Both the position numbers and the translations under genes were made by a program. The notes beneath the pieces were generated by a model. That model saw only the letters and a program-made list of their open reading frames with translations. It had not been told where the DNA came from and did no database searches. From Halosimplex litoreum (GTDB lineage Archaea > Halobacteriota > Halobacteria > Halobacteriales > Haloarculaceae), in assembly GCF_016065055.1 (NCBI RefSeq), contig NZ_CP065856.1, forward strand, positions 3,657,836 to 3,721,835: DNA of 64,000 nt, in the 5' to 3' direction. Below are positions 1-64,000 of this stretch, in pieces (the stretch's first letter is position 1; every line of letters starts with the position of its first letter).

Positions 1-39
1 AGCGGTGAGTTCGATCTGCTCACTTATCGGTTGGTTCCG

Positions 40-480
40 GTTGTACTGGAGCGAAACGAAGTCGAGCGACAGCGACCGCACTCACCGGGGACAGCAGGCG
101 ATGGGCGCCCTCGGCGCACTCGCGGTCGCTGCGGCGGATATTCTCGCTCCGCTCGAATAGTGCCGCCGCAGACGACTGAACTGCACGCGAGCGCACCTCG
201 CCCGTTCAGTCCACCAGGAGAGCAAGCTCCCCTGAGCCCTCGTTCGCTCCGCTCACGAGGACGCCGGGACCGCACAGCACCATGACCGCCGCGCGCAGCA
301 CCGCAGACGGCCACGAGCCTCCCCAGCCGATTCGCTCACTCCGTTCGCTCATCCCTCGCACGGTGCTGGCGCGTCTGGCGAGATCGAAGCTCTCGCTAAC
401 CCTCGTTCGCTGCGCTCACGAGAAAGACGAGACTCGCGACAGCGCGCGCCACGGCGGATTGCTATCTCTCTCACCTGTAC
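40..480 (-). repeat. Modular intergenic repeat, copy A (inverted)
   Basis: This gene-free stretch, read on the minus strand, shares ordered blocks with the stretches at 7175-7690 and 19054-19472. The shared blocks are a GGCGCGYGCTGTCG block, a GCGAGGGATGAGC block, an AATCGGYTGGGGAGG block, a palindromic GGAGAGCTTGCTCTCC-like hairpin, a GGACTGAAMGGGCGAGG block and a tail resembling TCGACTTCGTTTCGC. A hairpin at 239-259 has 5-bp arms around the loop GAGCGGAGCGA. Open frames here are low-complexity Arg/Ser/Pro translations and look spurious. The inner limits are approximate. The rest, to the trxB promoter, holds nothing recognisable. Confidence 0.75.
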
Positions 481-573
481 CGAGCGGCTGTGTAGCCGGA
501 TTGGTCGGTGAGATGGCGGTATCGAGGTAATTCGGGGGCGTTCGGATGTCTGGGGCACCGGCAGACGAGCGCA

Positions 574-581
574 ATTTACAT
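574..581 (+). promoter_or_regulatory. TATA box of the thioredoxin reductase gene
   Basis: A TTTACATA box lies 27-34 nt before the ATG at 608 in an otherwise GC-rich spacer. This spacing fits a leaderless or very short-leader transcript, which is common in haloarchaea. Confidence 0.55.
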
Positions 582-607
582 AGGCTATCCTCCGTTACCG
601 GTGAGCA

Positions 608-1666
608 ATGAGTTCAGAGACGGCCGACCACCGACGGCTTATCATCGCGGGATCTGGTATCGCGGGGCTGACGGCCGCCATCTACGCGGCGCGGTCGAAC
701 CTCGACCCGCTCGTGCTGGAGGGCGACGAGCCCGGCGGACAGCTCACGCTGACGACCGACGTCGAGAACTATCCCGGTTTCCCCGAGGGCGTCGGCGGCA
801 CGGAGCTAGTCAACGACATGAAGGCCCAGGCCAAGCAGTTCGGTGCCGAGATCACCCACGGGATCGTCACCGACGTCGACGACGAGGGCCGACCCTTCGA
901 AGTCGAACTCAACACCGGCGACACCTACACCGCCGACGCGGTCATCGCCGCCAGCGGTGCGAGCGCCCGCACGCTGGGGATCCCCGGCGAGGACGACCTG
1001 ATGGGCTTCGGCGTCTCGACGTGTGCGACCTGCGACGGCGCCTTCTTCCGTGGCGAGGACATGGTCGTCGTCGGCGGCGGCGACGCCGCCTTCGAGGAGG
1101 CCGACTTCCTGACTCGCTTCGCCGACACCGTCTACCTGGTCCACCGCCGGGAGGAGTTCCGCGCCGAGGACTACTGGGTCGACCGCCTGATGGACAAAGT
1201 CGACGACGGCGACGTGGAGATCATGCGAAACACCGAACTGCTGGAAGTCCACGGTTCCCAGGAGGCGGGCGTCGACCACGTCACCCTCGCGGAAAACGAG
1301 TCGGGCCACCCCTCGGAGAAGCTCGACGACTCCGAGACCGAGACCTTCGACTTCGACGTGGGCGCCGTCTTCGTCGCCATCGGCCACACGCCGAACACGG
1401 ACTACCTCGAAGACACAGGCGTCGAACTCGACGACGAGGGCTACGTGAACACGCGGGGTAGCCGCGGCGGCGGCGAGGGCGGAGACCAGACCGCGACCGG
1501 CGTCGAGGGGCTGTTCGCCGCGGGCGACGTGGTCGACCACCACTACCAGCAGGCGATCACCGCCGGCGGCATGGGCTGCAAGGCCGCGATCGACGCCGAC
1601 GACTACCTCGAACGCGAGGTTCCGACTGCCGGGGAGACCGAGGCGGCCGCCGAAGCCGACGACTGA
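608..1666 (+). CDS. trxB: Thioredoxin-disulfide reductase
   Basis: This is a cytoplasmic flavoenzyme that would reduce thioredoxin-like disulfides using NAD(P)H. The 352-residue protein has an FAD-binding GSGIAG motif at residues 15-20, the redox pair CATC at 139-142, a second dinucleotide-binding GGGDAA motif near 156-161 and a C-terminal FAD motif (AAGDVVDHHYQQ). Length is slightly above the usual 310-330 because of acidic insertions near residue 290 and an Ala/Glu-rich tail. The ATG at 608 sits just after a TATA box. The family call is firm; the physiological electron donor and partner thioredoxin cannot be read from the sequence. Confidence 0.95.
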   Translation: MSSETADHRRLIIAGSGIAGLTAAIYAARSNLDPLVLEGDEPGGQLTLTTDVENYPGFPEGVGGTELVNDMKAQAKQFGAEITHGIVTDVDDEGRPFEVELNTGDTYTADAVIAASGASARTLGIPGEDDLMGFGVSTCATCDGAFFRGEDMVVVGGGDAAFEEADFLTRFADTVYLVHRREEFRAEDYWVDRLMDKVDDGDVEIMRNTELLEVHGSQEAGVDHVTLAENESGHPSEKLDDSETETFDFDVGAVFVAIGHTPNTDYLEDTGVELDDEGYVNTRGSRGGGEGGDQTATGVEGLFAAGDVVDHHYQQAITAGGMGCKAAIDADDYLEREVPTAGETEAAAEADD

Positions 1667-1748
1667 CGGGTCGGTCTCTCTCTTGGCGTGTTTCGCCCGC
1701 AGCGCACGCTTCCACCAGACCCATATGGCGGCTCTCCCTACGAGTGCC

Positions 1749-2036
1749 ATGGCAGAATCCGAGACGGTCACGCTCACGCTCGAATCCGACGAGGACACGG
1801 ACGAACTCGAAGTCCCCGCTGCGCTGATCGAGATGCTCGCCGAGGGCGACGAGGCGCCGCCCGAGGTCGTCGGCGACATCGCCATGTTCGGCCTCGCCCA
1901 GCGCATCCACAGCGCCACTCACCACAGCGAAGGCGAGGTCAGCGACGAGATCGCCGAGGCCGAGACGCTCACTCTGGACCTGTTCGAGAAGCGGTTCGGC
2001 AACTCGTTCGCGGAACTAACCGGCCACAGCCACTGA
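1749..2036 (+). CDS. Small acidic conserved haloarchaeal protein
   Basis: A 95-residue acidic protein of unknown function. I chose the ATG at 1749 because the open frame upstream of it translates to a basic, non-conserved-looking segment that overlaps the spacer after trxB. The protein opens with a beta-like stretch (ETVTLTLES), continues with a helical EVPAALIEMLAEGD segment and ends in a His-containing tail. There is no signal peptide or membrane segment. It lies 80 nt downstream of trxB on the same strand. It resembles haloarchaea-only domains of unknown function (possibly DUF7545), but that assignment is from memory. Confidence 0.8.
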   Translation: MAESETVTLTLESDEDTDELEVPAALIEMLAEGDEAPPEVVGDIAMFGLAQRIHSATHHSEGEVSDEIAEAETLTLDLFEKRFGNSFAELTGHSH

Positions 2037-2084
2037 ATCGTCGTTTCTCGCGTTCGTGACGAACGACGGTGTCGTGCGGGCCGC

Positions 2085-2747
2085 TCAGGGGACGTCCCAG
2101 CGGATCAGGACGCCGTCGTCGACGCGTTCCACGTCCCGCAGCGACAGCTCCGGGAACTCCCCGACGAAGCCGTCGCCGTCGGCCAGCGTGGGCGCCTTCC
2201 AGCCGCCGATGACGGCGGGGCCGACGAACGTCGAGAGCTCGTCGACCATGTCGGCGGCGAACAGCGAGAAGATGAGTTCGCCGCCGCCCTCGACCATCAG
2301 GCGCTCGATGCCGTGGTCTTCGAGCTGTGCGAGCGCCTCGGGGAGGTCGACCTGCTGCTCGCCGGCCGAGACGACCTCCGCGCCGGCCTCGGAGATCTCG
2401 GCGACGAAGTCCTGCGGGGCGGCCTCGCTCGTCAGGAGGTAGGTGTCGGCGCGGTCGTCGAGGACGCGAGCGTCGTGAGGGGTGCGGACCCGAGAGTCGG
2501 CGACGATACGGGCGGGGTTCTCGGGCTTGCCGGCGTCGCGACGGCGTTCGCGGCGGGCGTCGTCGTCGACGGTCAGCGAGGGGTCGTCCGCGAGGACGGT
2601 GCCGACGCCGACCATGACGGCGTCGCTCTCGGCGCGCAAAGCGTCGACGCGGTCGAAGTCGGCGGGGCCGCTGATCTCCACCTGTTCGCGCTCGCGGGTC
2701 GACAGCTTCCCGTCGGCGCTCATGGCCGCGTTGACGACGACGTACAT
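2085..2747 (-). CDS. 2,5-diamino-6-ribosylamino-pyrimidinone 5'-phosphate reductase (riboflavin pathway)
   Basis: The 220-residue protein belongs to the RibD C-terminal / dihydrofolate-reductase-like fold. It would reduce the ribosyl side chain of the pyrimidine intermediate in archaeal riboflavin synthesis, a step done by the archaeal enzyme often named ArfC. Visible features are the N-terminal NAAMSADGKLST substrate loop, the SDAVMVGVGTVLADDP segment typical of the family, and a MVEGGGELIFSLF motif near residue 150. Length matches archaeal homologues, which lack the deaminase half of bacterial RibD. It is a single gene, with no other riboflavin genes in the window. Confidence 0.9.
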   Translation of the reverse strand: MYVVVNAAMSADGKLSTREREQVEISGPADFDRVDALRAESDAVMVGVGTVLADDPSLTVDDDARRERRRDAGKPENPARIVADSRVRTPHDARVLDDRADTYLLTSEAAPQDFVAEISEAGAEVVSAGEQQVDLPEALAQLEDHGIERLMVEGGGELIFSLFAADMVDELSTFVGPAVIGGWKAPTLADGDGFVGEFPELSLRDVERVDDGVLIRWDVP

Positions 2748-2842
2748 ACCCGGTAGCTACGCCCTCGCCGGAAAACCGCTTTCGGTGTTACCCGCACTCC
2801 GTTCGATGGCAGCCGTCGCTCGCGCTCCCCGTCGCCCGGCGC

Positions 2843-3297
2843 TCACTCCGGTCGTTCGGTCAGCTTCCGCGCGTCGAGGCGCTTGGCGCCGTCGACGCCG
2901 GCGGCGCGGAACGCGACCGCGTCGCCGTCGGTCCACAGCGCTTCGAGGTCGAAGACGTACTCGTCGGTCCAGCTCTTCAGTCTCGCTTCGCCGGTCTCGT
3001 CGATCTCCAGAAAGTGCGCGGCGTCTCCTGGGTTGCGATCTCCCACTCGTCGTCGCCCATGTCGAACGACTCGCTCTCGGTGTCGGCCCACGCGAAGACA
3101 CAGCGGTACTGCCGGCGCGGTCGGTCCGAGCGCTCGTGGTCGACGCGCTCGTCGGTCTCGAAGTCGACGCCCCTGGTCGAACACCACGCGCGGAGGTGTG
3201 CCTCGTCGAACCGCTTGGGCCCCTTCGCACCCGCCCCCGACCGCCGCCAGAGCACGTGTGACTCCGACGGCTTCCCCCGGAAGGTCGGAGGTCGCAT
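2843..3297 (-). pseudogene. Frameshifted conserved protein, two reading frames
   Basis: Two overlapping minus-strand frames look like halves of one gene. The first (start 3297) reads sensibly from MRPPTFRGK to a DDEWEIATQE segment near 3030, then turns to nonsense. The second frame is nonsense upstream but reads sensibly from AHFLEIDETGEARL to a KLTERPE end at 2843. A single missing base around 3020-3030 would join them into one protein of about 150 residues. The joined product is basic and Trp/Arg-rich at the N-terminus and acidic after that, with no family I recognise. Explanations are a true pseudogene, an assembly error or, less likely, programmed frameshifting. Confidence 0.65.
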
Positions 3298-3426
3298 ACT
3301 CCGGACTGGGCCGTCGACGGATAAATAGCTACCTCGAACGTCAGCCGCGGTGATAGCTCCGCAGGGGCGTGAGCCCCGGACGCCGCCACGGCGGGGCTCG
3401 CGCCGTCGGTCACCCGACGGGAACGA

Positions 3427-3433
3427 TTTTTAC
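3427..3433 (+). promoter_or_regulatory. TATA box of the RPA operon
   Basis: The sequence TTTTTAC lies 24-30 nt before the ATG at 3457. It is the only T-rich box between the frameshifted gene and the RPA operon and probably drives all three genes. Confidence 0.5.
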
Positions 3434-3456
3434 CGAGGCCAGCCGAAGGTCCGGTG

Positions 3457-4728
3457 ATGAGCTTAGACGACCATGCCGAGGAGCTCGCCTCCGACCTCGG
3501 CGTCGACAAAGAGGAGGTCAAATCGGACCTGGAGAACCTCGTGGAGTACAGCGTCCCCGTCGAGGAGGCCAAAGACAGCCTCCGCCGCAAGTACGGTGAC
3601 GACTCCGGCGGCGGGGGCGGCCCCACGACGAAGTCCATCGCCGAGATTACCACCGGCGACTCGAACGTGACCGTCACCGGGACTGTCCTCACCGTCGGCA
3701 AGCGCTCGATCCGATATCAGGGCAGCGACAACGTCATCTTCGAGGGCGAGATCGCCGACGAGACCGGCAAGATCTCCTACACCGCCTGGGACGACTTCGG
3801 TCTCCAGGCCGGCCAGACCATCACCGCCGGCAACGCGGGCATCCGCGAGTGGGAGGGCGAACCGGAACTCAACCTCGGCGAGAGCACGACCATCGGCCTC
3901 GCCGACGAGGACCTCGCGGTCGACTTCCCGGTCGGCGGTGATTCCGGTCTCGCAGAGCTCGAAGTTGGCGACCGCGGTCGCAACGTCGAGGTCACCGCTC
4001 TGGAGGTCGAGACGAAGACAATCGACGGCCGCGACGGCGAGACCGATATCCTCAGCGGCATCCTCGCCGACGAGACCACGCGGCTGCCCTTCACCGACTG
4101 GGAGCCCCACGAGGCGATCACCGAGGGCGCCTCGATCCGCCTGGAAGACGCGTTCGTTCGCGAGTTCCGCGGCGCGCCCTCGATCAACGTCTCGGAGTTC
4201 ACGACCGTCACCGAACTCGACCGCACGGTCGAGGCGACCGACGAGGCCCCCAGGCTCGCGATCCGTGACGCCATCGAATCGGGCGGCCTGTTCGACGCAG
4301 AGCTGGTCGGCAACGTCATCGCGGTGCGTGACGGGTCCGGGCTCATCGAGCGCTGTCCAGAGTGCGGTCGCGTCGTGCAGAACGGGCAGTGTCGGACCCA
4401 CGGTGCCGTCGACGGCGTCGACGACCTGCGGATCAAGGCCATCCTCGACGACGGCACCGGCACCGTGACCGCGATCCTCGACGACGAACTCACCGAGGCG
4501 ATCTACGGCGGTGACATCGAGGACGCGAAGGCCCACGCCCGCGAGGAGATGGACCAGGAGGCCGTCGCCGACGACATCCGCGAGACGCTCGTCGGCCGGG
4601 AGTTCCGCGTCCGCGGGTCGCTGTCGGTCGACGAGTACGGCGCCAATCTGAACGCCCGCTCGTTCGACGAGACCGACGACGACCCCGCGAGTCGCGCCGG
4701 CGACCTGCTGACGGAGGTTCGCGGATGA
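3457..4728 (+). CDS. rpa1: Replication factor A (RPA) single-stranded DNA-binding protein
   Basis: A 423-residue single-stranded DNA-binding protein for replication and repair. After a short helical N-terminus come three OB-fold regions, at about residues 58-150, 165-255 and 280-400. The third carries a zinc finger built from C300, C303, C312 and H315. I start at the ATG at 3457 and not the GTG one codon earlier, because the TATA box is 24-30 nt upstream. The stop overlaps the next gene by four bases (ATGA). In Haloferax volcanii the gene followed by an RPA-associated protein and a phosphoesterase is named rpa1, so I transfer that symbol on order alone. Confidence 0.93.
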   Translation: MSLDDHAEELASDLGVDKEEVKSDLENLVEYSVPVEEAKDSLRRKYGDDSGGGGGPTTKSIAEITTGDSNVTVTGTVLTVGKRSIRYQGSDNVIFEGEIADETGKISYTAWDDFGLQAGQTITAGNAGIREWEGEPELNLGESTTIGLADEDLAVDFPVGGDSGLAELEVGDRGRNVEVTALEVETKTIDGRDGETDILSGILADETTRLPFTDWEPHEAITEGASIRLEDAFVREFRGAPSINVSEFTTVTELDRTVEATDEAPRLAIRDAIESGGLFDAELVGNVIAVRDGSGLIERCPECGRVVQNGQCRTHGAVDGVDDLRIKAILDDGTGTVTAILDDELTEAIYGGDIEDAKAHAREEMDQEAVADDIRETLVGREFRVRGSLSVDEYGANLNARSFDETDDDPASRAGDLLTEVRG

Positions 4729-6371
4729 GCGGATCGGAAGACCAGGGCGGCGCGGGGCGACGCGAGGTCGCCTATCGCCTGTTCGCCGCGGAGTTCGACG
4801 ACGCCGACTTCTCCTACTCGGAGAGCGACGAGGAGCGCGCCCCGAACTACGTCGTCTCGCCGACGGGCGGCCGCGTCAACCGGCTGTTCGTCGTCGGCGT
4901 CCTCACCGAGGTCGAGGACGCCAGCGAGGAGGTGCTCCGCGCACGGATCGTCGACCCGACGGGCGCGTTCGTCGTCTACGCCGGCCAGTACCAGCCCGAG
5001 GCCCAGGCCTTCTTCGACCAGGCCCAGGCGCCGATGTTCGTCGCCGTCACCGGGAAGGCCCGCACCTTCCAGCCCGACGACTCGGACGTGACCTACACGT
5101 CGATCCGGCCGGAGAACGTCAACGAGGTCGACGCCGAGACACGGGACCGCTGGACGGTCGGCACCGCCCGGCAGACGCTCGACCGCGTGCGGACGATGGC
5201 CGGCGCTCTCGCCCGGGAGGAACGGGGCGACGAACTCCGCGCCGCACTGGAGGCCGAGGGCGTCGATACCGGACTGTCCGCGGGCATCCCGCTCGCGATC
5301 GACCACTACGGCACGACGGCGTCGTATCTCGACGCGGTGCGCGACACGGCCGTCCAGGCCCTGGAGGTCGTCGCGGGCGAGCGCGAGGAGGTCGACCCCC
5401 ACGCCGCCTCGCCGGACGCTCCCGGCGGCGTCGACCCGGCGACACTGGCTACCCTCGACGTGACCGCGAGCGTCGGCGGTGGGACTACCGACCTCGGGGG
5501 GACCGACGAGCCGACGACCGCGAGCGACGACACCGCGACCGCCGCGGCCGGCACCGGTGAATCGGATTCCGACGCCGACTCCGTCGATACCGACACCACG
5601 ACTTCGACCGCCGAGACCGATACGTCCGGGCCCGAACGCGACGAGTCCGTGACCGCCGACACGAGCACCCCGACTGCGCCCGAAGGCGACACCGAGCCGG
5701 TCGAGTCCGCGTCGGCGGAGGCCGCGGAGACGAGCCAGTCCGAACCCGCGGAGTCGGTTGAATCCGAACCCGAACCCGCGGAGTCGTCGGGCGTCGACGC
5801 CGAACCCACCGCGACCGCCGCCGGCAGCGGTGCCGAGACGGGCGCTCCCGACGCCGGCGCCGATTCGCCCGACGCGGGGGCGGACGCCGCGGGCGCGGAC
5901 GACCTCGACGACTTCGACCCCGGAGAGTTCGAGCTCGACGACGAGGAGCGCGAGGAGATCGAGGCGGAGTACGGGACCGGCTTCACGAGCGGCAACGAGG
6001 TCGACGAGCCGGGCGAGGCGGACATCGAGACGCCCGACCCCGAGGAACTGGCCGAAGCCGAAGCGGAAACGGCCGAGCAACCGGCCGACACGGGAGCGGA
6101 CGCCGGCTCAACCGCGTCCGAACCGGAATCTGCGGCCGACGCCGAACCGGCCGACGACGCCGAACCGGCCGAAGACGTGGACATCGAGGACGCTGTGATG
6201 GACGCGATGGCCGAGCACGACGACGGCGACGGCGCGCACGCCGACGAGATCGTCGAGGCGGTGACCGATCGGACCGGCGCCGCAGACGAGGCAGTGCGCG
6301 AGGCCATCCAGGACGCGCTGATGGGCGGTCGCTGCTACGAGCCCGAGGACGACGTGTACAAGCCGATCTGA
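4725..6371 (+). CDS. RPA-associated protein (COG3390 type)
   Basis: This 548-residue protein is expected to bind the upstream RPA in single-stranded DNA metabolism; in Haloferax the rpap genes are co-transcribed with their rpa genes. Residues 1-200 form an OB-like domain (VSPTGGRVNRLFVVGVLTEVED, then IVDPTGAFVVYAGQY). Residues about 240-480 are an extremely acidic Glu/Asp/Ala/Thr/Ser linker of low complexity. A compact C-terminal domain from about 485 looks helical, resembling a winged helix (ADEIVEAVTDRTGAADEAVREA). It overlaps its neighbours by four bases and one base. The linker is long, and its biased composition creates a spurious 525-residue open frame on the other strand. Confidence 0.88.
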   Translation: MSGSEDQGGAGRREVAYRLFAAEFDDADFSYSESDEERAPNYVVSPTGGRVNRLFVVGVLTEVEDASEEVLRARIVDPTGAFVVYAGQYQPEAQAFFDQAQAPMFVAVTGKARTFQPDDSDVTYTSIRPENVNEVDAETRDRWTVGTARQTLDRVRTMAGALAREERGDELRAALEAEGVDTGLSAGIPLAIDHYGTTASYLDAVRDTAVQALEVVAGEREEVDPHAASPDAPGGVDPATLATLDVTASVGGGTTDLGGTDEPTTASDDTATAAAGTGESDSDADSVDTDTTTSTAETDTSGPERDESVTADTSTPTAPEGDTEPVESASAEAAETSQSEPAESVESEPEPAESSGVDAEPTATAAGSGAETGAPDAGADSPDAGADAAGADDLDDFDPGEFELDDEEREEIEAEYGTGFTSGNEVDEPGEADIETPDPEELAEAEAETAEQPADTGADAGSTASEPESAADAEPADDAEPAEDVDIEDAVMDAMAEHDDGDGAHADEIVEAVTDRTGAADEAVREAIQDALMGGRCYEPEDDVYKPI

Positions 6372-7126
6372 TGGGCGTCGAACCGATTCCCGACGAGCCC
6401 GCGGCGGTCGCGACCTGCGGTAACGAGCGCGCGCTCGTGATCGCGGACTTCCACGCCGGCATCGAGGCCGGCCTGCGCCGGGACGGCGTCGAACTCCCCG
6501 ACCACGCGCCCGACCGCCGCGAGTCGCTGTGTGCGCTCGTCGACCGGGAGCGACCGGACCGCCTCGTCTTCCTCGGCGACCTGGGCCACGCCATCGGCGA
6601 CCCCGGCCGCGAGGAACGCGAGGAGGTTCTGGCGCTGTTCGACGCACTCCCAGCCGATCTGTCGGTGACGCTCGTCAAGGGTAACCACGACGGCGACACC
6701 GAGTCGGTCCTCGAACGGGTCGACCAGCCCGTCGAGATCACGCCCGGCCACGGCGTCCGTCTCGGCGAGGTCGGGTTCGCCCACGGTCACACCTGGCCGA
6801 GCCCGGACGTGCTCGGCGCCGATATCGTCTGCGTCGCCCACGAGCACCCGGTCGTCCGCCTCGAAGACGAGGTCGGCGGCGCCCGCGTCGAGCGGGTGTG
6901 GCTCCGCGGCGGTCTCGACCCGGCGCCCTTCCGCGAGTTCCACGACGCCGACCTCGACGCCGGCGGCGAACTCGTCGTCTGTCCGGGATTCAACGACCTC
7001 TCGGGTGGCACCTGGGTCAACGTCGACGGCCAGGACTTTCTCGCCCCGTTCCTTCCCGACGGGCTGGTCGACGGCGAGGCGTACCTCCTCGACGGCACAC
7101 GCCTGGGTGACTATCGACGAGTGTGA
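6371..7126 (+). CDS. Calcineurin-like metallophosphoesterase (Rpe-like)
   Basis: The 251-residue protein has the metallophosphoesterase signature: DFHAGIE (equivalent of DxH), FLGDLGH (GD), KGNHDGD (GNHD/E), then GHTWPS and AHEHPVV as later metal ligands. Its start ATG overlaps the last base of the preceding gene's stop, so it is translated from the RPA operon. In Haloferax the same position holds rpe. The substrate is unknown: a nuclease or a nucleotide phosphatase is plausible from the family, and association with RPA is inferred only from gene order. Confidence 0.9.
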   Translation: MGVEPIPDEPAAVATCGNERALVIADFHAGIEAGLRRDGVELPDHAPDRRESLCALVDRERPDRLVFLGDLGHAIGDPGREEREEVLALFDALPADLSVTLVKGNHDGDTESVLERVDQPVEITPGHGVRLGEVGFAHGHTWPSPDVLGADIVCVAHEHPVVRLEDEVGGARVERVWLRGGLDPAPFREFHDADLDAGGELVVCPGFNDLSGGTWVNVDGQDFLAPFLPDGLVDGEAYLLDGTRLGDYRRV

Positions 7127-7174
7127 GTCGGTCGACCAGGCGTTGGTTTCCGGATCGTCCCGAGGTGCTCAGTT

Positions 7175-7690
7175 CAGGACAGGAACTTAGGGGAGCGGGT
7201 GGCGCGTGCTGTCGAGCGGTGCGAGGTCGACCGCAGGGAGACCTCGATGCGAGCGGGGAACGAAGTGACCCGCGAGCGTGCCCGCCTCGTGGCGGGCCGC
7301 TCGAAACAGTCGCGCGAGGGATGAGCGGAGGAACGGAGTGACGGAGTGAATCGGTTGGGGAGGAGTGTGGCCGCCTGCGATGCTGTGCGGGGCGGTCGCA
7401 GTGCCGTGCGGTCCCTGGTGTCCTGACGAGCGAAGCGAGTCAGGGCCCAGGAGAGCTTGCTCTCCTGGCGGACTGAAAGGGCGAGGCGCGCTCGCGTCGG
7501 GAGTCGCCTGAGCGGGCTCTATCCGCGCGCTGGGAGGCGCGCAGCGCCTCGAAGCGAACGGCTTTGCCGTGAGCAGGCGGTGCCGAGAGCGCGGATATCC
7601 CGGTCAGCGACCGCGAGCGCGGCGAGGGCTTTCGTCGCTTGCCGTCGACTGCGGTTATTTTCTCTCGACTTCGTTCCGCGACTCGTTCAC
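7175..7690 (+). repeat. Modular intergenic repeat, copy B
   Basis: This fills the gene-free stretch between the phosphoesterase gene and the membrane protein gene at 7780. It shares ordered blocks with copies A and C, including 58 identical bases (7585-7642) with 19313-19370. Several hairpins are visible: 7222-7246, 7280-7297 (7-bp stem, TCGT loop), 7423-7443 (5-bp stem around GAGCGAAGCGA) and 7447-7468 (8-bp stem). The conserved tail ends near 7690, about 90 nt before the next start codon. No plausible protein is encoded. The left limit is approximate. Confidence 0.8.
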
Positions 7691-7779
7691 CCGAAACCAC
7701 TACTCAACTGGCACACGGACCGAATGACGTCGATCGGTCCGTCAAAAGACATTTCTCCCGCGGTCACGAAACGGCGCGC

Positions 7780-8124
7780 ATGTCGCGAACGGTCGACCTC
7801 TCGGTCCCCCGCTGGGTTCGCATCCTGTTCGTGTTCTTCCTGCTCGGCGGCGCGTTCGTCACCGGTACCGCTGCCCTCCTCGACATCACCGTCGAGACGC
7901 TCGGACTGGCCGAGAACGCCTACATGTCGAGCCTCGCCCTCTCCGTGTTCGCGTACCTCGTCGTCTGCGCGGTCTGGTTCGCACGAACCACCGACACCGA
8001 CGGCGGCTCCGTCTGGTCGGCCATCCCCGACTCGCAGTACACCGGCCAGCACGCCGAGAGCGGTGGCATCGCCCGGAAGGAACAGGAGGACGCGATCCGC
8101 GAGTTACAGGAGAGCGAGGAGTAG
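7780..8124 (+). CDS. Small two-helix membrane protein
   Basis: A 114-residue protein with two membrane helices, roughly residues 12-32 (RILFVFFLLGGAFVTG) and 47-67 (MSSLALSVFAYLVVCAVWFA), and a hydrophilic acidic tail ending in Glu-rich sequence that would face the cytoplasm. I chose the ATG at 7780 because the upstream extension falls in the repeat and reads as low-complexity sequence. It is probably a conserved haloarchaeal membrane protein of unknown function. It is tail-to-tail with the beta-propeller gene, 21 nt away. Confidence 0.75.
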   Translation: MSRTVDLSVPRWVRILFVFFLLGGAFVTGTAALLDITVETLGLAENAYMSSLALSVFAYLVVCAVWFARTTDTDGGSVWSAIPDSQYTGQHAESGGIARKEQEDAIRELQESEE

Positions 8125-8145
8125 CCCTCACTCGCGGTGAACCGT

Positions 8146-9369
8146 TCAGCCGGCGGGTCCGAACGCGTACAGTCCGTCGTCCGCGGTGACGAACAGTCCA
8201 CCGTCGAGCACGACGGGCGGGTACCGCGCACCACCTCGAGGTACGTCGCCCTCCCAAATCCGAGGGAAGGTATGCGACCAGAGCCAGTCTCCGGTCGTCC
8301 TGTCGACGGCGTGCAGCGAGCGGTCGTCGAATCCGGTCGCGACGTAGATCGCGTCCGAACCGACGGCAGGGGCCAGCGGGTCGGACTGGTCGTTCAGCCA
8401 CCGCTGTCGTCCGTCGCCGGCGTCGAGCGCGTACACGCCGTCGGTCGCCGCGTAGTACAGCGTCCGCTCCCCGTAGGCGAAGCCGCCCGACGGCGGGGCG
8501 ACGGATCGCCGCCACCGCACGACCCCGTCCGCCGCCGAGAGCGCGCTGACGACGCCCGATTCGTCGGCGACGAACACCGAGCCGTCACCGACCGTCGTCG
8601 GCACGCGAACCGACTCCACCGCGTCCGAGACCCAGCGTCGCTCCCCGTCGGACTTCGCCAGGGCGACCACCCGGCCGTCCGTCGTGGCCGCGAAGACGTG
8701 CGCGTCGCCGACCGCGAGTCCCGATTCGATATCGGCCTCGGGCTCCCGGAACGCCACCTCCCAGACCGTCTCGCCGGTCTCGCCGTCGACCGCGACGACC
8801 ATCGCCGGTGTCCCGTCGTAGCGTCGTCCGGCGAGATACAGCCGGTCGTCGTCGACGACCGGCGCCCAGCCGACGTGGGCGTCCGTCTCCTCCTGCCAGC
8901 GGACGGTCCCGTCCCCTGCGTCGAATCCAGTCAGCTCACCACTGTTACTGAAGACGTACTGTCCGACCGCCGGCGAGCGATTCGTTCCGGTTCGGTCAGG
9001 CCCCTCCCAGATCGAGTCGCCGGTCGCTCTCGAATGGGCCGCGATCGTGACGCTCGCGGACCCGTTCGCCCGTTCGAGGAACATCGTGTCGCCGTCGAAC
9101 ACCGGTGCGCTCGCGGCCGGCAGCCGCCAGTAGACCGAGCCGGAGTCGGGCAGGACCGTGGCATCGGGCTTCGCGAGCGTGTTCGCCGCGTCGGCGCGGT
9201 ACTGGCGCCACTGGCCGGAGACCGACAGCGGTCTCGGCGAGCGGTCCGTCCCGAGTTCGGACCCGTCGTCCGCTCCCCCTCGACCTCCGACCAGGTATCC
9301 GACCGTCCCGCAGAGCGCGACGCCGGCCCCCGCTCTGAGGACGTTCCGCCTCGACGTGATAGACGCCAC
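8146..9369 (-). CDS. Exported PQQ-like beta-propeller protein, Tat substrate
   Basis: A 407-residue protein of the PQQ-binding-like (WD40-like) beta-propeller group. Repeated blades carry the pattern DGxxxW with G-x-V-Y/F-A motifs (WVSDAVES, VRWRRSVAPP, GRQRWLNDQ, TGDWLWSHTF). The GTG at 9369 gives a twin-arginine signal (SRRNVLRAGAGVALCGTVG), so the protein is exported folded. Longer frames run into the tRNA-Ser gene and are rejected. A TATA-like ACTTATC sequence about 22-29 nt upstream supports this start. Such proteins can be quinoprotein relatives or scaffold-type proteins; I see no dehydrogenase catalytic signature, so the function is open. Confidence 0.85.
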   Translation of the reverse strand: MASITSRRNVLRAGAGVALCGTVGYLVGGRGGADDGSELGTDRSPRPLSVSGQWRQYRADAANTLAKPDATVLPDSGSVYWRLPAASAPVFDGDTMFLERANGSASVTIAAHSRATGDSIWEGPDRTGTNRSPAVGQYVFSNSGELTGFDAGDGTVRWQEETDAHVGWAPVVDDDRLYLAGRRYDGTPAMVVAVDGETGETVWEVAFREPEADIESGLAVGDAHVFAATTDGRVVALAKSDGERRWVSDAVESVRVPTTVGDGSVFVADESGVVSALSAADGVVRWRRSVAPPSGGFAYGERTLYYAATDGVYALDAGDGRQRWLNDQSDPLAPAVGSDAIYVATGFDDRSLHAVDRTTGDWLWSHTFPRIWEGDVPRGGARYPPVVLDGGLFVTADDGLYAFGPAG

Positions 9370-9462
9370 ACACGACCGCCGTCTCGATCCGATAAGTGCT
9401 TTCGGGAACTTCGACGTGGCGGTGAGCGCACGCGGTGCTCTCTGGGGACGGTCGCCAGAAAA

Positions 9463-9546
9463 CGGTGGGACGGGGATTCGAACCCCGGAGTCCGTGAGGA
9501 CAACTGCTCTCAAGGCAGTCGCGTTAGGCCACTTCGCTATCCCACC
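9463..9546 (-). tRNA. tRNA-Ser (anticodon UGA)
   Basis: Read on the minus strand, an 84-nt cloverleaf forms. It has a GGTGGGA/TCCCACC acceptor stem, a D arm, an anticodon stem ACTGC/GCAGT with loop CTTGAGA (anticodon TGA, reads UCA), a long class II variable arm and a T arm CGGGG-TTCGAAT-CCCCG. The discriminator base is G, as expected for serine tRNAs in archaea. No CCA is encoded and no intron is seen. Confidence 0.95.
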
Positions 9547-9616
9547 GCACTCCGGAGTTTCGCCCCTCGGACCTAAGGGTTGTCGGTCGGTTCCGCGGGA
9601 CGCCCCGCGTCGCCGC

Positions 9617-10375
9617 TCAGTCCCGACCCACGGCCAGGCCGCCGTCGTCGACCGACGCGATCAGGCCGAGGTCCTCGACGACCGCTGCGGTGCGGGACGG
9701 CACCCACAGGTCGGCGCGGCGGCGCGCCCGGATCTGCGACACCAGCGTCGCGAACCCGCCCGGTGTCTCGGCGACGGGGAGCAGCTCCAGGAAGTCCACG
9801 TCGAGGCCGGCGTCGCGGCCGCGGTCGGTCAGCGTCTCGACGGCCGGCTGGGCGAAGGCGTTCTCGAAATCGATCGGTTCGGTGAACGCGGCGTAGGAGA
9901 CCCGGCCGTCGGTCGCAGGGCCGAGGACGACCTCGGCGCCGCGGAGCTTCATCGCGGCGCTGTCGACGATGCGGCGCTGGAGCATCGCGGCCGCGGGCCG
10001 CGCGACGGCGGCGCTCTGGACGCCTTCGCGGTCGAGCAGGTGAGTGATCGTGTTGCCGACGCGGGCCGACAGCGACGAACCGACCTGCACCTCGTAGCGG
10101 GGCGCGTCGGGGTCGTCGAGCGCGGGCGCGAGCAGCGAGCGTACGGCGTCGCGCGCCGCCTCGTCCGTCGCGGGTTCGGTCGGGTCGTCGGCGTTCACTG
10201 GGAGGTAGTTGACGAGCAGTTCGGCCCCGCTGGCGCGGACGGCGACGGCCACGTCTCGGGCCATCGCCGCGTAGAGGTCGGCCGCCTCCTCGGCGGTCAC
10301 TGCATCGGCGTCGACGAGATGTTCGAGGACGGTCCCGGGCTCGGCCGGCCGGACGAAGAGGGCGACTGTGGTCAT
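9617..10375 (-). CDS. DUF2064-type glycosyltransferase-like protein
   Basis: A 252-residue cytoplasmic protein that resembles DUF2064 / COG3222, a nucleotide-sugar-transferase-like fold. Supporting segments are an MTTVALFVRPAEPG N-terminus, a helical AADLYAAMARDVAVAVRASG region, GAEVVLGPATDGRVSYAAF (equivalent of the family's LGPxxDGGYxLIG loop) and an LLPVAETPGGFATL segment near the end. The ATG at 10375 begins at the conserved-looking sequence; upstream codons are dropped. Its substrate is unknown, and no sugar genes flank it. The family call rests on motif memory and is moderate. Confidence 0.7.
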   Translation of the reverse strand: MTTVALFVRPAEPGTVLEHLVDADAVTAEEAADLYAAMARDVAVAVRASGAELLVNYLPVNADDPTEPATDEAARDAVRSLLAPALDDPDAPRYEVQVGSSLSARVGNTITHLLDREGVQSAAVARPAAAMLQRRIVDSAAMKLRGAEVVLGPATDGRVSYAAFTEPIDFENAFAQPAVETLTDRGRDAGLDVDFLELLPVAETPGGFATLVSQIRARRRADLWVPSRTAAVVEDLGLIASVDDGGLAVGRD

Positions 10376-10468
10376 ACTCGTAGAGCGGGCCGACTGCACC
10401 TTGAAAGCGCCGTTCCGACCTGTCACCGTCCCCCAGAGAACCCGGTGCGAACTCCCACCGACGCGGCG

Positions 10469-12046
10469 CTACGACGCCGCCCGACCGCCGTCGTCGCCCG
10501 ATGCCGGGGTAGTCGCGTTCACGACCGTGCCGTTCTCGGTGTCGTCCTCGACGACCGGGGTCGAGTAGGGATCGGTCGGGTCGGTCCCGTAGCGCAGTTC
10601 CGTGCCGTCGTCGACGCCGTCGGCGTCGGTGTCCGCGGTGAATGGGTGGGTGCCGTTCGCGCGTTCGGCGGCGGCGGTCAACCCGTCGCCGTCGGCGTCG
10701 AAATCGCCGCCGGGGGCGGTGTAGGCGTAGGGCGACCGCGGTGGCGAGACCGGTGCGCCGCCGCGGACGTGGTCGTCGAGCCACTCGCGGTGGGACTCGC
10801 CGCTGACGTTCGCGAGGACCGACGCGAAGACGTCGTAGGTTATCAGCCCGTCGTGCTCGTTCAGCCGGCGGAACACGCGCTGGAGGGTCCGATTGCCGTC
10901 GGTCGCGTTCCGGATCCGACCGTCGAGCGCGGCGAGGACGCGCCCGCCTTTCGCGTACGGGACGTACGTGTTCGACCACGACGAGCGGTCGGTGAGCGTC
11001 GCGTTCGCGCCGCGTTCGTTCCCGAGCGTCGCTCGAAGCCGTTCGAACTCACTGGGGCGATTCGGTGGGACTCGCACCGAGACGACGGCGGCGTAGTAGC
11101 TCGCGCTCGCCTCTCGGAACCAGGCCATCTCGCCGCCGAGGACGAACGACTGGCGAGTGTGAACGTACTCGTGGATCCAGGTGTTGGGCGGCGTGCCCGC
11201 GTCGGAGCCGGCCGACACCCAGAAGTCCTGATGATCGCCGTCCCCGAGCGCGGCGGCCCCGCCGTGGCGCAGCGGCCGCGGCCCCGCGAAGGCGGTGACC
11301 ACCGAGTCGCGGGCGCCGACGCGGAGCTGGTCCGAAGCGACCGACAGCACGCGAAGGACGCGCTCTGGGTCGTCCGCTAGCTCGGCGGCCGTCGGGCGGA
11401 CGAGCCTGATCCGCTGGGCGGTCGCGTTGGTCGTCGACGCCTCGAACCCGCCGAGGTAGACGATCGACGGCCCGGCGAACCCGCGCTGGTCGGGTCCGAC
11501 GCGCGTCCGCCGGTCGATCCGGGCGTTCGCCTGCCAGGAGTAGACCCAGCGGTCGAGGACTGCGTCGCGGTAGGCGAAGTCTGTCCGCGGGTTCGCGAGC
11601 GCCCAGTCGCCGGTGTCGACCCAGCGGAGGCCGCCGAATCGCCGACTCGACCGATTGACCGCGACCCGGAGCGTCACCGACGGCTCGGTCGTGTTCCCGT
11701 CCCAGGTCCACCGCCCGTTCGCCCGGGCCGCGAATCCGGTCGCTTCGACCACCCGCCCACGGGTGTAGTTGTAGACGACTAGCGCCGAGACGTTCTTACC
11801 GACACTGTAGCGCTGTGTCGCCAGGATCGTCCCCGACGCGTTCGGTACCTGCCGATAGGTCACGGTCTGGACGACCGCCGACCCGGTCCCGTTGTTCGCC
11901 GCCGGAGCCGCGATCCCCGATCCGCCCGCCCAGCCCGCTTCGCCCCCGAGATCGGTAGTCGCTCGAACGCCACCGACCGGTCCCGAGAGGACGCTCGCGA
12001 CCGCGAGCACGAGCGCGACGACGGCGACCGATCGGGTGCGTGACAC
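10469..12046 (-). CDS. Secreted zinc metalloprotease with TSP3 calcium repeats
   Basis: The 525-residue protein starts with a signal peptide (basic VSRTR, then a hydrophobic [15 protein letters not shown] core). HEYVH at 292-296 and E312 in [10 protein letters not shown] form a gluzincin-like zinc site; the spacing and the REAxxxYY context recall M1/M61 peptidases. Residues about 455-505 hold thrombospondin type 3-like calcium motifs ([20 protein letters not shown]). Many N-X-S/T sites suggest a glycosylated surface or secreted enzyme. I choose the GTG at 12046 because a TATA box (complement of CATAAATCT, 12072-12080) lies 26-34 nt upstream; a GTG at 12091 is possible. The substrate is unknown. 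Confidence 0.78.
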
Positions 12047-12127
12047 ACTAGCGGTGTGTGACAGGCTGTCGCATAAATCTGCTGGCGGCACGGTCCGGTC
12101 GTTCGCCGGTGGCCGAGCGCGCCCGTT

Positions 12128-12703
12128 TCAGCCCTCGAACTCCGACTTCGTCACGCGTTCGACGACCGTCTCCTCGACGTCCCGGAGGTCGTAGTCGGGG
12201 ACGGATCCGCCCGTCCGCGTGACGTACATCGGTTCGACGAGGCGTCCCGGTCCGGTGGAGTCGGTGCGGTCGTCACCCTCCGCTACACCGCCGCGTTCGG
12301 TTCCGTCGGGCCCATCGCCGTCGAAGTCGTCACCGTCGGGCTTACCACCGTCGGAGTCGTCGACATTCGCTGGTTCGAGACCGTAGATCTTGCAGAACCG
12401 GTCGATCTCGTCGGGTTCGACGGTGTCGTCGCGGACCGCGGTGGCGAGGTCCCGGGAGAGCCACTCGGTCTCGCTGACGCTCGGTTCGAGCACCATCGCC
12501 TCGTCGACGAACCGGACGAGATACCAGTTCAGATCGTTCAGTAGCGCGACCGCGGCGCCGAGACTCACGGTCGCCAGGCCGACCGTGTTCTCGAACGGTT
12601 CCCGCAGGTCGTAGGTGGCCAGGGCGTCGCGAGCCGTCTCGCGGGAGAGCAACTCGTAGCGGAGGTTCACGTCGTCGGCGCCGACCAGGCACACCCGCGT
12701 CAT
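12128..12703 (-). CDS. DUF5804-like conserved haloarchaeal protein
   Basis: A 191-residue soluble protein beginning MTRVCLVGADDVNLRYELLS. The N-terminal 115 residues look globular, with the segments REPFENTVGLATVSLG and NDLNWYLVRFVDEAM. A very acidic Asp/Gly-rich linker covers about 115-150, and a short C-terminal piece (MYVTRTGGSVPDYDLRD) follows. It resembles haloarchaeal proteins annotated DUF5804. It lies immediately downstream of thiI on the same strand, 24 nt from its stop, so the two may be co-transcribed. Function unknown. Confidence 0.75.
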   Translation of the reverse strand: MTRVCLVGADDVNLRYELLSRETARDALATYDLREPFENTVGLATVSLGAAVALLNDLNWYLVRFVDEAMVLEPSVSETEWLSRDLATAVRDDTVEPDEIDRFCKIYGLEPANVDDSDGGKPDGDDFDGDGPDGTERGGVAEGDDRTDSTGPGRLVEPMYVTRTGGSVPDYDLRDVEETVVERVTKSEFEG

Positions 12704-12727
12704 GGTGACCTGGAGACGCGGGCGCCC

Positions 12728-13957
12728 CTAAGCGGTTTCGCCTTCCGCGGGGTCTCGGTCCCCGACTCCGTCCCGTGCGCCCTCGACGACTTCCAGGCGG
12801 TCCGCGACCGCCCGCGCCCGCTCGCTCAGACCCGCGGGCTCTCGCTCCCGGATGGCGCCCAGTCGACCCCGGGTCTCGGGGTAGTCCGGCGCGAGGCGGT
12901 CGCAGCCGGCCGGGATCGTCGACTCGTGGAACGTGCCGATCTCGTCGGCTCGCGCCGTTATCTCGGTCTTGTCGACGGTCAACAGCGGTCGGTGGACCGG
13001 CAGGTCGACCGCGGCGCTCGTGACCGCGAGGTTGGCCGTCGTCTGACTCGACTTCTGGCCGACGGACTCGCCGGCGACGATACCGACCGCGCCCCGTTCT
13101 TCGGCGACGGCCGCCGCGACACGGAACATGAACCGGCGAAGGACGAGCATCCGCCCCACGTCGACCGCCTCGGCGATATCGGCGACGGCGTCGCCCGCCG
13201 GTGCGATGCGGAGGCGAACGTCCCGGGTCGGGGCGTATCGAGCGAGCGTCTCGGTCGTCGAGACCGCGCGCGCCCGGTGGTCGACGCCGCCGTAATCGCC
13301 CAGGTCGACGTACAGCGGGATCACGGGCGCACCGCGTTTCATCAGCTCCCACGCCGCGACGGGGGAGTCGATCCCGCCGCTCAGCAGCGCGACGACGGGG
13401 TCCTGCGTGCCCAGCGGGAGCCCGCCCGGCCCCGCTCGCTTCTCCAGAAAGACCAGGGCGTCGTCCTCGCGACAGTCGACGAACAGTTCGGTGTCGGGGT
13501 CGTCGAGGTCGACCTCGGGGTCGACCCCCGCCGCCTCGGCAGCGTTCCAGACGGCGCTGCCGCCCTCTCGCTCGATGTCGGTGCTCGAGAACGGATGGGC
13601 GGACTCCACGCCCGCGCGGCGGGCCGAGACGGCGAAGGCTCCGCCGTCGTAGCCCTGGCGGGCGGCCTCGGCGAGGGCCTCGCGGATGGATTCGATGGTC
13701 GGGTCGACGCGGACGGCCGGACTGGCCGAGACGACGCCGAAGGTGTCTGCGGCCGCGGCGGTGGCGCCCTCGGGGTCGTCGGTGTGGAGCCACAGGCGGA
13801 AGCGTCGCTGTTCGATCTCGGCGTCGACGCCCCGGTCTGCGAGGACCGCGTCGAGGTTCTCGCGGAGCCGACGTTCCATCTTCGTGCCGACGTGCTCGCT
13901 CTTGGTCCCGATCTCGCCGTGGCGGACCACGACCACGTCGGCGCCCGGCGGATGCAT
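12728..13957 (-). CDS. thiI: tRNA 4-thiouridine synthase ThiI
   Basis: The enzyme thiolates uridine 8 of tRNA, and in some organisms also serves thiamine thiazole synthesis. The 409-residue protein has an N-terminal ferredoxin-like region (VVVRHGEIGTKSEHV), a THUMP domain at about 60-170, and an adenylation PP-loop SGGIDSP at residues 193-199. The rhodanese domain that carries the catalytic cysteine in bacterial ThiI is absent, as is usual for archaea. The ATG at 13957 starts at the conserved sequence; the upstream extension is Arg-rich noise. It is followed closely by the DUF5804-like gene. Confidence 0.92.
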   Translation of the reverse strand: MHPPGADVVVVRHGEIGTKSEHVGTKMERRLRENLDAVLADRGVDAEIEQRRFRLWLHTDDPEGATAAAADTFGVVSASPAVRVDPTIESIREALAEAARQGYDGGAFAVSARRAGVESAHPFSSTDIEREGGSAVWNAAEAAGVDPEVDLDDPDTELFVDCREDDALVFLEKRAGPGGLPLGTQDPVVALLSGGIDSPVAAWELMKRGAPVIPLYVDLGDYGGVDHRARAVSTTETLARYAPTRDVRLRIAPAGDAVADIAEAVDVGRMLVLRRFMFRVAAAVAEERGAVGIVAGESVGQKSSQTTANLAVTSAAVDLPVHRPLLTVDKTEITARADEIGTFHESTIPAGCDRLAPDYPETRGRLGAIREREPAGLSERARAVADRLEVVEGARDGVGDRDPAEGETA

Positions 13958-14065
13958 GGCTACCCGTTGACGACCCCTGGTATAAACAGGCTTCGTACGG
14001 CGGCCGCCCCGTGACGACGTAGCGAGCGCGGGCAACGAGGGAAAGCGAGCCGCTGGAGCGTCCGC

Positions 14066-15268
14066 TCAGAACGTCGAGAGTTCGCCGTCGATGACGCGAC
14101 GGGTAATCGAAGTCACGTTCGCGAGTTCCTCGTCGATGGCGGCCGCGACCTCGTCCTCGATGTCGGCGACGGAGACGCCGTCCTCGGTGACGAGTGTCGC
14201 GTCGGCGACGTGAGGCTCGTCGATGGGGCTCCCGATCTGGCTGAGCAGGCGGATCTGGAGCTGGCGGATGCCGTCGACCTCGGCGACGACCGACCGGGCG
14301 ATCTCAGTCGAGAGCAGGTTGTATATCTTTCCGATGTGGTTGACGGGGTTCTTCCCGCTGGTGGCCTCCATGCTCATCGGGCGGTTGGGCGTGATGAGGC
14401 CGTTGGCGCGGTTGCCCCGGCCGACCGACCCGTCGTCGCCCTGTTCGGCTGAGGTGCCGGTCGTGGTGAGATAGATGGCGCCGTCGTCGTAGTCGTCGGC
14501 GGTGTTGACGTGGACCGTCACCTCGCGGTCGGTGTACTCGCCGGCGACCTCGCCGACGAACTCGCGGACGCCCGCGACCGTCTCGCGGTACTCCTCGAGG
14601 CCGTCGACGTGGGCGTCGACGGCGGCCGCGGCGACGGTCACGTCGATGTGGTCGCCCTCGCGCTTGCCCATCACCTTGACGTCCTGGCCGACGGCGGGGT
14701 TGTCGTCGCTGTACTCGCCGTTGAGCCGGCGCTCGACGTTCAGGACGATCTCCTCGGTCTCCGAGAGCGGGGCGTGGCCGACGCCGTAGCTCGTGTCGTT
14801 GGCCATCGGAACCGTGCCCTCCTCGCCGAACACCTCTTGCAAGTCACCGCTGCCCTCGCCGAGGCGCACGTCGACGATCACGTCCGTGCCCACGTCGAGA
14901 TGCGGGAAGTTCGCCTGGAGGTAGTCGCGGGCGGCCTCCAGCGCGATGGTCTCGGCGGGGATCTTGGTCCCCTCGTACTCCTTGGTCGCGCGGCCGACGA
15001 TGAGCAGATAGATGGGTTCCTGTACCTCGCCGCCGCCGAACGCGGGCGCGGCGTTGCCCGCGACCAGTTGCGTCTCGTCGGTGTTGTAGTGGAGCACCTT
15101 CCCGACGCGGTCGAGGTAGGTCTGGGCCAGCGCCTGGGAGACGCTCTCGGCGATGCCGTCGCAGATCGAGTCGGGATGGCCGAGCCCCTTCCGCTCGACG
15201 ATCTCGACTTCCTGGTCCTCGACGGCCCGCCCGGCCGCCGGCTGGACGCTAATATTTCTGTCCGTCAT
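14066..15268 (-). CDS. mat: Archaeal-type S-adenosylmethionine synthetase
   Basis: Makes S-adenosylmethionine from methionine and ATP in the cytoplasm. The 400-residue length and sequence match the archaeal MAT family, which differs from bacterial MetK. Visible segments are [18 protein letters not shown] near the N-terminus (substrate binding), [29 protein letters not shown] and a Gly-rich [18 protein letters not shown] stretch. The ATG at 15268 has a TATA box 26-33 nt upstream, so the transcript is probably leaderless. It stands alone, with a divergent spacer of 60 nt to the CYTH gene end. Confidence 0.95.
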
Positions 15269-15293
15269 TGTCTCCGCGTTGGATACCCCCGTT

Positions 15294-15301
15294 CGTATAA
15301 C
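15294..15301 (-). promoter_or_regulatory. TATA box of mat
   Basis: On the minus strand TTATACGA lies 26-33 nt before the mat start codon at 15268, which suits a leaderless transcript. Confidence 0.5.
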
Positions 15302-15328
15302 TTGCGGAAACCGGAACGGCCGATCTAA

Positions 15329-15940
15329 TTACTCTCCTGCATTACCGTGACCGTCGGCGCCGCCGTCGTCGTCGCCGTCTCCGTCGAGCAACAGCCCGAG
15401 ATAGGAGGTGCGGATCTGCTCGGTGGGGTCGAGTCCGAGGTCGTCGAGGACGGCACGGGCGCCCTCTCGTGCAGCCTGGATATCGTCGTCTTCCGTCTCG
15501 GTCTCGACCTCGACGAACTCGCCGAGGCCGTCGACGCGGTCGAGCGTGACGGTGTAGCCGTCGAGACGGTAGTGTGCCCGCTCCTTGCGGACCGTCGCGG
15601 CCGGTTCGAAGCCCAGCCCGTCGAAGATCCCTTTCGCCGCCCCGTCGTCGGCGACGGTCGTCTCGTGTTCCTCGCGGGACTTCGACTCGGCCTCCAGCAG
15701 CGGTCCCTTGTAGGTGATCTTCGCCGTCTCGAACGCCTCGTCGGCACTGGCCTCGCCCGCCTCCGGTTCGCGCTCGCGGCGGATCCGAAGCGCCTCGTCG
15801 GTCTCCGCGAAGTTCCGGTGGGGCGCGTCGTAGTAGGTGTCTTCCTGGACGACGCTATCGACGAACTCGGCGCCAGCCGCGTCGAGCGCCGACTCGACGG
15901 TCTCGTGGTCCGCGCGGACCTTGACCTCGACTTCGTACAT
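15329..15940 (-). CDS. CYTH domain (class IV adenylate cyclase/thiamine triphosphatase-like) protein
   Basis: The 203-residue protein starts MYEVEVKVRADHE, the ExExK motif of the CYTH superfamily, which hydrolyses or cyclises phosphorylated nucleotides with two metal ions. Further support comes from EALRIRREREP, KITYKGPLLE, ARKERAHYRLDG-like and TLDRVDGLGEFVEVE, the alternating charged strands of the triphosphate tunnel. Archaeal CyaB-like members have this size, but their true substrate is often undetermined, so cAMP synthesis should not be assumed. A charged His/Asp-rich tail follows the domain. The ATG at 15940 removes an unrelated basic extension. Confidence 0.88.
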   Translation of the reverse strand: MYEVEVKVRADHETVESALDAAGAEFVDSVVQEDTYYDAPHRNFAETDEALRIRREREPEAGEASADEAFETAKITYKGPLLEAESKSREEHETTVADDGAAKGIFDGLGFEPAATVRKERAHYRLDGYTVTLDRVDGLGEFVEVETETEDDDIQAAREGARAVLDDLGLDPTEQIRTSYLGLLLDGDGDDDGGADGHGNAGE

Positions 15941-16087
15941 GGGCGAGCGGACTCGTCTCGGCGGCAAAAGCGCGCCGCTCTCTCTGTGACTCCGACTCCG
16001 GTGTTCGATCCCGCCAACGGACGCGACACGCACGGCGGAGAGACCGTGACACAAGACCTATACACCACGTCCGGTCGACGAAATTAC

Positions 16088-16696
16088 ATGAGTCGGTACC
16101 GACGGCGGTCCGTCCTTGCCGGTCTCGCGGCTCTCGGTGGGCTATCCGGATGCTCGTTCGAGGGGAGCGACCCGGAGCGGTCGGCGAGCCCGGGTTCGGA
16201 CGAGCCCACTGCCTCGGATCACTCGCCGTCGAGGACTGACACCGACACCGACACTCACACCGAAACTGCACCGCGGACACCGGTACCGAGTGTCCGAGAA
16301 GTGCTTCCGGAGGCAGGAGACGGCTGGCGGCTTCTCGACACCGGAGATGTCGTTCCCGTGCCGTTGACGGCGGAAGACCACGTACGCGGCGACTACCGCG
16401 GTCCCGACGGGACGGAGTTCCGCGTGGTCGTCATGGAGTTCTCCCGCCCGGTGATCGCGGAGTTCAACGCCGAACGCCTGGCCTGCGAGGCCGAGTGGAG
16501 CGTCGCGCTCCAGTATCGAACGCTCGCGATCGCGGCCAGCACCGGGACGACACAGGAGAGGCTGACCCCGGAACATCCCCCACGGATGAGTCAGACGGCC
16601 CTTCCCGGGACGAGTGGGGACCCAAGACGACTGCTCCGGCGGTCACCCGTTCTGTCTCGGGACCCCATCGAGACCGGGGCGATCGATTCCTGTTGA
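16088..16696 (+). CDS. Tat lipoprotein of unknown function
   Basis: A 202-residue protein with a twin-arginine signal (RYRRRSVLAGLAALGG) ending in the lipobox LSGC, so the mature N-terminal cysteine near residue 22 would be lipid-anchored outside the cell. A disordered Ser/Thr/Asp/Pro-rich stretch (residues 25-60) is followed by a small globular domain (GDGWRLLDTGDVVPVPL, FRVVVMEFSRPVIAEF). I choose the ATG at 16088 because the signal peptide starts there; a longer frame from 15347 overlaps the CYTH gene on the other strand and is rejected. A TATA-like TATACACC lies near 16058. Family not recognised. Confidence 0.75.
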   Translation: MSRYRRRSVLAGLAALGGLSGCSFEGSDPERSASPGSDEPTASDHSPSRTDTDTDTHTETAPRTPVPSVREVLPEAGDGWRLLDTGDVVPVPLTAEDHVRGDYRGPDGTEFRVVVMEFSRPVIAEFNAERLACEAEWSVALQYRTLAIAASTGTTQERLTPEHPPRMSQTALPGTSGDPRRLLRRSPVLSRDPIETGAIDSC

Positions 16697-16744
16697 GTTC
16701 CCACGTCGATCCGAGCGGAGTCCCGAACCGGCCGCGAATCGGGA

Positions 16745-17773
16745 TCAGCCGTCGAGCGCGTCGCCGACCCGCGCCGCGAGTCCGTCGGCGATGGACTCCA
16801 TGCCGGCGTCGCCGGGGTGGAGCAGGTCGGTCGTCAGCCCGTCCGTGGCGGACAGTCCGCGCCCGTCGACGACGGAGACGTTCCCCGAGTCACACCCTTC
16901 GACGACGGATTCGAGCGCCTCGCGGTAGGCCCGCGCTCGCTCGCGGTCCCCGCTCTCGCGGAGGTCGGCGTGGTAGGGGAACAGCGTCGCGCAGACGACC
17001 GGGCGGTCCGGGTCCGCCGCGGCCACCGTCTCGACGAGATACGCCGCCCGCTCGCGGAACTGTTCGACGGTGAACCCTCGGTTCGCCATGTTGACCGACA
17101 GCGCGAGCGTCGCCACGTCCCAGTCGTCGCGGCCGGCGATGTAGTCGGCGACCGCCGGCTCGCAGTAGGCCGCGCCCGACATCCCGAGGTTTATCGCGTC
17201 CAGATCGAGACCACGGGCCACCCGCGAGACGTAGTTGAGGTGGGTCGCCGACGCGGCGGCACCTTCGGTGATCGAAGTGCCGTAGGCGAGATACCGGCGG
17301 TCGGGCGTCTCGGCGGGGTCGGGCGGTCGGCACTCGCCGGTCACGTCGTGGAGCGCGACCGGCGCCCACGGTTCGAACCGGACCCGACAGACCCACGGGT
17401 CGAACGCGCTCGCGGCCTCGACGGCGGCGTCGGGGCTCAGGTCGGTCAGCGGTTCGGGCACCGACAGCTCGAACGTCGTCGGTTCGGGACCGAGTTCCAG
17501 TACCTCCTCGCCCTGGAAACTCCCCCAGAACGGGCGGGCGACCGACTCCGCGGCCGCCGAGAGCGTCAATCGAACGGTCTCCGTCCCCCGAGGAACGAAG
17601 CGTATCTCGCACCCGGCTGGGTGGCGGATCCGCTCGCGGGCGGCCACGTTGACGGTCGCCGCGACGTCCCTCGGGACGCGCCTGAGTTCCTCGCCCGCGT
17701 CGGTCCAGTCGGGGTCGGCCAGGTCGGCCACGTCGTGCAACGCTACCGACGGGTGGTCGGCTCCCGGAGACAT
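16745..17773 (-). CDS. SGNH/GDSL-family hydrolase
   Basis: A 342-residue protein whose C-terminal two-thirds form an SGNH esterase domain. Block I carries the nucleophile serine in RRYLAYGTSITEG, then come NLGMSGAAYCEPAVADY (Gly of block II), ALSVNMANRG (Asn of block III) and LLHPGDAGMES (Asp-less HP variant of block V, with His). The N-terminal part, residues about 1-165, looks like a beta-sandwich accessory domain (RFVPRGTETVRLTLS). No signal peptide is visible, so it probably acts in the cytoplasm on an acylated sugar or small ester. The ATG at 17773 is chosen over the 38-codon basic extension. Confidence 0.85.
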   Translation of the reverse strand: MSPGADHPSVALHDVADLADPDWTDAGEELRRVPRDVAATVNVAARERIRHPAGCEIRFVPRGTETVRLTLSAAAESVARPFWGSFQGEEVLELGPEPTTFELSVPEPLTDLSPDAAVEAASAFDPWVCRVRFEPWAPVALHDVTGECRPPDPAETPDRRYLAYGTSITEGAAASATHLNYVSRVARGLDLDAINLGMSGAAYCEPAVADYIAGRDDWDVATLALSVNMANRGFTVEQFRERAAYLVETVAAADPDRPVVCATLFPYHADLRESGDRERARAYREALESVVEGCDSGNVSVVDGRGLSATDGLTTDLLHPGDAGMESIADGLAARVGDALDG

Positions 17774-17948
17774 CTGTGGATACACCACCTGTCGGCACCG
17801 GCGACGAAACCGTTCCGGTCGCGGCGCGCCGTGCCGGGAGTCGCCCCCGACGACCGCCGGCGTTTCCCGACCCAGAGAACTGTCCACGATCCAACGGAAA
17901 TCGAGTTCAGATTAGCCTCAAGTCGGTACAGTCCTCACCGTCGATCGC

Positions 17949-18551
17949 ATGTCGAACTACGAACTCGACCCGCTGCCGTACGACTACGACGCGCTGGAAC
18001 CGCACGTCAGCGAACAGGTGCTCACCTGGCACCACGACACCCACCATCAGGGCTACGTCGACGGCTGGAACGCCGCCGAGGACACCCTCGCGCAGAACCG
18101 CGAGGACGGCGACACCGCCGGCTCGGCGTCGGCCATCCGCTCGGTCACACACAACTCCTCGGGCCACATCCTGCACTCGCTGTTCTGGCAGAACATGAGC
18201 CCCGAGGGCGGAGCCGAGCCGGAGGGCGAGCTGCGAGAGCGCATCGAGGCTGACTTCGGCTCCTACGAGGCGTGGAAGGCCGAGTTCGAGGCCGCCGCCT
18301 CGGACGCCTCGGGCTGGGCGCTGCTCGTCTACGACAGCTTCAGCGAGCGCCTGCGCAACGTCGTCGTCGACGAGCACGACCAGGGCGCGGTCTGGGGCGG
18401 CCACCCGATCCTCGCGCTGGACGTCTGGGAGCACTCCTACTACTACGACTACGGCCCCGCCCGCGGCGACTTCGTCGACAACTTCTTCGAGGTCGTCGAC
18501 TGGGACGAGCCCGCGGCCCGCTACGCCGAAGCCGTCGAGCGCTTCGAGTGA
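17949..18551 (+). CDS. sod: Superoxide dismutase (Mn/Fe)
   Basis: Converts superoxide to peroxide and oxygen. The 200-residue protein shows the four expected metal ligands: H28 in TWHHDTHHQGYV, a His in SSGHILHSLFW, and the Asp and His of LALDVWEHSYYYDYG. The family's SGWALLVYD segment is also present. Length is typical. The ATG at 17949 is the first codon of the conserved sequence. It is divergently placed from the SGNH hydrolase with a 175-nt spacer containing a possible weak TATA (AGATTAGC near 17908). Confidence 0.96.
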   Translation: MSNYELDPLPYDYDALEPHVSEQVLTWHHDTHHQGYVDGWNAAEDTLAQNREDGDTAGSASAIRSVTHNSSGHILHSLFWQNMSPEGGAEPEGELRERIEADFGSYEAWKAEFEAAASDASGWALLVYDSFSERLRNVVVDEHDQGAVWGGHPILALDVWEHSYYYDYGPARGDFVDNFFEVVDWDEPAARYAEAVERFE

Positions 18552-18764
18552 GACCGTAGCCGCGCCGACGGTCGCTCAGCGAATCGACCGTCAATCCACG
18601 AATCGAACGCGACTCCGCGAACCGTTCCCGACCTCGGCCGGATCGGTGGGCATCGATCCACGGCCGTCCGTTTTCGACCGCGACCGGGCGACGCGACAGC
18701 CGACGAACCGGTGACGGCGCCCGGCGTGCGGGACCAGTCCACACACGCGTTCGAGAGAGACGAG

Positions 18765-18772
18765 TTTTTATA
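18765..18772 (+). promoter_or_regulatory. TATA box of the tRNA-Glu gene
   Basis: A TTTTTATA box, strong for this GC-rich sequence, lies about 43-50 nt before the tRNA 5' end. This would give a short 5' leader to be removed by RNase P. Confidence 0.6.
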
Positions 18773-18814
18773 CCCCGAGTCCAACTTCCCGAGTACGACG
18801 TGGACGCGTCGTGG

Positions 18815-18889
18815 GCTCCGTTGGTGTAGTCCGGCCAATCATTTCGGCCTTTCGAGCCGATGACCTGGGTTCAAATCCCAGACGGAGCA
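18815..18889 (+). tRNA. tRNA-Glu (anticodon UUC)
   Basis: A 75-nt cloverleaf with acceptor stem GCTCCGT/ACGGAGC, discriminator A, an anticodon stem TCGGC/GCCGA around CTTTCGA (anticodon TTC) and a T arm CTGGG-TTCAAAT-CCCAG. No intron and no encoded CCA. Confidence 0.95.
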
Positions 18890-19053
18890 CTACCACCTTA
18901 TCGCGGGCGAACTTCCTCGCGAGCCTCCGGCTCGCTCCGGGAATCCACCCGTCGAAAACGGGGGTGAAGACACCGGGAGAGCACGCTCTACCGAGCCTCC
19001 GCTCGCGAGGCTCGCGACCGGTAAACCGCGCGCCTGCGGCGTTCGGTTTGGCT

Positions 19054-19472
19054 GTACAGGTGATGGAGTGAGCGGTCGGCGGTTGCGGTGGCGCGTGCTG
19101 TCGGGCGTGTCCGCCTCTTGGCGGACCGCTCGAAACAGCCGCGCGAGGGATGAGCACCGCACGCCGCAGGCGCGCGGAGCGCAATCGGCTGGGGAGGTGT
19201 GTGGCTGTCTACGGTGCTGTGCGGAGCGGTTGGGGCCCCTGGCGGATTGAAAGGGCGAGGCGCGCTCGCGCCCTGAGTCGCCTGAGCGGGCACTATCCGC
19301 GCGGGTGGTGCGGAGAGCGCGGATATCCCGGTCAGCGACCGCGAGCGCGGCGAGGGCTTTCGTCGCTTGCTGTCGCGTGAGGTCGATCCGTTTCAAAGCG
19401 AGCGCGGCGAGGGCTTTCGTCGCTTGCCGTCGAGCGCGGTCGCATCCGATCGACTTCGTTTCACGACTGGTC
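19054..19472 (+). repeat. Modular intergenic repeat, copy C
   Basis: This lies in the 670-nt gene-free stretch between tRNA-Glu and the DUF357 gene. It shares its order of blocks with copies A and B: GTACAGGTGA at the left end, a GGTGGCGCGTGCTGTCG block, a CGCGAGGGATGAGC block, AATCGGCTGGGGAGG, GGCGGATTGAAAGGGCGAGG and the CGACTTCGTTTCACGACTGG tail. A hairpin at 19109-19126 (7-bp stem, TCTT loop) replaces the one at 7280-7297 of copy B. The preceding 19 kb stretch (18890-19053) is inverted-repeat-rich and holds no gene that I can support. Confidence 0.8.
19341..19427 (+). repeat. Internal direct duplication inside repeat copy C
   Basis: A 30-base unit ending CGTCGCTTGC occurs at 19341-19370 and again, identical, at 19398-19427. 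The start-to-start period is 57 bp. Copy B has this unit once (7613-7642), so the second occurrence in copy C looks like a local duplication. Confidence 0.85.
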
Positions 19473-19563
19473 GAACAGAAACAACTGATACACTCGCACG
19501 TTGTACCGAACACCGAGAGTCACGTCCGAACGCTTAGGCCCGCGCCGACACTGGATCCCGAGT

Positions 19564-19848
19564 ATGCCCGCCGACCTCGAAGAGAAGACCGACCGATACG
19601 AAGGACTGCTCGCCGAAGCGCTCGACGCCGCCGAAGTCGCCCCGCCGGAGAGGACGCCGATGGCCGACGCCGCCGCCGAGTGCGAGGAGATGGCCCGCTC
19701 GTACCTCGAAGACGGTCGCCACTTCCGCGAGAGCGACGACCTCGTCAACGCGCTGGCCTCCTTCTCCTACGGCCACGCCTGGCTCGACGCCGGCGCCCGC
19801 ATCGGCCTGTTCGACGTGCCCGAGGAGGGGCATCTGTTTACAGTTTGA
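19564..19848 (+). CDS. DUF357 family protein
   Basis: A 94-residue soluble, largely helical protein. The segments EEMARSYLEDGRHFRESDDLVNA and SYGHAWLDAGARIGLF match the short DUF357 family found in archaea, whose role is unknown. The ATG at 19564 is the first codon of the conserved part; the longer frame from 19501 runs into the spacer. It follows repeat copy C with about 90 nt between. Confidence 0.85.
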   Translation: MPADLEEKTDRYEGLLAEALDAAEVAPPERTPMADAAAECEEMARSYLEDGRHFRESDDLVNALASFSYGHAWLDAGARIGLFDVPEEGHLFTV

Positions 19849-19947
19849 ATAGACCGTTCGCTCTCGAATTTCATCCGTGATTTCTGGAGGTTCGAGTTTA
19901 AGTGACTCGCCGGGGTACGTCGAGTAACGACCTTCCGGGGGCTTCTC

Positions 19948-21675
19948 ATGTCACGCGAAGCGACGAACGGACCGAGCGCGGACGGACGGCTCGCGGCCTT
20001 CCAGCAGTGGCTCTCGCGAGCGGCGGGGGCGCTGACGGGCTCGCGGATCCACGTCCCCAACTACGACCCCGCTCGCCACGGCCGGCTGGTCGCCGACGAC
20101 CCGCCGGCGGGCGGTCGCGAGATCGACCGCTACTGGCTCAACGCCCCCTTCGCCTACGTCTCGATCGCCTACGACGACGAGGAGAACGAACACCGCTATC
20201 GCGTCGTCGAGCCGACGCTGGACGAGACCGAACGGGACCTGCTGCACCGAGTGTTCGACGACATCCGCGACCCCCTGCTGTACCGCGACGACGTGAGCGA
20301 AGACCCGGCCGACGCCCTGCGCGAGGAACTCCGCCAGCGCCTCGAAGAGTACGGCGTCGACGTCGCGACCGAGACGTTCTATCGCCTGTTCTACTACCTC
20401 CATCGCTCGTTCCTGGGCTACGGGAAGCTCGACCCCGTCATGCACGACCCGCGCGTCGAGGATATCTCGTGCGACGGCGCCGGTCTGCCCGTGTTCGTCT
20501 ACCACGAGGACTACACCGACGTGGAGTCGACGGTCGTCTTCGAGCGCGACGAACTCGACGACTACGTCATCCAGCTCGCCCAGCGCTCGGGCCGTCACGT
20601 CAGCGTCTCCGACCCCGTCGTCTCGACGACGCTGCCCGACGGCTCCCGTATCGAACTCGCGCTCGGCGAGGAGGTCACGCCGCGCGGGTCGGCCTTCACC
20701 ATCCGGAAGTACGCCGAGGAGCCGTTCACGCCGGTCGACCTGATGAACTACGGCACCTACGACGACCGGATGCTGGCCTTCCTCTGGCTCTGCATCGAGA
20801 ACAACAAGAGCCTCATCTTCGCCGGTGGGACCGCCGCGGGCAAGACCACCTCCATGAACGCCGTCTCGATGTTCATCCCGCCCCGGTCGAAGGTGATCAC
20901 CATCGAGGACACCCGTGAACTGTCGCTGTATCACGAGAACTGGCTCTCGTCGGTCACCCGCGAGCGGATGGGCGACGGCGACATCACGATGTACGACCTG
21001 CTGCGCTCGTCGCTTCGGCACCGCCCGGAGTACATCGTCGTCGGCGAGGTCCGCGGCGAGGAGGCGATCACCCTGTTCCAGGCGATGAACACCGGCCACA
21101 CCACCTTCTCGACGCTGCACGCCGACTCGGTGCAGACGGTCATCAACCGTCTGGAGAACGAGCCGATCAACGTCCCGCGGCCGATGGTCCAGAGCCTCGA
21201 CGTGTTGAGCGTCCAGGTCCTGACCCGATCCGGTGGCGAGCGGGTCCGGCGCGCCCGGACCATCGCCGAGATCGAGGGCATCGACCAGCGGACCGGCGAA
21301 CTCGACTACTCGAACACCTACAACTGGGACGGCACCGGCGACTCCTTCACCCGCAACAACAGCGAACTCCTCGACGAGATCCGCGAGGAACAGGGCTGGA
21401 CCCGCGCCGAGTTGCTCCGCGAACTGCGCAACCGTCGGCGCTTTCTCACCTACCTGCAGGACAACGACATCACGGACTTCCGACGGTTCACGGCCATGGT
21501 CAACAAGTACTACGCCGACCCCGACGAGGTCGTCGCCATGATCGACGAGGCCGACGTGACCGTCGACGAGGGGACCGATCCGGCGATCGCCGACGACACC
21601 GACCCGGCGGTCGACGACGGGTCCGAACCGTCGGTCGACGACGGGTCCGACCCGGCGGTCGGCGACCAGCAATGA
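19948..21675 (+). CDS. Type II/IV secretion (pilus-type) ATPase
   Basis: A 575-residue cytoplasmic ATPase of the GspE/PilB/TadA group that would energise pilus assembly or secretion. The Walker A motif GGTAAGKTTS is at about residues 292-301, the Asp box is ITIEDTREL at about 317, and RPEYIVVGEVRGEEA and MNTGHTTFSTLHADS are the Walker B and His box regions. The N-terminal 270 residues form the usual helical and N-domain part. A C-terminal tail repeats (V)DDGS/D-P-AV motifs. Its stop overlaps the TadC-like gene start (ATGA), so the two form an operon. No pilin is encoded in the operon itself. Confidence 0.92.
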   Translation: MSREATNGPSADGRLAAFQQWLSRAAGALTGSRIHVPNYDPARHGRLVADDPPAGGREIDRYWLNAPFAYVSIAYDDEENEHRYRVVEPTLDETERDLLHRVFDDIRDPLLYRDDVSEDPADALREELRQRLEEYGVDVATETFYRLFYYLHRSFLGYGKLDPVMHDPRVEDISCDGAGLPVFVYHEDYTDVESTVVFERDELDDYVIQLAQRSGRHVSVSDPVVSTTLPDGSRIELALGEEVTPRGSAFTIRKYAEEPFTPVDLMNYGTYDDRMLAFLWLCIENNKSLIFAGGTAAGKTTSMNAVSMFIPPRSKVITIEDTRELSLYHENWLSSVTRERMGDGDITMYDLLRSSLRHRPEYIVVGEVRGEEAITLFQAMNTGHTTFSTLHADSVQTVINRLENEPINVPRPMVQSLDVLSVQVLTRSGGERVRRARTIAEIEGIDQRTGELDYSNTYNWDGTGDSFTRNNSELLDEIREEQGWTRAELLRELRNRRRFLTYLQDNDITDFRRFTAMVNKYYADPDEVVAMIDEADVTVDEGTDPAIADDTDPAVDDGSEPSVDDGSDPAVGDQQ

Positions 21676-24263
21676 GTTCGGTACTCGGGCTCGCCCCGTT
21701 GGCCCTCGCACTGGCGCTGGTCGCGCTCATCCCGTTGTCGTCGGTCTACTCCAGTCTCGACACCTGGTTCACGCGGACGGCCCGGCGCTACTTCGGCCGG
21801 TACGTCCCCGAGGCGGCCCCCGACCGCCGAACCCGGCTCAAGGAGGCGTACGTCGACAAGACCTACCGCGCCTACGCCGCCGAGACGTACCTCGTGACGG
21901 TCGTCGCCGCGCTGGCCGGCGCCATCGTCGGCGTCTACGTCTTCGGCGGTATCCTGCTCGTGCTCCCGGCGGTCGGCGAGTTCGTCCAGGCGCTGCCCGA
22001 CGCGATGGCGAACGCGCTCGGCCGGCCGGAGCTGGAACCGGAACTGACGCCGAATCAGGTGTTCGCCGTGTTGACCGCCGGCGGAGCGGTCTCGGGGCTC
22101 GTCGTCGCCGGATTCACCTACTGGTACCGCTGGGAGAGCCCCCGGAGCCACGCCGAGGTCCGGCGGCGGGGAATCAACGAGGGGCTACCCCGGACGGTCG
22201 CGTTCGTCTACGCCCTCTCCCGGGGCGGCATGTCCACCCCGGGCGTGATGCGCACCCTCGCCGAGAACCGCGACGTGTACGGCCACGGCGCCGACGAGAT
22301 CTCCGTGGCCGTCCGCGAGATGGATCTGTTCGGCCGCGACATCATCACCGCCGTCCGCAACGTCTCCAAACGCACGCCCAGCGAGCAGTTCAAGACCTTC
22401 GGCGAGAACCTCGCGAGCGTCCTCCAGAGCGGACAGAACCTCCCCGAGTTCCTGCGCGACCAGTACGAGCGCTACCAGGAGGAGGCCGTCGACCGCCAGG
22501 AGGACATCCTCGAACTGCTGTCGACCATCGCCGAGGCCTACGTCACCGTTCTCGTCGCCGGGACCCTCTTCCTGATGACGATCCTGCTCGTCTTCGGGCT
22601 GACGACCACCCAGACGATCAACTTCCTGCGGCTGCTCGCCTACCTGATGATCCCGCTGGCGAACGTCCTGTTCATGGTCTACCTGGCTGGCAAGCTCGAC
22701 CTGCTCGGCGTCGCGAGCGGCAGCGAGACGGGGGCGCTGGCCGAGTCGATGCGCGGACGCTCGGGCCGCCCCGGTTCGGACCCGGAACCGGCCGAGGGCG
22801 AATCGACCGACGGGGCGTCGACGGGTGAGGGCGTCGACGGGGCGACCGCTGGCGAGCGCGCCGACGCCCCTGTGGCCGACGGCGGCTACACGGCCTCGGC
22901 GCCCCTCCGCGAGCAGCTGGCGGTGTACGACTCCCTGCGCCGCGTCCGGGCGCTGATCGACCGGCCGTTTCGCGGGCTCATGCGGCGCCCGACGGCGGTC
23001 CTCTACGTCACCGTCCCGCTGGCGCTGCTGTCGATCGCCCTCCGAGCGCCGGCGGCGATCACGGCCAACGGCGTCCAGGCCCGCGCCCTCGACGACGTAC
23101 TGGTTCAAGCGACGCTACTGGTGGTCGGCACGTTCGCGGTCGTCTGGGAGATATACACCCGCCGGATCCGCCGGATGGAGGCGGCGCTGCCGGAGCTACT
23201 CGAACGGCTCGCGAGTCTCAACGACGCGGGGATGTCCGTCGTCGAGGGGTTCGAGCGCGTCCGCGAGAGCGACCTGGGCGTCCTCTCGGTCGAGGTCGAT
23301 CGGATCTGCCGGGACCTGACGTACGGAGCGAACGTCGACGACGCCCTGCGCCGGTTCGGCCTCCGCGTTCGCACGACCGCGACCACCCGCGTCGTCACGC
23401 TGCTCACGAACGCCCTCCGTGCGAGCGGCGAGCTCGCGCCGGTCCTGCGGATCGCCGGCGAGCAGGCCAGCGCCGAACTCAAACTCCGACGCAAGCGCCG
23501 CCAGCAGATGTTCACCTATCTCGTCGTCATCTACATCTCCTTCGCCGTGTTCCTCGTCATCATCGTCGCCGTCCAGGAGGTGCTCGTGCCGAGCCTCCCG
23601 AACAACGTGCCGACGCCCGAGAACAGCAACCGGCTGGCGGTCAACGTCGAGTCGTTCGCCCGCTTCGGCCAGGTGAACAAGGCCGCTTACACCCTCGTCT
23701 TCTTCCACACGGCCATCGTCCAGGCGGTCCTCTCGGGCTTCATCGCCGGCCAGCTGGGCGAGGGGTCGCTCAAACACGGGGCCAAACACGCGGCGATCAT
23801 GCTCGCCGTCGCCTACGGCGCCTTCCTGCTCCTGTCATCGCCGGTCGCGCAGGTCACCTTCGACGACCAGACGATGACCGGCGAGACAGTCACCGTCGAC
23901 TCCGTCTCGCTCTCGGAAGGCGGCTACGTCACCGTCCGCGCCCGCACCGCCGACGGCGAGGTCGTCGGCCACAGCGAGTACCTCGCCGCGGGCGAACGAG
24001 AGGAGCTGCGCATACGTCTCGAATCCACCTACAGCGAGGAGATGGAGCTGTACGCGGTGCCACACCTCGACACCGACGGCGACGAGCGCTTCGGCTACAC
24101 CGGCGGCTCTGTCGACCGCACTTACCCGACCGAACGGACGCGGATCTACGACGTGGCGCAGGTCCAGCGGTCCGACCGGGGCGGGAGCCAGTCGCTCCAG
24201 CGTGCGGTGGGGCGACCGGCGTCCGTCGGGTGGCCGACCCCGCCCGGGGTCGGCAGCTTTTAG
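21672..24263 (+). CDS. TadC/PilC-like inner-membrane platform protein (fused, two domains)
   Basis: An 863-residue membrane protein that would be the platform on which the upstream ATPase works. Two type II secretion F-type domains are visible, at about residues 170-350 (GLPRTVAFVYALSRGGMS ... ) and 500-670 (ALPELLERLASLNDAGMSV ... ). Each is followed by membrane helices (TVLVAGTLFLMTILLVFGL; YLVVIYISFAVFLVIIVAV). A polar Gly/Asp/Glu linker sits between them. A beta-rich tail of about 120 residues after the last helix (QVTFDDQTMTGETVTVDSVS) is of unknown role. The gene overlaps the ATPase gene by four bases. Confidence 0.9.
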   Translation: MSSVLGLAPLALALALVALIPLSSVYSSLDTWFTRTARRYFGRYVPEAAPDRRTRLKEAYVDKTYRAYAAETYLVTVVAALAGAIVGVYVFGGILLVLPAVGEFVQALPDAMANALGRPELEPELTPNQVFAVLTAGGAVSGLVVAGFTYWYRWESPRSHAEVRRRGINEGLPRTVAFVYALSRGGMSTPGVMRTLAENRDVYGHGADEISVAVREMDLFGRDIITAVRNVSKRTPSEQFKTFGENLASVLQSGQNLPEFLRDQYERYQEEAVDRQEDILELLSTIAEAYVTVLVAGTLFLMTILLVFGLTTTQTINFLRLLAYLMIPLANVLFMVYLAGKLDLLGVASGSETGALAESMRGRSGRPGSDPEPAEGESTDGASTGEGVDGATAGERADAPVADGGYTASAPLREQLAVYDSLRRVRALIDRPFRGLMRRPTAVLYVTVPLALLSIALRAPAAITANGVQARALDDVLVQATLLVVGTFAVVWEIYTRRIRRMEAALPELLERLASLNDAGMSVVEGFERVRESDLGVLSVEVDRICRDLTYGANVDDALRRFGLRVRTTATTRVVTLLTNALRASGELAPVLRIAGEQASAELKLRRKRRQQMFTYLVVIYISFAVFLVIIVAVQEVLVPSLPNNVPTPENSNRLAVNVESFARFGQVNKAAYTLVFFHTAIVQAVLSGFIAGQLGEGSLKHGAKHAAIMLAVAYGAFLLLSSPVAQVTFDDQTMTGETVTVDSVSLSEGGYVTVRARTADGEVVGHSEYLAAGEREELRIRLESTYSEEMELYAVPHLDTDGDERFGYTGGSVDRTYPTERTRIYDVAQVQRSDRGGSQSLQRAVGRPASVGWPTPPGVGSF

Positions 24264-24290
24264 ACCGCCCGGGGACCTACCGACGAGGCG

Positions 24291-25982
24291 ATGGAGCTGG
24301 CCGCCTTCGCCGAGCGCGCCCGGGCGATCGAAGCCGAGAGCGCCGACACCGACGTCGTCGAATCGGTGACCGACCTGCTGAGGGTGTCGAGCCAGGACCT
24401 GCCCGTCGTCGCCCGCTACGTCCAGGGCCGCGTGTTCCCGGCCCACGACTCGACGAAACTCGACATCGGGCCGGCGCTCTGTTACGAGGCGATCGCGAAG
24501 GCGGCCGGCCGGAACGTCACCGCCGACGACGTTGAGGAGCGCGTCGCCGACGTCGGCGACGTGGGCGAGGTAGCAGCGAGCTGCGACTTCGGCGGCCAGC
24601 GGGGGCTGGCCGCGTTCGGTGGGGGTGGCGGGGCAGGCGCTGAGGCCGGTGAGGGCGGGACCGGTGGACTGACCGTCGCCGAGGTGGACGCCGAGTTGCG
24701 CGCTCTCGCCGCGACCGACGGGTCGGGTAGCCGCGACACCAAGCGGGACATCCTGTTCGGGCTGTTCAACCGGACGGGCGACGACGAGGCGCGCTATCTC
24801 GCTCGGCTCGTCCTCTCCGAGATGCGGATCGGCGTCGGCGACGGCGCCGTTCGAGACGCGATCGCCGACGCGTTCGACGTGCCGGTCGACGCGGTCGAGC
24901 GAGCGCTGCAGGTGACAAACGACCACGGCGAAGTCGCGGTGGTCGCCCGCGACGAGGGCCTCGGCGGGCTCGAATCGCTCGGGCTCGACGTGGGGCGGCC
25001 GGTCGGCGCGATGCTGGCCCAGGCCGGCACCGTGACCGACGCGCTCGACGACTGGGAGCGGGTCGCCGTCGAGACCAAGTTCGACGGGGCCAGAGTACAG
25101 GTTCACTACGACGGCGAGGAGACGACCCTCTTCTCGCGGAACATGGAGGACGTGACCGACCCGCTCCCGGAGGTCGTCGAGTTCGTCGAAGACACCCTCG
25201 ACGCGCCCGCGATTCTGGACGGCGAGGTCGTGGCCGTCGCCGACGACGGCTCGCCGCTCCCGTTCCAGGAAGTTCTCCGGCGATTCCGCCGGAAACACGA
25301 CGTCGCGAAGGCCCGCGAGGACGTCACCGTCGAGTTCCGCGCGTTCGACTGCCTGCACGCCGCCGGCGACGACATGCTGGACGAGCCGCTCACCCGGCGC
25401 CACGACCGCCTGGCCGACGCGCTCGGCGATGCCGGCGCCAGGGCGCTGTCGGAACTGACCGTCTCCGGAGACTCCGACGAGATCGCCGCAATCGAGGCCG
25501 ACGCCCTCGATGCGGACCACGAGGGGATCATGCTGAAAAACCCCGAGTCGGCCTACACCCCCGGCCGGCGCGGCAAGCAGTGGCTCAAGCGCAAACCCGA
25601 CGTGGAGACGCTGGATCTGGTCGTGACGGGCGCCGAGTGGGGCGAAGGCCGGCGGGCCGAACTGCTGGGGACCTTCGAGATATCGGCTGCCACCGACGAC
25701 GGCTTCGCCGCGCTCGGCAAGGTCGCGACTGGGATCACCGACGAGGAACTCGAAGCCCTGACGGCCCTGCTCGAACCCCACGTCCTGGCCGAAGACGGCG
25801 CCGATGTCGAGATCGATCCCACGGTCGTCTTCGAGGTGGGCTACGAGGAGATCCAGGCGTCACCGACCTACGGAGCCGGCTACGCGCTGCGGTTCCCGCG
25901 GTTTCTCGGCGTGCGCGACGACATCGACCCGGGAGACGCCGACTCGCTGGAGCGGGTCGAACGGCTGGCCGACCGGCAGTAG
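24291..25982 (+). CDS. lig: ATP-dependent DNA ligase
   Basis: Seals nicks in replication and repair. The 563-residue protein has the archaeal layout: an N-terminal DNA-binding domain (about 1-200), the nucleotidyltransferase core with catalytic lysine K263 in ETKFDGARVQ, motif III (RAFDCLHA), motif IV (EGIMLKNP), motif V (KQWLKRKP), then the OB-fold (to RFPRFLGVRDD). A Gly-rich insertion at about 105-123 lengthens the N-terminal part. The ATG at 24291 follows a TTTTAGA box at about 24257-24263, which overlaps the end of the upstream TadC-like gene. Confidence 0.95.
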   Translation: MELAAFAERARAIEAESADTDVVESVTDLLRVSSQDLPVVARYVQGRVFPAHDSTKLDIGPALCYEAIAKAAGRNVTADDVEERVADVGDVGEVAASCDFGGQRGLAAFGGGGGAGAEAGEGGTGGLTVAEVDAELRALAATDGSGSRDTKRDILFGLFNRTGDDEARYLARLVLSEMRIGVGDGAVRDAIADAFDVPVDAVERALQVTNDHGEVAVVARDEGLGGLESLGLDVGRPVGAMLAQAGTVTDALDDWERVAVETKFDGARVQVHYDGEETTLFSRNMEDVTDPLPEVVEFVEDTLDAPAILDGEVVAVADDGSPLPFQEVLRRFRRKHDVAKAREDVTVEFRAFDCLHAAGDDMLDEPLTRRHDRLADALGDAGARALSELTVSGDSDEIAAIEADALDADHEGIMLKNPESAYTPGRRGKQWLKRKPDVETLDLVVTGAEWGEGRRAELLGTFEISAATDDGFAALGKVATGITDEELEALTALLEPHVLAEDGADVEIDPTVVFEVGYEEIQASPTYGAGYALRFPRFLGVRDDIDPGDADSLERVERLADRQ

Positions 25983-26067
25983 CGACTCACCGGTTCGCGA
26001 CGCCCGAGAGCCGGAAGGCGCCACCCGAAGCCGAACCCTTAACCGCGTCTCGGCGGAAATCAGGGGT

Positions 26068-26814
26068 ATGACTGTCCGACACGACGGCCTGACCGTCGAC
26101 TGGCTCGGCTACGCCACCCTCCGAATCGAGAGCGACGACACCGTCGTCTACCTCGACCCCGGCCGCTACGGCACGCTCACCGGTGAGTGGGAGCCCGACA
26201 CCCCCGACGTCGGCCACCCGCCGGGACAGGACTACCGCGCCGAGGACGCCGACGTGGTCTGTGTCACCCACATCCACCACTACGACAGCGACGGCGTCGA
26301 GCGCGTCGCCAACGAGGACACGACCGTCGTCGCCTTCGAAGGCATCGACGTGAGTGACACCGGCCGCGAGCTGACGCCGGTCGACGAACTGCCCTACGAG
26401 GTCGTCGAGGTTGGGATGGAAGACGAACTCGTCGTCGGCGACGTGCCCATCATGACGGTTCCCGCCTACAACGACCCCGACGGGAAGAACGTCGACGAGG
26501 ACGGCGACCCCATCCACCCGAAGGGGATCGGCTGTGGCTTCGTCGTCACCGTCGACGACACCAACGTCTTCTGGACCGGCGACTCCGACGCCCTCGACGG
26601 TCACGAGGCGCTCGACGTGTCGCTGTTCGTCCCCTCGATCGCGTCGTCGTTCACGATGGACCGCCACGACGCCGCCGACCTCGCCGAGGCGATGGACCCC
26701 GACCTGGTGCTCCCGATCCACTACAACACGTTCGACGCGCTCGAAGCCGACAGCGGCGCCTTCGCCGAGGACGTGGCGAAACGCGGCGTCCCGGTCGTGC
26801 TGGACGAGTCCTGA
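26068..26814 (+). CDS. Metallo-beta-lactamase-fold protein with atypical metal motif
   Basis: A 248-residue protein of the UPF0173-like branch (VDWLGYATLRIESDDTVVYLDPGRYG). The usual HxHxDH motif is replaced by THIHHYDSD, so the Asp is shifted and the second His of the motif is missing. GDSDALDGH and IHYNTFDA later supply Asp and His ligands. A phosphodiester or lactone substrate cannot be inferred. The ATG at 26068 is at the conserved start, with a TTAACC box about 27 nt upstream. The protein is cytoplasmic, with no signal or membrane segment. It is followed by a convergent pilin-like gene 34 nt away. Confidence 0.85.
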   Translation: MTVRHDGLTVDWLGYATLRIESDDTVVYLDPGRYGTLTGEWEPDTPDVGHPPGQDYRAEDADVVCVTHIHHYDSDGVERVANEDTTVVAFEGIDVSDTGRELTPVDELPYEVVEVGMEDELVVGDVPIMTVPAYNDPDGKNVDEDGDPIHPKGIGCGFVVTVDDTNVFWTGDSDALDGHEALDVSLFVPSIASSFTMDRHDAADLAEAMDPDLVLPIHYNTFDALEADSGAFAEDVAKRGVPVVLDES

Positions 26815-26848
26815 CTCGCCACGAACGCAGCGCCGTTCTCGGGGTGGT

Positions 26849-27271
26849 TCAGGGTCGCTCGATCGTCGTCCGTTCGAGCGTGTGTCGCTCGCCCTCGGAC
26901 TCCCAGTCGACCCTGACGGTCGCGCCCGTCGGTACGTCCGCTATCGACAGGTCGTCGCCGACGGTCACTTCGCCGTCGTCACCCTCCACGTCCGACCAGA
27001 CAACGCGCTCGTCGCCGTCGACGAACACGTGTACGGTGTCGCTCGCGACGGCGTCCCCGTCCGAGTGAACGATCTCGATGCCGCTTTCGGTCGGCTCGAT
27101 CTCGAACGACGCGTCGGGCGCTCCCGGACCGGCACCGACTCCCAGCCCGAACACCACCGATCCGATCGCAGCGGCGCCCACGATAGCCGTCGTGATCAGT
27201 CCGATCAGCCAGACACTCCGATTCCACAGTTCGTACACCCGATCCGTCTCCCCGGAACTCTCGTCGGTCAC
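26849..27271 (-). CDS. Type IV pilin-like membrane-anchored protein
   Basis: A 140-residue protein with a GTG start, one membrane helix at about residues 18-42 (WLIGLITTAIVGAAAIGSVVFG) and an extracellular-looking beta domain. The latter (GIEIVHSDGDAV, VFVDGDERVVWSD, VTVGDDLSIADVP, VRVDWESEGER) resembles the C-terminal domain of archaeal type IV pilins. The N-terminus lacks the [KR]G-hydrophobic prepilin peptidase site, however, so processing as a pilin is doubtful. The nearest pilus machinery is 2.6 kb away. A TATA box at about 27293-27301 precedes it on its strand. Confidence 0.7.
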   Translation of the reverse strand: MTDESSGETDRVYELWNRSVWLIGLITTAIVGAAAIGSVVFGLGVGAGPGAPDASFEIEPTESGIEIVHSDGDAVASDTVHVFVDGDERVVWSDVEGDDGEVTVGDDLSIADVPTGATVRVDWESEGERHTLERTTIERP

Positions 27272-27292
27272 GCCGTCCTATCAATTCGATTT

Positions 27293-27301
27293 TAACATAA
27301 A
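27293..27301 (-). promoter_or_regulatory. TATA box of the pilin-like gene
   Basis: TTTATGTTA on the minus strand, 22-30 nt before the GTG start at 27271, in an AT-richer spacer of 93 nt between two minus-strand genes. Confidence 0.5.
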
Positions 27302-27364
27302 CCGTTCGGTGCTCGCCGTGTTCGGACGGACTTTGCCTCGCCGACGGCCGGCACGTACGCCCGC

Positions 27365-28462
27365 TCACAGCACGCCCATCTCGTCGAGTCGCTCGGGCAG
27401 ATACGTGTCCGTGACGAAGTCCAGACCGTACGACGCGAGACTCTGCTGTTCGGACTTCTTCCCGATGTCGAGCTGCAGTTCGATCTGTTCGGTCCAGTAG
27501 TCGGACTGGAATCGCGGGTCCTCGAGTTCGCTCTCCAGCGCGTTCACGTCGGAGTCGCTCAACGGATCGGTCGGCAGGTCGTACTCGACGATGTCCTCGG
27601 GCTGGACGCCGATGAACTGCGCTTCGGGCGTCGCGAGGTACTCCGAGAGGTGCGCGCTCTTGATGGAACCGTAGGAGACCGACCCGAAGATGCGGTAGGA
27701 CCACGGGTCACCGTCCGTGAAGACCGTGACCGGCAGGTCAAGTTCGTCGTGCAGGCGCTTGGTCAGCCGCCGGGTCGCCCGCGCGGGCTGGCCGCCGAGG
27801 TGAACCACGAGCGCGTCGTGTTCGTCGTCGAAGCCGTTCTCGACGAGGCGATCGCGCATGCCACCGGTCTCGACGCAGAGGACGAACTCGGCGTCGTTGT
27901 CGAGAAACTCGATGGTGTCGGGGTTGTTGGGGATCTGGTAGCCGCCCTGTCCGACGTCGTCCTGACAGTGGATCTCCCGGTCGCCGCGGTTGGTCTGCTC
28001 GCGGAGCAGCAGCGGCCCCATCACCTTCGCGCCCGACTCCTCCGGGCGCATGTGGAAGTCCTCGCGTTTGACTTCCGAAACGATCTCCAGGTCCTCGATG
28101 AGGTTGTTCGACTCGTCCTGACTGGAAAACTGCGCCTCGTCGACGTCCCACGATTCGCTGAGATAGTAGAGTTCACGCAGGGTCGACGAGCGGTCCTGGT
28201 CGAGCTGGCGGGCCAGGAAGTCGATGGTGTAGGTGGCCTTCAGCAGCTTCTCCGCCCCGGAGATGGTCTTGGCGGTGCGAGTGCTCTCGCGGTCGCCGTA
28301 CACCCAGACGTTCTTGTCCTCGTCGTACTCGATGTTGGACTTGGTCCGGGTCGGAATCCGCATCGTCGGTACGTCGCCGCCCTCGAACTGCTCGTAGAAC
28401 TCCTCGGCCAGGTCGATCAGCTGTTCTCTCGCGTCGGCGTCGGTGTCTGTGTCTGCGCTCAT
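27365..28462 (-). CDS. top6A: DNA topoisomerase VI subunit A
   Basis: The Spo11-like catalytic subunit of type IIB topoisomerase VI. The 365-residue protein has the winged-helix CAP region with the catalytic tyrosine in [10 protein letters not shown] (Y99/Y100). The Toprim domain has its Glu in [10 protein letters not shown] and the Asp pair in [13 protein letters not shown] glycine-rich [13 protein letters not shown] loop is also present. It lies 28 nt downstream of the B subunit gene on the same strand, an arrangement expected for an operon. Length is typical. Confidence 0.96.
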
Positions 28463-28490
28463 TGGTGTGTGTCAGTGTGTGCGCTCGTCG

Positions 28491-30929
28491 CTACGCGTCG
28501 ATCGTGACTCGCTCGTCCTCGATGCCCTCGACGGAGATGTCGAACTCCGCGTCTGCGCCCACGTCGTACTCCAGCGTGGCCTCGTCGCCGGCCGACACCG
28601 AGGTCGACCACTTGACGAACCACTCGCCGTCCATCTCGACGACGCTCGCGTCGCCGTTGGCCAGGACGGGCTCGCTCCCGGCGACGATGTCCGTGATCTC
28701 CACGTCCGCCGCTCGGTCGGAGTTGTTCTCGACGACCAGCTGGACGGTGTCGCCGTCGCGCTGGCGCTCGACGAGGACGTTGTTCATGATCCGGGCGAGC
28801 GTGTCGTCGATGTCCAGGTCGTCGTTGTCGGTGACCGCCGAGAGTTTCTCGGCCATCTCCGGCAGGATCGTCGCCAGCTTGTCCTGCTTCTCGCGGCGCT
28901 GTTGCATCGAGCGCCGTTTCTTCAGGAACGACTTCAGCTCGCGAGCCGCCTCGCGCATCGCGAGTTCGATCTCCGATTCGAGCTCGGGAACGTTCGCGAC
29001 GGCGTCCTTGGACTCGCTGGTGAAGGGCACGTTCGTCGAGGCGACGTGGACCATGATGACGACCGGGCCGTTCGGGATGCCGCTTCCACCGGGCTGGTCT
29101 AAGTTGTAGTTGCGCCAGTTGATGTCCTTGACCACGTCCGTCGTCGCACAGGCGCCCCGTTGATAGACGAGCGGGACGCGGTTGGCGAAGCGCATCACCT
29201 CGGCTTTGCCCTCGGCTTCGACGTCGCCGCCGTACGCCAGGCCGGCCTCGACGATGAACGGGTCGCCGCCGTGGACGGAGGCGTCGCGGGTCGACGCCGC
29301 GTAGAAGTCGGCGTCGTACTCCTTGCGCAGCCCCTCCTCGATGAGGTCCGACTCGATGGGCGAGAGACAGTCCGTCGGCGGCGCGATGATGTCCGTCTCG
29401 CGCATGGCGTCGAGCAGCTCGCTGGCGGCGTCGCGGTCGCCGGCGATGGCCGTCACGTTCGGCGGGTCGTCCGGGACGCCGCGGGCGCGCTCCCAGATGG
29501 CTTCGACGACGTTCTCGCGGGCGGTCTCGCCGAAGGTCGCGTCGTCGTACTCCTCGGTGGCGTCGGCCGCGCGGCGGACGAACTCGCGGATCTCGTCGCG
29601 AGTGAACCGGTGACGGGCGTCGTCGGCGTCCCCGAACTTCGGGGCGAGTCGGTCGGCCAGCCCCTGGATCGTCGCGTCGTCCTTCTGGGTGGTCGTCACC
29701 TCGTCGACGACGGCGTAGAGGTCCGAACGCAGGTGTTCGTACTCCTCGGCGTCGTCGTCGACGCCGACGGCGTCGCCCGCGCCGAGGACCGCGGCCCAGC
29801 CCGCTTCGACGGCGTTCTCCCGGACCGTCGAGCCGAAGGTCACCTCGTATTTGTCCTCGATATCGTCGGCCACGTCGTCGACGAGGTCGGCGAACTCGTG
29901 GTGTGCGACGCGGTCGTAGCCGTCCAGCGCGTCGGCGACGCGGTCGGCGAACTCAGCGGTCGCCTCGGCGCCCTTGTTGGCGACGGCGGCGTCGAGCGCG
30001 CGGGCCACGTCCGCGGGTTCGTGGGCCTCGGGTGGCTCCCACGACATCTCGCGGCCGAAGTGGCGGTCGCGGAAGTTGTCGATGACCGAATCGGAGGTCT
30101 TCCCGCCGACGCGGGTGAACTCGTTCTGGAGGAAACCCGACACCGAGTAGGAGTCGGTGGCGTCGAGCATCTTGATCAGGGTGCCGAGCTCCACCCCGTG
30201 GGGGTGGGGGCGGATCTCCTCGGTCTCGGCGGGGAGCTGGTCGGTCACCCGCTCGTATTTCATGTGCTCGCTCGGTTCCCGGAGCTCGATGCGAGCGTGG
30301 GGGTTGACGACCGCGGTGTCTTTGATGTAGTCGTGGAGCTGGTTGCGAGCCCGCATGTTCGCCTCCATCTCCAGTTCGATACGCGTCCCGTGGGGCCGCT
30401 CCCAGGTCGTCGTCTCCTCGACGTCGATCTCGGGCTCGTTCGTGTCGGTGTCGATGATGAGCTCGAAGTACTCCGCCTCGGTGCCGCCCTTGGTCCGGGA
30501 GGTGATCTTCGCGGGCTTGCCCGACGTGAGCTGGGAGTAGAGAACCGCCGCGGAGATCCCTATCCCCTGTTGGCCGCGGCTCTGCTCTCGTGAGTGAAAC
30601 CGCGACCCGTAGAGCAGCTTCCCGAAGACCTTGGGGATCTGCGCTTTGGTGATCCCGGGGCCGTTGTCCTCGACGATGAGGCGGTAGTAGTCGCCGGCCT
30701 CCTGGATCTCGACGTAGATGTCGGGGGCGATGCCCGCCTCTTCGCAGGCGTCCAGCGCGTTGTCGACCGCCTCTTTCACGGCGGTCACGAGTCCCCGGGC
30801 CCCGCTGTCGAACCCGAGCATGTGCTTGTTCTTCTCGAAGAACTCGGCGATGGAGATCGACCGCTGGCTCTCGGCCAGCTCCTCGGCGATCCCCTCTCCC
30901 TCGCCGAGTTGCGACTGATACGATGTCAT
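28491..30929 (-). CDS. top6B: DNA topoisomerase VI subunit B
   Basis: The GHKL ATPase subunit that clamps DNA. At 812 residues it is much longer than the roughly 530 of crenarchaeal proteins. ATP-site motifs are KEAVDNALD (N57), EDNGPGI (88-93) and [10 protein letters not shown] (117-126). The transducer domain is C-terminal, with a beta-rich tail ending ERVTIDA. Between about residues 300 and 490 there is a lineage-specific insertion containing the duplicated motif FGxTxREN.VEAxW, at about 365-378 and 466-479. The ATG at 30929 has a TATA box 27-34 nt upstream. Confidence 0.95.
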
Positions 30930-30955
30930 CCGTGGAACCCCCTACTGTCGGACGG

Positions 30956-30963
30956 CTTAAAAG
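30956..30963 (-). promoter_or_regulatory. TATA box of top6BA
   Basis: CTTTTAAG-like sequence on the minus strand, about 27-34 nt before the top6B ATG at 30929. It indicates a leaderless transcript for the Topo VI operon. Confidence 0.55.
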
Positions 30964-30988
30964 GCGTTCGCCGGCGGGGTGAAAGTGA

Positions 30989-33088
<2,100 letters not shown>

Positions 33089-33137
33089 CCCGGAGCGGAG
33101 CGAGCGCTGACGACGCCGACCGACGGGAGGAGCGACG

Positions 33138-35699
33138 ATGAGTTCCGACGTCCCCGACTCCGACGCGACGCCGGCCGCGCAGGTCGACCGCGTCCGCGTC
33201 GAGAACGAGATGGAGCAGAGCTACATCGACTACGCGATGAGCGTCATCGCGGGCCGAGCGCTCCCGGACGTGCGCGACGGGCTCAAACCAGTCCACCGGC
33301 GCATCCTCTACGCGATGCACGAGATGGGCGTGTCGAGCAACACCTCTCACCGGAAGTGTTCCTCGATCGTCGGCGAGACGATGGGTGACTACCACCCCCA
33401 CGGCGACAGCCCCATCTACGACACGCTCGTCCGGATGGCCCAGGACTTCTCGATGCGCTATCCCCTCGTGGACGGCCAGGGGAACTTCGGCTCGATGGAC
33501 GGCGACCCCGCCGCGGCCATGCGGTACACCGAGGCGCGGATGGCCCCCATCGCCGAGGAGATGCTCGCGGACATCGAGAAGGACACCGTCGACTTCCAGT
33601 CGAACTACGACGACCGGCTGACCGAGCCGGGGGTCCTGCCCGCGAAGGTGCCGAACCTGTTGATCAACGGCTCGTCGGGCATCGCGGTCGGCATGTCGAC
33701 GAACATCCCGCCGCACAACTTCGGCGAGGTCGTCGACGCCGTCGTCAAGCTCATCGACGAGCCCGACTGCGAGGTCGACGATCTGGTCGACACTCGCGAC
33801 AGCCGCGGCAACGGCACGCCGGGCCCGATCAAGGGCCCGGACTTCCCGACCGGCGGCACGATCGTCGGCCGCGAGGCCGTCTACTCGGCCTACGCGACGG
33901 GACGCGGCCGCGTGACGGTCCGCGCGAAGTACGAACTCCAGCGCGAGGCGGGGCGGATCGTCCTGACGGAGATCCCCTTCCAGGAGAACAAGGCGCGGAT
34001 GGTCGAGCGCATCGCCGAGGACGTCAACGAGGGGAAGATCGAGGGCGTCTCGGACCTGCGCGACGAGTCCGACCGCAACGGCGTCCGCGTCGTCATCGAG
34101 CTCAAGCGCGGGGCCAACATCGACGTCGTCGAGAACCAGCTGAAGAAACACCACTTCGAGTCGACCTTCGGCGTCATCAACCTCGCCTTGGTCGACGGCC
34201 AGCCTCAGGTCCTGACGCTCAAGGAGACCCTCGAGGAGTATCTGTCTCATCGCAAGGAGGTCGTCCGTCGGCGCTCGCAGTACGAACTCGCCGAGGCCGA
34301 GGATCGCGCGCACATCCTCGACGGCCGGCTGAAAGCGCTGGACCAGGTCGACGCGGTCGTCGACCTCATCCGTAACTCCGAGGACCGCGACGCGGCCAAG
34401 GCCGCCCTGCAGGGCGAACTCGACCTCGAAGAGCTCGACGCGGAGTTCGAGCACCTCGACGCCCAGACCGCCTTCGACTTCTCCGGCGACCAGGCCGACC
34501 ACATCGTCCGGATGCAGCTCGGCTCGCTCACCTCGATGGAGGCAGCGGAGATCGAGAGCGAGTACGAGGACCTTCAGGCCGAGATCGAACGCCTGGAGAC
34601 GATCCTCGAGGACGAGAGCGAGCTCCTGGCCGTGATCAAAGAGGAGCTGGAGGAGATGAAAGCCGAGTACGACGACGAGCGCCGGACGAACTTCGTCGAG
34701 AGCGACGAGATCACCAACGAGGATCTGATCCCCGAGGAGGACGTGGTCGTCGTCATCACCGAGGACGACTACATCAAGCGGATGCCCGTCGACCGCTTCG
34801 ACCCCCAGGGTCGCGGCGGCAAGGGCATCATCGGCGCCGACCCCAAAGAGGGAGACCGGGTCTCGAAGGTGTTCCGGGCCAACACCCACGACTACCTGCT
34901 CTCCTTTACCAACCAGGGGCAGGTGTACAAACTCAAGACCTACGAGATCCCGGAGATGAGTCGGACGGCCCGCGGGAAGTCGGCGGTCAACCTCATCGAC
35001 CTCGACGACGGCGAGGAGATCACCGCCGTCGTCAACACGGACGACTTCGAGCCCGAGGAGTCGATCGCGATGGTCACTCGCGACGGCTACGTCAAGCGGA
35101 CCAACGCCGAGGAGTTCGAGAACATCCTCTCGACGGGGATCATCGCCGCCGACCTCGAGGAGGGCGACGAACTCGTCGACGTGGAGGTCACCGACCACAC
35201 GAAGGATCTCGTCATCGCCACCGAACGGGGCATGACGATCCGCTTCGACGAGAGCGAGGCCCGCGAGATGGGCCGCAACGCCCGTGGCGTCGGCGGGATC
35301 GACCTTCAGGGCGACGACAAGGTTGCGGGTATGGTCGCCACCGACGAGGACGACGACCGCTGTCTCCTGACGGTCACTCGCAACGGTTTCGGCAAGCGGA
35401 CCACCCTCTCGGAGTATCGCCGCCAGTCACGCTACGGCAAGGGGCTCATCGACATCAAGACCGACGAGCGCAACGGCCTCGTCAGTACCGTCAAGGCCGT
35501 CAGCGAGGACGACCACCTGATGATCATGAGCGAGCGCGGCCAGATCATGCGCATCCGCGCCGGTGACGTGAGCGAGGTCGGGCGCAATACGAAGGGCGTC
35601 GTCGTGATGAAACTGGAAGAGGGCGACAGCGTCGCCAGCGTCGACGTCGTCCCGGCGTCCGTCGAAGTGGCCGGTGACGACGAAGGCGAAGCCGAGTAG
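33138..35699 (+). CDS. gyrA: DNA gyrase subunit A
   Basis: The cleavage subunit of gyrase, 853 residues. The catalytic tyrosine is Y130 in [11 protein letters not shown]. The quinolone-region sequence [14 protein letters not shown] has Ser at 91 and Asp at 95, corresponding to E. coli positions 83 and 87. The C-terminal half is a beta-pinwheel with the GyrA box QGRGGKG near residue 556. The start ATG is preceded by a GGGAGGA Shine-Dalgarno-like sequence at about 33123-33130 in the 49-nt gap after gyrB. Typical length, intact. Confidence 0.97.
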
Positions 35700-35831
35700 T
35701 AACGCTCACGATATCGACCTCTTTCGGCCGATCGCACCGTCCAGCGCGTCGCTTCCCCGTGACAGGTCACAAGAACTTTGCCGGAGTCGGGCGGACCTCC
35801 GACAGCGACGGGGGAACCCGACGACTCAGCT

Positions 35832-37997
35832 ATGTTCGATAGACGTGCAGGTTCGGCGGTCGGCGTACTGTTCGTCCTCGCGGTCGCGGTCGCCGGTACA
35901 GCGGTGCTACCGGCGGTCGCGGTCGCCGGGTCGGAAACACGGCCAGCGGGAGCCTCGGTCGGCGCCGCTGGGTCGGGGTGTCCAGCGGCTGGCGTCGCGG
36001 CGGGCCCGGCCGCCGATCTGGACGCGGATAGCGGTCCGGCCGCGTCCGGGACGGCGAGCGGCCACTCACTCGCCAGCTATCCGGAGGCGCCGCAGATGGA
36101 CGTGGCCCGGGGCGACGTCGCGGCCATCGAGACGGGGATCCCGAACGGTCGAACGGGGACCGTCCGGATCGAGTCGGTCGACGGGGAGTTCGACGTCTCG
36201 CTGACGTTCGCGAACAACGACGGCCGCAAACCCGCGACCCTGTACGTCAACACCTACCTCGCGGGCAACGAGACGGCGGTCGCGAACCGCGCGTACACCG
36301 CCGGCGACAGCGACCGCGTGGCGGTCGCCGGCAGGGAGTCGGTCACCGGGACGCCGATGCCGGTCGGCGCCTACGACGTGACCGTCGAGACCGAGTCCGG
36401 GACGACCACCCAGCGGCTGACCATCGACGAACCCGAAGTCGGAGACGTGACCCTCCTGCGCGCGCCCGGCGACCGTTTCGAGGAACTGGACACCGACGAG
36501 GACGTCGTCGCGGCCCGCGAGACGGGGCTGATAACCGAGCTACCGATGACCGACGATGGCCCGGCGGTCGCGCTGGGTGACACGATGGTCTACCGGCTGA
36601 ACGCCAGCGGCTTCTACGGCCTGTTGGCCGCCCAGGGCGGCGCGACGAGCGAGTCGAACTTCCTCGCGGCGACCGGCGACGACGGTGTGTTCGACCTGTC
36701 GATCACGTCCTCGGGCGACTGCGAGTCGGCCGTCGACGTGGCGGGTAGCGTCGACGACGGTACCGCTCGCGTGATTCCGGACCCGTCCAACGAGACGCTG
36801 TACGTGACCGCCGACCTGCGCCGCGTGGCCGTTCCGGAGGGCATCGAACGCGGATTCCTCGGCCCGGGCCGAGCGACGTACGTGTTCGCCGGCGACACAC
36901 ACGTCACCGAGTCGGACACGACGACCGCGGTGGACTACGCGGTCGCCGAGCGGACCTACGGCTACGATTCCGACGGCGGTATCATCGTCCGGTCGGCCGA
37001 ACCCGGGCAGCGGGTCGCCGGCGAGACGAACCTGGCCCCGGGGACGAACCTGACGGTCGAGGTCGCCGGACTCGACGGCGACTACGACGCGAGCGCGCGG
37101 ACGACCGTCGACGACGACGGGACCTTCGGCGTCGACGTCGACCTGAGCGACGCACCGAACGAGAGCCGGTTCACCGTCTCGATCGCTCAGATCGAGAACT
37201 CGCAGACGCTGCTGACGACTGGGTCGGCCGAGGCGACGGCCGTCCTGTTCGAGCAGTACGAGTCGGCGAGTTCGAGCGAGGCCGACCGGGTAGAGAGTGC
37301 CCGCGTCGCGCTCGAGGACGGCGGCTTCCTGGCTGTGTATCTCGTCCCGCCGGACGAGCAGGTGACCCGCGAGAATCTGATCGGGCGCTCGGGATACCTC
37401 CAGCCCGGCGTGCACGACCCGACGGTCTCGCTCGACCGGCCGCTGACCGACAGCGCGAACGTCGTCCTCGTGGCACACCGCGACGACGACGGGGACGGTC
37501 GCTTCGACTACCCGGCCGACGACAGCCCCTATCGGATCGGCGGTGGCGCCGTCTACGGCGTGGGTCGAGTGCTGCTCGCCGGAGACGGTTCGACCCCGCC
37601 CAGAGACCCGCAGTACCTCGGCGTGACGCTCCCGCCGGCCGACGATATCACGGGAACGCCGGTCCCGACGGCGACGCCGACCGAGGACCCGACGGCGACC
37701 GCGACGCCGTCGCCGACGCCGACCGCGACGGACGCGGACGGCTCGGTCGGGACGACCGAACTCCCGCCACCGACGCTACGCGGAACGGACGCGCCGACGG
37801 TGACGGCCGTTCCGAACGGCACCGCCGTCGGCACGACCGGCCCGAACGGCACCGTCGGGCCGAACGGAACGGTCGCGAACGGGACCGTGACGGTCACGGA
37901 CGGGGCGACCGACGGGTTCGGCCCCGGGTTCGGGGTGACCGTCGTGGTGGTCGCCGTCGTCCTGTTCGGCGCGGTCGCGCTCTCGCACCGCGAGTGA
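35832..37997 (+). CDS. PGF-CTERM surface protein (BGTF-like)
   Basis: A 721-residue exported protein. The ATG at 35832 gives a signal peptide (SAVGVLFVLAVAVAGTAVL) cleaved after an Ala-rich stretch. The middle contains beta-rich surface-glycoprotein domains resembling the BGTF surface domain, with many N-X-T/S sites. A Thr/Pro-rich linker (TPVPTATPTEDPTA) follows, then a run of PNGT repeats, and a C-terminal GFGPGFG-VTVVVVAVVLFGAVAL-basic tail. That tail is the PGF-CTERM sorting signal used by archaeosortase A for lipid anchoring. Probably a cell-surface or S-layer-associated glycoprotein; no enzymatic domain is seen. Confidence 0.85.
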   Translation: MFDRRAGSAVGVLFVLAVAVAGTAVLPAVAVAGSETRPAGASVGAAGSGCPAAGVAAGPAADLDADSGPAASGTASGHSLASYPEAPQMDVARGDVAAIETGIPNGRTGTVRIESVDGEFDVSLTFANNDGRKPATLYVNTYLAGNETAVANRAYTAGDSDRVAVAGRESVTGTPMPVGAYDVTVETESGTTTQRLTIDEPEVGDVTLLRAPGDRFEELDTDEDVVAARETGLITELPMTDDGPAVALGDTMVYRLNASGFYGLLAAQGGATSESNFLAATGDDGVFDLSITSSGDCESAVDVAGSVDDGTARVIPDPSNETLYVTADLRRVAVPEGIERGFLGPGRATYVFAGDTHVTESDTTTAVDYAVAERTYGYDSDGGIIVRSAEPGQRVAGETNLAPGTNLTVEVAGLDGDYDASARTTVDDDGTFGVDVDLSDAPNESRFTVSIAQIENSQTLLTTGSAEATAVLFEQYESASSSEADRVESARVALEDGGFLAVYLVPPDEQVTRENLIGRSGYLQPGVHDPTVSLDRPLTDSANVVLVAHRDDDGDGRFDYPADDSPYRIGGGAVYGVGRVLLAGDGSTPPRDPQYLGVTLPPADDITGTPVPTATPTEDPTATATPSPTPTATDADGSVGTTELPPPTLRGTDAPTVTAVPNGTAVGTTGPNGTVGPNGTVANGTVTVTDGATDGFGPGFGVTVVVVAVVLFGAVALSHRE

Positions 37998-38025
37998 ACG
38001 CCGTGGGCCGGTCGCAGTACGGACG

Positions 38026-38940
38026 CTAGAGGATCCGTTTGCCGAGCGCGCTCGCGGCGAGTTCGACGGCGAGTTCTGCAGTCCTATTGTGGTCGTCGAG
38101 GATGGGGTTGACTTCCACGATCTCCAGGGAGGTCAACGCCGAGCCGGCGGTTCGTGAGACGAGCTCCATCGCGGTGTGGCCCTCGCGATAGGAGGCCCCG
38201 CCGCGGACCGGTGTACCGACCCCCGGGGCCTCGGTCGGGTCGAGGAAGTCCATGTCGAGGCTGACGTGGACGCCGTCGGTCCCGTCGGTGGCGACGTCGA
38301 CGGCCTCACGCGTCACCTCGGGGAGCCCGCGTTGGTCGATGTCGGTCATCGAGAACGTCGTCACGTCGCTCTCCCGCAAGGCGTCGCGTTCCCGGTCGTC
38401 GAGGTCCCGGAGGCCGACCATGGCGACGTTCTCGGGGTCGACGGTTCGGGCCTGCGCCCAGTCGCTGTCGGCGAACGAACCGCGGCCGAGGATCGCGGCC
38501 ACGGACATCCCGTGGACGTTCCCGCTGGGGGAGGTGGTCGGCGTGTTGAAGTCGCCGTGGGCGTCGAACCAGACGATCCCCAGGTCGCGGTCGCGGGCGG
38601 CGCCGCCGACGGTTCCGATGGCGATGGAGTGGTCACCGCCGAGGACGAGCGGCACTGCGCCGCCGTCGACGGCTCCGGCGACTTCGTCGGCGAGGTCCCG
38701 ACACACTCGCTCGGTCGCGCCGAGGTACTTCGCGCGCCCCTCTCGCGGGCGGCCGGCGTCCGGTTCGGTCCGCTCGGGGCTCGGGACGGCGACGTCCCCG
38801 CCGTCCTCGTAGTCGATCCCCAGCGAGGGCAACTCCTCCGCGAGGCCGGCGTAGCGGATTGCCGAGGGTCCCATGTCAACGCCGCGCCGGTCCGCGCCCA
38901 GGTCCATCGGCGCGCCGAAGACGCGCACTGGTCGGTTCAT
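38026..38940 (-). CDS. rocF: Arginase (ureohydrolase family)
   Basis: Hydrolyses arginine to ornithine and urea, or related guanidino substrates. The 304-residue protein has the dimanganese motifs GGDHSIAIG, DAHGDFNTP and SLDMDFLDP, plus the N-terminal GAPMDLGADRRGVDMGPSA that is typical of arginases more than agmatinases. I use the ATG at 38940; the longer frame upstream lies in the promoter region of the neighbouring HTH gene. No urease or other arginine genes are near. Confidence 0.88.
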   Translation of the reverse strand: MNRPVRVFGAPMDLGADRRGVDMGPSAIRYAGLAEELPSLGIDYEDGGDVAVPSPERTEPDAGRPREGRAKYLGATERVCRDLADEVAGAVDGGAVPLVLGGDHSIAIGTVGGAARDRDLGIVWFDAHGDFNTPTTSPSGNVHGMSVAAILGRGSFADSDWAQARTVDPENVAMVGLRDLDDRERDALRESDVTTFSMTDIDQRGLPEVTREAVDVATDGTDGVHVSLDMDFLDPTEAPGVGTPVRGGASYREGHTAMELVSRTAGSALTSLEIVEVNPILDDHNRTAELAVELAASALGKRIL

Positions 38941-39183
38941 ACGCTCGCAAGGAGGGCGAGCGGCAAAACCGTCGGGGGACGACGACGCTACGACCGTCCC
39001 GACGTCTCCCCCAACCTCCCACTGGACTTGCTCGCACCCCGTACGACAGTTGACAAATGGATCTGAGTTATCGCCCGCGTACCGTCGGACCGCGAGCGGA
39101 TCCGCTGTGTGAGGGACTGACTGTCGCGACATCGGAGTCGGGAGACGGCGAAATTCGCCGCTCGCACGGACGGCCACCGCCGG

Positions 39184-39194
39184 CTTTAATAAAA
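39184..39194 (+). promoter_or_regulatory. TATA box of the HTH regulator gene
   Basis: CTTTAATAAAA, one of the clearest TATA boxes in the window, lies 21-31 nt before the ATG at 39215. Confidence 0.6.
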
Positions 39195-39214
39195 TCTATG
39201 ACCAAAACGAGAGT

Positions 39215-39748
39215 ATGTCATCAATCGAACTGACGCCCAGCCAGAAAAACATCCTACAGGAGCTCGTCAATCTCTATCGGGAGTCCGAGAGCGCGGTGAA
39301 AGGGGAGGACATCGCGGAGAAGGTCGACCGGAACCCGGGGACGATCCGCAACCAGATGCAGAGTCTCAAAGCCCTCCAGCTGGTCGAGGGCGTCCCCGGT
39401 CCGAAAGGCGGGTACAAGCCGACGGCGACGGCCTACGACGCCCTCCAGATCCAGGACATGGACCAGGCGGCGGACGTGCCGCTCGCTCACAACGGCTCCG
39501 ATATCGAGGACGCCAACGTCGAGGAGATCGACCTCACCAGCGTCCACCACCCCGAGGAGTGTCGCGCCGAGATCAAGCTCCAGGGATCGATCGCGGACTT
39601 CCACGAGGGCGACACCATCACCGTCGGCCCGACGCCGCTCTCGAAGCTCCAGATCATCGGCTCGCTCGAAGGCAAGGACGACACGAACAACAAGCTCATC
39701 CTCACGATCGACGACATGCGCGCACCGGCCGGCGAGCCCGAGCACTGA
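39215..39748 (+). CDS. Winged-helix transcriptional regulator (Rrf2/MarR-like N-terminus)
   Basis: A 177-residue soluble protein. Residues 1-75 form a winged helix (LTPSQKNILQELVNLYRE, IAEKVDRNPGTIRNQMQSLKAL, VEGVPGPKGGYKPT). The remaining acidic C-terminal domain contains beta segments (AEIKLQGSIADFHEGDTITV; NNKLILTIDDM). The fold suggests a DNA-binding regulator, often listed as Rrf2-type in haloarchaea. The C-terminal domain may bind a ligand, but I see no Cys cluster. It lies 183 nt upstream of the NADH dehydrogenase gene, same strand; targets are unknown. Confidence 0.75.
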   Translation: MSSIELTPSQKNILQELVNLYRESESAVKGEDIAEKVDRNPGTIRNQMQSLKALQLVEGVPGPKGGYKPTATAYDALQIQDMDQAADVPLAHNGSDIEDANVEEIDLTSVHHPEECRAEIKLQGSIADFHEGDTITVGPTPLSKLQIIGSLEGKDDTNNKLILTIDDMRAPAGEPEH

Positions 39749-39901
39749 CTCGCCCCCCGGCGACACTTCGACACCATCGAGACGCTCACCCCCGGTGACG
39801 CCCGCTCGTTCTCCCGTGTTGACGCTAACTCGGTGGTCGATCCCCGACGTTCGTGATAGAACGTGGTCGAACCGTCGGATCCTCGGGCCGGATTCGCAGG
39901 C

Positions 39902-39909
39902 TTTGTATC
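39902..39909 (+). promoter_or_regulatory. TATA box of the NADH dehydrogenase gene
   Basis: TTTGTATC lies 23-30 nt before the ATG at 39932, consistent with a leaderless transcript. Confidence 0.45.
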
Positions 39910-39931
39910 ACCCCGCCACAGAGTGGGCCGC

Positions 39932-41095
39932 ATGAGCGACAACGTCGTCGTGCTCGGGTCCGGTTACGCGGGCGCGGGTGCGGTCAAGAGTCTCGAATCC
40001 CATCTCGACGGTCGAGCCAACGTCACCTGGATCTCGGACGTGGACTATCACCTCGTCCTGCACGAGTCACACCGCTGTATCCGTGATCCCAGCGTCCGCG
40101 AGAAGGTCACGATCCCCGTCGAGGAGGTCAAATCGCCGTCGACGACCTTCCGTCAGGCAACCGTCGAGGGTGTCGACACCGACGAGCGCGTCGTCGAACT
40201 CGAAGACGGGTCGGACGTCTCCTACGACTACCTGCTCGTCGGCATCGGCTCGCGCACCGCCTTCTTCGGTATCGACGGCCTGCGCGAACACGCGCTCACG
40301 CTCAAGAGTCTCGACGACGCGCTCGACATCCACGACGCGGTCTCGGAAGCCGCCGCGGCCGCGACCCGGGACGATCCCGCGACGGTCGTCGTCGGTGGCG
40401 CCGGCCTCTCGGGCATCCAGACCGCCGGGGAGATCGCCGGGTATCGCGACGACTACGGTGCCAGTATCGACATCGAACTCGTCGAGGGCCTCGACCGGGT
40501 CCTCCCCAACAGCGACCCCGAACTGCAGGGCGCGCTCCGCAAGCGCCTGGAGGCCGCCGACGTGAACATCCACACCGGCGAGTTCATCGGCGAGGTCGAC
40601 GAAGAGACCGTCTACGTCGGCGACGACACCGAGATGGACTACGACGTGCTGATCTGGACGGGTGGCATCACCGGTCGCGAGGCCGTCGCCGAGGCGAACG
40701 TCGACAAAGACGAGCGCTCGAACCGCATCTTCTCCGGGATGACCTTCGAGACCGACGACGACCGCGTGTTCGCCATCGGCGACGCCGCCATCGTCGACCA
40801 GCCCGGTGACGACCCCGCGCCGCCGACCGCCCAGGCCGCCTGGCAGGCCGCCGAGGTCGCCGGCGAGAACCTCGCCCGACGCGTCAAGGGCCAGCCGCTC
40901 ACCGAGTGGACCTTCGACGACAAGGGGACCGTCGTCTCCGTCGGCGAGGAGGCGGTCGCCCACGACGTGAAACTGCTCCCCATCTCCACCTTCGGCGGCC
41001 TCCCCGCCGAGCTCCTCAAGAAGGGCATCGCCGCCCGCTGGATCGCCGACGTGTCCTCCGTCGGCAACGCCATCGACGCCTGGCCCGACATGTGA
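39932..41095 (+). CDS. ndh: Type II NADH dehydrogenase (NAD/FAD-dependent oxidoreductase)
   Basis: A 387-residue flavoprotein of the NDH-2/sulfide-quinone reductase group, which passes electrons from NADH to membrane quinone without pumping protons. The N-terminal FAD motif is VVVLGSGYAGAGAVKSL and the NAD motif is VVVGGAGLSGIQTAGEIAGY; VFAIGDAAIVDQP binds FAD near the end, and APPTAQAAWQAAEVAG follows. No long membrane helix is predicted, as is normal for these peripheral proteins. The ATG at 39932 precedes MSDNVVVLGSG. Downstream, immediately after the stop, lies a structured spacer. Confidence 0.88.
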   Translation: MSDNVVVLGSGYAGAGAVKSLESHLDGRANVTWISDVDYHLVLHESHRCIRDPSVREKVTIPVEEVKSPSTTFRQATVEGVDTDERVVELEDGSDVSYDYLLVGIGSRTAFFGIDGLREHALTLKSLDDALDIHDAVSEAAAAATRDDPATVVVGGAGLSGIQTAGEIAGYRDDYGASIDIELVEGLDRVLPNSDPELQGALRKRLEAADVNIHTGEFIGEVDEETVYVGDDTEMDYDVLIWTGGITGREAVAEANVDKDERSNRIFSGMTFETDDDRVFAIGDAAIVDQPGDDPAPPTAQAAWQAAEVAGENLARRVKGQPLTEWTFDDKGTVVSVGEEAVAHDVKLLPISTFGGLPAELLKKGIAARWIADVSSVGNAIDAWPDM

Positions 41096-41099
41096 CATC

Positions 41100-41158
41100 C
41101 TCCGCGCGGTAAACGGAGAGGGGGCAAAGCTCCCTCAGGCAGTCGGGCGTAGCCCGAC
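41100..41158 (+). ncRNA. Candidate structured RNA or terminal hairpin cluster after ndh
   Basis: Five bases after the ndh stop there are three consecutive hairpins: 41100-41118 (CTCCG/CGGAG), 41118-41136 (8 bp with one G-U, AAA loop) and 41142-41158 (GTCGGG/CCCGAC, loop CGTAG). A palindrome CTCCGGAG follows at 41202-41209. There is no coding sequence to 41314. It could be a transcript end, an independent ncRNA, or the right-end remnant of an IS200/IS605-type element, whose tnpB-linked RNAs have comparable hairpin arrays. None of these is proven. Confidence 0.4.
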
Positions 41159-41283
41159 GGCGGCGCGGTTTCCCCCGTGAAAGTCTCAGCCGGTTAAGAC
41201 GCTCCGGAGACAATATTCCCGTCACGGTGGACACCCGTCCCCCCCACGCCTCCCGGTCGGTCGAACGCCCTCGTCCGCAACGA

Positions 41284-41290
41284 ATATATC
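41284..41290 (+). promoter_or_regulatory. TATA box of the small membrane protein gene
   Basis: ATATATC at 41284-41290 lies 25-31 nt before the ATG at 41315. The distance suits a leaderless transcript. Confidence 0.5.
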
Positions 41291-41314
41291 CCGGCCGAGT
41301 GACGGTTCGGTTCG

Positions 41315-41497
41315 ATGTCACAGAACCCCCTGGCCAACCCCGCCATCAGATACGGTATCGGCGCCTCCGGCGCGCTCGTGATCGCCGTCGTCGCGTACCT
41401 CTTCCTCGACGGGACCACCCAGCTCGTCGCCTACGCGGTGGCCGTGCTCGATCTGCTCGTCACGCCGCAGATCCTCAAGCGAGCCGCGACCGCCTGA
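41315..41497 (+). CDS. Small hydrophobic membrane protein
   Basis: A 60-residue protein with one or two membrane helices (GIGASGALVIAVVAYLFL; TTQLVAYAVAVLDLLVTPQIL), a short polar N-terminus and a basic end (LKRAATA). Such short proteins recur in haloarchaea without a known role. The TATA box 25 nt upstream supports real expression. It precedes the chemotaxis transducer gene by 115 nt on the same strand, but I see no functional link. Confidence 0.6.
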   Translation: MSQNPLANPAIRYGIGASGALVIAVVAYLFLDGTTQLVAYAVAVLDLLVTPQILKRAATA

Positions 41498-41612
41498 CCG
41501 GCGACGAGCGACCGGGCGGTGATGTCGGTTCGTGAGGACGTTACGCTCGGAGATTTCAGCAGTTGATACTGACGCCGGTGTGTTTTTGTCCGAATAGTCC
41601 ACTGAGCATGGT

Positions 41613-43571
41613 ATGCCAACCGACGGAGTCGCCGGGGCGGCCTCACCGGGTGGGGGACTGCGGGCCAAGTTCGAATCGTTCGTGGAGTTCACGCCGAGCG
41701 GGGACACGATCCCCGACGAGTCGTGGCGGCGTCGGCACCGAAACATCCTGCTGGTCGTGCTCGCCCACGTCCCGTTCCTGTTCCTGTTGGGGACCTTCGA
41801 GGGGACCGAGACGACGTTCTCGGGGGCGACTATCCCGTCGATCCCGCTGCCGACCGTCCTGCTCGAACTCGGCCTGCTGGTCGCGCTGGTCGGCGCGGCG
41901 AGCCTCCCGCGGCTCCCCCGGCGGGCGCGCACCGCGCTGGGGACGGTCAGCATGTTGACGGCCTCTATCCTCCTCGTCCAGTTCTCCGGCGGCTTCATCG
42001 AGGCGCACTTCCACTTCTTCGTCGCGATGGCGGTGGTCGCGGTCTACGAGGACTGGTTCCCGTTCGCGCTGGGGATCGGGAAGGTGGTCCTCACACACGG
42101 CGTCTTCGGGATGATCAACCCGAGCCGGGTGTACAACCACGAGGCCGCGATTTCCAACCCCTGGGCCTGGGGGCTGATCCACGGCGTGTTCGTCCTCGCA
42201 CTGGCCGTCGCGCTGATGTCGCACTGGTACTCGACGGAGCGCTCCCGGGCGGAGGCGAGAGCGCGCCTTCGGGAAGCCGAAGAGAAGACCCAGCAGGTCA
42301 CCGACCTGGAGGAGCAGCGGGCGGAGATCGAGGAGGCGAAGGCGGAGGCCGAGTCGGCTCAGGAGCGGGCCCAACAGCGTCGGCGGGAGGTCGAGCGGCT
42401 GAACGACCACCTCGAAGCCAAGGCCGACGACTACAGCGCGACGATGTCACGGGCCGCGGACGGGGCGCTCCACGTCCGCCTGGACGCCGAGAGCGAGAGT
42501 GAGGCGATGACGCGGATCGCCGAGGCGTTCAACGAGATGATCGGCGAGACGGAGTCGGCGATGGCGGAGATCCAGAGCTTCGCCGCCGAGGTCGCCGAGG
42601 CGAGCGCCGAGGCCGACGACGGCGCCGCCGCCGTCGAGCGGGCCAGCGAGGAGGTCAGCGAGTCGATCGACGAGATCTCGACGGGCGCGAACGACCAGTC
42701 GGCGAAGCTCGACGCCGTCTCCGCGGAGATGAGCGACCTCTCGGCGACGGTCGAGGAGGTGGCGGCCTCGGCCCGGACGGTCGCGGAGACCTCGCGGGAG
42801 ACCGCGGAGATAGCCGACGAGGGCGAGGCGACCGCGCGGACGGCCATCGAGAACACCCGAGAGAGCCGCGCGGTGATCGACGAGACGACCGACCGCGTCG
42901 AGGCGCTCGACGACCGGATGGCCGAGATCGGCGAGATCGTCGACGTCATCGGCGACGTGGCCGAACAGACGAACATGCTCGCACTCAACGCCAACATCGA
43001 GGCCGCACGGGCGAGCGGTGGCGGCGGTGCGGGCGGCGACGGGTTCGCGGTGGTCGCAGACGAGGTCAAACAGCTCGCCGAGGAGACGCGGGCGTCGGCG
43101 ACGGAGATCGAGAACCTGATCGAGGAGACCCAGGAGCAGACGACGGCGACGGTCGAAGAGGCGCGTCGGGCGGAGCGACACATGGCCGAAAGCGTCGAGG
43201 TGGTCGAGGCGGTCGTCGAGGCGTTCGAACAGGTCGCCGAGAACGCCGAGGAGACCGACCGGGGGATCCGGGAGATCAGCGCGACGACGGACGACCAGGC
43301 CGCGAGTACCGAGGCGGCGGTCTCGACGGTCGAGGAGGTCGCGGCGATCAGCCGGTCGACCGCCGAAGAGAGCGAACGGGCGGCAGCGGCCGCCGGGGAG
43401 CAGGCGACCGCAATCTCGGAGGTCAGCGCGAGCGTGGGGTCGCTGAGCGACCGGGCCGAACGCCTGCAGTCCCTGCTGCGGAGCTTCGAGGTCGACGAAG
43501 CGGGGGCGGGTCGGCGGACGAGCGGGGCGGCGACGGCGACCGTGGTCGAGGACGGCGGACGGCCGGAGTAG
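41613..43571 (+). CDS. Methyl-accepting chemotaxis transducer with multispan sensor
   Basis: A 652-residue halobacterial transducer. Residues about 45-215 hold five or six membrane helices ([65 protein letters not shown]) with almost no external domain. A HAMP-like and coiled-coil segment (Glu/Ala-rich) follows. The cytoplasmic signalling hairpin has its highly conserved tip [17 protein letters not shown] at about residue 451, flanked by helices with methylation-type Glu pairs. The sensed signal could be membrane state or energy level, but this is inference. No che genes are in the window. Confidence 0.9.
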
Positions 43572-43702
43572 CCCGGCGAGAGCGCGGACGGGCCGACAGC
43601 GCGCTCGCTACCGAAGCCGGTGGTCGCCACAGGTCCTGTCCCGGCCGAACACCGTGCGGAAGCCGGTGGCGAGATCCGATCCGTGGCGTCCTCCGCCCGA
43701 AT

Positions 43703-43735
43703 CCATAATATAGATATAATATAAATATATATACG
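43703..43735 (+). promoter_or_regulatory. Very AT-rich promoter region of the unknown 457-residue protein
   Basis: Starting at CCATAATATAGATATAATA, about 33 bases are nearly pure A/T, with several overlapping TATA boxes, in a sequence otherwise near two-thirds G+C. It ends about 53 nt before the ATG at 43788. Multiple boxes could give several start sites; a melting or bent-DNA role is also possible. Confidence 0.55.
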
Positions 43736-43787
43736 TACGGCTGACCGAACTGTCTCTGTAGCAGATCAATCGCACCGGAGACCCCGA

Positions 43788-45161
43788 ATGCACGCCGAGA
43801 ACGTCGCCAATCAGGTGCTGAATCGGATCTACGAGCCGGCGAAGCGAGCGGTTTCGATGGCGTTCACCGTCGCGCTACTACCCGGAACGATCGTTCACGC
43901 TTCCTCGCGTCGCCTCGCCGCCGCACTGCTTGGTCTCGCCGTACGGCGGTTCGCGTGGTTCGGACTTCCGGGGTCCGACGTGTCGTTCGGTCGCTCGTTT
44001 CACGGAGACGTGCGGGTGCCCCTCGACGGTCGGCCGTGGAGGAGCCTCGCGGTAACGGTCGCACCGACGGTCCTCGGGCTGCCCCTCGCACTCGCGACGT
44101 TCCGGTCGCTCCGGCGATCACTGGCGCTTCCCGCTATCGACACCGGAATGAGCGTCTTCGCGGTCGTTGGAGCGTACGGCTCGTCGATCCTGGGCCTCCC
44201 GCCACTCGAAGGAGTCGTCTCGGTCGTCGGTCTGTGGGTCGGTTGTTCGGTGGCTCTCAGGTCGCTGCCGGATCGAACTGACGGCATTCGGTCGCTGGAA
44301 ACGGTTCGATCCGGAGAGAACGGATCGATAGCGACGCGTCTCTGTGGTGACGCCCTGTTCGCCGTGGGCACGATACTGGGCGTGCGGTTCACACTGCAGG
44401 TCGCCGTACTCGCCGTGTTGGTATCGGGCGTCGAGTTCGCCGTCTCGATGTGGCCGTACTATCTGGCGGGGCTCGCGTCCGTCTGGTACTTCGAACGGGA
44501 CCTCGTCGACGCCTGGAGAGACGACCGCCCCATCGAAGAATCCACCCCTGCGCTTCGCGTGCTGCTCCGGGGCAGGAAGCGGCGCGCGACCTACGGCGTA
44601 GCGCCGACGAAAGCCGAGCTCGACCGCTCGGTCGACCGTCTCGACCACGCCGACGAACAGGTCCGTCGTCTGGCCGCGCAGTTCCTGGGAGCCGCCGCCG
44701 CGGACGATCCGGAGCGGCTCGCGGCGCACGCTCCCCCGGCGTGTGAGCGCGTCGTCGAGGAGTGGGACTTCCTCACCGAGTCCGCCCTGGTACGATACCT
44801 GATCGAGGTGACTCCGCACGTCGACGCGTACGATCCGATGGCAGAGGCGGCGGTCGCGTTACTCGCGGACGATTCCGACGCGATCCAGCAGTTGGCGACG
44901 GAACTCGTCGGACGGCTCTCCGAGCAGAACGCCGACGCCTTTCGCTCACGCGTCTCCGAGCTGGTCGAACGGCTGGAACGGGAGTCCGACCGGGCGGCCC
45001 GACAGAACCTCGCGGTCGCGATCCGAAACGTGGCACGTGATTCACCGGGCGCGGTTGCGCCGTACGAGTCACCCCTCCGTCAGTTCGCGGAATCGAAGGA
45101 CGGGGCGGATGCCCGGGCGCTCGACAGCGCGATGGAGGAACTGCAGACCGACGGGGTCTGA
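43788..45161 (+). CDS. Unknown membrane protein with HEAT-like C-terminal region
   Basis: A 457-residue protein of no family I recognise. The first 240 residues contain several membrane helices (SMAFTVALLPGTIVHA, LAVTVAPTVLGLPLALATF, GMSVFAVVGAYGSSILGLP, LFAVGTILGVRF, VAVLAVLVSGVEFAVSMW). Residues about 280-455 are soluble helix pairs with Leu/Ala and charged faces (VRRLAAQFLGAAAADDPER, IQQLATELVGRLSEQNADAF), compatible with HEAT or armadillo repeats. It stands alone behind a very AT-rich promoter and ends 5 nt before the convergent udp gene. Codon preference looks less extreme than that of its neighbours, which could suggest transfer; this is an impression only. Confidence 0.65.
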   Translation: MHAENVANQVLNRIYEPAKRAVSMAFTVALLPGTIVHASSRRLAAALLGLAVRRFAWFGLPGSDVSFGRSFHGDVRVPLDGRPWRSLAVTVAPTVLGLPLALATFRSLRRSLALPAIDTGMSVFAVVGAYGSSILGLPPLEGVVSVVGLWVGCSVALRSLPDRTDGIRSLETVRSGENGSIATRLCGDALFAVGTILGVRFTLQVAVLAVLVSGVEFAVSMWPYYLAGLASVWYFERDLVDAWRDDRPIEESTPALRVLLRGRKRRATYGVAPTKAELDRSVDRLDHADEQVRRLAAQFLGAAAADDPERLAAHAPPACERVVEEWDFLTESALVRYLIEVTPHVDAYDPMAEAAVALLADDSDAIQQLATELVGRLSEQNADAFRSRVSELVERLERESDRAARQNLAVAIRNVARDSPGAVAPYESPLRQFAESKDGADARALDSAMEELQTDGV

Positions 45162-45166
45162 CCGTC

Positions 45167-46042
45167 TCACTCCCCGAGCCCGAGCCCGGGATGCCATCGG
45201 TCGACCCCGGCCGCGTCGGCCGCCGCGTCCATCTCGGCGAGGATCGAGACGGCCTCGCTGGCCACCTTTGCGGCCTTGCGCTCGCCCTCGGTTCGGAACT
45301 CGCCGGTGACGCGGTTGGCGTAGACCGTACAGACCGCGCCCGCACGGAGCCCGTAGAGGTTGGCGAGCGTCAGGATCGCCGCGGCCTCCATCTCGAAGTT
45401 GAGGACGTTCGCTTCCCGAAGGTTCTCGACGATTTCGTCGGCGCCCGCCGCCTCGAAGCCACGGAATCCGGGGCGGCCCTGGCCGGCGTAGAAACTGTCC
45501 GTGCTGGCCGTGATCCCGACGTGGTAGTCGTAGTCCAGCCGCTCGGCGGCGGTGACGAGCGCGCCCACGACGCGGTCGTCGGCGCTGGCGGGGTAGTCCT
45601 CGCGGACGTACTCGTCGCTGGTACCCTCCTGGCGGACGGCGCCCGCGCTGATGACCAGATCCCCGACGGACGCCTCCTCGCGGATTGCGCCACAGGACCC
45701 GACTCGCAGGAGCGTATCGACGCCGACCCGGGCGAGTTCCTCGACGGCGATGGCCGCCGACGGCGATCCGATCCCCGTCGACGTGACCGAGATCGGGGTC
45801 CCGTCGTGGGTCCCCGTAGCGGTGCGGTACTCGCGGTGTTCGGCGACGGTCTCCGAGGCGTCCCAGCCGTCGGTGATCTTCTCGACGCGCTCGGGGTTTC
45901 CGGGTAGGAGGACGCTGTCGGCCACCTCGCCCGCCGAGACTTCGAGGTGGTACTGCTCGTCCTCGTTGGGGTCCTCGCTGGCGGGAGTCTCGCCGCCGTC
46001 CGTTACCGGTTCGCGCTCGCCGAGTTCGTCGTCCTCACTCAT
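45167..46042 (-). CDS. udp: Uridine phosphorylase (nucleoside phosphorylase family)
   Basis: Cleaves uridine with phosphate to uracil and ribose-1-phosphate in pyrimidine salvage. The 291-residue protein has an acidic N-terminal extension, then SVLLPGNPERVEKI (phosphate-binding G-N-P-R), GIGSPSAAIAVEELARVG, GSCGAI and the EMEAAAILTLANLYG substrate motif. The start ATG at 46042 overlaps the stop of the upstream cytidine deaminase gene by four bases (ATGA), so the two form a salvage operon: cytidine to uridine, then to uracil. Related phosphorylases act on purines, so substrate specificity is an inference supported by the neighbour. Confidence 0.9.
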   Translation of the reverse strand: MSEDDELGEREPVTDGGETPASEDPNEDEQYHLEVSAGEVADSVLLPGNPERVEKITDGWDASETVAEHREYRTATGTHDGTPISVTSTGIGSPSAAIAVEELARVGVDTLLRVGSCGAIREEASVGDLVISAGAVRQEGTSDEYVREDYPASADDRVVGALVTAAERLDYDYHVGITASTDSFYAGQGRPGFRGFEAAGADEIVENLREANVLNFEMEAAAILTLANLYGLRAGAVCTVYANRVTGEFRTEGERKAAKVASEAVSILAEMDAAADAAGVDRWHPGLGLGE

Positions 46043-46428
46043 CGCTCGACCATCTCCCGGGAGATCGCCTCGGGCAGCAACTCGCCGAGTTCGTACTCGA
46101 CGCGGCCGTCGGGGCCCTCGCAGACCACGACGAACGACTCGTCGCAGAACTCGGCGAGCGACTGACGGCACATCCCGCAGGGAGTCACGCCGTCCTCCGC
46201 GGCCGAGGAGACGGCGAGACGCTCGAACTCGCGGTGGCCGTCGCGGACCGCCGTCCCGAGCGCGACCTCCTCGGCGTGGAGGCTGTTGCTGTAGTTGGCG
46301 TTCTCGATATTACAGCCGGTGTAGACGCGGCCGTCGGCGGCCCGCAGCGCCGCGCCGACGGCGTACTCGGAGTAGGGCGCGTAGGCGGCCTCGCGGGCTT
46401 CGCGCGCCTGGTCGAGCAAGTCGGTCAT
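46039..46428 (-). CDS. cdd: Cytidine deaminase
   Basis: Deaminates cytidine and deoxycytidine to the uridine forms. The 129-residue zinc enzyme shows the HAEEVALG motif (His ligand and catalytic Glu) and the PCGMCRQ motif (two Cys ligands), plus GAALRAADGRVYTGCNIENAN before them. Length matches the tetrameric family. The ATG at 46428 has a TTAAG box 25-30 nt upstream, on its strand. It is the first gene of the cdd-udp operon. Confidence 0.95.
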   Translation of the reverse strand: MTDLLDQAREAREAAYAPYSEYAVGAALRAADGRVYTGCNIENANYSNSLHAEEVALGTAVRDGHREFERLAVSSAAEDGVTPCGMCRQSLAEFCDESFVVVCEGPDGRVEYELGELLPEAISREMVER

Positions 46429-46452
46429 GGACCTACAGAGCGGTGGATCCCA

Positions 46453-46458
46453 CTTAAG
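46453..46458 (-). promoter_or_regulatory. TATA-like box of cdd-udp
   Basis: CTTAAG, 25-30 nt before the cdd ATG at 46428, in the spacer shared with the divergent GH43 gene. Confidence 0.4.
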
Positions 46459-46532
46459 CCGTCGCCCCGCGATCCCCTCGCGGCGAGTCGACGCGAACGG
46501 TCGGAGGTGGCGAGGGGTCGGACGAATCGATA

Positions 46533-46540
46533 GAATAAAT
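46533..46540 (+). promoter_or_regulatory. TATA box of the GH43 gene
   Basis: GAATAAAT (46533-46540) lies 25-32 nt before the ATG at 46565. Confidence 0.5.
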
Positions 46541-46564
46541 ACCATTTTTCGAGAAGGACGGCCC

Positions 46565-48055
46565 ATGCGATACGAGAACCCGATACTACCGGGATTCCAC
46601 CCGGATCCGACTATCTGCCGGGTCGACGGTACCTTCTACCTCGCGACGAGTTCCTTCGAGTACTTCCCGGGCGTCCCGCTCTACCGGAGCGAGACCCTCG
46701 TCGACTGGGAGCCCATCGGCCACGCCCTCACACGCGATTCCCAGCTTCCGCTGGGAGGTGTCGGTCCCTCCGGCGGCATCTTCGCACCGACGCTCCGGCA
46801 CCACGACGGGACCTTCTACCTCGTCACGACGAACGTCAACGACGACGGGCACGTGCTCGTCAGCGCCGACGACCCGACCGGCGAGTGGTCCGACCCGACG
46901 CTGATCGACGCGCCCGGGTTCGACCCCGACCTGTTCTTCGAGGACGACACCTGCTATTTCACCTACCACGAGGAGGACACCGAGAACCCGATCCGACAGG
47001 CCGAGATCGACGTCGAAACGGGCGAAATCGGCGAATCTAGGACGATCTGGACGGGATTCCGCGATCCGCACGTCGAGGCCCCGCACATCTACGAACGTGA
47101 CGGAACGTACCACCTGATCCTCGCGGAAGGAGGGACCCACGCGGGGCACATGGTCGTCTCGGCGCGCGCCGACGACCCGACGGGTCCCTACGAGGGGTGC
47201 CCGGACAATCCCGTGCTCACCCACTGGGGCCGGCCACGAGCCGATATCCGCGCGGTCGGCCACGCCGACCTCGTCGCGGACGGGAGCGGGAACTGGTGGC
47301 TCGTCTGTCTCGGCATCCGCCAGCGCGGGCCGTGGCCGCGGTACCACCACCTCGGCCGCGAGACGTTCCTCGCTCCCGTCACCTGGGAAGACGGGTGGCC
47401 GGTGGTCAACGACGGGAACCCGATCCGAGCCGAGATGGACGGGCCGCTGCCCGGCGAGCGCCGGACGGGAACGGACCCGGTCGAACACACCGAGACCGAG
47501 TTCGCGGACGGACTGGGCGTCGAGTGGCAGTTCCGCCGCAATCCCGACCACGAGCGCTATCGGACGGATGCGGACGGACTCCGCCTCCGCGGCGGTCCGG
47601 AGCGCCTCGACGAAGCCGGGGCCACCTTCGTCGGCCGCCGACAGACCGCCTTCGACTGCCGTGCCGACCTGTCGCTGTCGTTCGACCCCGCCGACGGTGA
47701 GGAGGCCGGACTCGCGGTGCTCGCCAACGAACGACACCACTATCAGCTCGGCGTGACCCGTCGGGACGGGCGGCGAGAAGCCGTCGTCCGTCTCCGGATC
47801 GGGGACGCGACGGACGTGGTCGGTCGCACGCTGGTCGGGCCGTCGACCGACCTGGCCGTGGTGGCCGACACCGACGACTACCGCTTTCTCGTCGACGGCG
47901 AGGCACTCGCGTCGGCGGCGACTCGCTACCTCTCGACGGAGGTCGCCACCGGGTTCACGGGCGTGTTCCTCGGTCCTTACGCGACCGGGCACGGAACCAC
48001 GTGCGAGTCGGACGCGCTGGTCGAGCGTTTCGCCTACGAGTCCCGAACGCGGTGA
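46565..48055 (+). CDS. Glycoside hydrolase family 43 (beta-xylosidase-like)
   Basis: A 496-residue enzyme of the five-bladed beta-propeller GH43 family acting on xylo- or arabino-oligosaccharides. The catalytic trio is visible: base Asp in LPGFHPDPTICR near residue 14, pKa-tuning Asp in GFDPDLFFEDD, and acid Glu in HVEAPHIYERDG. A C-terminal beta-sandwich (from about residue 320) is typical of the xylosidase subfamily. No signal peptide is present, so it is probably cytoplasmic. It stands alone beside nucleoside salvage genes, with no transporter or xylose pathway genes in sight. Confidence 0.88.
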   Translation: MRYENPILPGFHPDPTICRVDGTFYLATSSFEYFPGVPLYRSETLVDWEPIGHALTRDSQLPLGGVGPSGGIFAPTLRHHDGTFYLVTTNVNDDGHVLVSADDPTGEWSDPTLIDAPGFDPDLFFEDDTCYFTYHEEDTENPIRQAEIDVETGEIGESRTIWTGFRDPHVEAPHIYERDGTYHLILAEGGTHAGHMVVSARADDPTGPYEGCPDNPVLTHWGRPRADIRAVGHADLVADGSGNWWLVCLGIRQRGPWPRYHHLGRETFLAPVTWEDGWPVVNDGNPIRAEMDGPLPGERRTGTDPVEHTETEFADGLGVEWQFRRNPDHERYRTDADGLRLRGGPERLDEAGATFVGRRQTAFDCRADLSLSFDPADGEEAGLAVLANERHHYQLGVTRRDGRREAVVRLRIGDATDVVGRTLVGPSTDLAVVADTDDYRFLVDGEALASAATRYLSTEVATGFTGVFLGPYATGHGTTCESDALVERFAYESRTR

Positions 48056-48153
48056 AGTCACGGACGGCCGCCCGACCACGGGGCGACGGCGCGTCTCCAC
48101 GCCACCGGGAAATCTCGTGTGATTTTTGTTCTCCGGACGAAACGTCCCCTCAG

Positions 48154-48987
48154 ATGAGTTTCCAGACGCAGATTCCGGACGACTGGGAGCGCAGGTCCGT
48201 CGAGGCGAACGGTATCCAGTTGCACTACTGTCGATCCGGTGGTTCGGGGCCGACGGTCGTCGTCTCTCACGGCTTCACCGACGACGGGTACTGTCGGCTC
48301 GATCTCGCCCGCGAACTCGCGACCGACTTCGACGTCGTGCTGTACGACGCTCGCGGCCACGGCCGTTCGGACGCTCCCGACGGGGAATACGGCCCGCCCG
48401 AGCGGGCGGGCGACCTGCTCGGGCTGCTCGACGCGCTCGCGCTCGAAGACCCGATCCTGTTCGGCCACTCCATGGGCGCCGACACGGTCACGATGGCCGC
48501 GGCCCGCAGTCCGGACCGGCCGCGAGCGGTCGTCCTCGAAGACCCCGTCTGGGTACTCGACGGAGTCAACGACGACCTGATCGAGGGGGACCCGGGCGCC
48601 GGGATCGAGGAGCAGATCGCGTGGTGGCGGGACCACAGCGTCGAGGAACTCCTCGAAGCCGACACGATGTTTCGGGACCTCGCAGAGCGCGGACAACCCG
48701 ACCTCGCGCGTCGAGTGGCCGAAGCCAGACGTCGGCTCCGTCCGGAGGTCGGTCGCGTGTCCGATGCCGAGTTCGTCGACCCCATCGAGACGTACGGCGA
48801 TATCGAGGCACCGACGCTGATCCTGAAAGCCGACGCCGACGAGGCCGAGCGCGAGCGCGAACGGGAGGTCGCTGCCTCGCTCCCGAACGGACGACTCGTG
48901 CACGTCGAGGGCGCCGGACACTGCGTCTTCTGGGACGAACGCGAGCGCGCGACCGAGGAACTCCGGTCGTTTCTCGCGACGGTCTGA
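48154..48987 (+). CDS. Alpha/beta hydrolase
   Basis: A 277-residue soluble hydrolase with a classic triad: nucleophile Ser in LFGHSMGADT, Asp in LILKADADEAE and His in VEGAGHCVFW. HGFTDDGYC provides the oxyanion region and DARGHGRSDAP the conserved loop. The substrate could be an ester, epoxide or peptide; the sequence does not decide. The ATG at 48154 is chosen over an extension that overlaps the GH43 gene end. A GATTTTT box at about 48121 fits as its promoter. Confidence 0.88.
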   Translation: MSFQTQIPDDWERRSVEANGIQLHYCRSGGSGPTVVVSHGFTDDGYCRLDLARELATDFDVVLYDARGHGRSDAPDGEYGPPERAGDLLGLLDALALEDPILFGHSMGADTVTMAAARSPDRPRAVVLEDPVWVLDGVNDDLIEGDPGAGIEEQIAWWRDHSVEELLEADTMFRDLAERGQPDLARRVAEARRRLRPEVGRVSDAEFVDPIETYGDIEAPTLILKADADEAEREREREVAASLPNGRLVHVEGAGHCVFWDERERATEELRSFLATV

Positions 48988-49109
48988 CGGTGGCCCGACC
49001 GCCACCGGACAGCTGAAGTCGGGCAGTCGATCGAACGGCGGGTCGTTATCAACAGCGAGACTGTTCACGAAACGCTAACGGTAGCAGCGGAGGTATCGCA
49101 GACGACGGA

Positions 49110-50498
49110 ATGGACCCCACTCTCGCGTCGTACACGACAGGAACGGCAGGTGTCCCGGTAACCGACCTCGTGATCGGGAGCCGATGGCTGGTTCGATGGG
49201 ACGTGAGCGGTGCACCGCTGGGAGCACTGCTCGTGATCGTGCTCGGTGGCCCACTCCTGCTGTCTGTCAGACAGTTCCGCCGCCGCATCGATCGGGAGGT
49301 TCTGGCGACGGTGGTGGTGTGGGGTGTCGGCGGGGCACTCGGCGGCGCTGGGCTGGGGCTGTGGATCGTCGGTGACGGCACCGACCTGCCGGTCGCCGTC
49401 GCACGAGCGGCCATCGGGGGCGCGATAGGAGGTGGGTTCGCCGGCGCGAAGATCGGAAGGGCCAGACAGGCCGCGGCACGCACCGAACGCGACCGACGGC
49501 GGTGGCGGTCGCTGTTCGCGAGGGCGCCGACGGCGGCCGCAGACCTGTCCGTCCGTGAGAACGCGTTCTCCATCGTCGCGGTCAACGACGAGTTTCGGAG
49601 CGCCTTCCCGACCGACGGAGACTACGAGGGACGACGGCTCAGATCCGTCGTCGATCTCGAACGGGTCGACGACGATCTCCACGGCACCGTCGCGACGGGG
49701 ACTGCGACGACGACCGACTTCTCCGTTCAGTCGTCCGACGACACCCGGTACTACCGTCTCCGACTGATACCGTACCGGCTCGACGATACGCGACGCGCGT
49801 TCGCGATCATCACCGACGGGACGAACCTGCGCAAAACCGAGCACGACCTCCAGACCGCCGTCTCCGAGCTATCCGAAAAGAACGACCGACTGGAACAGTT
49901 CGCAGGCGTCGTCAGTCACGACCTCCGGAACCCGCTCAACGTCGCGCTCGGGCGTCTCGAGCTCGTGGACGCTCCGGGCGACGAGCAGCATCTGGAGAAG
50001 ATCGCCACCGCACTCGCCCGGATCGAGGATCTGATCAGCGATCTCCTCGCGCTCGCCCGGGCGGGCAACTCCGTCGGCGACCGCCGCCCGACCGCCCTCG
50101 GTTCGACCGCCGATCGGGCGTGGGAGACCGTCGAGCAGCGGAACATGGAACTCTGTGTGGACACCGACGCGGTCGTACTGGCCGACGAAGACCGCCTCCA
50201 GCAGCTGTTCGAGAACCTCTTTCGGAACGCTCGCGAACACGCCGGTACCGACGGTACCGTCACCGTCGGCGATATCGACGACGAGGTCGGATTCTTCGTC
50301 GCCGACGACGGGCCGGGTATCGCTCCCGACGAACGCGAGACCGTCTTCGAGCCGGGGTACTCGTCGAAATCCACCGGTACCGGTCTCGGCCTCGACATCG
50401 TCCGTGCGATCGCTCGTGGCCACGACTGGCGGGTCGACGTGACGGAGTCGTCCGAGGGCGGCGCACGGTTCGAATTCCGGGACGTTCGGCACCCTTGA
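49110..50498 (+). CDS. Membrane sensor histidine kinase
   Basis: A 462-residue kinase. The N-terminus has three membrane segments (APLGALLVIVLGGPLLL, VLATVVVWGVGGALGGAGLGLW, VARAAIGGAIGGGFAG). A PAS-like domain spans about residues 150-245. The HisKA H box is FAGVVSHDLRNPLN with H270. The catalytic domain has an N box (NLFRNAREHA), G1 (DDGPGIAP) and G2 (STGTGLGLDI). The Gly-rich third membrane region is compositionally unusual. No response regulator is adjacent, so its partner must be elsewhere. Signal unknown. Confidence 0.9.
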   Translation: MDPTLASYTTGTAGVPVTDLVIGSRWLVRWDVSGAPLGALLVIVLGGPLLLSVRQFRRRIDREVLATVVVWGVGGALGGAGLGLWIVGDGTDLPVAVARAAIGGAIGGGFAGAKIGRARQAAARTERDRRRWRSLFARAPTAAADLSVRENAFSIVAVNDEFRSAFPTDGDYEGRRLRSVVDLERVDDDLHGTVATGTATTTDFSVQSSDDTRYYRLRLIPYRLDDTRRAFAIITDGTNLRKTEHDLQTAVSELSEKNDRLEQFAGVVSHDLRNPLNVALGRLELVDAPGDEQHLEKIATALARIEDLISDLLALARAGNSVGDRRPTALGSTADRAWETVEQRNMELCVDTDAVVLADEDRLQQLFENLFRNAREHAGTDGTVTVGDIDDEVGFFVADDGPGIAPDERETVFEPGYSSKSTGTGLGLDIVRAIARGHDWRVDVTESSEGGARFEFRDVRHP

Positions 50499-51001
50499 CC
50501 GGTCGCCACCGGACAACGAGCGCCGCCGCTGTACGGCGAGAGACTCCCGCCACCGTCGCCGGTCGCCGCGCGAACGGAACGCGATCCAGCTTCGGGTCAC
50601 AGTGTCCGGTTCGTGACAGCACGATCGAGACGACCGAGACGGGCGAGGAACCCGGTCCCGGACGGGCCGTCGCCAGCTCGCGCGGTGCTCCCGACCCCTG
50701 GATCGCCGCGGGCGAGCGCGACGCCGGCTGGGGACAGACTCGTCCCGCTGTCGCCGTGCGGTCCGCAGCTCGGAACCCCCGAGCGGTGGGCCCAGCGACC
50801 CGCTCGCGGCCGACTCGACCCACGGCCAGTCGGCCTCCGAGGCGACACACACGGCGGACGGTCGATCTCCCGACCCCCTGTTCGCGGATCTCCCGCCCGC
50901 AGGTCCCGAAGCGACCCGGACGGTTCTCGAACGGACCGTCGAGTGACGGGCCACCGGATCGAACGTAACCGATTTGGTTTTTGGGCTACACGTCTCGGAC
51001 G
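50499..51001. other. Gene-free stretch between the sensor kinase and a membrane protein
   Basis: Five hundred bases with no supported gene. Open frames here are Arg/Pro/Ser-rich and read equally poorly on both strands. I see no tRNA, inverted repeat array or copy of the modular repeat. A T-rich GGTTTTTGGG sequence at about 50975-50984 could serve as a promoter for the gene at 51002. Confidence 0.5.
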
Positions 51002-51766
51002 ATGCGACGTTTGCTCCGCGTCTCGCTGACCGCCTACGCTGCAGTGCTCGTCGCGCCGGTTGCGACACTGGCTCCGGCGCCGACCCGACCCGCCTTCGCC
51101 GCAGGCGCGGTCCTCGGTGGCGCCCTGGGATTCGGAGCGACCGCGACGCTCGACGGTCCGGACGGAGTGGTGACGCTCCCGCGGGTCGTCGTCGGTTTCG
51201 CGCTCCCGCTGGGATGGCTCTGGCCAGCCTGGCACGGCGCCACGTCGATCCCTTCGTTCCTGTTCACGCCCTGGACGGCGGGCGCGCTGGCCGTAGTCCC
51301 GTGGGTCGTCGCCGTTCTCGTCGCCTCGGACTGGCAGACCCGCGAGCGGATCGACGCGCTGACCGAGCGGGTCGTCTTCGAGGCTCGCGACCCCCCAAAG
51401 ACGCGTCGGCAGACGCGGATCGCCGCCGCGGCGGTCCTGGGAATCGGGGTCGTCGTCGCCGTCGTCGTCTTCGCACTCGGGGACGCCAGTGCGTCGATGT
51501 ACTGGCTCTTCCCGACGCTGCTCCCGGTCTGGATCCCGCTCCTCACCGACTCCGACGGCAATGAAGTCGCCGTCGCAGACGGCGGTCTCCGTGTCGAACG
51601 GCAGGTCTACGGCTGGGACACCGTCGACGACTACGAACTGACCGACGACGCGCTGACGCTCACGCGGCCCAAGTGGTACCGCGCCGACCTCTCGTTCGAC
51701 CGCGAGGATATCGACGACGTAGCCGCCGTGACTGCGGCTCTGGACGACCTGTTGACGCGGAACTGA
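51002..51766 (+). CDS. Membrane protein with C-terminal PH-like domain
   Basis: A 254-residue protein with five or six membrane helices (RVSLTAYAAVLVAPVATLA, GAVLGGALGFGATATL, VVVGFALPLGWLWPAW, AGALAVVPWVVAVLVAS, AAAAVLGIGVVVAVVVFAL) and a soluble C-terminal domain of about 80 residues (VADGGLRVERQVYGWDTVDDYELTDDAL, RADLSFDREDIDD). That domain looks like a bacterial PH-like fold. Conserved haloarchaeal membrane protein of unknown function. The ATG at 51002 is chosen as the first codon of the conserved part. It is convergent with the phosphohexomutase gene, 25 nt apart. Confidence 0.7.
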   Translation: MRRLLRVSLTAYAAVLVAPVATLAPAPTRPAFAAGAVLGGALGFGATATLDGPDGVVTLPRVVVGFALPLGWLWPAWHGATSIPSFLFTPWTAGALAVVPWVVAVLVASDWQTRERIDALTERVVFEARDPPKTRRQTRIAAAAVLGIGVVVAVVVFALGDASASMYWLFPTLLPVWIPLLTDSDGNEVAVADGGLRVERQVYGWDTVDDYELTDDALTLTRPKWYRADLSFDREDIDDVAAVTAALDDLLTRN

Positions 51767-51791
51767 TCCGCCACGCAATCGCGGTCCGCAT

Positions 51792-53144
51792 TCAGGCGTC
51801 GGTGACGGCCCCACGGACGACAGTCGTGACGGTGTCGACCAACTCCGAGACGTCCCCGCTCTCGGCGTAGACGCGGACGTACGGCTCGGTCCCGCTCGGG
51901 CGGACGAGCGCCCACGAGCCGTCCGGGAGTTCCAGGCGCACGCCGTACTCCGTATCGACGCTCGCGTCGGGCACCTCGCCAGGGAGCCGTTGCTCGACCA
52001 GCGCCATCGCGTCGGCCTTCGCCTCGTCCGGGCACTCGACGCTGACCTTCCGGTAGGGCCGTTCGGTCACCGGGTCGCGCAACACGGCGAGACCGGGGCC
52101 AGCGACGAGGCGGGCGAGCACCGCCGCGCTCGCGACGCCGTCGATCCAGCCGCCGAAGTCGGTGTGGACGTGTTTCCACGGTTCGGCCGCGAAGACGACC
52201 TCGGTGTCCGCGTCGCCGGCCGCGCGGGCGGCGGCGATCCCCTCGTGGAGCGCTCCCAGACGCACGCGCTCGACGCGTCCGCCGCCGGCGCGGACCCGCT
52301 CGTCGATGCGGGCGGAGGCGTTGGGCGTCGTGACGACGACCGGGTCGGCGGCGTCGCTCTCGACGGTGTAGTGCTCGGCCAGGACGGCGACGATGGTGTC
52401 CTCGTGGACGACCTCACCGCTCGCGTCGACGACGACGATACGGTCGGCGTCGCCGTCGTGGCCGATCCCCAGGTCCGCCTCACCCTCCGCGAGATACGAG
52501 CGCAAGTCGCGCAGGCTCTCGGGCGTCGGCTTGCTTTCGCGGCCGGGGAAGTGGCCGTCGACGTTGGCGTGGATCGCCGTCACGTCGGCGCCCAGGTCGC
52601 GGAGGACCTGCGGGGTCGCGACGCTCGCCATCCCGTTCCCGCAGTCGACCGCGACGGAGAGCCCGTCGAGCGGTTCGCCGTGGCCGCGAGCGAACTCGGC
52701 GACGGCGTCGCGGTACGCGCCGAGCACGTCGGCGCGGTCGCTCGACCCCCACTCGTCCCACGCGACGGGGTCGAGGTCGTCGGCGACCCGGCGCTCGACC
52801 CGCGCCTCGGCGTCGTCGCCGTACTCCTCCCCGTCGGCGAAGAGTTTGAGTCCGTTGTCCGTCGGCGGGTTGTGACTGGCCGTGACCATCACGCCGCGGC
52901 TCCGCTGGGCGGCGTAGGCCAGCGCCGGCGTCGGCACCTGCCCCACCCTTGTCACGTCGGCCCCGCTGCTGAGGAGTCCGGCTTCGACGGCCGCGACCAG
53001 TCCCTCGCCCGTGGTTCGCCCGTCGCGGCCGACGACGAACGAGTCGCCGTCCGCACCGGCGGCGCGCCCGACCGCGCGCGCCAACGCCGGCGTCACCCGA
53101 GACTGCACGTCGCCGCGGATGCCCGCGGTCCCGAACAGATCCAT
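51792..53144 (-). CDS. glmM: Phosphohexomutase (phosphoglucosamine mutase-like)
   Basis: A 450-residue alpha-D-phosphohexomutase that would interconvert hexosamine or hexose 6- and 1-phosphates, feeding cell-surface sugars and glycan synthesis. The phosphoserine is S90 in VTASHNPPTDNG. The Mg site is GHDGDADRIV. The sugar-binding region reads FAAEPWKHVHTDFGGWIDG, and the phosphate-binding end reads LVRPSGTEPYVRVYAE. The sugar loop differs from the GEQSGH form of typical GlmM, as in many archaeal paralogues, so substrate preference (glucosamine versus mannose) remains uncertain. Confidence 0.88.
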   Translation of the reverse strand: MDLFGTAGIRGDVQSRVTPALARAVGRAAGADGDSFVVGRDGRTTGEGLVAAVEAGLLSSGADVTRVGQVPTPALAYAAQRSRGVMVTASHNPPTDNGLKLFADGEEYGDDAEARVERRVADDLDPVAWDEWGSSDRADVLGAYRDAVAEFARGHGEPLDGLSVAVDCGNGMASVATPQVLRDLGADVTAIHANVDGHFPGRESKPTPESLRDLRSYLAEGEADLGIGHDGDADRIVVVDASGEVVHEDTIVAVLAEHYTVESDAADPVVVTTPNASARIDERVRAGGGRVERVRLGALHEGIAAARAAGDADTEVVFAAEPWKHVHTDFGGWIDGVASAAVLARLVAGPGLAVLRDPVTERPYRKVSVECPDEAKADAMALVEQRLPGEVPDASVDTEYGVRLELPDGSWALVRPSGTEPYVRVYAESGDVSELVDTVTTVVRGAVTDA

Positions 53145-53270
53145 ACCGGGCTCACGAGCGGGCGCCCATTAACCGTAGCGGCACGCGGTCGGGCGGCGGC
53201 GAGCGCGGTCGAGCCGTCGCCGCGGCCCAGTCGCTGGCCGTCCACGAAAGAGCGAGAGAAGGGGGCGGCG

Positions 53271-54002
53271 TTACTCGACGCCGTCGAAGTCCGGGTAGTC
53301 TTCGATGTCGACGCCCTCGTCGGTGACCTCGGCGACGTAGACGCCGTTGCCGGAGCCGGTGTCGCGCTCGGCGGCGGCGCGGACGCCGGCGACGGCGGCG
53401 CTGCGGGCCTCGTCCATGCTCATGCCGTCCTCGTAGCGGTCCTCCAGGGTACCGTAGGCGACGGTGAGCCCGGAGCCGGTGACGGTGTAGTCGTCTTCCA
53501 TGACGCCGCCGGCGGGGTCGATGGAGTAGACGTGACTCCCTTCCTCGTCGATGCCGCCGAGGATGGGGTTGATGGCAAAGAACGGACCGCCGCGAGCGAA
53601 GTTACCGGCGAGCGTCGAGAGGGCGGTCATGCTCATGTCCTCGCCCTTGCGGGCCTCGTAGAGGTCGACCTCCGCGCGCAGCGAGCGGATGAACGACTGG
53701 GCACCACCCACGGAACCGACGAGCGTCAGCGCGGCCGTCGGGTGGATCTGCTCGACCTTCTGGACGCGCTTGTTCGAGACGAACCGCCCGCCCAGGGAGG
53801 CGCGCATGTCCGTCGCGACGACGACGCCTTCGTCGGCGGTGATGCCGATGGTCGTCGTCCCGGTCTCGGCGACCTTGCTCTGGTCGCCCTGCGGGGACTC
53901 GTCGGGGAACGAACCGATCTCCGGCTCCGTCGGGTCGGGAATCCCGGCGTCGCGGCGCTGCAGATCGTTCGAGAACTCCGGGCCTGCGGATGGGTCGCGC
54001 AT
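53271..54002 (-). CDS. psmB: Proteasome subunit beta
   Basis: The proteolytic subunit of the archaeal 20S proteasome. The 243-residue precursor carries a long 48-residue propeptide; autocleavage at ETG|TTTIG would free the catalytic Thr49. The conserved DMRASLGG and FVSNKRVQKVEQI (Lys equivalent) and SGSGLTVAYG-like segments follow. An acidic tail ends with DYPDFDGVE. The alpha subunit gene is not in this window. A TATA box about 26-33 nt upstream of the ATG at 54002 gives a leaderless transcript. Confidence 0.96.
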   Translation of the reverse strand: MRDPSAGPEFSNDLQRRDAGIPDPTEPEIGSFPDESPQGDQSKVAETGTTTIGITADEGVVVATDMRASLGGRFVSNKRVQKVEQIHPTAALTLVGSVGGAQSFIRSLRAEVDLYEARKGEDMSMTALSTLAGNFARGGPFFAINPILGGIDEEGSHVYSIDPAGGVMEDDYTVTGSGLTVAYGTLEDRYEDGMSMDEARSAAVAGVRAAAERDTGSGNGVYVAEVTDEGVDIEDYPDFDGVE

Positions 54003-54027
54003 GATAAGCTGGTATCAGTCCTGTGCT

Positions 54028-54035
54028 GATAAAAC
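54028..54035 (-). promoter_or_regulatory. TATA box of psmB
   Basis: GTTTTATC on the minus strand, 26-33 nt before the psmB start codon at 54002. Confidence 0.55.
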
Positions 54036-54127
54036 CACCTTTTCGATCCCCCGTCCGGCCCGGACGCGACCCACCGTGGTCACTGGACGGTGGCGGCCTC
54101 GGCGACCCGACGGCCGGGCAAAAAGCG

Positions 54128-54310
54128 TTATCGCGCGGTGTCCGTCTCCACTTCCTCGTAGGTCTCGTTGACGCGGCTGACGGCCCGGTGGACCGGCAGG
54201 GAGATCCCCGCCTTCCGCATCACGAGTGCCAGCGGCAGCAGCAGGATGCCGGCGAACAGAGTCAACTGGTACAGTGCGAATACGATTGCACGGTTCAGGG
54301 TGGTACGCAT
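54128..54310 (-). CDS. Small single-helix membrane protein
   Basis: A 60-residue protein with one membrane helix (IVFALYQLTLFAGILLLPLALVM) and a soluble tail ending EVETDTAR. The ATG at 54310 is 31-38 nt after a clear TATA box. Conserved-looking short haloarchaeal membrane protein of unknown role; it lies upstream of psmB on the same strand but with its own promoter and a 125-nt gap. Confidence 0.7.
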   Translation of the reverse strand: MRTTLNRAIVFALYQLTLFAGILLLPLALVMRKAGISLPVHRAVSRVNETYEEVETDTAR

Positions 54311-54677
54311 CGTGGTATGATCTCTTCTCCACCGGTTAGAGTATATAAACCTTCTCCCCCGACGTCGGGTATTCGATAATGGATCGTGAGGGTATACCCC
54401 GTCGCGGTCTTGCGATTAAACTCAGATTGTCTCTGGGACAAACCGATCGGTACTCCCTCACGTTTTCGGGTAAGGGGCCGCTTGGTGAGTGCGGGAATCC
54501 TCATAAGTTATGGCCACCTTCGCGGTTACGTGCGCGGGGCGCCGAGCGGGCCGGGCGACCGGATTCGCGGGTCACGAGGGCTGGTCGCTGGGATGGGGCA
54601 GGACGTGTGGTCACCGGTGCCCGCGGCGTCGCGACGGGATCAAAAACAGGATTACGGAGAAAGGCGGAGTAGCGTGT
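54311..54677. other. Long AT-richer gene-free spacer before the DUF555 gene
   Basis: A 367-nt stretch between two divergent genes. The first 200 bases are noticeably AT-richer than the window and contain a perfect 10-base palindrome GGGTATACCC at 54390-54399 and a CATAAGTTATGG segment near 54503. The 97-codon frame from 54379 reads as basic noise beyond residue 45, so I do not call it. The spacer may carry control sites for both genes or a small RNA; I see no known RNA fold. Confidence 0.5.
54341..54348 (-). promoter_or_regulatory. TATA box of the 60-residue membrane protein gene
   Basis: TTTATATAC on the minus strand (54341-54348), about 31-38 nt before the ATG at 54310, in an unusually AT-rich spacer. 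Confidence 0.6.
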
Positions 54678-55034
54678 ATGAACTACATCGTAGTGATGGA
54701 AGCTGCCTGGTTGGTTCACGACGTGGACAACATCGACGACGCCATCGGCGTCGCCATCAGCGAGGCGGGCAAACGGCTCAACCAGAAGGACATGGACTAC
54801 GTCGAGGTGGGCGTGGGATCGACGAACTGTCCGGCCTGCGCCGAGCCGTTCGACTCGGCGTACATCGCCGCCGACACCGCACTGGTGGGCCTGGTGCTGG
54901 AGATGGAAGTGTTCAACGCCGAGAGCGAGGAACACGCCCAGCGCATCGCCAAGAGCGACGTCGGCGGCGCCCTGCGCGACGTGCCCCTCGACGTCATCGA
55001 GACCATCGAGACCGAGAGCGACGAGGAGAACTGA
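54678..55034 (+). CDS. UPF0212/DUF555 family protein
   Basis: A 118-residue protein matching the archaeal DUF555 (UPF0212) family: [41 protein letters not shown], then a zinc-ribbon-like pair [19 protein letters not shown]. The CxxC pair occurs once here, so metal binding might need a dimer. The role is unknown, though the family is conserved across Euryarchaeota. The ATG at 54678 is the conserved start. Confidence 0.92.
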
Positions 55035-55091
55035 CCTCGTCGGGGCCGGCGACCGCCGGCCGCCGCTCGGCGCGCCCCAGTCGACCTCTTC

Positions 55092-55997
55092 TCACCGCGC
55101 AGCCAGTCGCGTCCCCGTCTCGGCGCTGACCAGCAAGTCCGCCACTCGGTCGGCGGCGTCGGTCACTTCCGGCTCGCTCTTCAACAGCACCGTCTCGCTC
55201 GGGAACAAGTGGTCGCCCACTTCGAGGCCGTGTTCGCGCGCGGTCCCGCCGGAGACGGTCAGGTAGACGCCGATGCCCGTGTCCCCGATCGCGGCTTCCT
55301 CTTCGTCGTGGTCGGTCGTCGGATAGGTGAACTCGACGCCCTCGATCGCGGCAGTGCCGAGGACGCCCTCGACGAGGCGCTCGTAGCGCGGCGAGATGCA
55401 GAAGTCGCCCTCGTAGGCGTCGACGAGTTCCCGCGTCGGCTCGGCGTCGTACTCGGCGGCGAGTTCGGGCGTGACCAGCAGCGAGTGCCAGACGGTGTCG
55501 CCGAGCCCCGCGACCAGACGCACGTCGGTGTCTCGCGGGTCGACGCGCTCGTTGACGTCGCCGAGTTCGGTCAGCGGTTCCTCGCGGAGTTCGACCACCT
55601 CTTCGAGGAAGAGATCGGCGCTGTCGAACCCGAGCGGCATCTCGTGTTTCCGGAGCGCGCGGAACGGCTCCTCGCGACCGACGAGTCGCAACTGCAGGTC
55701 CTCGTCGACGGGGACGATCACGCTGTCGAAGACGATCCGGCGGGGCATCCCCGAGCGGTCGTCGCGGACGAGCGTGTACTCCGGTGCCGTCGGGTCGTCG
55801 CCGTCGCTGTAGGCGGCGAGCCGTTCGTACACGTCGCCGGTCGCCGACTGGTCGCCCTTGGTGACAGCCTTCTCGTAGCGCAGGGTCGAGATCACGTCGT
55901 CGGCCAGGCCGGCGACGCCCGTTTCCTCGGCGAGCCTGTCGAGGACCGCTTCGAGCGGGCGTCCCTTCCGCGGCACCGCGACGCTGACGGTCGTCAT
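55092..55997 (-). CDS. HisG-like (periplasmic-binding-fold) conserved protein
   Basis: A 301-residue soluble protein of uncertain function. The N-terminus SVAVPRKGRPLEAVLDRLAE recalls the AVPNKGR start of ATP phosphoribosyltransferase HisG, and the middle (VRLVAGLGDTVWHSLLVTPELA) resembles the two-lobed binding fold. The key HisG phosphate-binding glycine cluster is not obvious, so it may be a paralogue with another substrate. I choose the ATG at 55997; a TTG two codons upstream is less likely. Convergent with the DUF555 gene, with 57 nt between. Confidence 0.6.
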   Translation of the reverse strand: MTTVSVAVPRKGRPLEAVLDRLAEETGVAGLADDVISTLRYEKAVTKGDQSATGDVYERLAAYSDGDDPTAPEYTLVRDDRSGMPRRIVFDSVIVPVDEDLQLRLVGREEPFRALRKHEMPLGFDSADLFLEEVVELREEPLTELGDVNERVDPRDTDVRLVAGLGDTVWHSLLVTPELAAEYDAEPTRELVDAYEGDFCISPRYERLVEGVLGTAAIEGVEFTYPTTDHDEEEAAIGDTGIGVYLTVSGGTAREHGLEVGDHLFPSETVLLKSEPEVTDAADRVADLLVSAETGTRLAAR

Positions 55998-56102
55998 TGC
56001 CAAGGGGCACGCAAGCGGCGCGTAAAACGAGTCCGATCTCCGTGGCGTTCGCCGGCACGGGACCGTCCATCCCGACGAGTCCCCGGCCGGCGGTCTGGCG
56101 GC

Positions 56103-57323
56103 TCAGTTCCCGCCGATGACCGAGGAGAGCTGCTCGCGCCACTCCTTGAGCTCCTCGATCTCCTCGTCGATATCTTCGATGTCCGCGCGCACGTCCTCGA
56201 CGTCGATGTCGCCGACCTGCGATTCGAGCTCGTCGAGGTCGCTCTCGACCTCGTCGACGGATCCTTCGACGGAGTCGACCTCGTCCTGCACCGAGTCCAC
56301 GTCGCTCTGGACTGCTTCGACGTCCTCGAGGACCTCGTCCATGTCGGACTGGAGCGCGTCCATCGACGATTCGACGGAGGCGACGGTCTCCTCGACTTCG
56401 GAGATCGACTGTTCGTGACCCGAGGCCATCTCGCGGACCTGCTCCAGTTCGGACTCGAAGGACTCGACCTGCTCGCGGAACTCTTCGATCATCTCGTCGC
56501 CCGTCCCGTTCTCGTCGAGGAACTCCTCCAGCGCACCCGTGTACGCGAGCAGGTCCGACACCTCGGTCTGGAGGTGCTGGATGCGCGCGTCGACGCTCCC
56601 ATTGTCGTCCTCGGCCAGGTCGAACGCCTTGCGCAGCAGCTTCACGTCCTCGGCGTCGACGTTCTGGTTGCGGATCTCGGCGGCCAGCGCACCGACCAGC
56701 GAGTCCACGTCGGCGTCCTCGACGGCGACCGTCCCCCCCGAAGAGTCGCCGGAGGAGTCGCCGTCGCCGCCACCGCTACCGTTGGATCCGGCGTCCGCGG
56801 GCTCGTTCGGGTCCTTGAGGTTCAGCGTCTCCACGTCTTCGTCGCTCCCGTCGGGGTCCTCGTCGTCTTCGAGCCCCGGCACGTCGCCGTCGCCGGAGAT
56901 CACGTCGCGTACCACGTCGCTACTACCCTCGTCGACGACGGAACCGTCCCCGTCCTCCAGCGGCGGGTCGACCGTCTCGATGGTCGGCGTCGTGAGGAAC
57001 TGTTCGACGTTGTCGGTCCCGGTCGCCCGGATCCCGTAGACGGTCGTGTACTCCGCACCCGCCTCCAGTTCACGTTCGAAGGTGATCTGCTCCTCGTCGA
57101 TGGTCCAGTACTCCGAGCCGTACTCCGGGTGAAAGCCCAGGTCCTCGACGGCCACGTCCTCGGGTACCCGGTCGACCAGCGTCACCGTCACCGTCTCCGA
57201 GCGCGCCGACTGGATCTCGAAGGCGATCGCCGGCACCGGAAACTCGTCCTCCTCGAACCGCTTGTCCACCGCCACCCCGTCCGACGAGACCGACACTTTT
57301 TCGTACTGCTGTGAGTCGCTCAT
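56103..57323 (-). CDS. Acidic coiled-coil protein of unknown function
   Basis: A 406-residue cytoplasmic protein with three parts. Residues 1-120 form a beta-rich domain (VSVSSDGVAVDKRF, VTVTLVDRVPEDVAV, TVYGIRATGTDNVE). Residues about 120-215 are acidic Asp/Gly/Ser linker. Residues about 215-400 are a long coiled coil with heptads such as VDSVQDEVDSVEGSVDEVES, ending near a tryptophan-containing LKEWREQLSSVIGGN. No signal peptide, membrane helix or known catalytic motif is visible. A tether or cytoskeletal role is speculative. It stands alone; ATG at 57323. Confidence 0.7.
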   Translation of the reverse strand: MSDSQQYEKVSVSSDGVAVDKRFEEDEFPVPAIAFEIQSARSETVTVTLVDRVPEDVAVEDLGFHPEYGSEYWTIDEEQITFERELEAGAEYTTVYGIRATGTDNVEQFLTTPTIETVDPPLEDGDGSVVDEGSSDVVRDVISGDGDVPGLEDDEDPDGSDEDVETLNLKDPNEPADAGSNGSGGGDGDSSGDSSGGTVAVEDADVDSLVGALAAEIRNQNVDAEDVKLLRKAFDLAEDDNGSVDARIQHLQTEVSDLLAYTGALEEFLDENGTGDEMIEEFREQVESFESELEQVREMASGHEQSISEVEETVASVESSMDALQSDMDEVLEDVEAVQSDVDSVQDEVDSVEGSVDEVESDLDELESQVGDIDVEDVRADIEDIDEEIEELKEWREQLSSVIGGN

Positions 57324-57519
57324 GTGTTCCCTCTCGTTTTGGGACCAACTTAATGATACTTATTGTCCGGAATATTTCATCTCGGGCCAGCGGGAGGTAC
57401 GCGCGGAATTTCGGGTGTTCGGCGATCGAACTCGGCGATCGAACGGCCGACGGTGGCGACGGCCCCGAGACGCTCGTCACTCGCGGTGGTCCACGTTCGA
57501 CGGGGATCGACCGGCCGCC

Positions 57520-58353
57520 TCAGAGGTCGAATCGGTCGCCGATCTCGACGATCCGGAGGTTCTCGGGGTACTCGAAGCTGGCGGCGTGGTTGTGCAGCAC
57601 CGTCGGCTCGGTCGTCATGCCCTTCCACATGTCCCAGTGGCTCGGCACCAGCGTGTCGAGCTGGAGCTCGTTGGCAGCTTCGATAATCATGTTCTCGTCG
57701 CTGTACCACCGGGTGCGCACGTCCTCGCCGGTCTCCTTGTCCGGGATGTTGCCGACGGCACCGAACGCCAGCACGCCGACGTCGATGTCGTACTCCTCGC
57801 CGACCGCCTCGAACTCGCCGGGCCGGGCGTCGCCACCGTGGAAGAACGTGCCGGCCTCGTGTTCGAAGACCAGCGAGACCGGGTGGACGGCGTCGGGGTC
57901 GTTGGCGGGCTCGACGTGGACGGTCAGCTCGCCGAGCTCGACCGTGTCGCCCTCCTCGATTTCGTGGAGCTGGTCGTCGTTCACGTCCCAGTTGCCGGTC
58001 CAGTCCTCCTCTTCGATCACGTCGTGGCCCGCGTCGGCCGTGTAGTAGTCGGCGCCGGTGTTTTCGAGGATCGGCGCCTGGCTCGGGCCGTGGACGTGGT
58101 CGACGTGTTCGTGGGTGCCGAACATCGCGTCGGCCTCGGACACGTCCTCGGGGTCGAACGGCACGGGGATCATCCGCAGCGTCCGCGGCGGGTCCCCGAG
58201 GCCGAGATAGGGGTCGACGTACACCGTCGTGTCGTCGCTCGCCTTGAGGATGAAGCCGTTACAACCGAGATACCAGATCGCGAGGGTGTCCGGCGACGCC
58301 GATTCCACTGCACGGGGGAGCCAGTCGCCCCAGTCGCTGCTGCCAACAGTCAT
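57520..58353 (-). CDS. UlaG-like metallo-beta-lactamase-fold lactonase
   Basis: A 277-residue protein of the L-ascorbate-6-phosphate lactonase UlaG group. The full zinc motif GTHEHVDHVHG (HxHxDH) is present, then HGGDARPGEF (later His/Asp) and PSHWDMWKGMTTEP. An N-terminal WYLGCNGFILKASDDTTVYVDPY matches the family. The substrate might be a sugar lactone or cyclic phosphate; no ascorbate pathway genes are near, so the family name should not be read as function. Cytoplasmic; start ATG at 58353. Confidence 0.85.
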   Translation of the reverse strand: MTVGSSDWGDWLPRAVESASPDTLAIWYLGCNGFILKASDDTTVYVDPYLGLGDPPRTLRMIPVPFDPEDVSEADAMFGTHEHVDHVHGPSQAPILENTGADYYTADAGHDVIEEEDWTGNWDVNDDQLHEIEEGDTVELGELTVHVEPANDPDAVHPVSLVFEHEAGTFFHGGDARPGEFEAVGEEYDIDVGVLAFGAVGNIPDKETGEDVRTRWYSDENMIIEAANELQLDTLVPSHWDMWKGMTTEPTVLHNHAASFEYPENLRIVEIGDRFDL

Positions 58354-58436
58354 GACTCACCCTGCACGTACCAGCGGCTAAGGTATTGCGTTTTCGCGCA
58401 CGGGAGACGGGCGGCCGACCGCGCCGCGACCGACGG

Positions 58437-58835
58437 TCAATCCTCGCAGCAGCCGCCGGCCTTGCCGCCGAAGTCGACCGTCAGCGGCTCGGAGATGATC
58501 TCGTTGAGCTCCTGCAGGCGCAGTTCGAGTTCGCTCTGCAGTTCGAGGTACTCCGACATCTTCGGGTGGTCGTGCAGGTCCTCCTGGGCGTCCTGCAGCG
58601 TCCGGAGGCCCTCTTGCGTGGCCTCGTTGGTCTGGCGGGCGAGCATGAACTCCTCGCGGATCTGCTCGAACTCGCGGATCTGCTCCTGGAGGTCCTCGTC
58701 GGCCTCGACCTCGGCCTTGGCCTCGCGGTAGCGCTCGTAGATCGGCATGTCCGCGATCCGATCGCCGAGTTCGCGCGCGAGCGCGTCGACCTCCTCGCCG
58801 CCCTCCGCGTTCGCCGCGTCGGTCTCGATGCTCAT
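58437..58835 (-). CDS. YlbF/YmcA-family helical protein
   Basis: A 132-residue helical protein (LARELGDRIADMPIYERYREAKAEVE, LQEQIREFEQIREEFMLARQ). This matches the YlbF/YmcA family, known in Bacillus as part of an mRNA-processing regulator; the archaeal role is unknown. A distinctive tail GGKAGGCCED puts two adjacent cysteines at the C-terminus, which could bind metal or form a disulfide. The ATG at 58835 is chosen because the long upstream frame is Arg-rich noise. Confidence 0.8.
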   Translation of the reverse strand: MSIETDAANAEGGEEVDALARELGDRIADMPIYERYREAKAEVEADEDLQEQIREFEQIREEFMLARQTNEATQEGLRTLQDAQEDLHDHPKMSEYLELQSELELRLQELNEIISEPLTVDFGGKAGGCCED

Positions 58836-58906
58836 TCTACTTCCAGTTGGGACTTCGCGGCTTTCAAACTGCCGACTCCGGGTTCCGGTCGGCACCGCGA
58901 CCGCCC

Positions 58907-59338
58907 TCACGGACCCGTGAGGTCGTCGGCGTCGAGCGGCCGGAACCCGAGTCGGCGGCGGACGCGGTCGCGGAACGCCGCCCCCGTGGCGACCGGATAC
59001 GCCACCGCGAGCGCGCCGGCGCGCGCCAGGACCGTCGAGGGAAGCGTCACGTCCATCGACTGCAACAGCGCGAGTCCGACCAGCCCCGCGGCGCCGCTGG
59101 CGACGTACAGCGCGACGACGAAGACGGCCAGCCGCCGGTACGACCAGTCGCCGGCGACGAACGGGTAGCTCCCGCCGACGGCGACGACGACCGCCGCGGT
59201 CTGGGGCGGCTGCGCGAACAGCGTGGCGTCGGCGACGAGCGCGTAGCCGACGGTGAACGCGGGGACGACCGCGAGGTAGAGCCCGAGCGTCGCGAGGCCG
59301 AAATCGACCGTCGCGGACGCCCACGAGCGGAGAGACAT
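58907..59338 (-). CDS. Four-helix membrane protein
   Basis: A 143-residue protein with four membrane helices (FGLATLGLYLAVVPAFTVGYA, AAVVVAVGGSYPFVAG, LAVFVVALYVASGAAGLVGL, LARAGALAVAYPVATGA) and a basic C-terminal tail RDRVRRRLGFRPL. I start at the ATG at 59338; the longer frame is basic noise. Family not recognised. It shares orientation with the following gene at 59419-59697, so the two may be linked. Confidence 0.65.
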   Translation of the reverse strand: MSLRSWASATVDFGLATLGLYLAVVPAFTVGYALVADATLFAQPPQTAAVVVAVGGSYPFVAGDWSYRRLAVFVVALYVASGAAGLVGLALLQSMDVTLPSTVLARAGALAVAYPVATGAAFRDRVRRRLGFRPLDADDLTGP

Positions 59339-59418
59339 ACCCGGTCCTCGGGCCGCCGGCGTCATAGCTCCGACGGACGCGCCGCGACGCTGCCAGTCGT
59401 GCCGGCCGACGGGGGCAG

Positions 59419-59697
59419 TCACCCCGGCAGCGGCCCGTCCAGCGCGATCACCGCTCCCGTGAACGCGATCCAGAACGTCACGAACGCGAGGACGAACGGG
59501 TTTAGCCCGTCGCGGTCGGCTCGCTCGGAGCCGCCTCTCGGACGACCGTGCCAGGTGTCGGGCTCCCACGCCGGGATCGAGAAGTAACGCGTCCGGGTCG
59601 CCAGCCGGGTAACGGCGGCGGCACAGCCGACCGCGACCCCGAACGCGAGGAGCCAGACGACGCCGTCACGGAAGAGCGCGAGGACCGAGCGTTCCAT
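59419..59697 (-). CDS. Small two-helix membrane protein
   Basis: A 92-residue protein with helices near the N-terminus (VVWLLAFGVAVGCAAAV) and C-terminus (PFVLAFVTFWIAFTGAVIAL) joined by a polar Arg/Asp-rich loop with PAWEPDTWHGRP. Two hydrophobic ends with a polar middle suggest a hairpin in the membrane. No known family; the ATG at 59697 is the only sensible start. It is 80 nt upstream of the four-helix membrane protein gene. Confidence 0.65.
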   Translation of the reverse strand: MERSVLALFRDGVVWLLAFGVAVGCAAAVTRLATRTRYFSIPAWEPDTWHGRPRGGSERADRDGLNPFVLAFVTFWIAFTGAVIALDGPLPG

Positions 59698-59865
59698 CGA
59701 CCGAACCTACGCGCGGGCACGAAATAAGCAAGACGGTCGACAGGACCGACGGGGCGGCCACCGCGAGAGCGCGAGCGACGGGTCGCAACTCACCCACGCG
59801 GAGCACGACCGGAGACGGTCGCACGCTCCCCGAGCCCTTTTCCGACGGGGGCCCGAAGCGGGGGT

Positions 59866-60000
59866 ATGGTCTCAGAACTCGTCGTCGGCGGGCTGCTCGC
59901 GACGCTCGTGTTCGGCTTCCTCCGATTCCAGGACCGGATCGTCTCGGCGCTGACTCGCGCCCGCGGCGGCGACGAGCGCGTCGTTATCGAGGACCCCTAG
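59866..60000 (+). CDS. Very small membrane protein (44 residues)
   Basis: A short frame from ATG to TAG: MVSELVVGGLLATLVFGFLR begins with a single membrane helix and is followed by a basic then acidic tail (QDRIVSALTRARGGDERVV, ending IEDP). Codon choice follows the local G/C third-position pattern. It sits in a spacer between divergent genes, and a T-rich CCCTTTTCC sequence 25-30 nt upstream could be its promoter. Short proteins of this sort are easily missed, and its expression is unproven. Confidence 0.55.
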   Translation: MVSELVVGGLLATLVFGFLRFQDRIVSALTRARGGDERVVIEDP

Positions 60001-60102
60001 ACCGGGGGCCGGATTCTCGCGACCGCACGACGGCTGATCACTGGTCCGCACTCGCCGGTGGGACCGTGGGCTTCGTCGCCGATGCGGCGTCGGACCGCGG
60101 AG

Positions 60103-60109
60103 GTTTTAC
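60103..60109 (+). promoter_or_regulatory. TATA box of dph2
   Basis: GTTTTAC lies 25-31 nt before the ATG at 60134, a spacing fit for a leaderless transcript. Confidence 0.5.
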
Positions 60110-60133
60110 CGCCACGGCCGATACGACTGCCCA

Positions 60134-61207
60134 ATGAGCCAGGATTCGCGCGGCGAGGCCGACGACCCGGCCCGTACCGAGGGCGACCTCACAAAGACGG
60201 GGATGTCGCTACGCCACGACCGCGAGTGGGACTACGAACTCGACCGCATCGTCGACGCCGTTTCAGAACGCGACGCCGAGACCGTCGGCCTGCAGTTCCC
60301 CGAAGGACTCAAACGCCGCGGCCCGCGCGTCGCCGACGACCTCCGATCAGAGCTGCCCGACGACGTGAGCGTCATGATCTCCGGCCAGCCCTGCTACGGC
60401 GCCTGCGACCTGGATACCTACCTCATGCGCCGCACCGACGTGTTCGTCCACTTCGGCCACTCCCCGATGAAGGAGTCGGACAAGATCATCTACGTCCCGC
60501 TGTTCTCGAACGTCGACGTCTTCCCGATCATGGAGCGGGCCGTCGACGAGGAGCTCGCCGCCGCCGACGAGGACGCCGACGTGGGCCTCGTGACGACCGC
60601 CCAGCACATGAACAAGTTCGACGAGATGCGCTCGTGGCTCGAAGAGCGCGGCTACACCGTCCACACCAGGAAAGGCGACGAGCGGCTCACCCACGAGGGG
60701 CAGGTGCTGGGCTGTAACTACGCCAGCGCGGACGTCGACGCCGACCAGATGCTGTACGTCGGCGGCGGGAAGTTCCATCCGCTCGGGCTCGCGATGGAGC
60801 ACCCCGACAAGAACGTCGTCATCGCCGACCCCGTCAACAACGCCGTCTCGGTCGCCGACACGGAGAAGTTCATGAAACAGCGCTACGGCGCGGTTCACCG
60901 CGCGATGGACGCCGAGGAGTGGGGCGTCATCTTCTGCACGAAGATCGGTCAGGGCCGCTGGGACCAGGCACAGGAGATCGTCGAGAACAACGAGAACGCC
61001 TACCTCATCACGATGGACGAGGTCACGCCCGACCGGCTGACCAACTTCGGGATGGACGCCTACGTCAACACGGGCTGTCCGCGCATCACCACCGACGACG
61101 GCCCGCAGTTCAAACAGCCGATGCTCACGCCCCAGGAGTACCGGATCGCCGTCGGCGAGGAACCGCTCGAGGACCTCGCGTTCGACACCTTCCACGGCAC
61201 CTGGTAG
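60134..61207 (+). CDS. dph2: Diphthamide biosynthesis enzyme Dph2
   Basis: Transfers the 3-amino-3-carboxypropyl group from S-adenosylmethionine to a histidine of elongation factor 2, the first step of diphthamide formation. The 357-residue protein has three spaced cysteines, C91 (CYGACD), C194 (LGCNYA) and C315 (NTGCPRI). Their intervals of 103 and 121 residues match those of the characterised archaeal enzyme that bind the 4Fe-4S cluster. QFPEGLKRRG near residue 54 is also typical. An N-terminal extension of about 25 acidic residues is added. Confidence 0.93.
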   Translation: MSQDSRGEADDPARTEGDLTKTGMSLRHDREWDYELDRIVDAVSERDAETVGLQFPEGLKRRGPRVADDLRSELPDDVSVMISGQPCYGACDLDTYLMRRTDVFVHFGHSPMKESDKIIYVPLFSNVDVFPIMERAVDEELAAADEDADVGLVTTAQHMNKFDEMRSWLEERGYTVHTRKGDERLTHEGQVLGCNYASADVDADQMLYVGGGKFHPLGLAMEHPDKNVVIADPVNNAVSVADTEKFMKQRYGAVHRAMDAEEWGVIFCTKIGQGRWDQAQEIVENNENAYLITMDEVTPDRLTNFGMDAYVNTGCPRITTDDGPQFKQPMLTPQEYRIAVGEEPLEDLAFDTFHGTW

Positions 61208-61340
61208 CTCGCGGTGCGGCCGCGCGGTGGCCGAGACCGCGCCCGACCGTCGAGACGGCGATCGCGATTGGGTCGCATTCCGTTCTCATACCTGGTAATC
61301 GGACGGCTAGTTCCTTGTGGCCGGACGTGGACGAGCGGGT

Positions 61341-63704
61341 ATGGGTGAGCAGGTGTTCGACGACGCGCTCTATCGGGACGTGTTCGAGGCGGCTCCGGGC
61401 CCGATATTTCTGCACGACGTCGACACGGGCGAGATCCTCGACGCGAACGAGGCGGCGGCCGCCCTGGTCGGGGCCGACCGGGAGGCGGTGGTCGGCGCGG
61501 AGATCGGGACGTTCAGTCCCGACAGCTACACGAACGAGGAAGCCGCACGCCTCGTCGAGAGCGCCCGTCGAACCGGCCAGGAGTCGATCTCGTGGACGCT
61601 CGACGACGGGAGCGGCGGGACCCGCTCGGTCGACGTGTTGTTGGAGCGAGTGACGCTCGACGGAGCGGAGTACGTGCTCGCCTTCGTCCGTGACGTGACC
61701 GAACACCGCGCGATCCAGGAGCGCTATCGGACGGAACGGGACATGCTCGACCGGCTGCTCGACGTCAGTCCGGTCGGGATCGTCATCCACGGCGCCGAGG
61801 GTACCATCCTGAAGACGAACGAGCAGGCCGAGGCGATCCTCGGCGTCGACCGCGGGGAACTCGTCGGCGGGCCCGCGAACCCCGAGGAGATCGAGATCCT
61901 CTCGGTCGATGGCGACCCCCTCGAGACCTCTCGCGTGCCGTTTCGGTCCGTCGCCGACGGCGGCGAGCGTATCGAGGGGCGCGAACTCACGGTCGAGCGC
62001 CCGGACGGCGAACGAGTCGTCGTCTCCGTCAGCGGCTCCCCGCTGTTCGACGAGGACGGCGACCTGAAGCGCGTCGTCGTCAGTATCGCGGATATCACCG
62101 AACGACGCGAGCGCGAGCGCGAGCGGAAACAGCGCAACGAACAGCTGCGGACGCTGATCTCGAACCTGCCAGTCGTCGTGTTCACGCTGGACTCCGAGGG
62201 GGTCTTCCAGCATTCGGCGGGCAAGGGTCTGGACGCCCTCGGGCTCGAACCCGGCGAACTCGAGGGAAAATCGGTGTTCGACGCCTACGCCGACCAACCC
62301 GATATCGTCGGCTCGGCCGAGCGTGCGCTCGCCGGCGAGGAAGTACGGGCGACGCAGACTATCGGCGACCTCACTTTCGAGACCTGGTACCGACCGGTTC
62401 GCGACGACGACGGGGAGATCGAACTCGTCGTGGGCGTCGGCCGCGACGTGTCGGCACTCAAAGACCGTGAGAATCGGATGCAGGACCTGGCCCAGGCGTC
62501 CCAGGAGCTCCCGCACGCCCGGACAGAGCGAGAAGCGGCGAGCGTCGTCGTGGACATCGCCGACGCTATCGTCGGCTACCCGGTCACCGTCTACTGGTCC
62601 CACGACGCCGAGGACGACCGGCTCGAACCGCTGGTCGCCTCCGACCGCGCGCTGGAACTCGTCGAGGCGTCCGAGGCCACCGGGATCCCCGATATCGGCC
62701 ACGATTCCGACGAGATGGGCCGGTTCGAGGCGGGCGACCTCGCGATCGTCGAAAACTACAACGACCTGGCGAACCCCGCGGCGCCGGAGGCCGACTTCGG
62801 CACCGTCGTTCTGGTCCCCATCGGTGATCACGGGCTGTTGAGCGTCGGCGCGCTCGAAGAGACCGTCTTCGACGAGTACGACAGGAATCTCACGGAGATC
62901 CTGGCGCGGTCGGCCGTCGACGCGCTCGACAGGATCGAACGTGAGCGCGAGCTTGAAGCCAGCAAGCGCGAGCTCGAACGCTCGAACGAGAGCCTCCAGC
63001 AGTTCGCCTACGTCGCCTCACACGATTTGCAGGAACCCCTGCGGATGGTGTCGAGCTACGTCTCGCTGCTGGAGGCGGAGTACGGCGAGCACTTCGACGA
63101 AGAGGCAGAGGAGTACATGGACTTCGCCGTCGACGGCGCGACGCGAATGCAGGAGATGATCGACGCGCTCCTGCAGTACTCACGGGTCCACACCCAGGGC
63201 GAGGAGTTCGTCGAGGTCGACACCGAGGCGGTGGTGGCGGAGACGCGCAAGAGCCTCGAACTGCTGGTCGACGACCACTCGGCGACCGTCGAGGTCGGCG
63301 AGCTGCCGCCGGTGCGGGCCGACCGGAGCCAGCTGGGACAGATATTCCAGAACCTCCTCAAGAACGCGGTCCAGCACGGCGGGGCCGAGCCGACCGTCGC
63401 GGTCGACGGGGCCCGCGAGGACGACCGGGTGCGCTTCGCGGTGTCCGACGACGGCGAGGGGATCCCCGAGTCCCAGCACGAGCGCATCTTCGAGATCTTC
63501 AAACAGAGCAGCGACAGGGACGACAGCACCGGGATCGGGCTGGCGATGTGCGAGCGCATCGCCCACCGTCACGACGGGGAGATCTGGGTCGAATCGGCGC
63601 CGGGCGAGGGCGCGACGTTTCACTTCACGATGCCGGCGGTCGGCGAGGAGAACGCCGACGACGACGTATCACGAGTCACCACGACCGGCGGAGCAAACCA
63701 ATGA
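61341..63704 (+). CDS. Soluble multi-PAS/GAF sensor histidine kinase
   Basis: A 787-residue cytoplasmic kinase without membrane helices. Three PAS domains fill about residues 5-130, 135-260 and 270-385 ([37 protein letters not shown]), then a GAF-like domain of about 150 residues, then a HisKA domain with H561 in [13 protein letters not shown]. The ATPase has N box ([11 protein letters not shown]), G1 (DDGEGIPES) and G2 ([12 protein letters not shown]). Its stop overlaps the next response regulator gene by four bases (ATGA), so they form a two-component pair. The ATG at 61341 is preferred over an upstream GTG. Confidence 0.92.
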
Positions 63705-64000
63705 GCGACCAACAGGGACAGCCGGTCGAGATCCTCCTCGCGGAGGACAACCCCGGCGACGCCAAACTCACGCGCAAAGCACTCGAACAGGGCAACGTGA
63801 TCAACAACCTCCACGTCGTCACCGACGGCGTCGAGGCCGTCGAGTATCTCCGACAGGAAGGCGAGCACGCCGAGAAGCCGCGGCCGGACCTGATACTACT
63901 CGACCTGAACATGCCCCGTAAAGACGGCCGGGAGGTCCTCGCCGAGATCAAAGACGACGAGGACCTCAGACGGATCCCGGTGGTCGTGATGACGAGTTCC
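63701..64000 (+). CDS. Response regulator, receiver domain (cut by window edge)
   Basis: The first 100 codons are seen and the gene continues past the window. The receiver fold has the acidic pair E15/D16 (LLAEDNPGD), the phospho-acceptor D68 in [13 protein letters not shown] and a MTSS switch sequence at the right edge. It resembles small stand-alone Rcp1-type receivers that pair with phytochrome-like or PAS kinases. The ATG overlaps the kinase stop, so the two proteins probably work together. Confidence 0.9.

Follow-up and report, generated by a model that had tools for sequence, protein, structure and literature searches.

Relation to described repeats and structured RNAs

The closest described counterparts of the repeat analysed here are the bacterial REP/BIME/REPIN sequences associated with RAYT (TnpA_REP), which occur as dozens of non-coding, intergenic palindromic copies, form inverted pairs and display one-strand features (PMC3116915, PMC2817692, PMC8266576). 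Within haloarchaea, the nearest relatives in kind are the PATEs (palindrome-associated transposable elements) of Haloquadratum walsbyi, which lack a transposase, carry palindromes near their ends and are present in many copies per genome (PMC3119063). We analysed a 64,000-nt stretch of the Halosimplex litoreum chromosome (hereafter, the window), in which two similar hairpins, at 7280–7297 and 19109–19126, had drawn attention. Each hairpin is a small part of a larger intergenic element, and both lie inside copies of it. As in REP/BIME/REPIN families, copies are numerous and extragenic (68 in the genome; 0 of 166 copies within predicted genes), and inverted pairs occur among the fetched relatives (7 convergent, 3 divergent). 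However, REP units measure 20–40 nt, whereas the unit of this archaeal family is ~110–700 nt long with two or more hairpins. No GTAG-type tag was recognised by reading, the conserved GCGAGGGATGAG/TGGGGAGG being found instead, and no RAYT was tied to the family: PF01797 was not found in the congeneric genome G001 and no partner gene flanks the copies. The family works most like REP/BIME elements, but because it differs from them in unit and in RAYT, we call it REP-like and do not file it as REP. As with PATEs, neither inverted terminal repeats nor target duplications were seen, but PATE palindromes are related to IS605-type ends, whereas this family keeps structure, not stem sequence, across families (PMC3119063). 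The MITEs and SMRs of Haloquadratum are likewise small non-autonomous haloarchaeal repeats, but the terminal inverted repeats and target duplication that mark them were not recognised here (PMC3119063). On balance, we lean towards a REP/BIME-like or PATE-type non-autonomous structured repeat in which the fold of one strand, as single-stranded DNA or RNA, is constrained. In that case, it would represent an archaeal version of REP/BIME whose folds are modular and far larger.

OLE and other large structured RNAs of bacteria resemble the family in their large modular fold and conserved unpaired stretches, but they differ from it in that the family has tens of copies per genome in both orientations, no promoter signal and no fixed partner gene (PMC9723947). 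Two other classes were considered and rejected. A CRISPR array does not fit the 57-bp units found at the 3' side of the element, which repeat as whole units, ~2–6 in number, and not as identical repeats with unique spacers. A retroelement (retron or group II intron) was rejected, both as the class of the element and as its mobiliser, since the reverse transcriptase domain PF00078 was found in 0 of 8 genomes of the genus, with control genomes positive.

Architecture of the element

The window contains three copies, delimited by a covariance model of hairpin 1 and the core (R1). Copy B has hairpin 1 and the conserved core at 7201–7372 on the plus strand (E 8.1e-11), copy C has the same parts at 19090–19206, also on the plus strand (E 2.7e-13), and copy A occupies 309–450 on the minus strand (E 2.0e-11), its hairpin 1 and core being near-identical to those of L023 and L026. 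With these E values and the 68 matches in the genome, the hairpins of the window are not chance occurrences.

The minimal unit of ~110 nt consists of GGCGCRYGC, hairpin 1, YGCGAGGGATGAG, the core hairpin and AATCGGYTGGGGAGG, and sequence similarity between copies begins ~5 nt before GGCGCG. In copy B, the core, CGCGAGGGATGAGC–variable hairpin–GTGAATCGGTTGGGGAGG, is found at 7313–7361 on the plus strand (end approximate). The commonest form of the core hairpin is GAT-(GA NN)n-loop-(NN GA)n-ATC, in which the closing GAT/ATC pair was fixed by the search and hence is uninformative. The length distribution of core hairpins has peaks at 32 and 40 nt and includes some of 48 nt, which implies that both arms gain or lose 4-nt (GA+2 bp) units together. 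Natrinema-type copies end the unit in CCACGATAGCAGRACGC and are sometimes paired tail to tail. Halosimplex copies usually reach ~500–700 bp through the addition of a second structured module and of tandem repeats at the 3' side, the order after the unit being a GYGGT-rich spacer, module 2, 57-bp tandem repeats of its 3' arm and a tail. Module 2 is a long-range helix, GAAAG..CGCGCTCGC / GCGAGCGCG..CTTTC, enclosing a second hairpin. It lies, on the plus strand, at 7468–7645 in copy B, with an extra insert, and at 19242–19373 in copy C (L001 1656–1787). Copy C also has two copies of the ~57-bp 3' tandem repeat (plus strand, 19338–19440, ends approximate) and the conserved 3' tail GACTTCGTTTCACGAC..ACTGATACACTCGCAC (plus strand, 19441–19499), about where its likeness to other copies stops. 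L002, whose element is near-identical to copy C, has 5.9 copies of the 57-bp repeat at 1755–2091; in general, these repeats of the module 2 3' arm look more alike within a locus than between loci.

The 5' arm of hairpin 1 in copy B holds a nested double-hairpin insert, GAGGTC..GACCTC then GCGGG..CCCGC (plus strand, ~7219–7273, ends approximate), which is also present in L016, L033 and L039. Small inserts of this kind, a hairpin then GCGAACGG..CCGTGAGC with tandem G.A, recur like modules at several positions of the element, namely at 7219–7273 of the window and in module 2 of L007, L010, L012, L018, L028, L030 and L036. The copy B insert and the minus-strand copy at 309–450 had both been overlooked in the earlier note on this DNA. 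Just upstream of copy C, at 18815–18889, lies a tRNA-Glu (TTC) gene; the matching stretch fetched from six congeners has a different gene order and yielded no tRNA.

Conservation of helices on one strand

The inner 7-bp stem is GCCCGCC/GGCGGGC with a TCGT loop in copy B (plus strand, 7280–7297) and GTCCGCC/GGCGGAC with a TCTT loop in copy C (plus strand, 19109–19126), both as read from the sequence. For these stems, the earlier note had described a pair-2 difference affecting both arms (C-G in one stem, T-A in the other), one differing loop base and 12 shared downstream bases, and on re-reading this description is exact. Beneath the inner hairpin lies an outer 6-bp helix, CGAGCG/CGCTCG, that had escaped the earlier note; in copy C it reads CGGGCG/CGCTCG, with one G.U. 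The shared 12-mer CGCTCGAAACAG directly follows both stems (7298–7309 and 19127–19138), and these are its two exact matches in the window. By itself it counts for little, because with 2 mismatches allowed the window yields 11 matches against 10 expected.

Among 100 same-type hairpins of the genus, pair 2 is C-G in 91, T-A in 6, T.G in 2 and C.A in 1, a tally in which 58 of the 100 rows were counted and the other 42 read as unchanged; the six T-A copies include three near-identical ones from the H. litoreum genome, and the C.A copy is also located there, at 3391218–3391317. The expectation that pairs vary only together thus holds as the rule, but in its strict form it fails, mildly, on these T.G and C.A copies. 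Other double changes in same-type hairpins are T-A at pair 4 (once) and G-C at pair 7 (twice); pair 6 has G.U intermediates twice, and changes of one arm mostly leave G.U. Pair 2 and whole stems can therefore change provided that pairing is restored. By contrast, the proposal that B and C document a single compensatory pair, that is, point mutations at one site, did not survive: the two copies are paralogues, and copies seem to be swapped as cassettes.

The structural constraint proposed for the hairpin is nevertheless upheld, on grounds that extend far beyond one pair. The pattern used to search for relatives constrained the core flanks alone and left hairpin 1 unrestricted; across the relatives, its stems are replaced wholesale with pairing retained. 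In alignment A1, 94.4% of cells are paired, compared with 21–41% with slid partners, and 58 cells are doubly changed versus 16.8 in shuffles, although the cells are not independent events, because the copies are related and probably undergo gene conversion between them. Module 2 has 8 doubly changed pairs against a comparison value of 2.6. Moreover, under scoring symmetric for both mismatch types, G.T/T.G mismatches outnumber A.C/C.A by 36 to 6 (p 3e-6), and G.A/A.G outnumber T.C/C.T by 127 to 5. Since the complement of G.T is A.C and that of G.A is T.C, the constraint acts on one named strand. This argues against palindrome correction and against a cruciform of double-stranded DNA, in which both strands would be read alike, so that the candidates left are RNA and single-stranded DNA. 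Collectively, these data show that what is conserved is the helical pairing of one particular strand.

The same counts bear on the suggestion that structure is not selected at all and that the arms stay complementary through palindrome correction (intrastrand template switching) or gene conversion between copies. Given that whole stems differ at orthologous sites, copies are probably being replaced or converted, and this leaves fewer independent events underlying the counts. However, correction would erase mismatches, yet tandem G.A is kept in most copies and is nearly always G.A, not T.C; likewise, single-arm changes favour G.U over A.C. We consider an origin without selection on structure highly improbable.

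Copy number and distribution

A search of the H. litoreum genome with copy C returned dozens of relatives, and R1 gives 68 matches in its 4.16 Mb, 34 on the plus and 34 on the minus strand; these show no replication-strand bias and no domain pattern. Copies are present in 8 of 8 genomes of the genus, at 18–85 per genome. In the class Halobacteria, 65 of 155 sampled genomes have matches, patchily, copy counts per genome being lower bounds in this sample, with at most 24 candidates scored in each. In the phylum sample, 9 of 197 genomes have matches, all listed in the order of the window genome. Among the named hosts are Natrinema, Halosimplex, Halorussus, Haladaptatus, Halococcus, Halogranum and Natronococcus. 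A search of viral contigs and phages for the element gave no match, and plasmid matches are rare and confined to records above 100 kb; in both respects the family is unlike most mobile DNA. Rfam, searched at gathering score and at E<=1, returned tRNAs only, and a literature search for the core sequence or for such a haloarchaeal repeat found no relevant paper. Thus, the repeat family is real, structure-constrained and uncatalogued: a high-copy structured repeat of several families of Halobacteria, missing from Rfam and from searchable papers. As a natural data set, it also offers whole helices that change with pairing kept and length changes that come as paired 4-nt units.

Genomic placement and transcription signals

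Gaps between convergent genes contain 47 copies, compared with 21 in divergent gaps (p 0.002), an enrichment that fits avoidance of promoters, and copies are often found some tens of nt past a stop codon. This placement, together with the covariation, the one-strand G.U excess and invariant unpaired stretches typical of RNA, would suit a cis-acting structured RNA, located in 3' UTRs or between genes, that acts in termination, processing or mRNA stability and has spread by duplication. However, in tandem gene pairs 46 copies are sense and 37 antisense (p 0.38), and the antisense stems are of equal quality (p 0.44) with the same G.U bias. An RNA read from the neighbouring genes would be lost in antisense, so the equally good antisense copies count against this explanation. 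Nor do the tandem pairs display the constant orientation to a controlled gene that characterises a cis-regulatory RNA (riboswitch or leader). Taken together, this makes a cis-acting RNA unlikely.

A multicopy family of non-coding RNA genes, each with its own promoter and acting in trans, would account for the large modular fold (hairpin 1, core, module 2), for a core conserved across several families of Halobacteria and for the one-strand signal. Against it, neither orientation class shows a TATA-like AT peak ahead of the element start, no T-run terminator follows the element, similarity begins ~5 nt before GGCGCG, the copy number is high and the distribution patchy, and Rfam has no match even at E<=1; such genes appear very unlikely. 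Without promoter or terminator signal and with balanced orientation, a transcript is not guaranteed for many copies, and from this we infer that a DNA-level element with a folding single strand is favoured over RNA. A different RNA reading, to which we give a small but real chance, is a large modular structured RNA class of Halobacteria, with tens of dispersed transcribed loci whose tandem-G.A-unit hairpins are swapped as cassettes, serving in trans or as a general inter-gene device.

No gene family recurs in the flanks of the elements. The largest protein cluster (14 loci), a candidate partner gene, turned out to be the 3' repeats read as protein, and what looked like a long array in L065 proved to contain only 2 repeats, its length being an artefact of the gene finder. 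Annotators should be warned that the simple gene finder used here joined 3' repeats of the element to genes.

Turnover and mobility

Near-identical copies of 400–640 bp occur in unrelated flanks. The site of copy B has an element in the H. litoreum genome and in G002, whereas G006 and G001 have a short gap without it. About half of the element sites of two congeners are shared with H. litoreum (11 of 23 and 8 of 19; both sets are partial, and the first counts two sites twice), a turnover that is slow for an active transposon. When 13 orthologous sites were compared across species, most differed in hairpin type or stem sequence, suggesting that whole copies are exchanged or replaced. Thus, judging from these sites, copies appear to be replaced or converted as units, and independent insertion at the same gap may be an alternative.

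No target-site duplication or clean empty-site junction was readable in the intergenic flanks, which are too diverged for base-level reading of the empty site, and by eye no terminal inverted repeats were seen in near-identical copies. Y1 transposase (PF01797) was rejected as mobiliser, as it was not found in G001 despite 46 copies there. Under the favoured interpretation, a REP/BIME-like or PATE-type repeat, the element would be copied within chromosomes by an activity recognising the folded single strand, and copies would be further exchanged among themselves by gene conversion. The fold might be kept since only correctly folded copies propagate, or because the folded strand acts between converging transcription units, or both.

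The close inverted pairs of the fetched relatives have palindromic ends, and none was noticed among the copies of the H. litoreum genome. L189 (1542–1916) resembles L037 of H. litoreum and is a convergent pair, each arm of which carries a shorter relative of module 2 (GATGAAAGGGGC..GGGGGCTTTC). A second family of dispersed structured sequences, CATCTTTTT–(variable stem, often GGGTNTCCTCG..CTGCGGG)–AAAAACATGGGTGAAAAA, has 26 exact pattern matches in the H. litoreum genome (e.g. G000:C1:3170173-3170233) and is also found in L193. Of these 26, about 9 immediately precede the main element on its 5' side, and the others stand alone.
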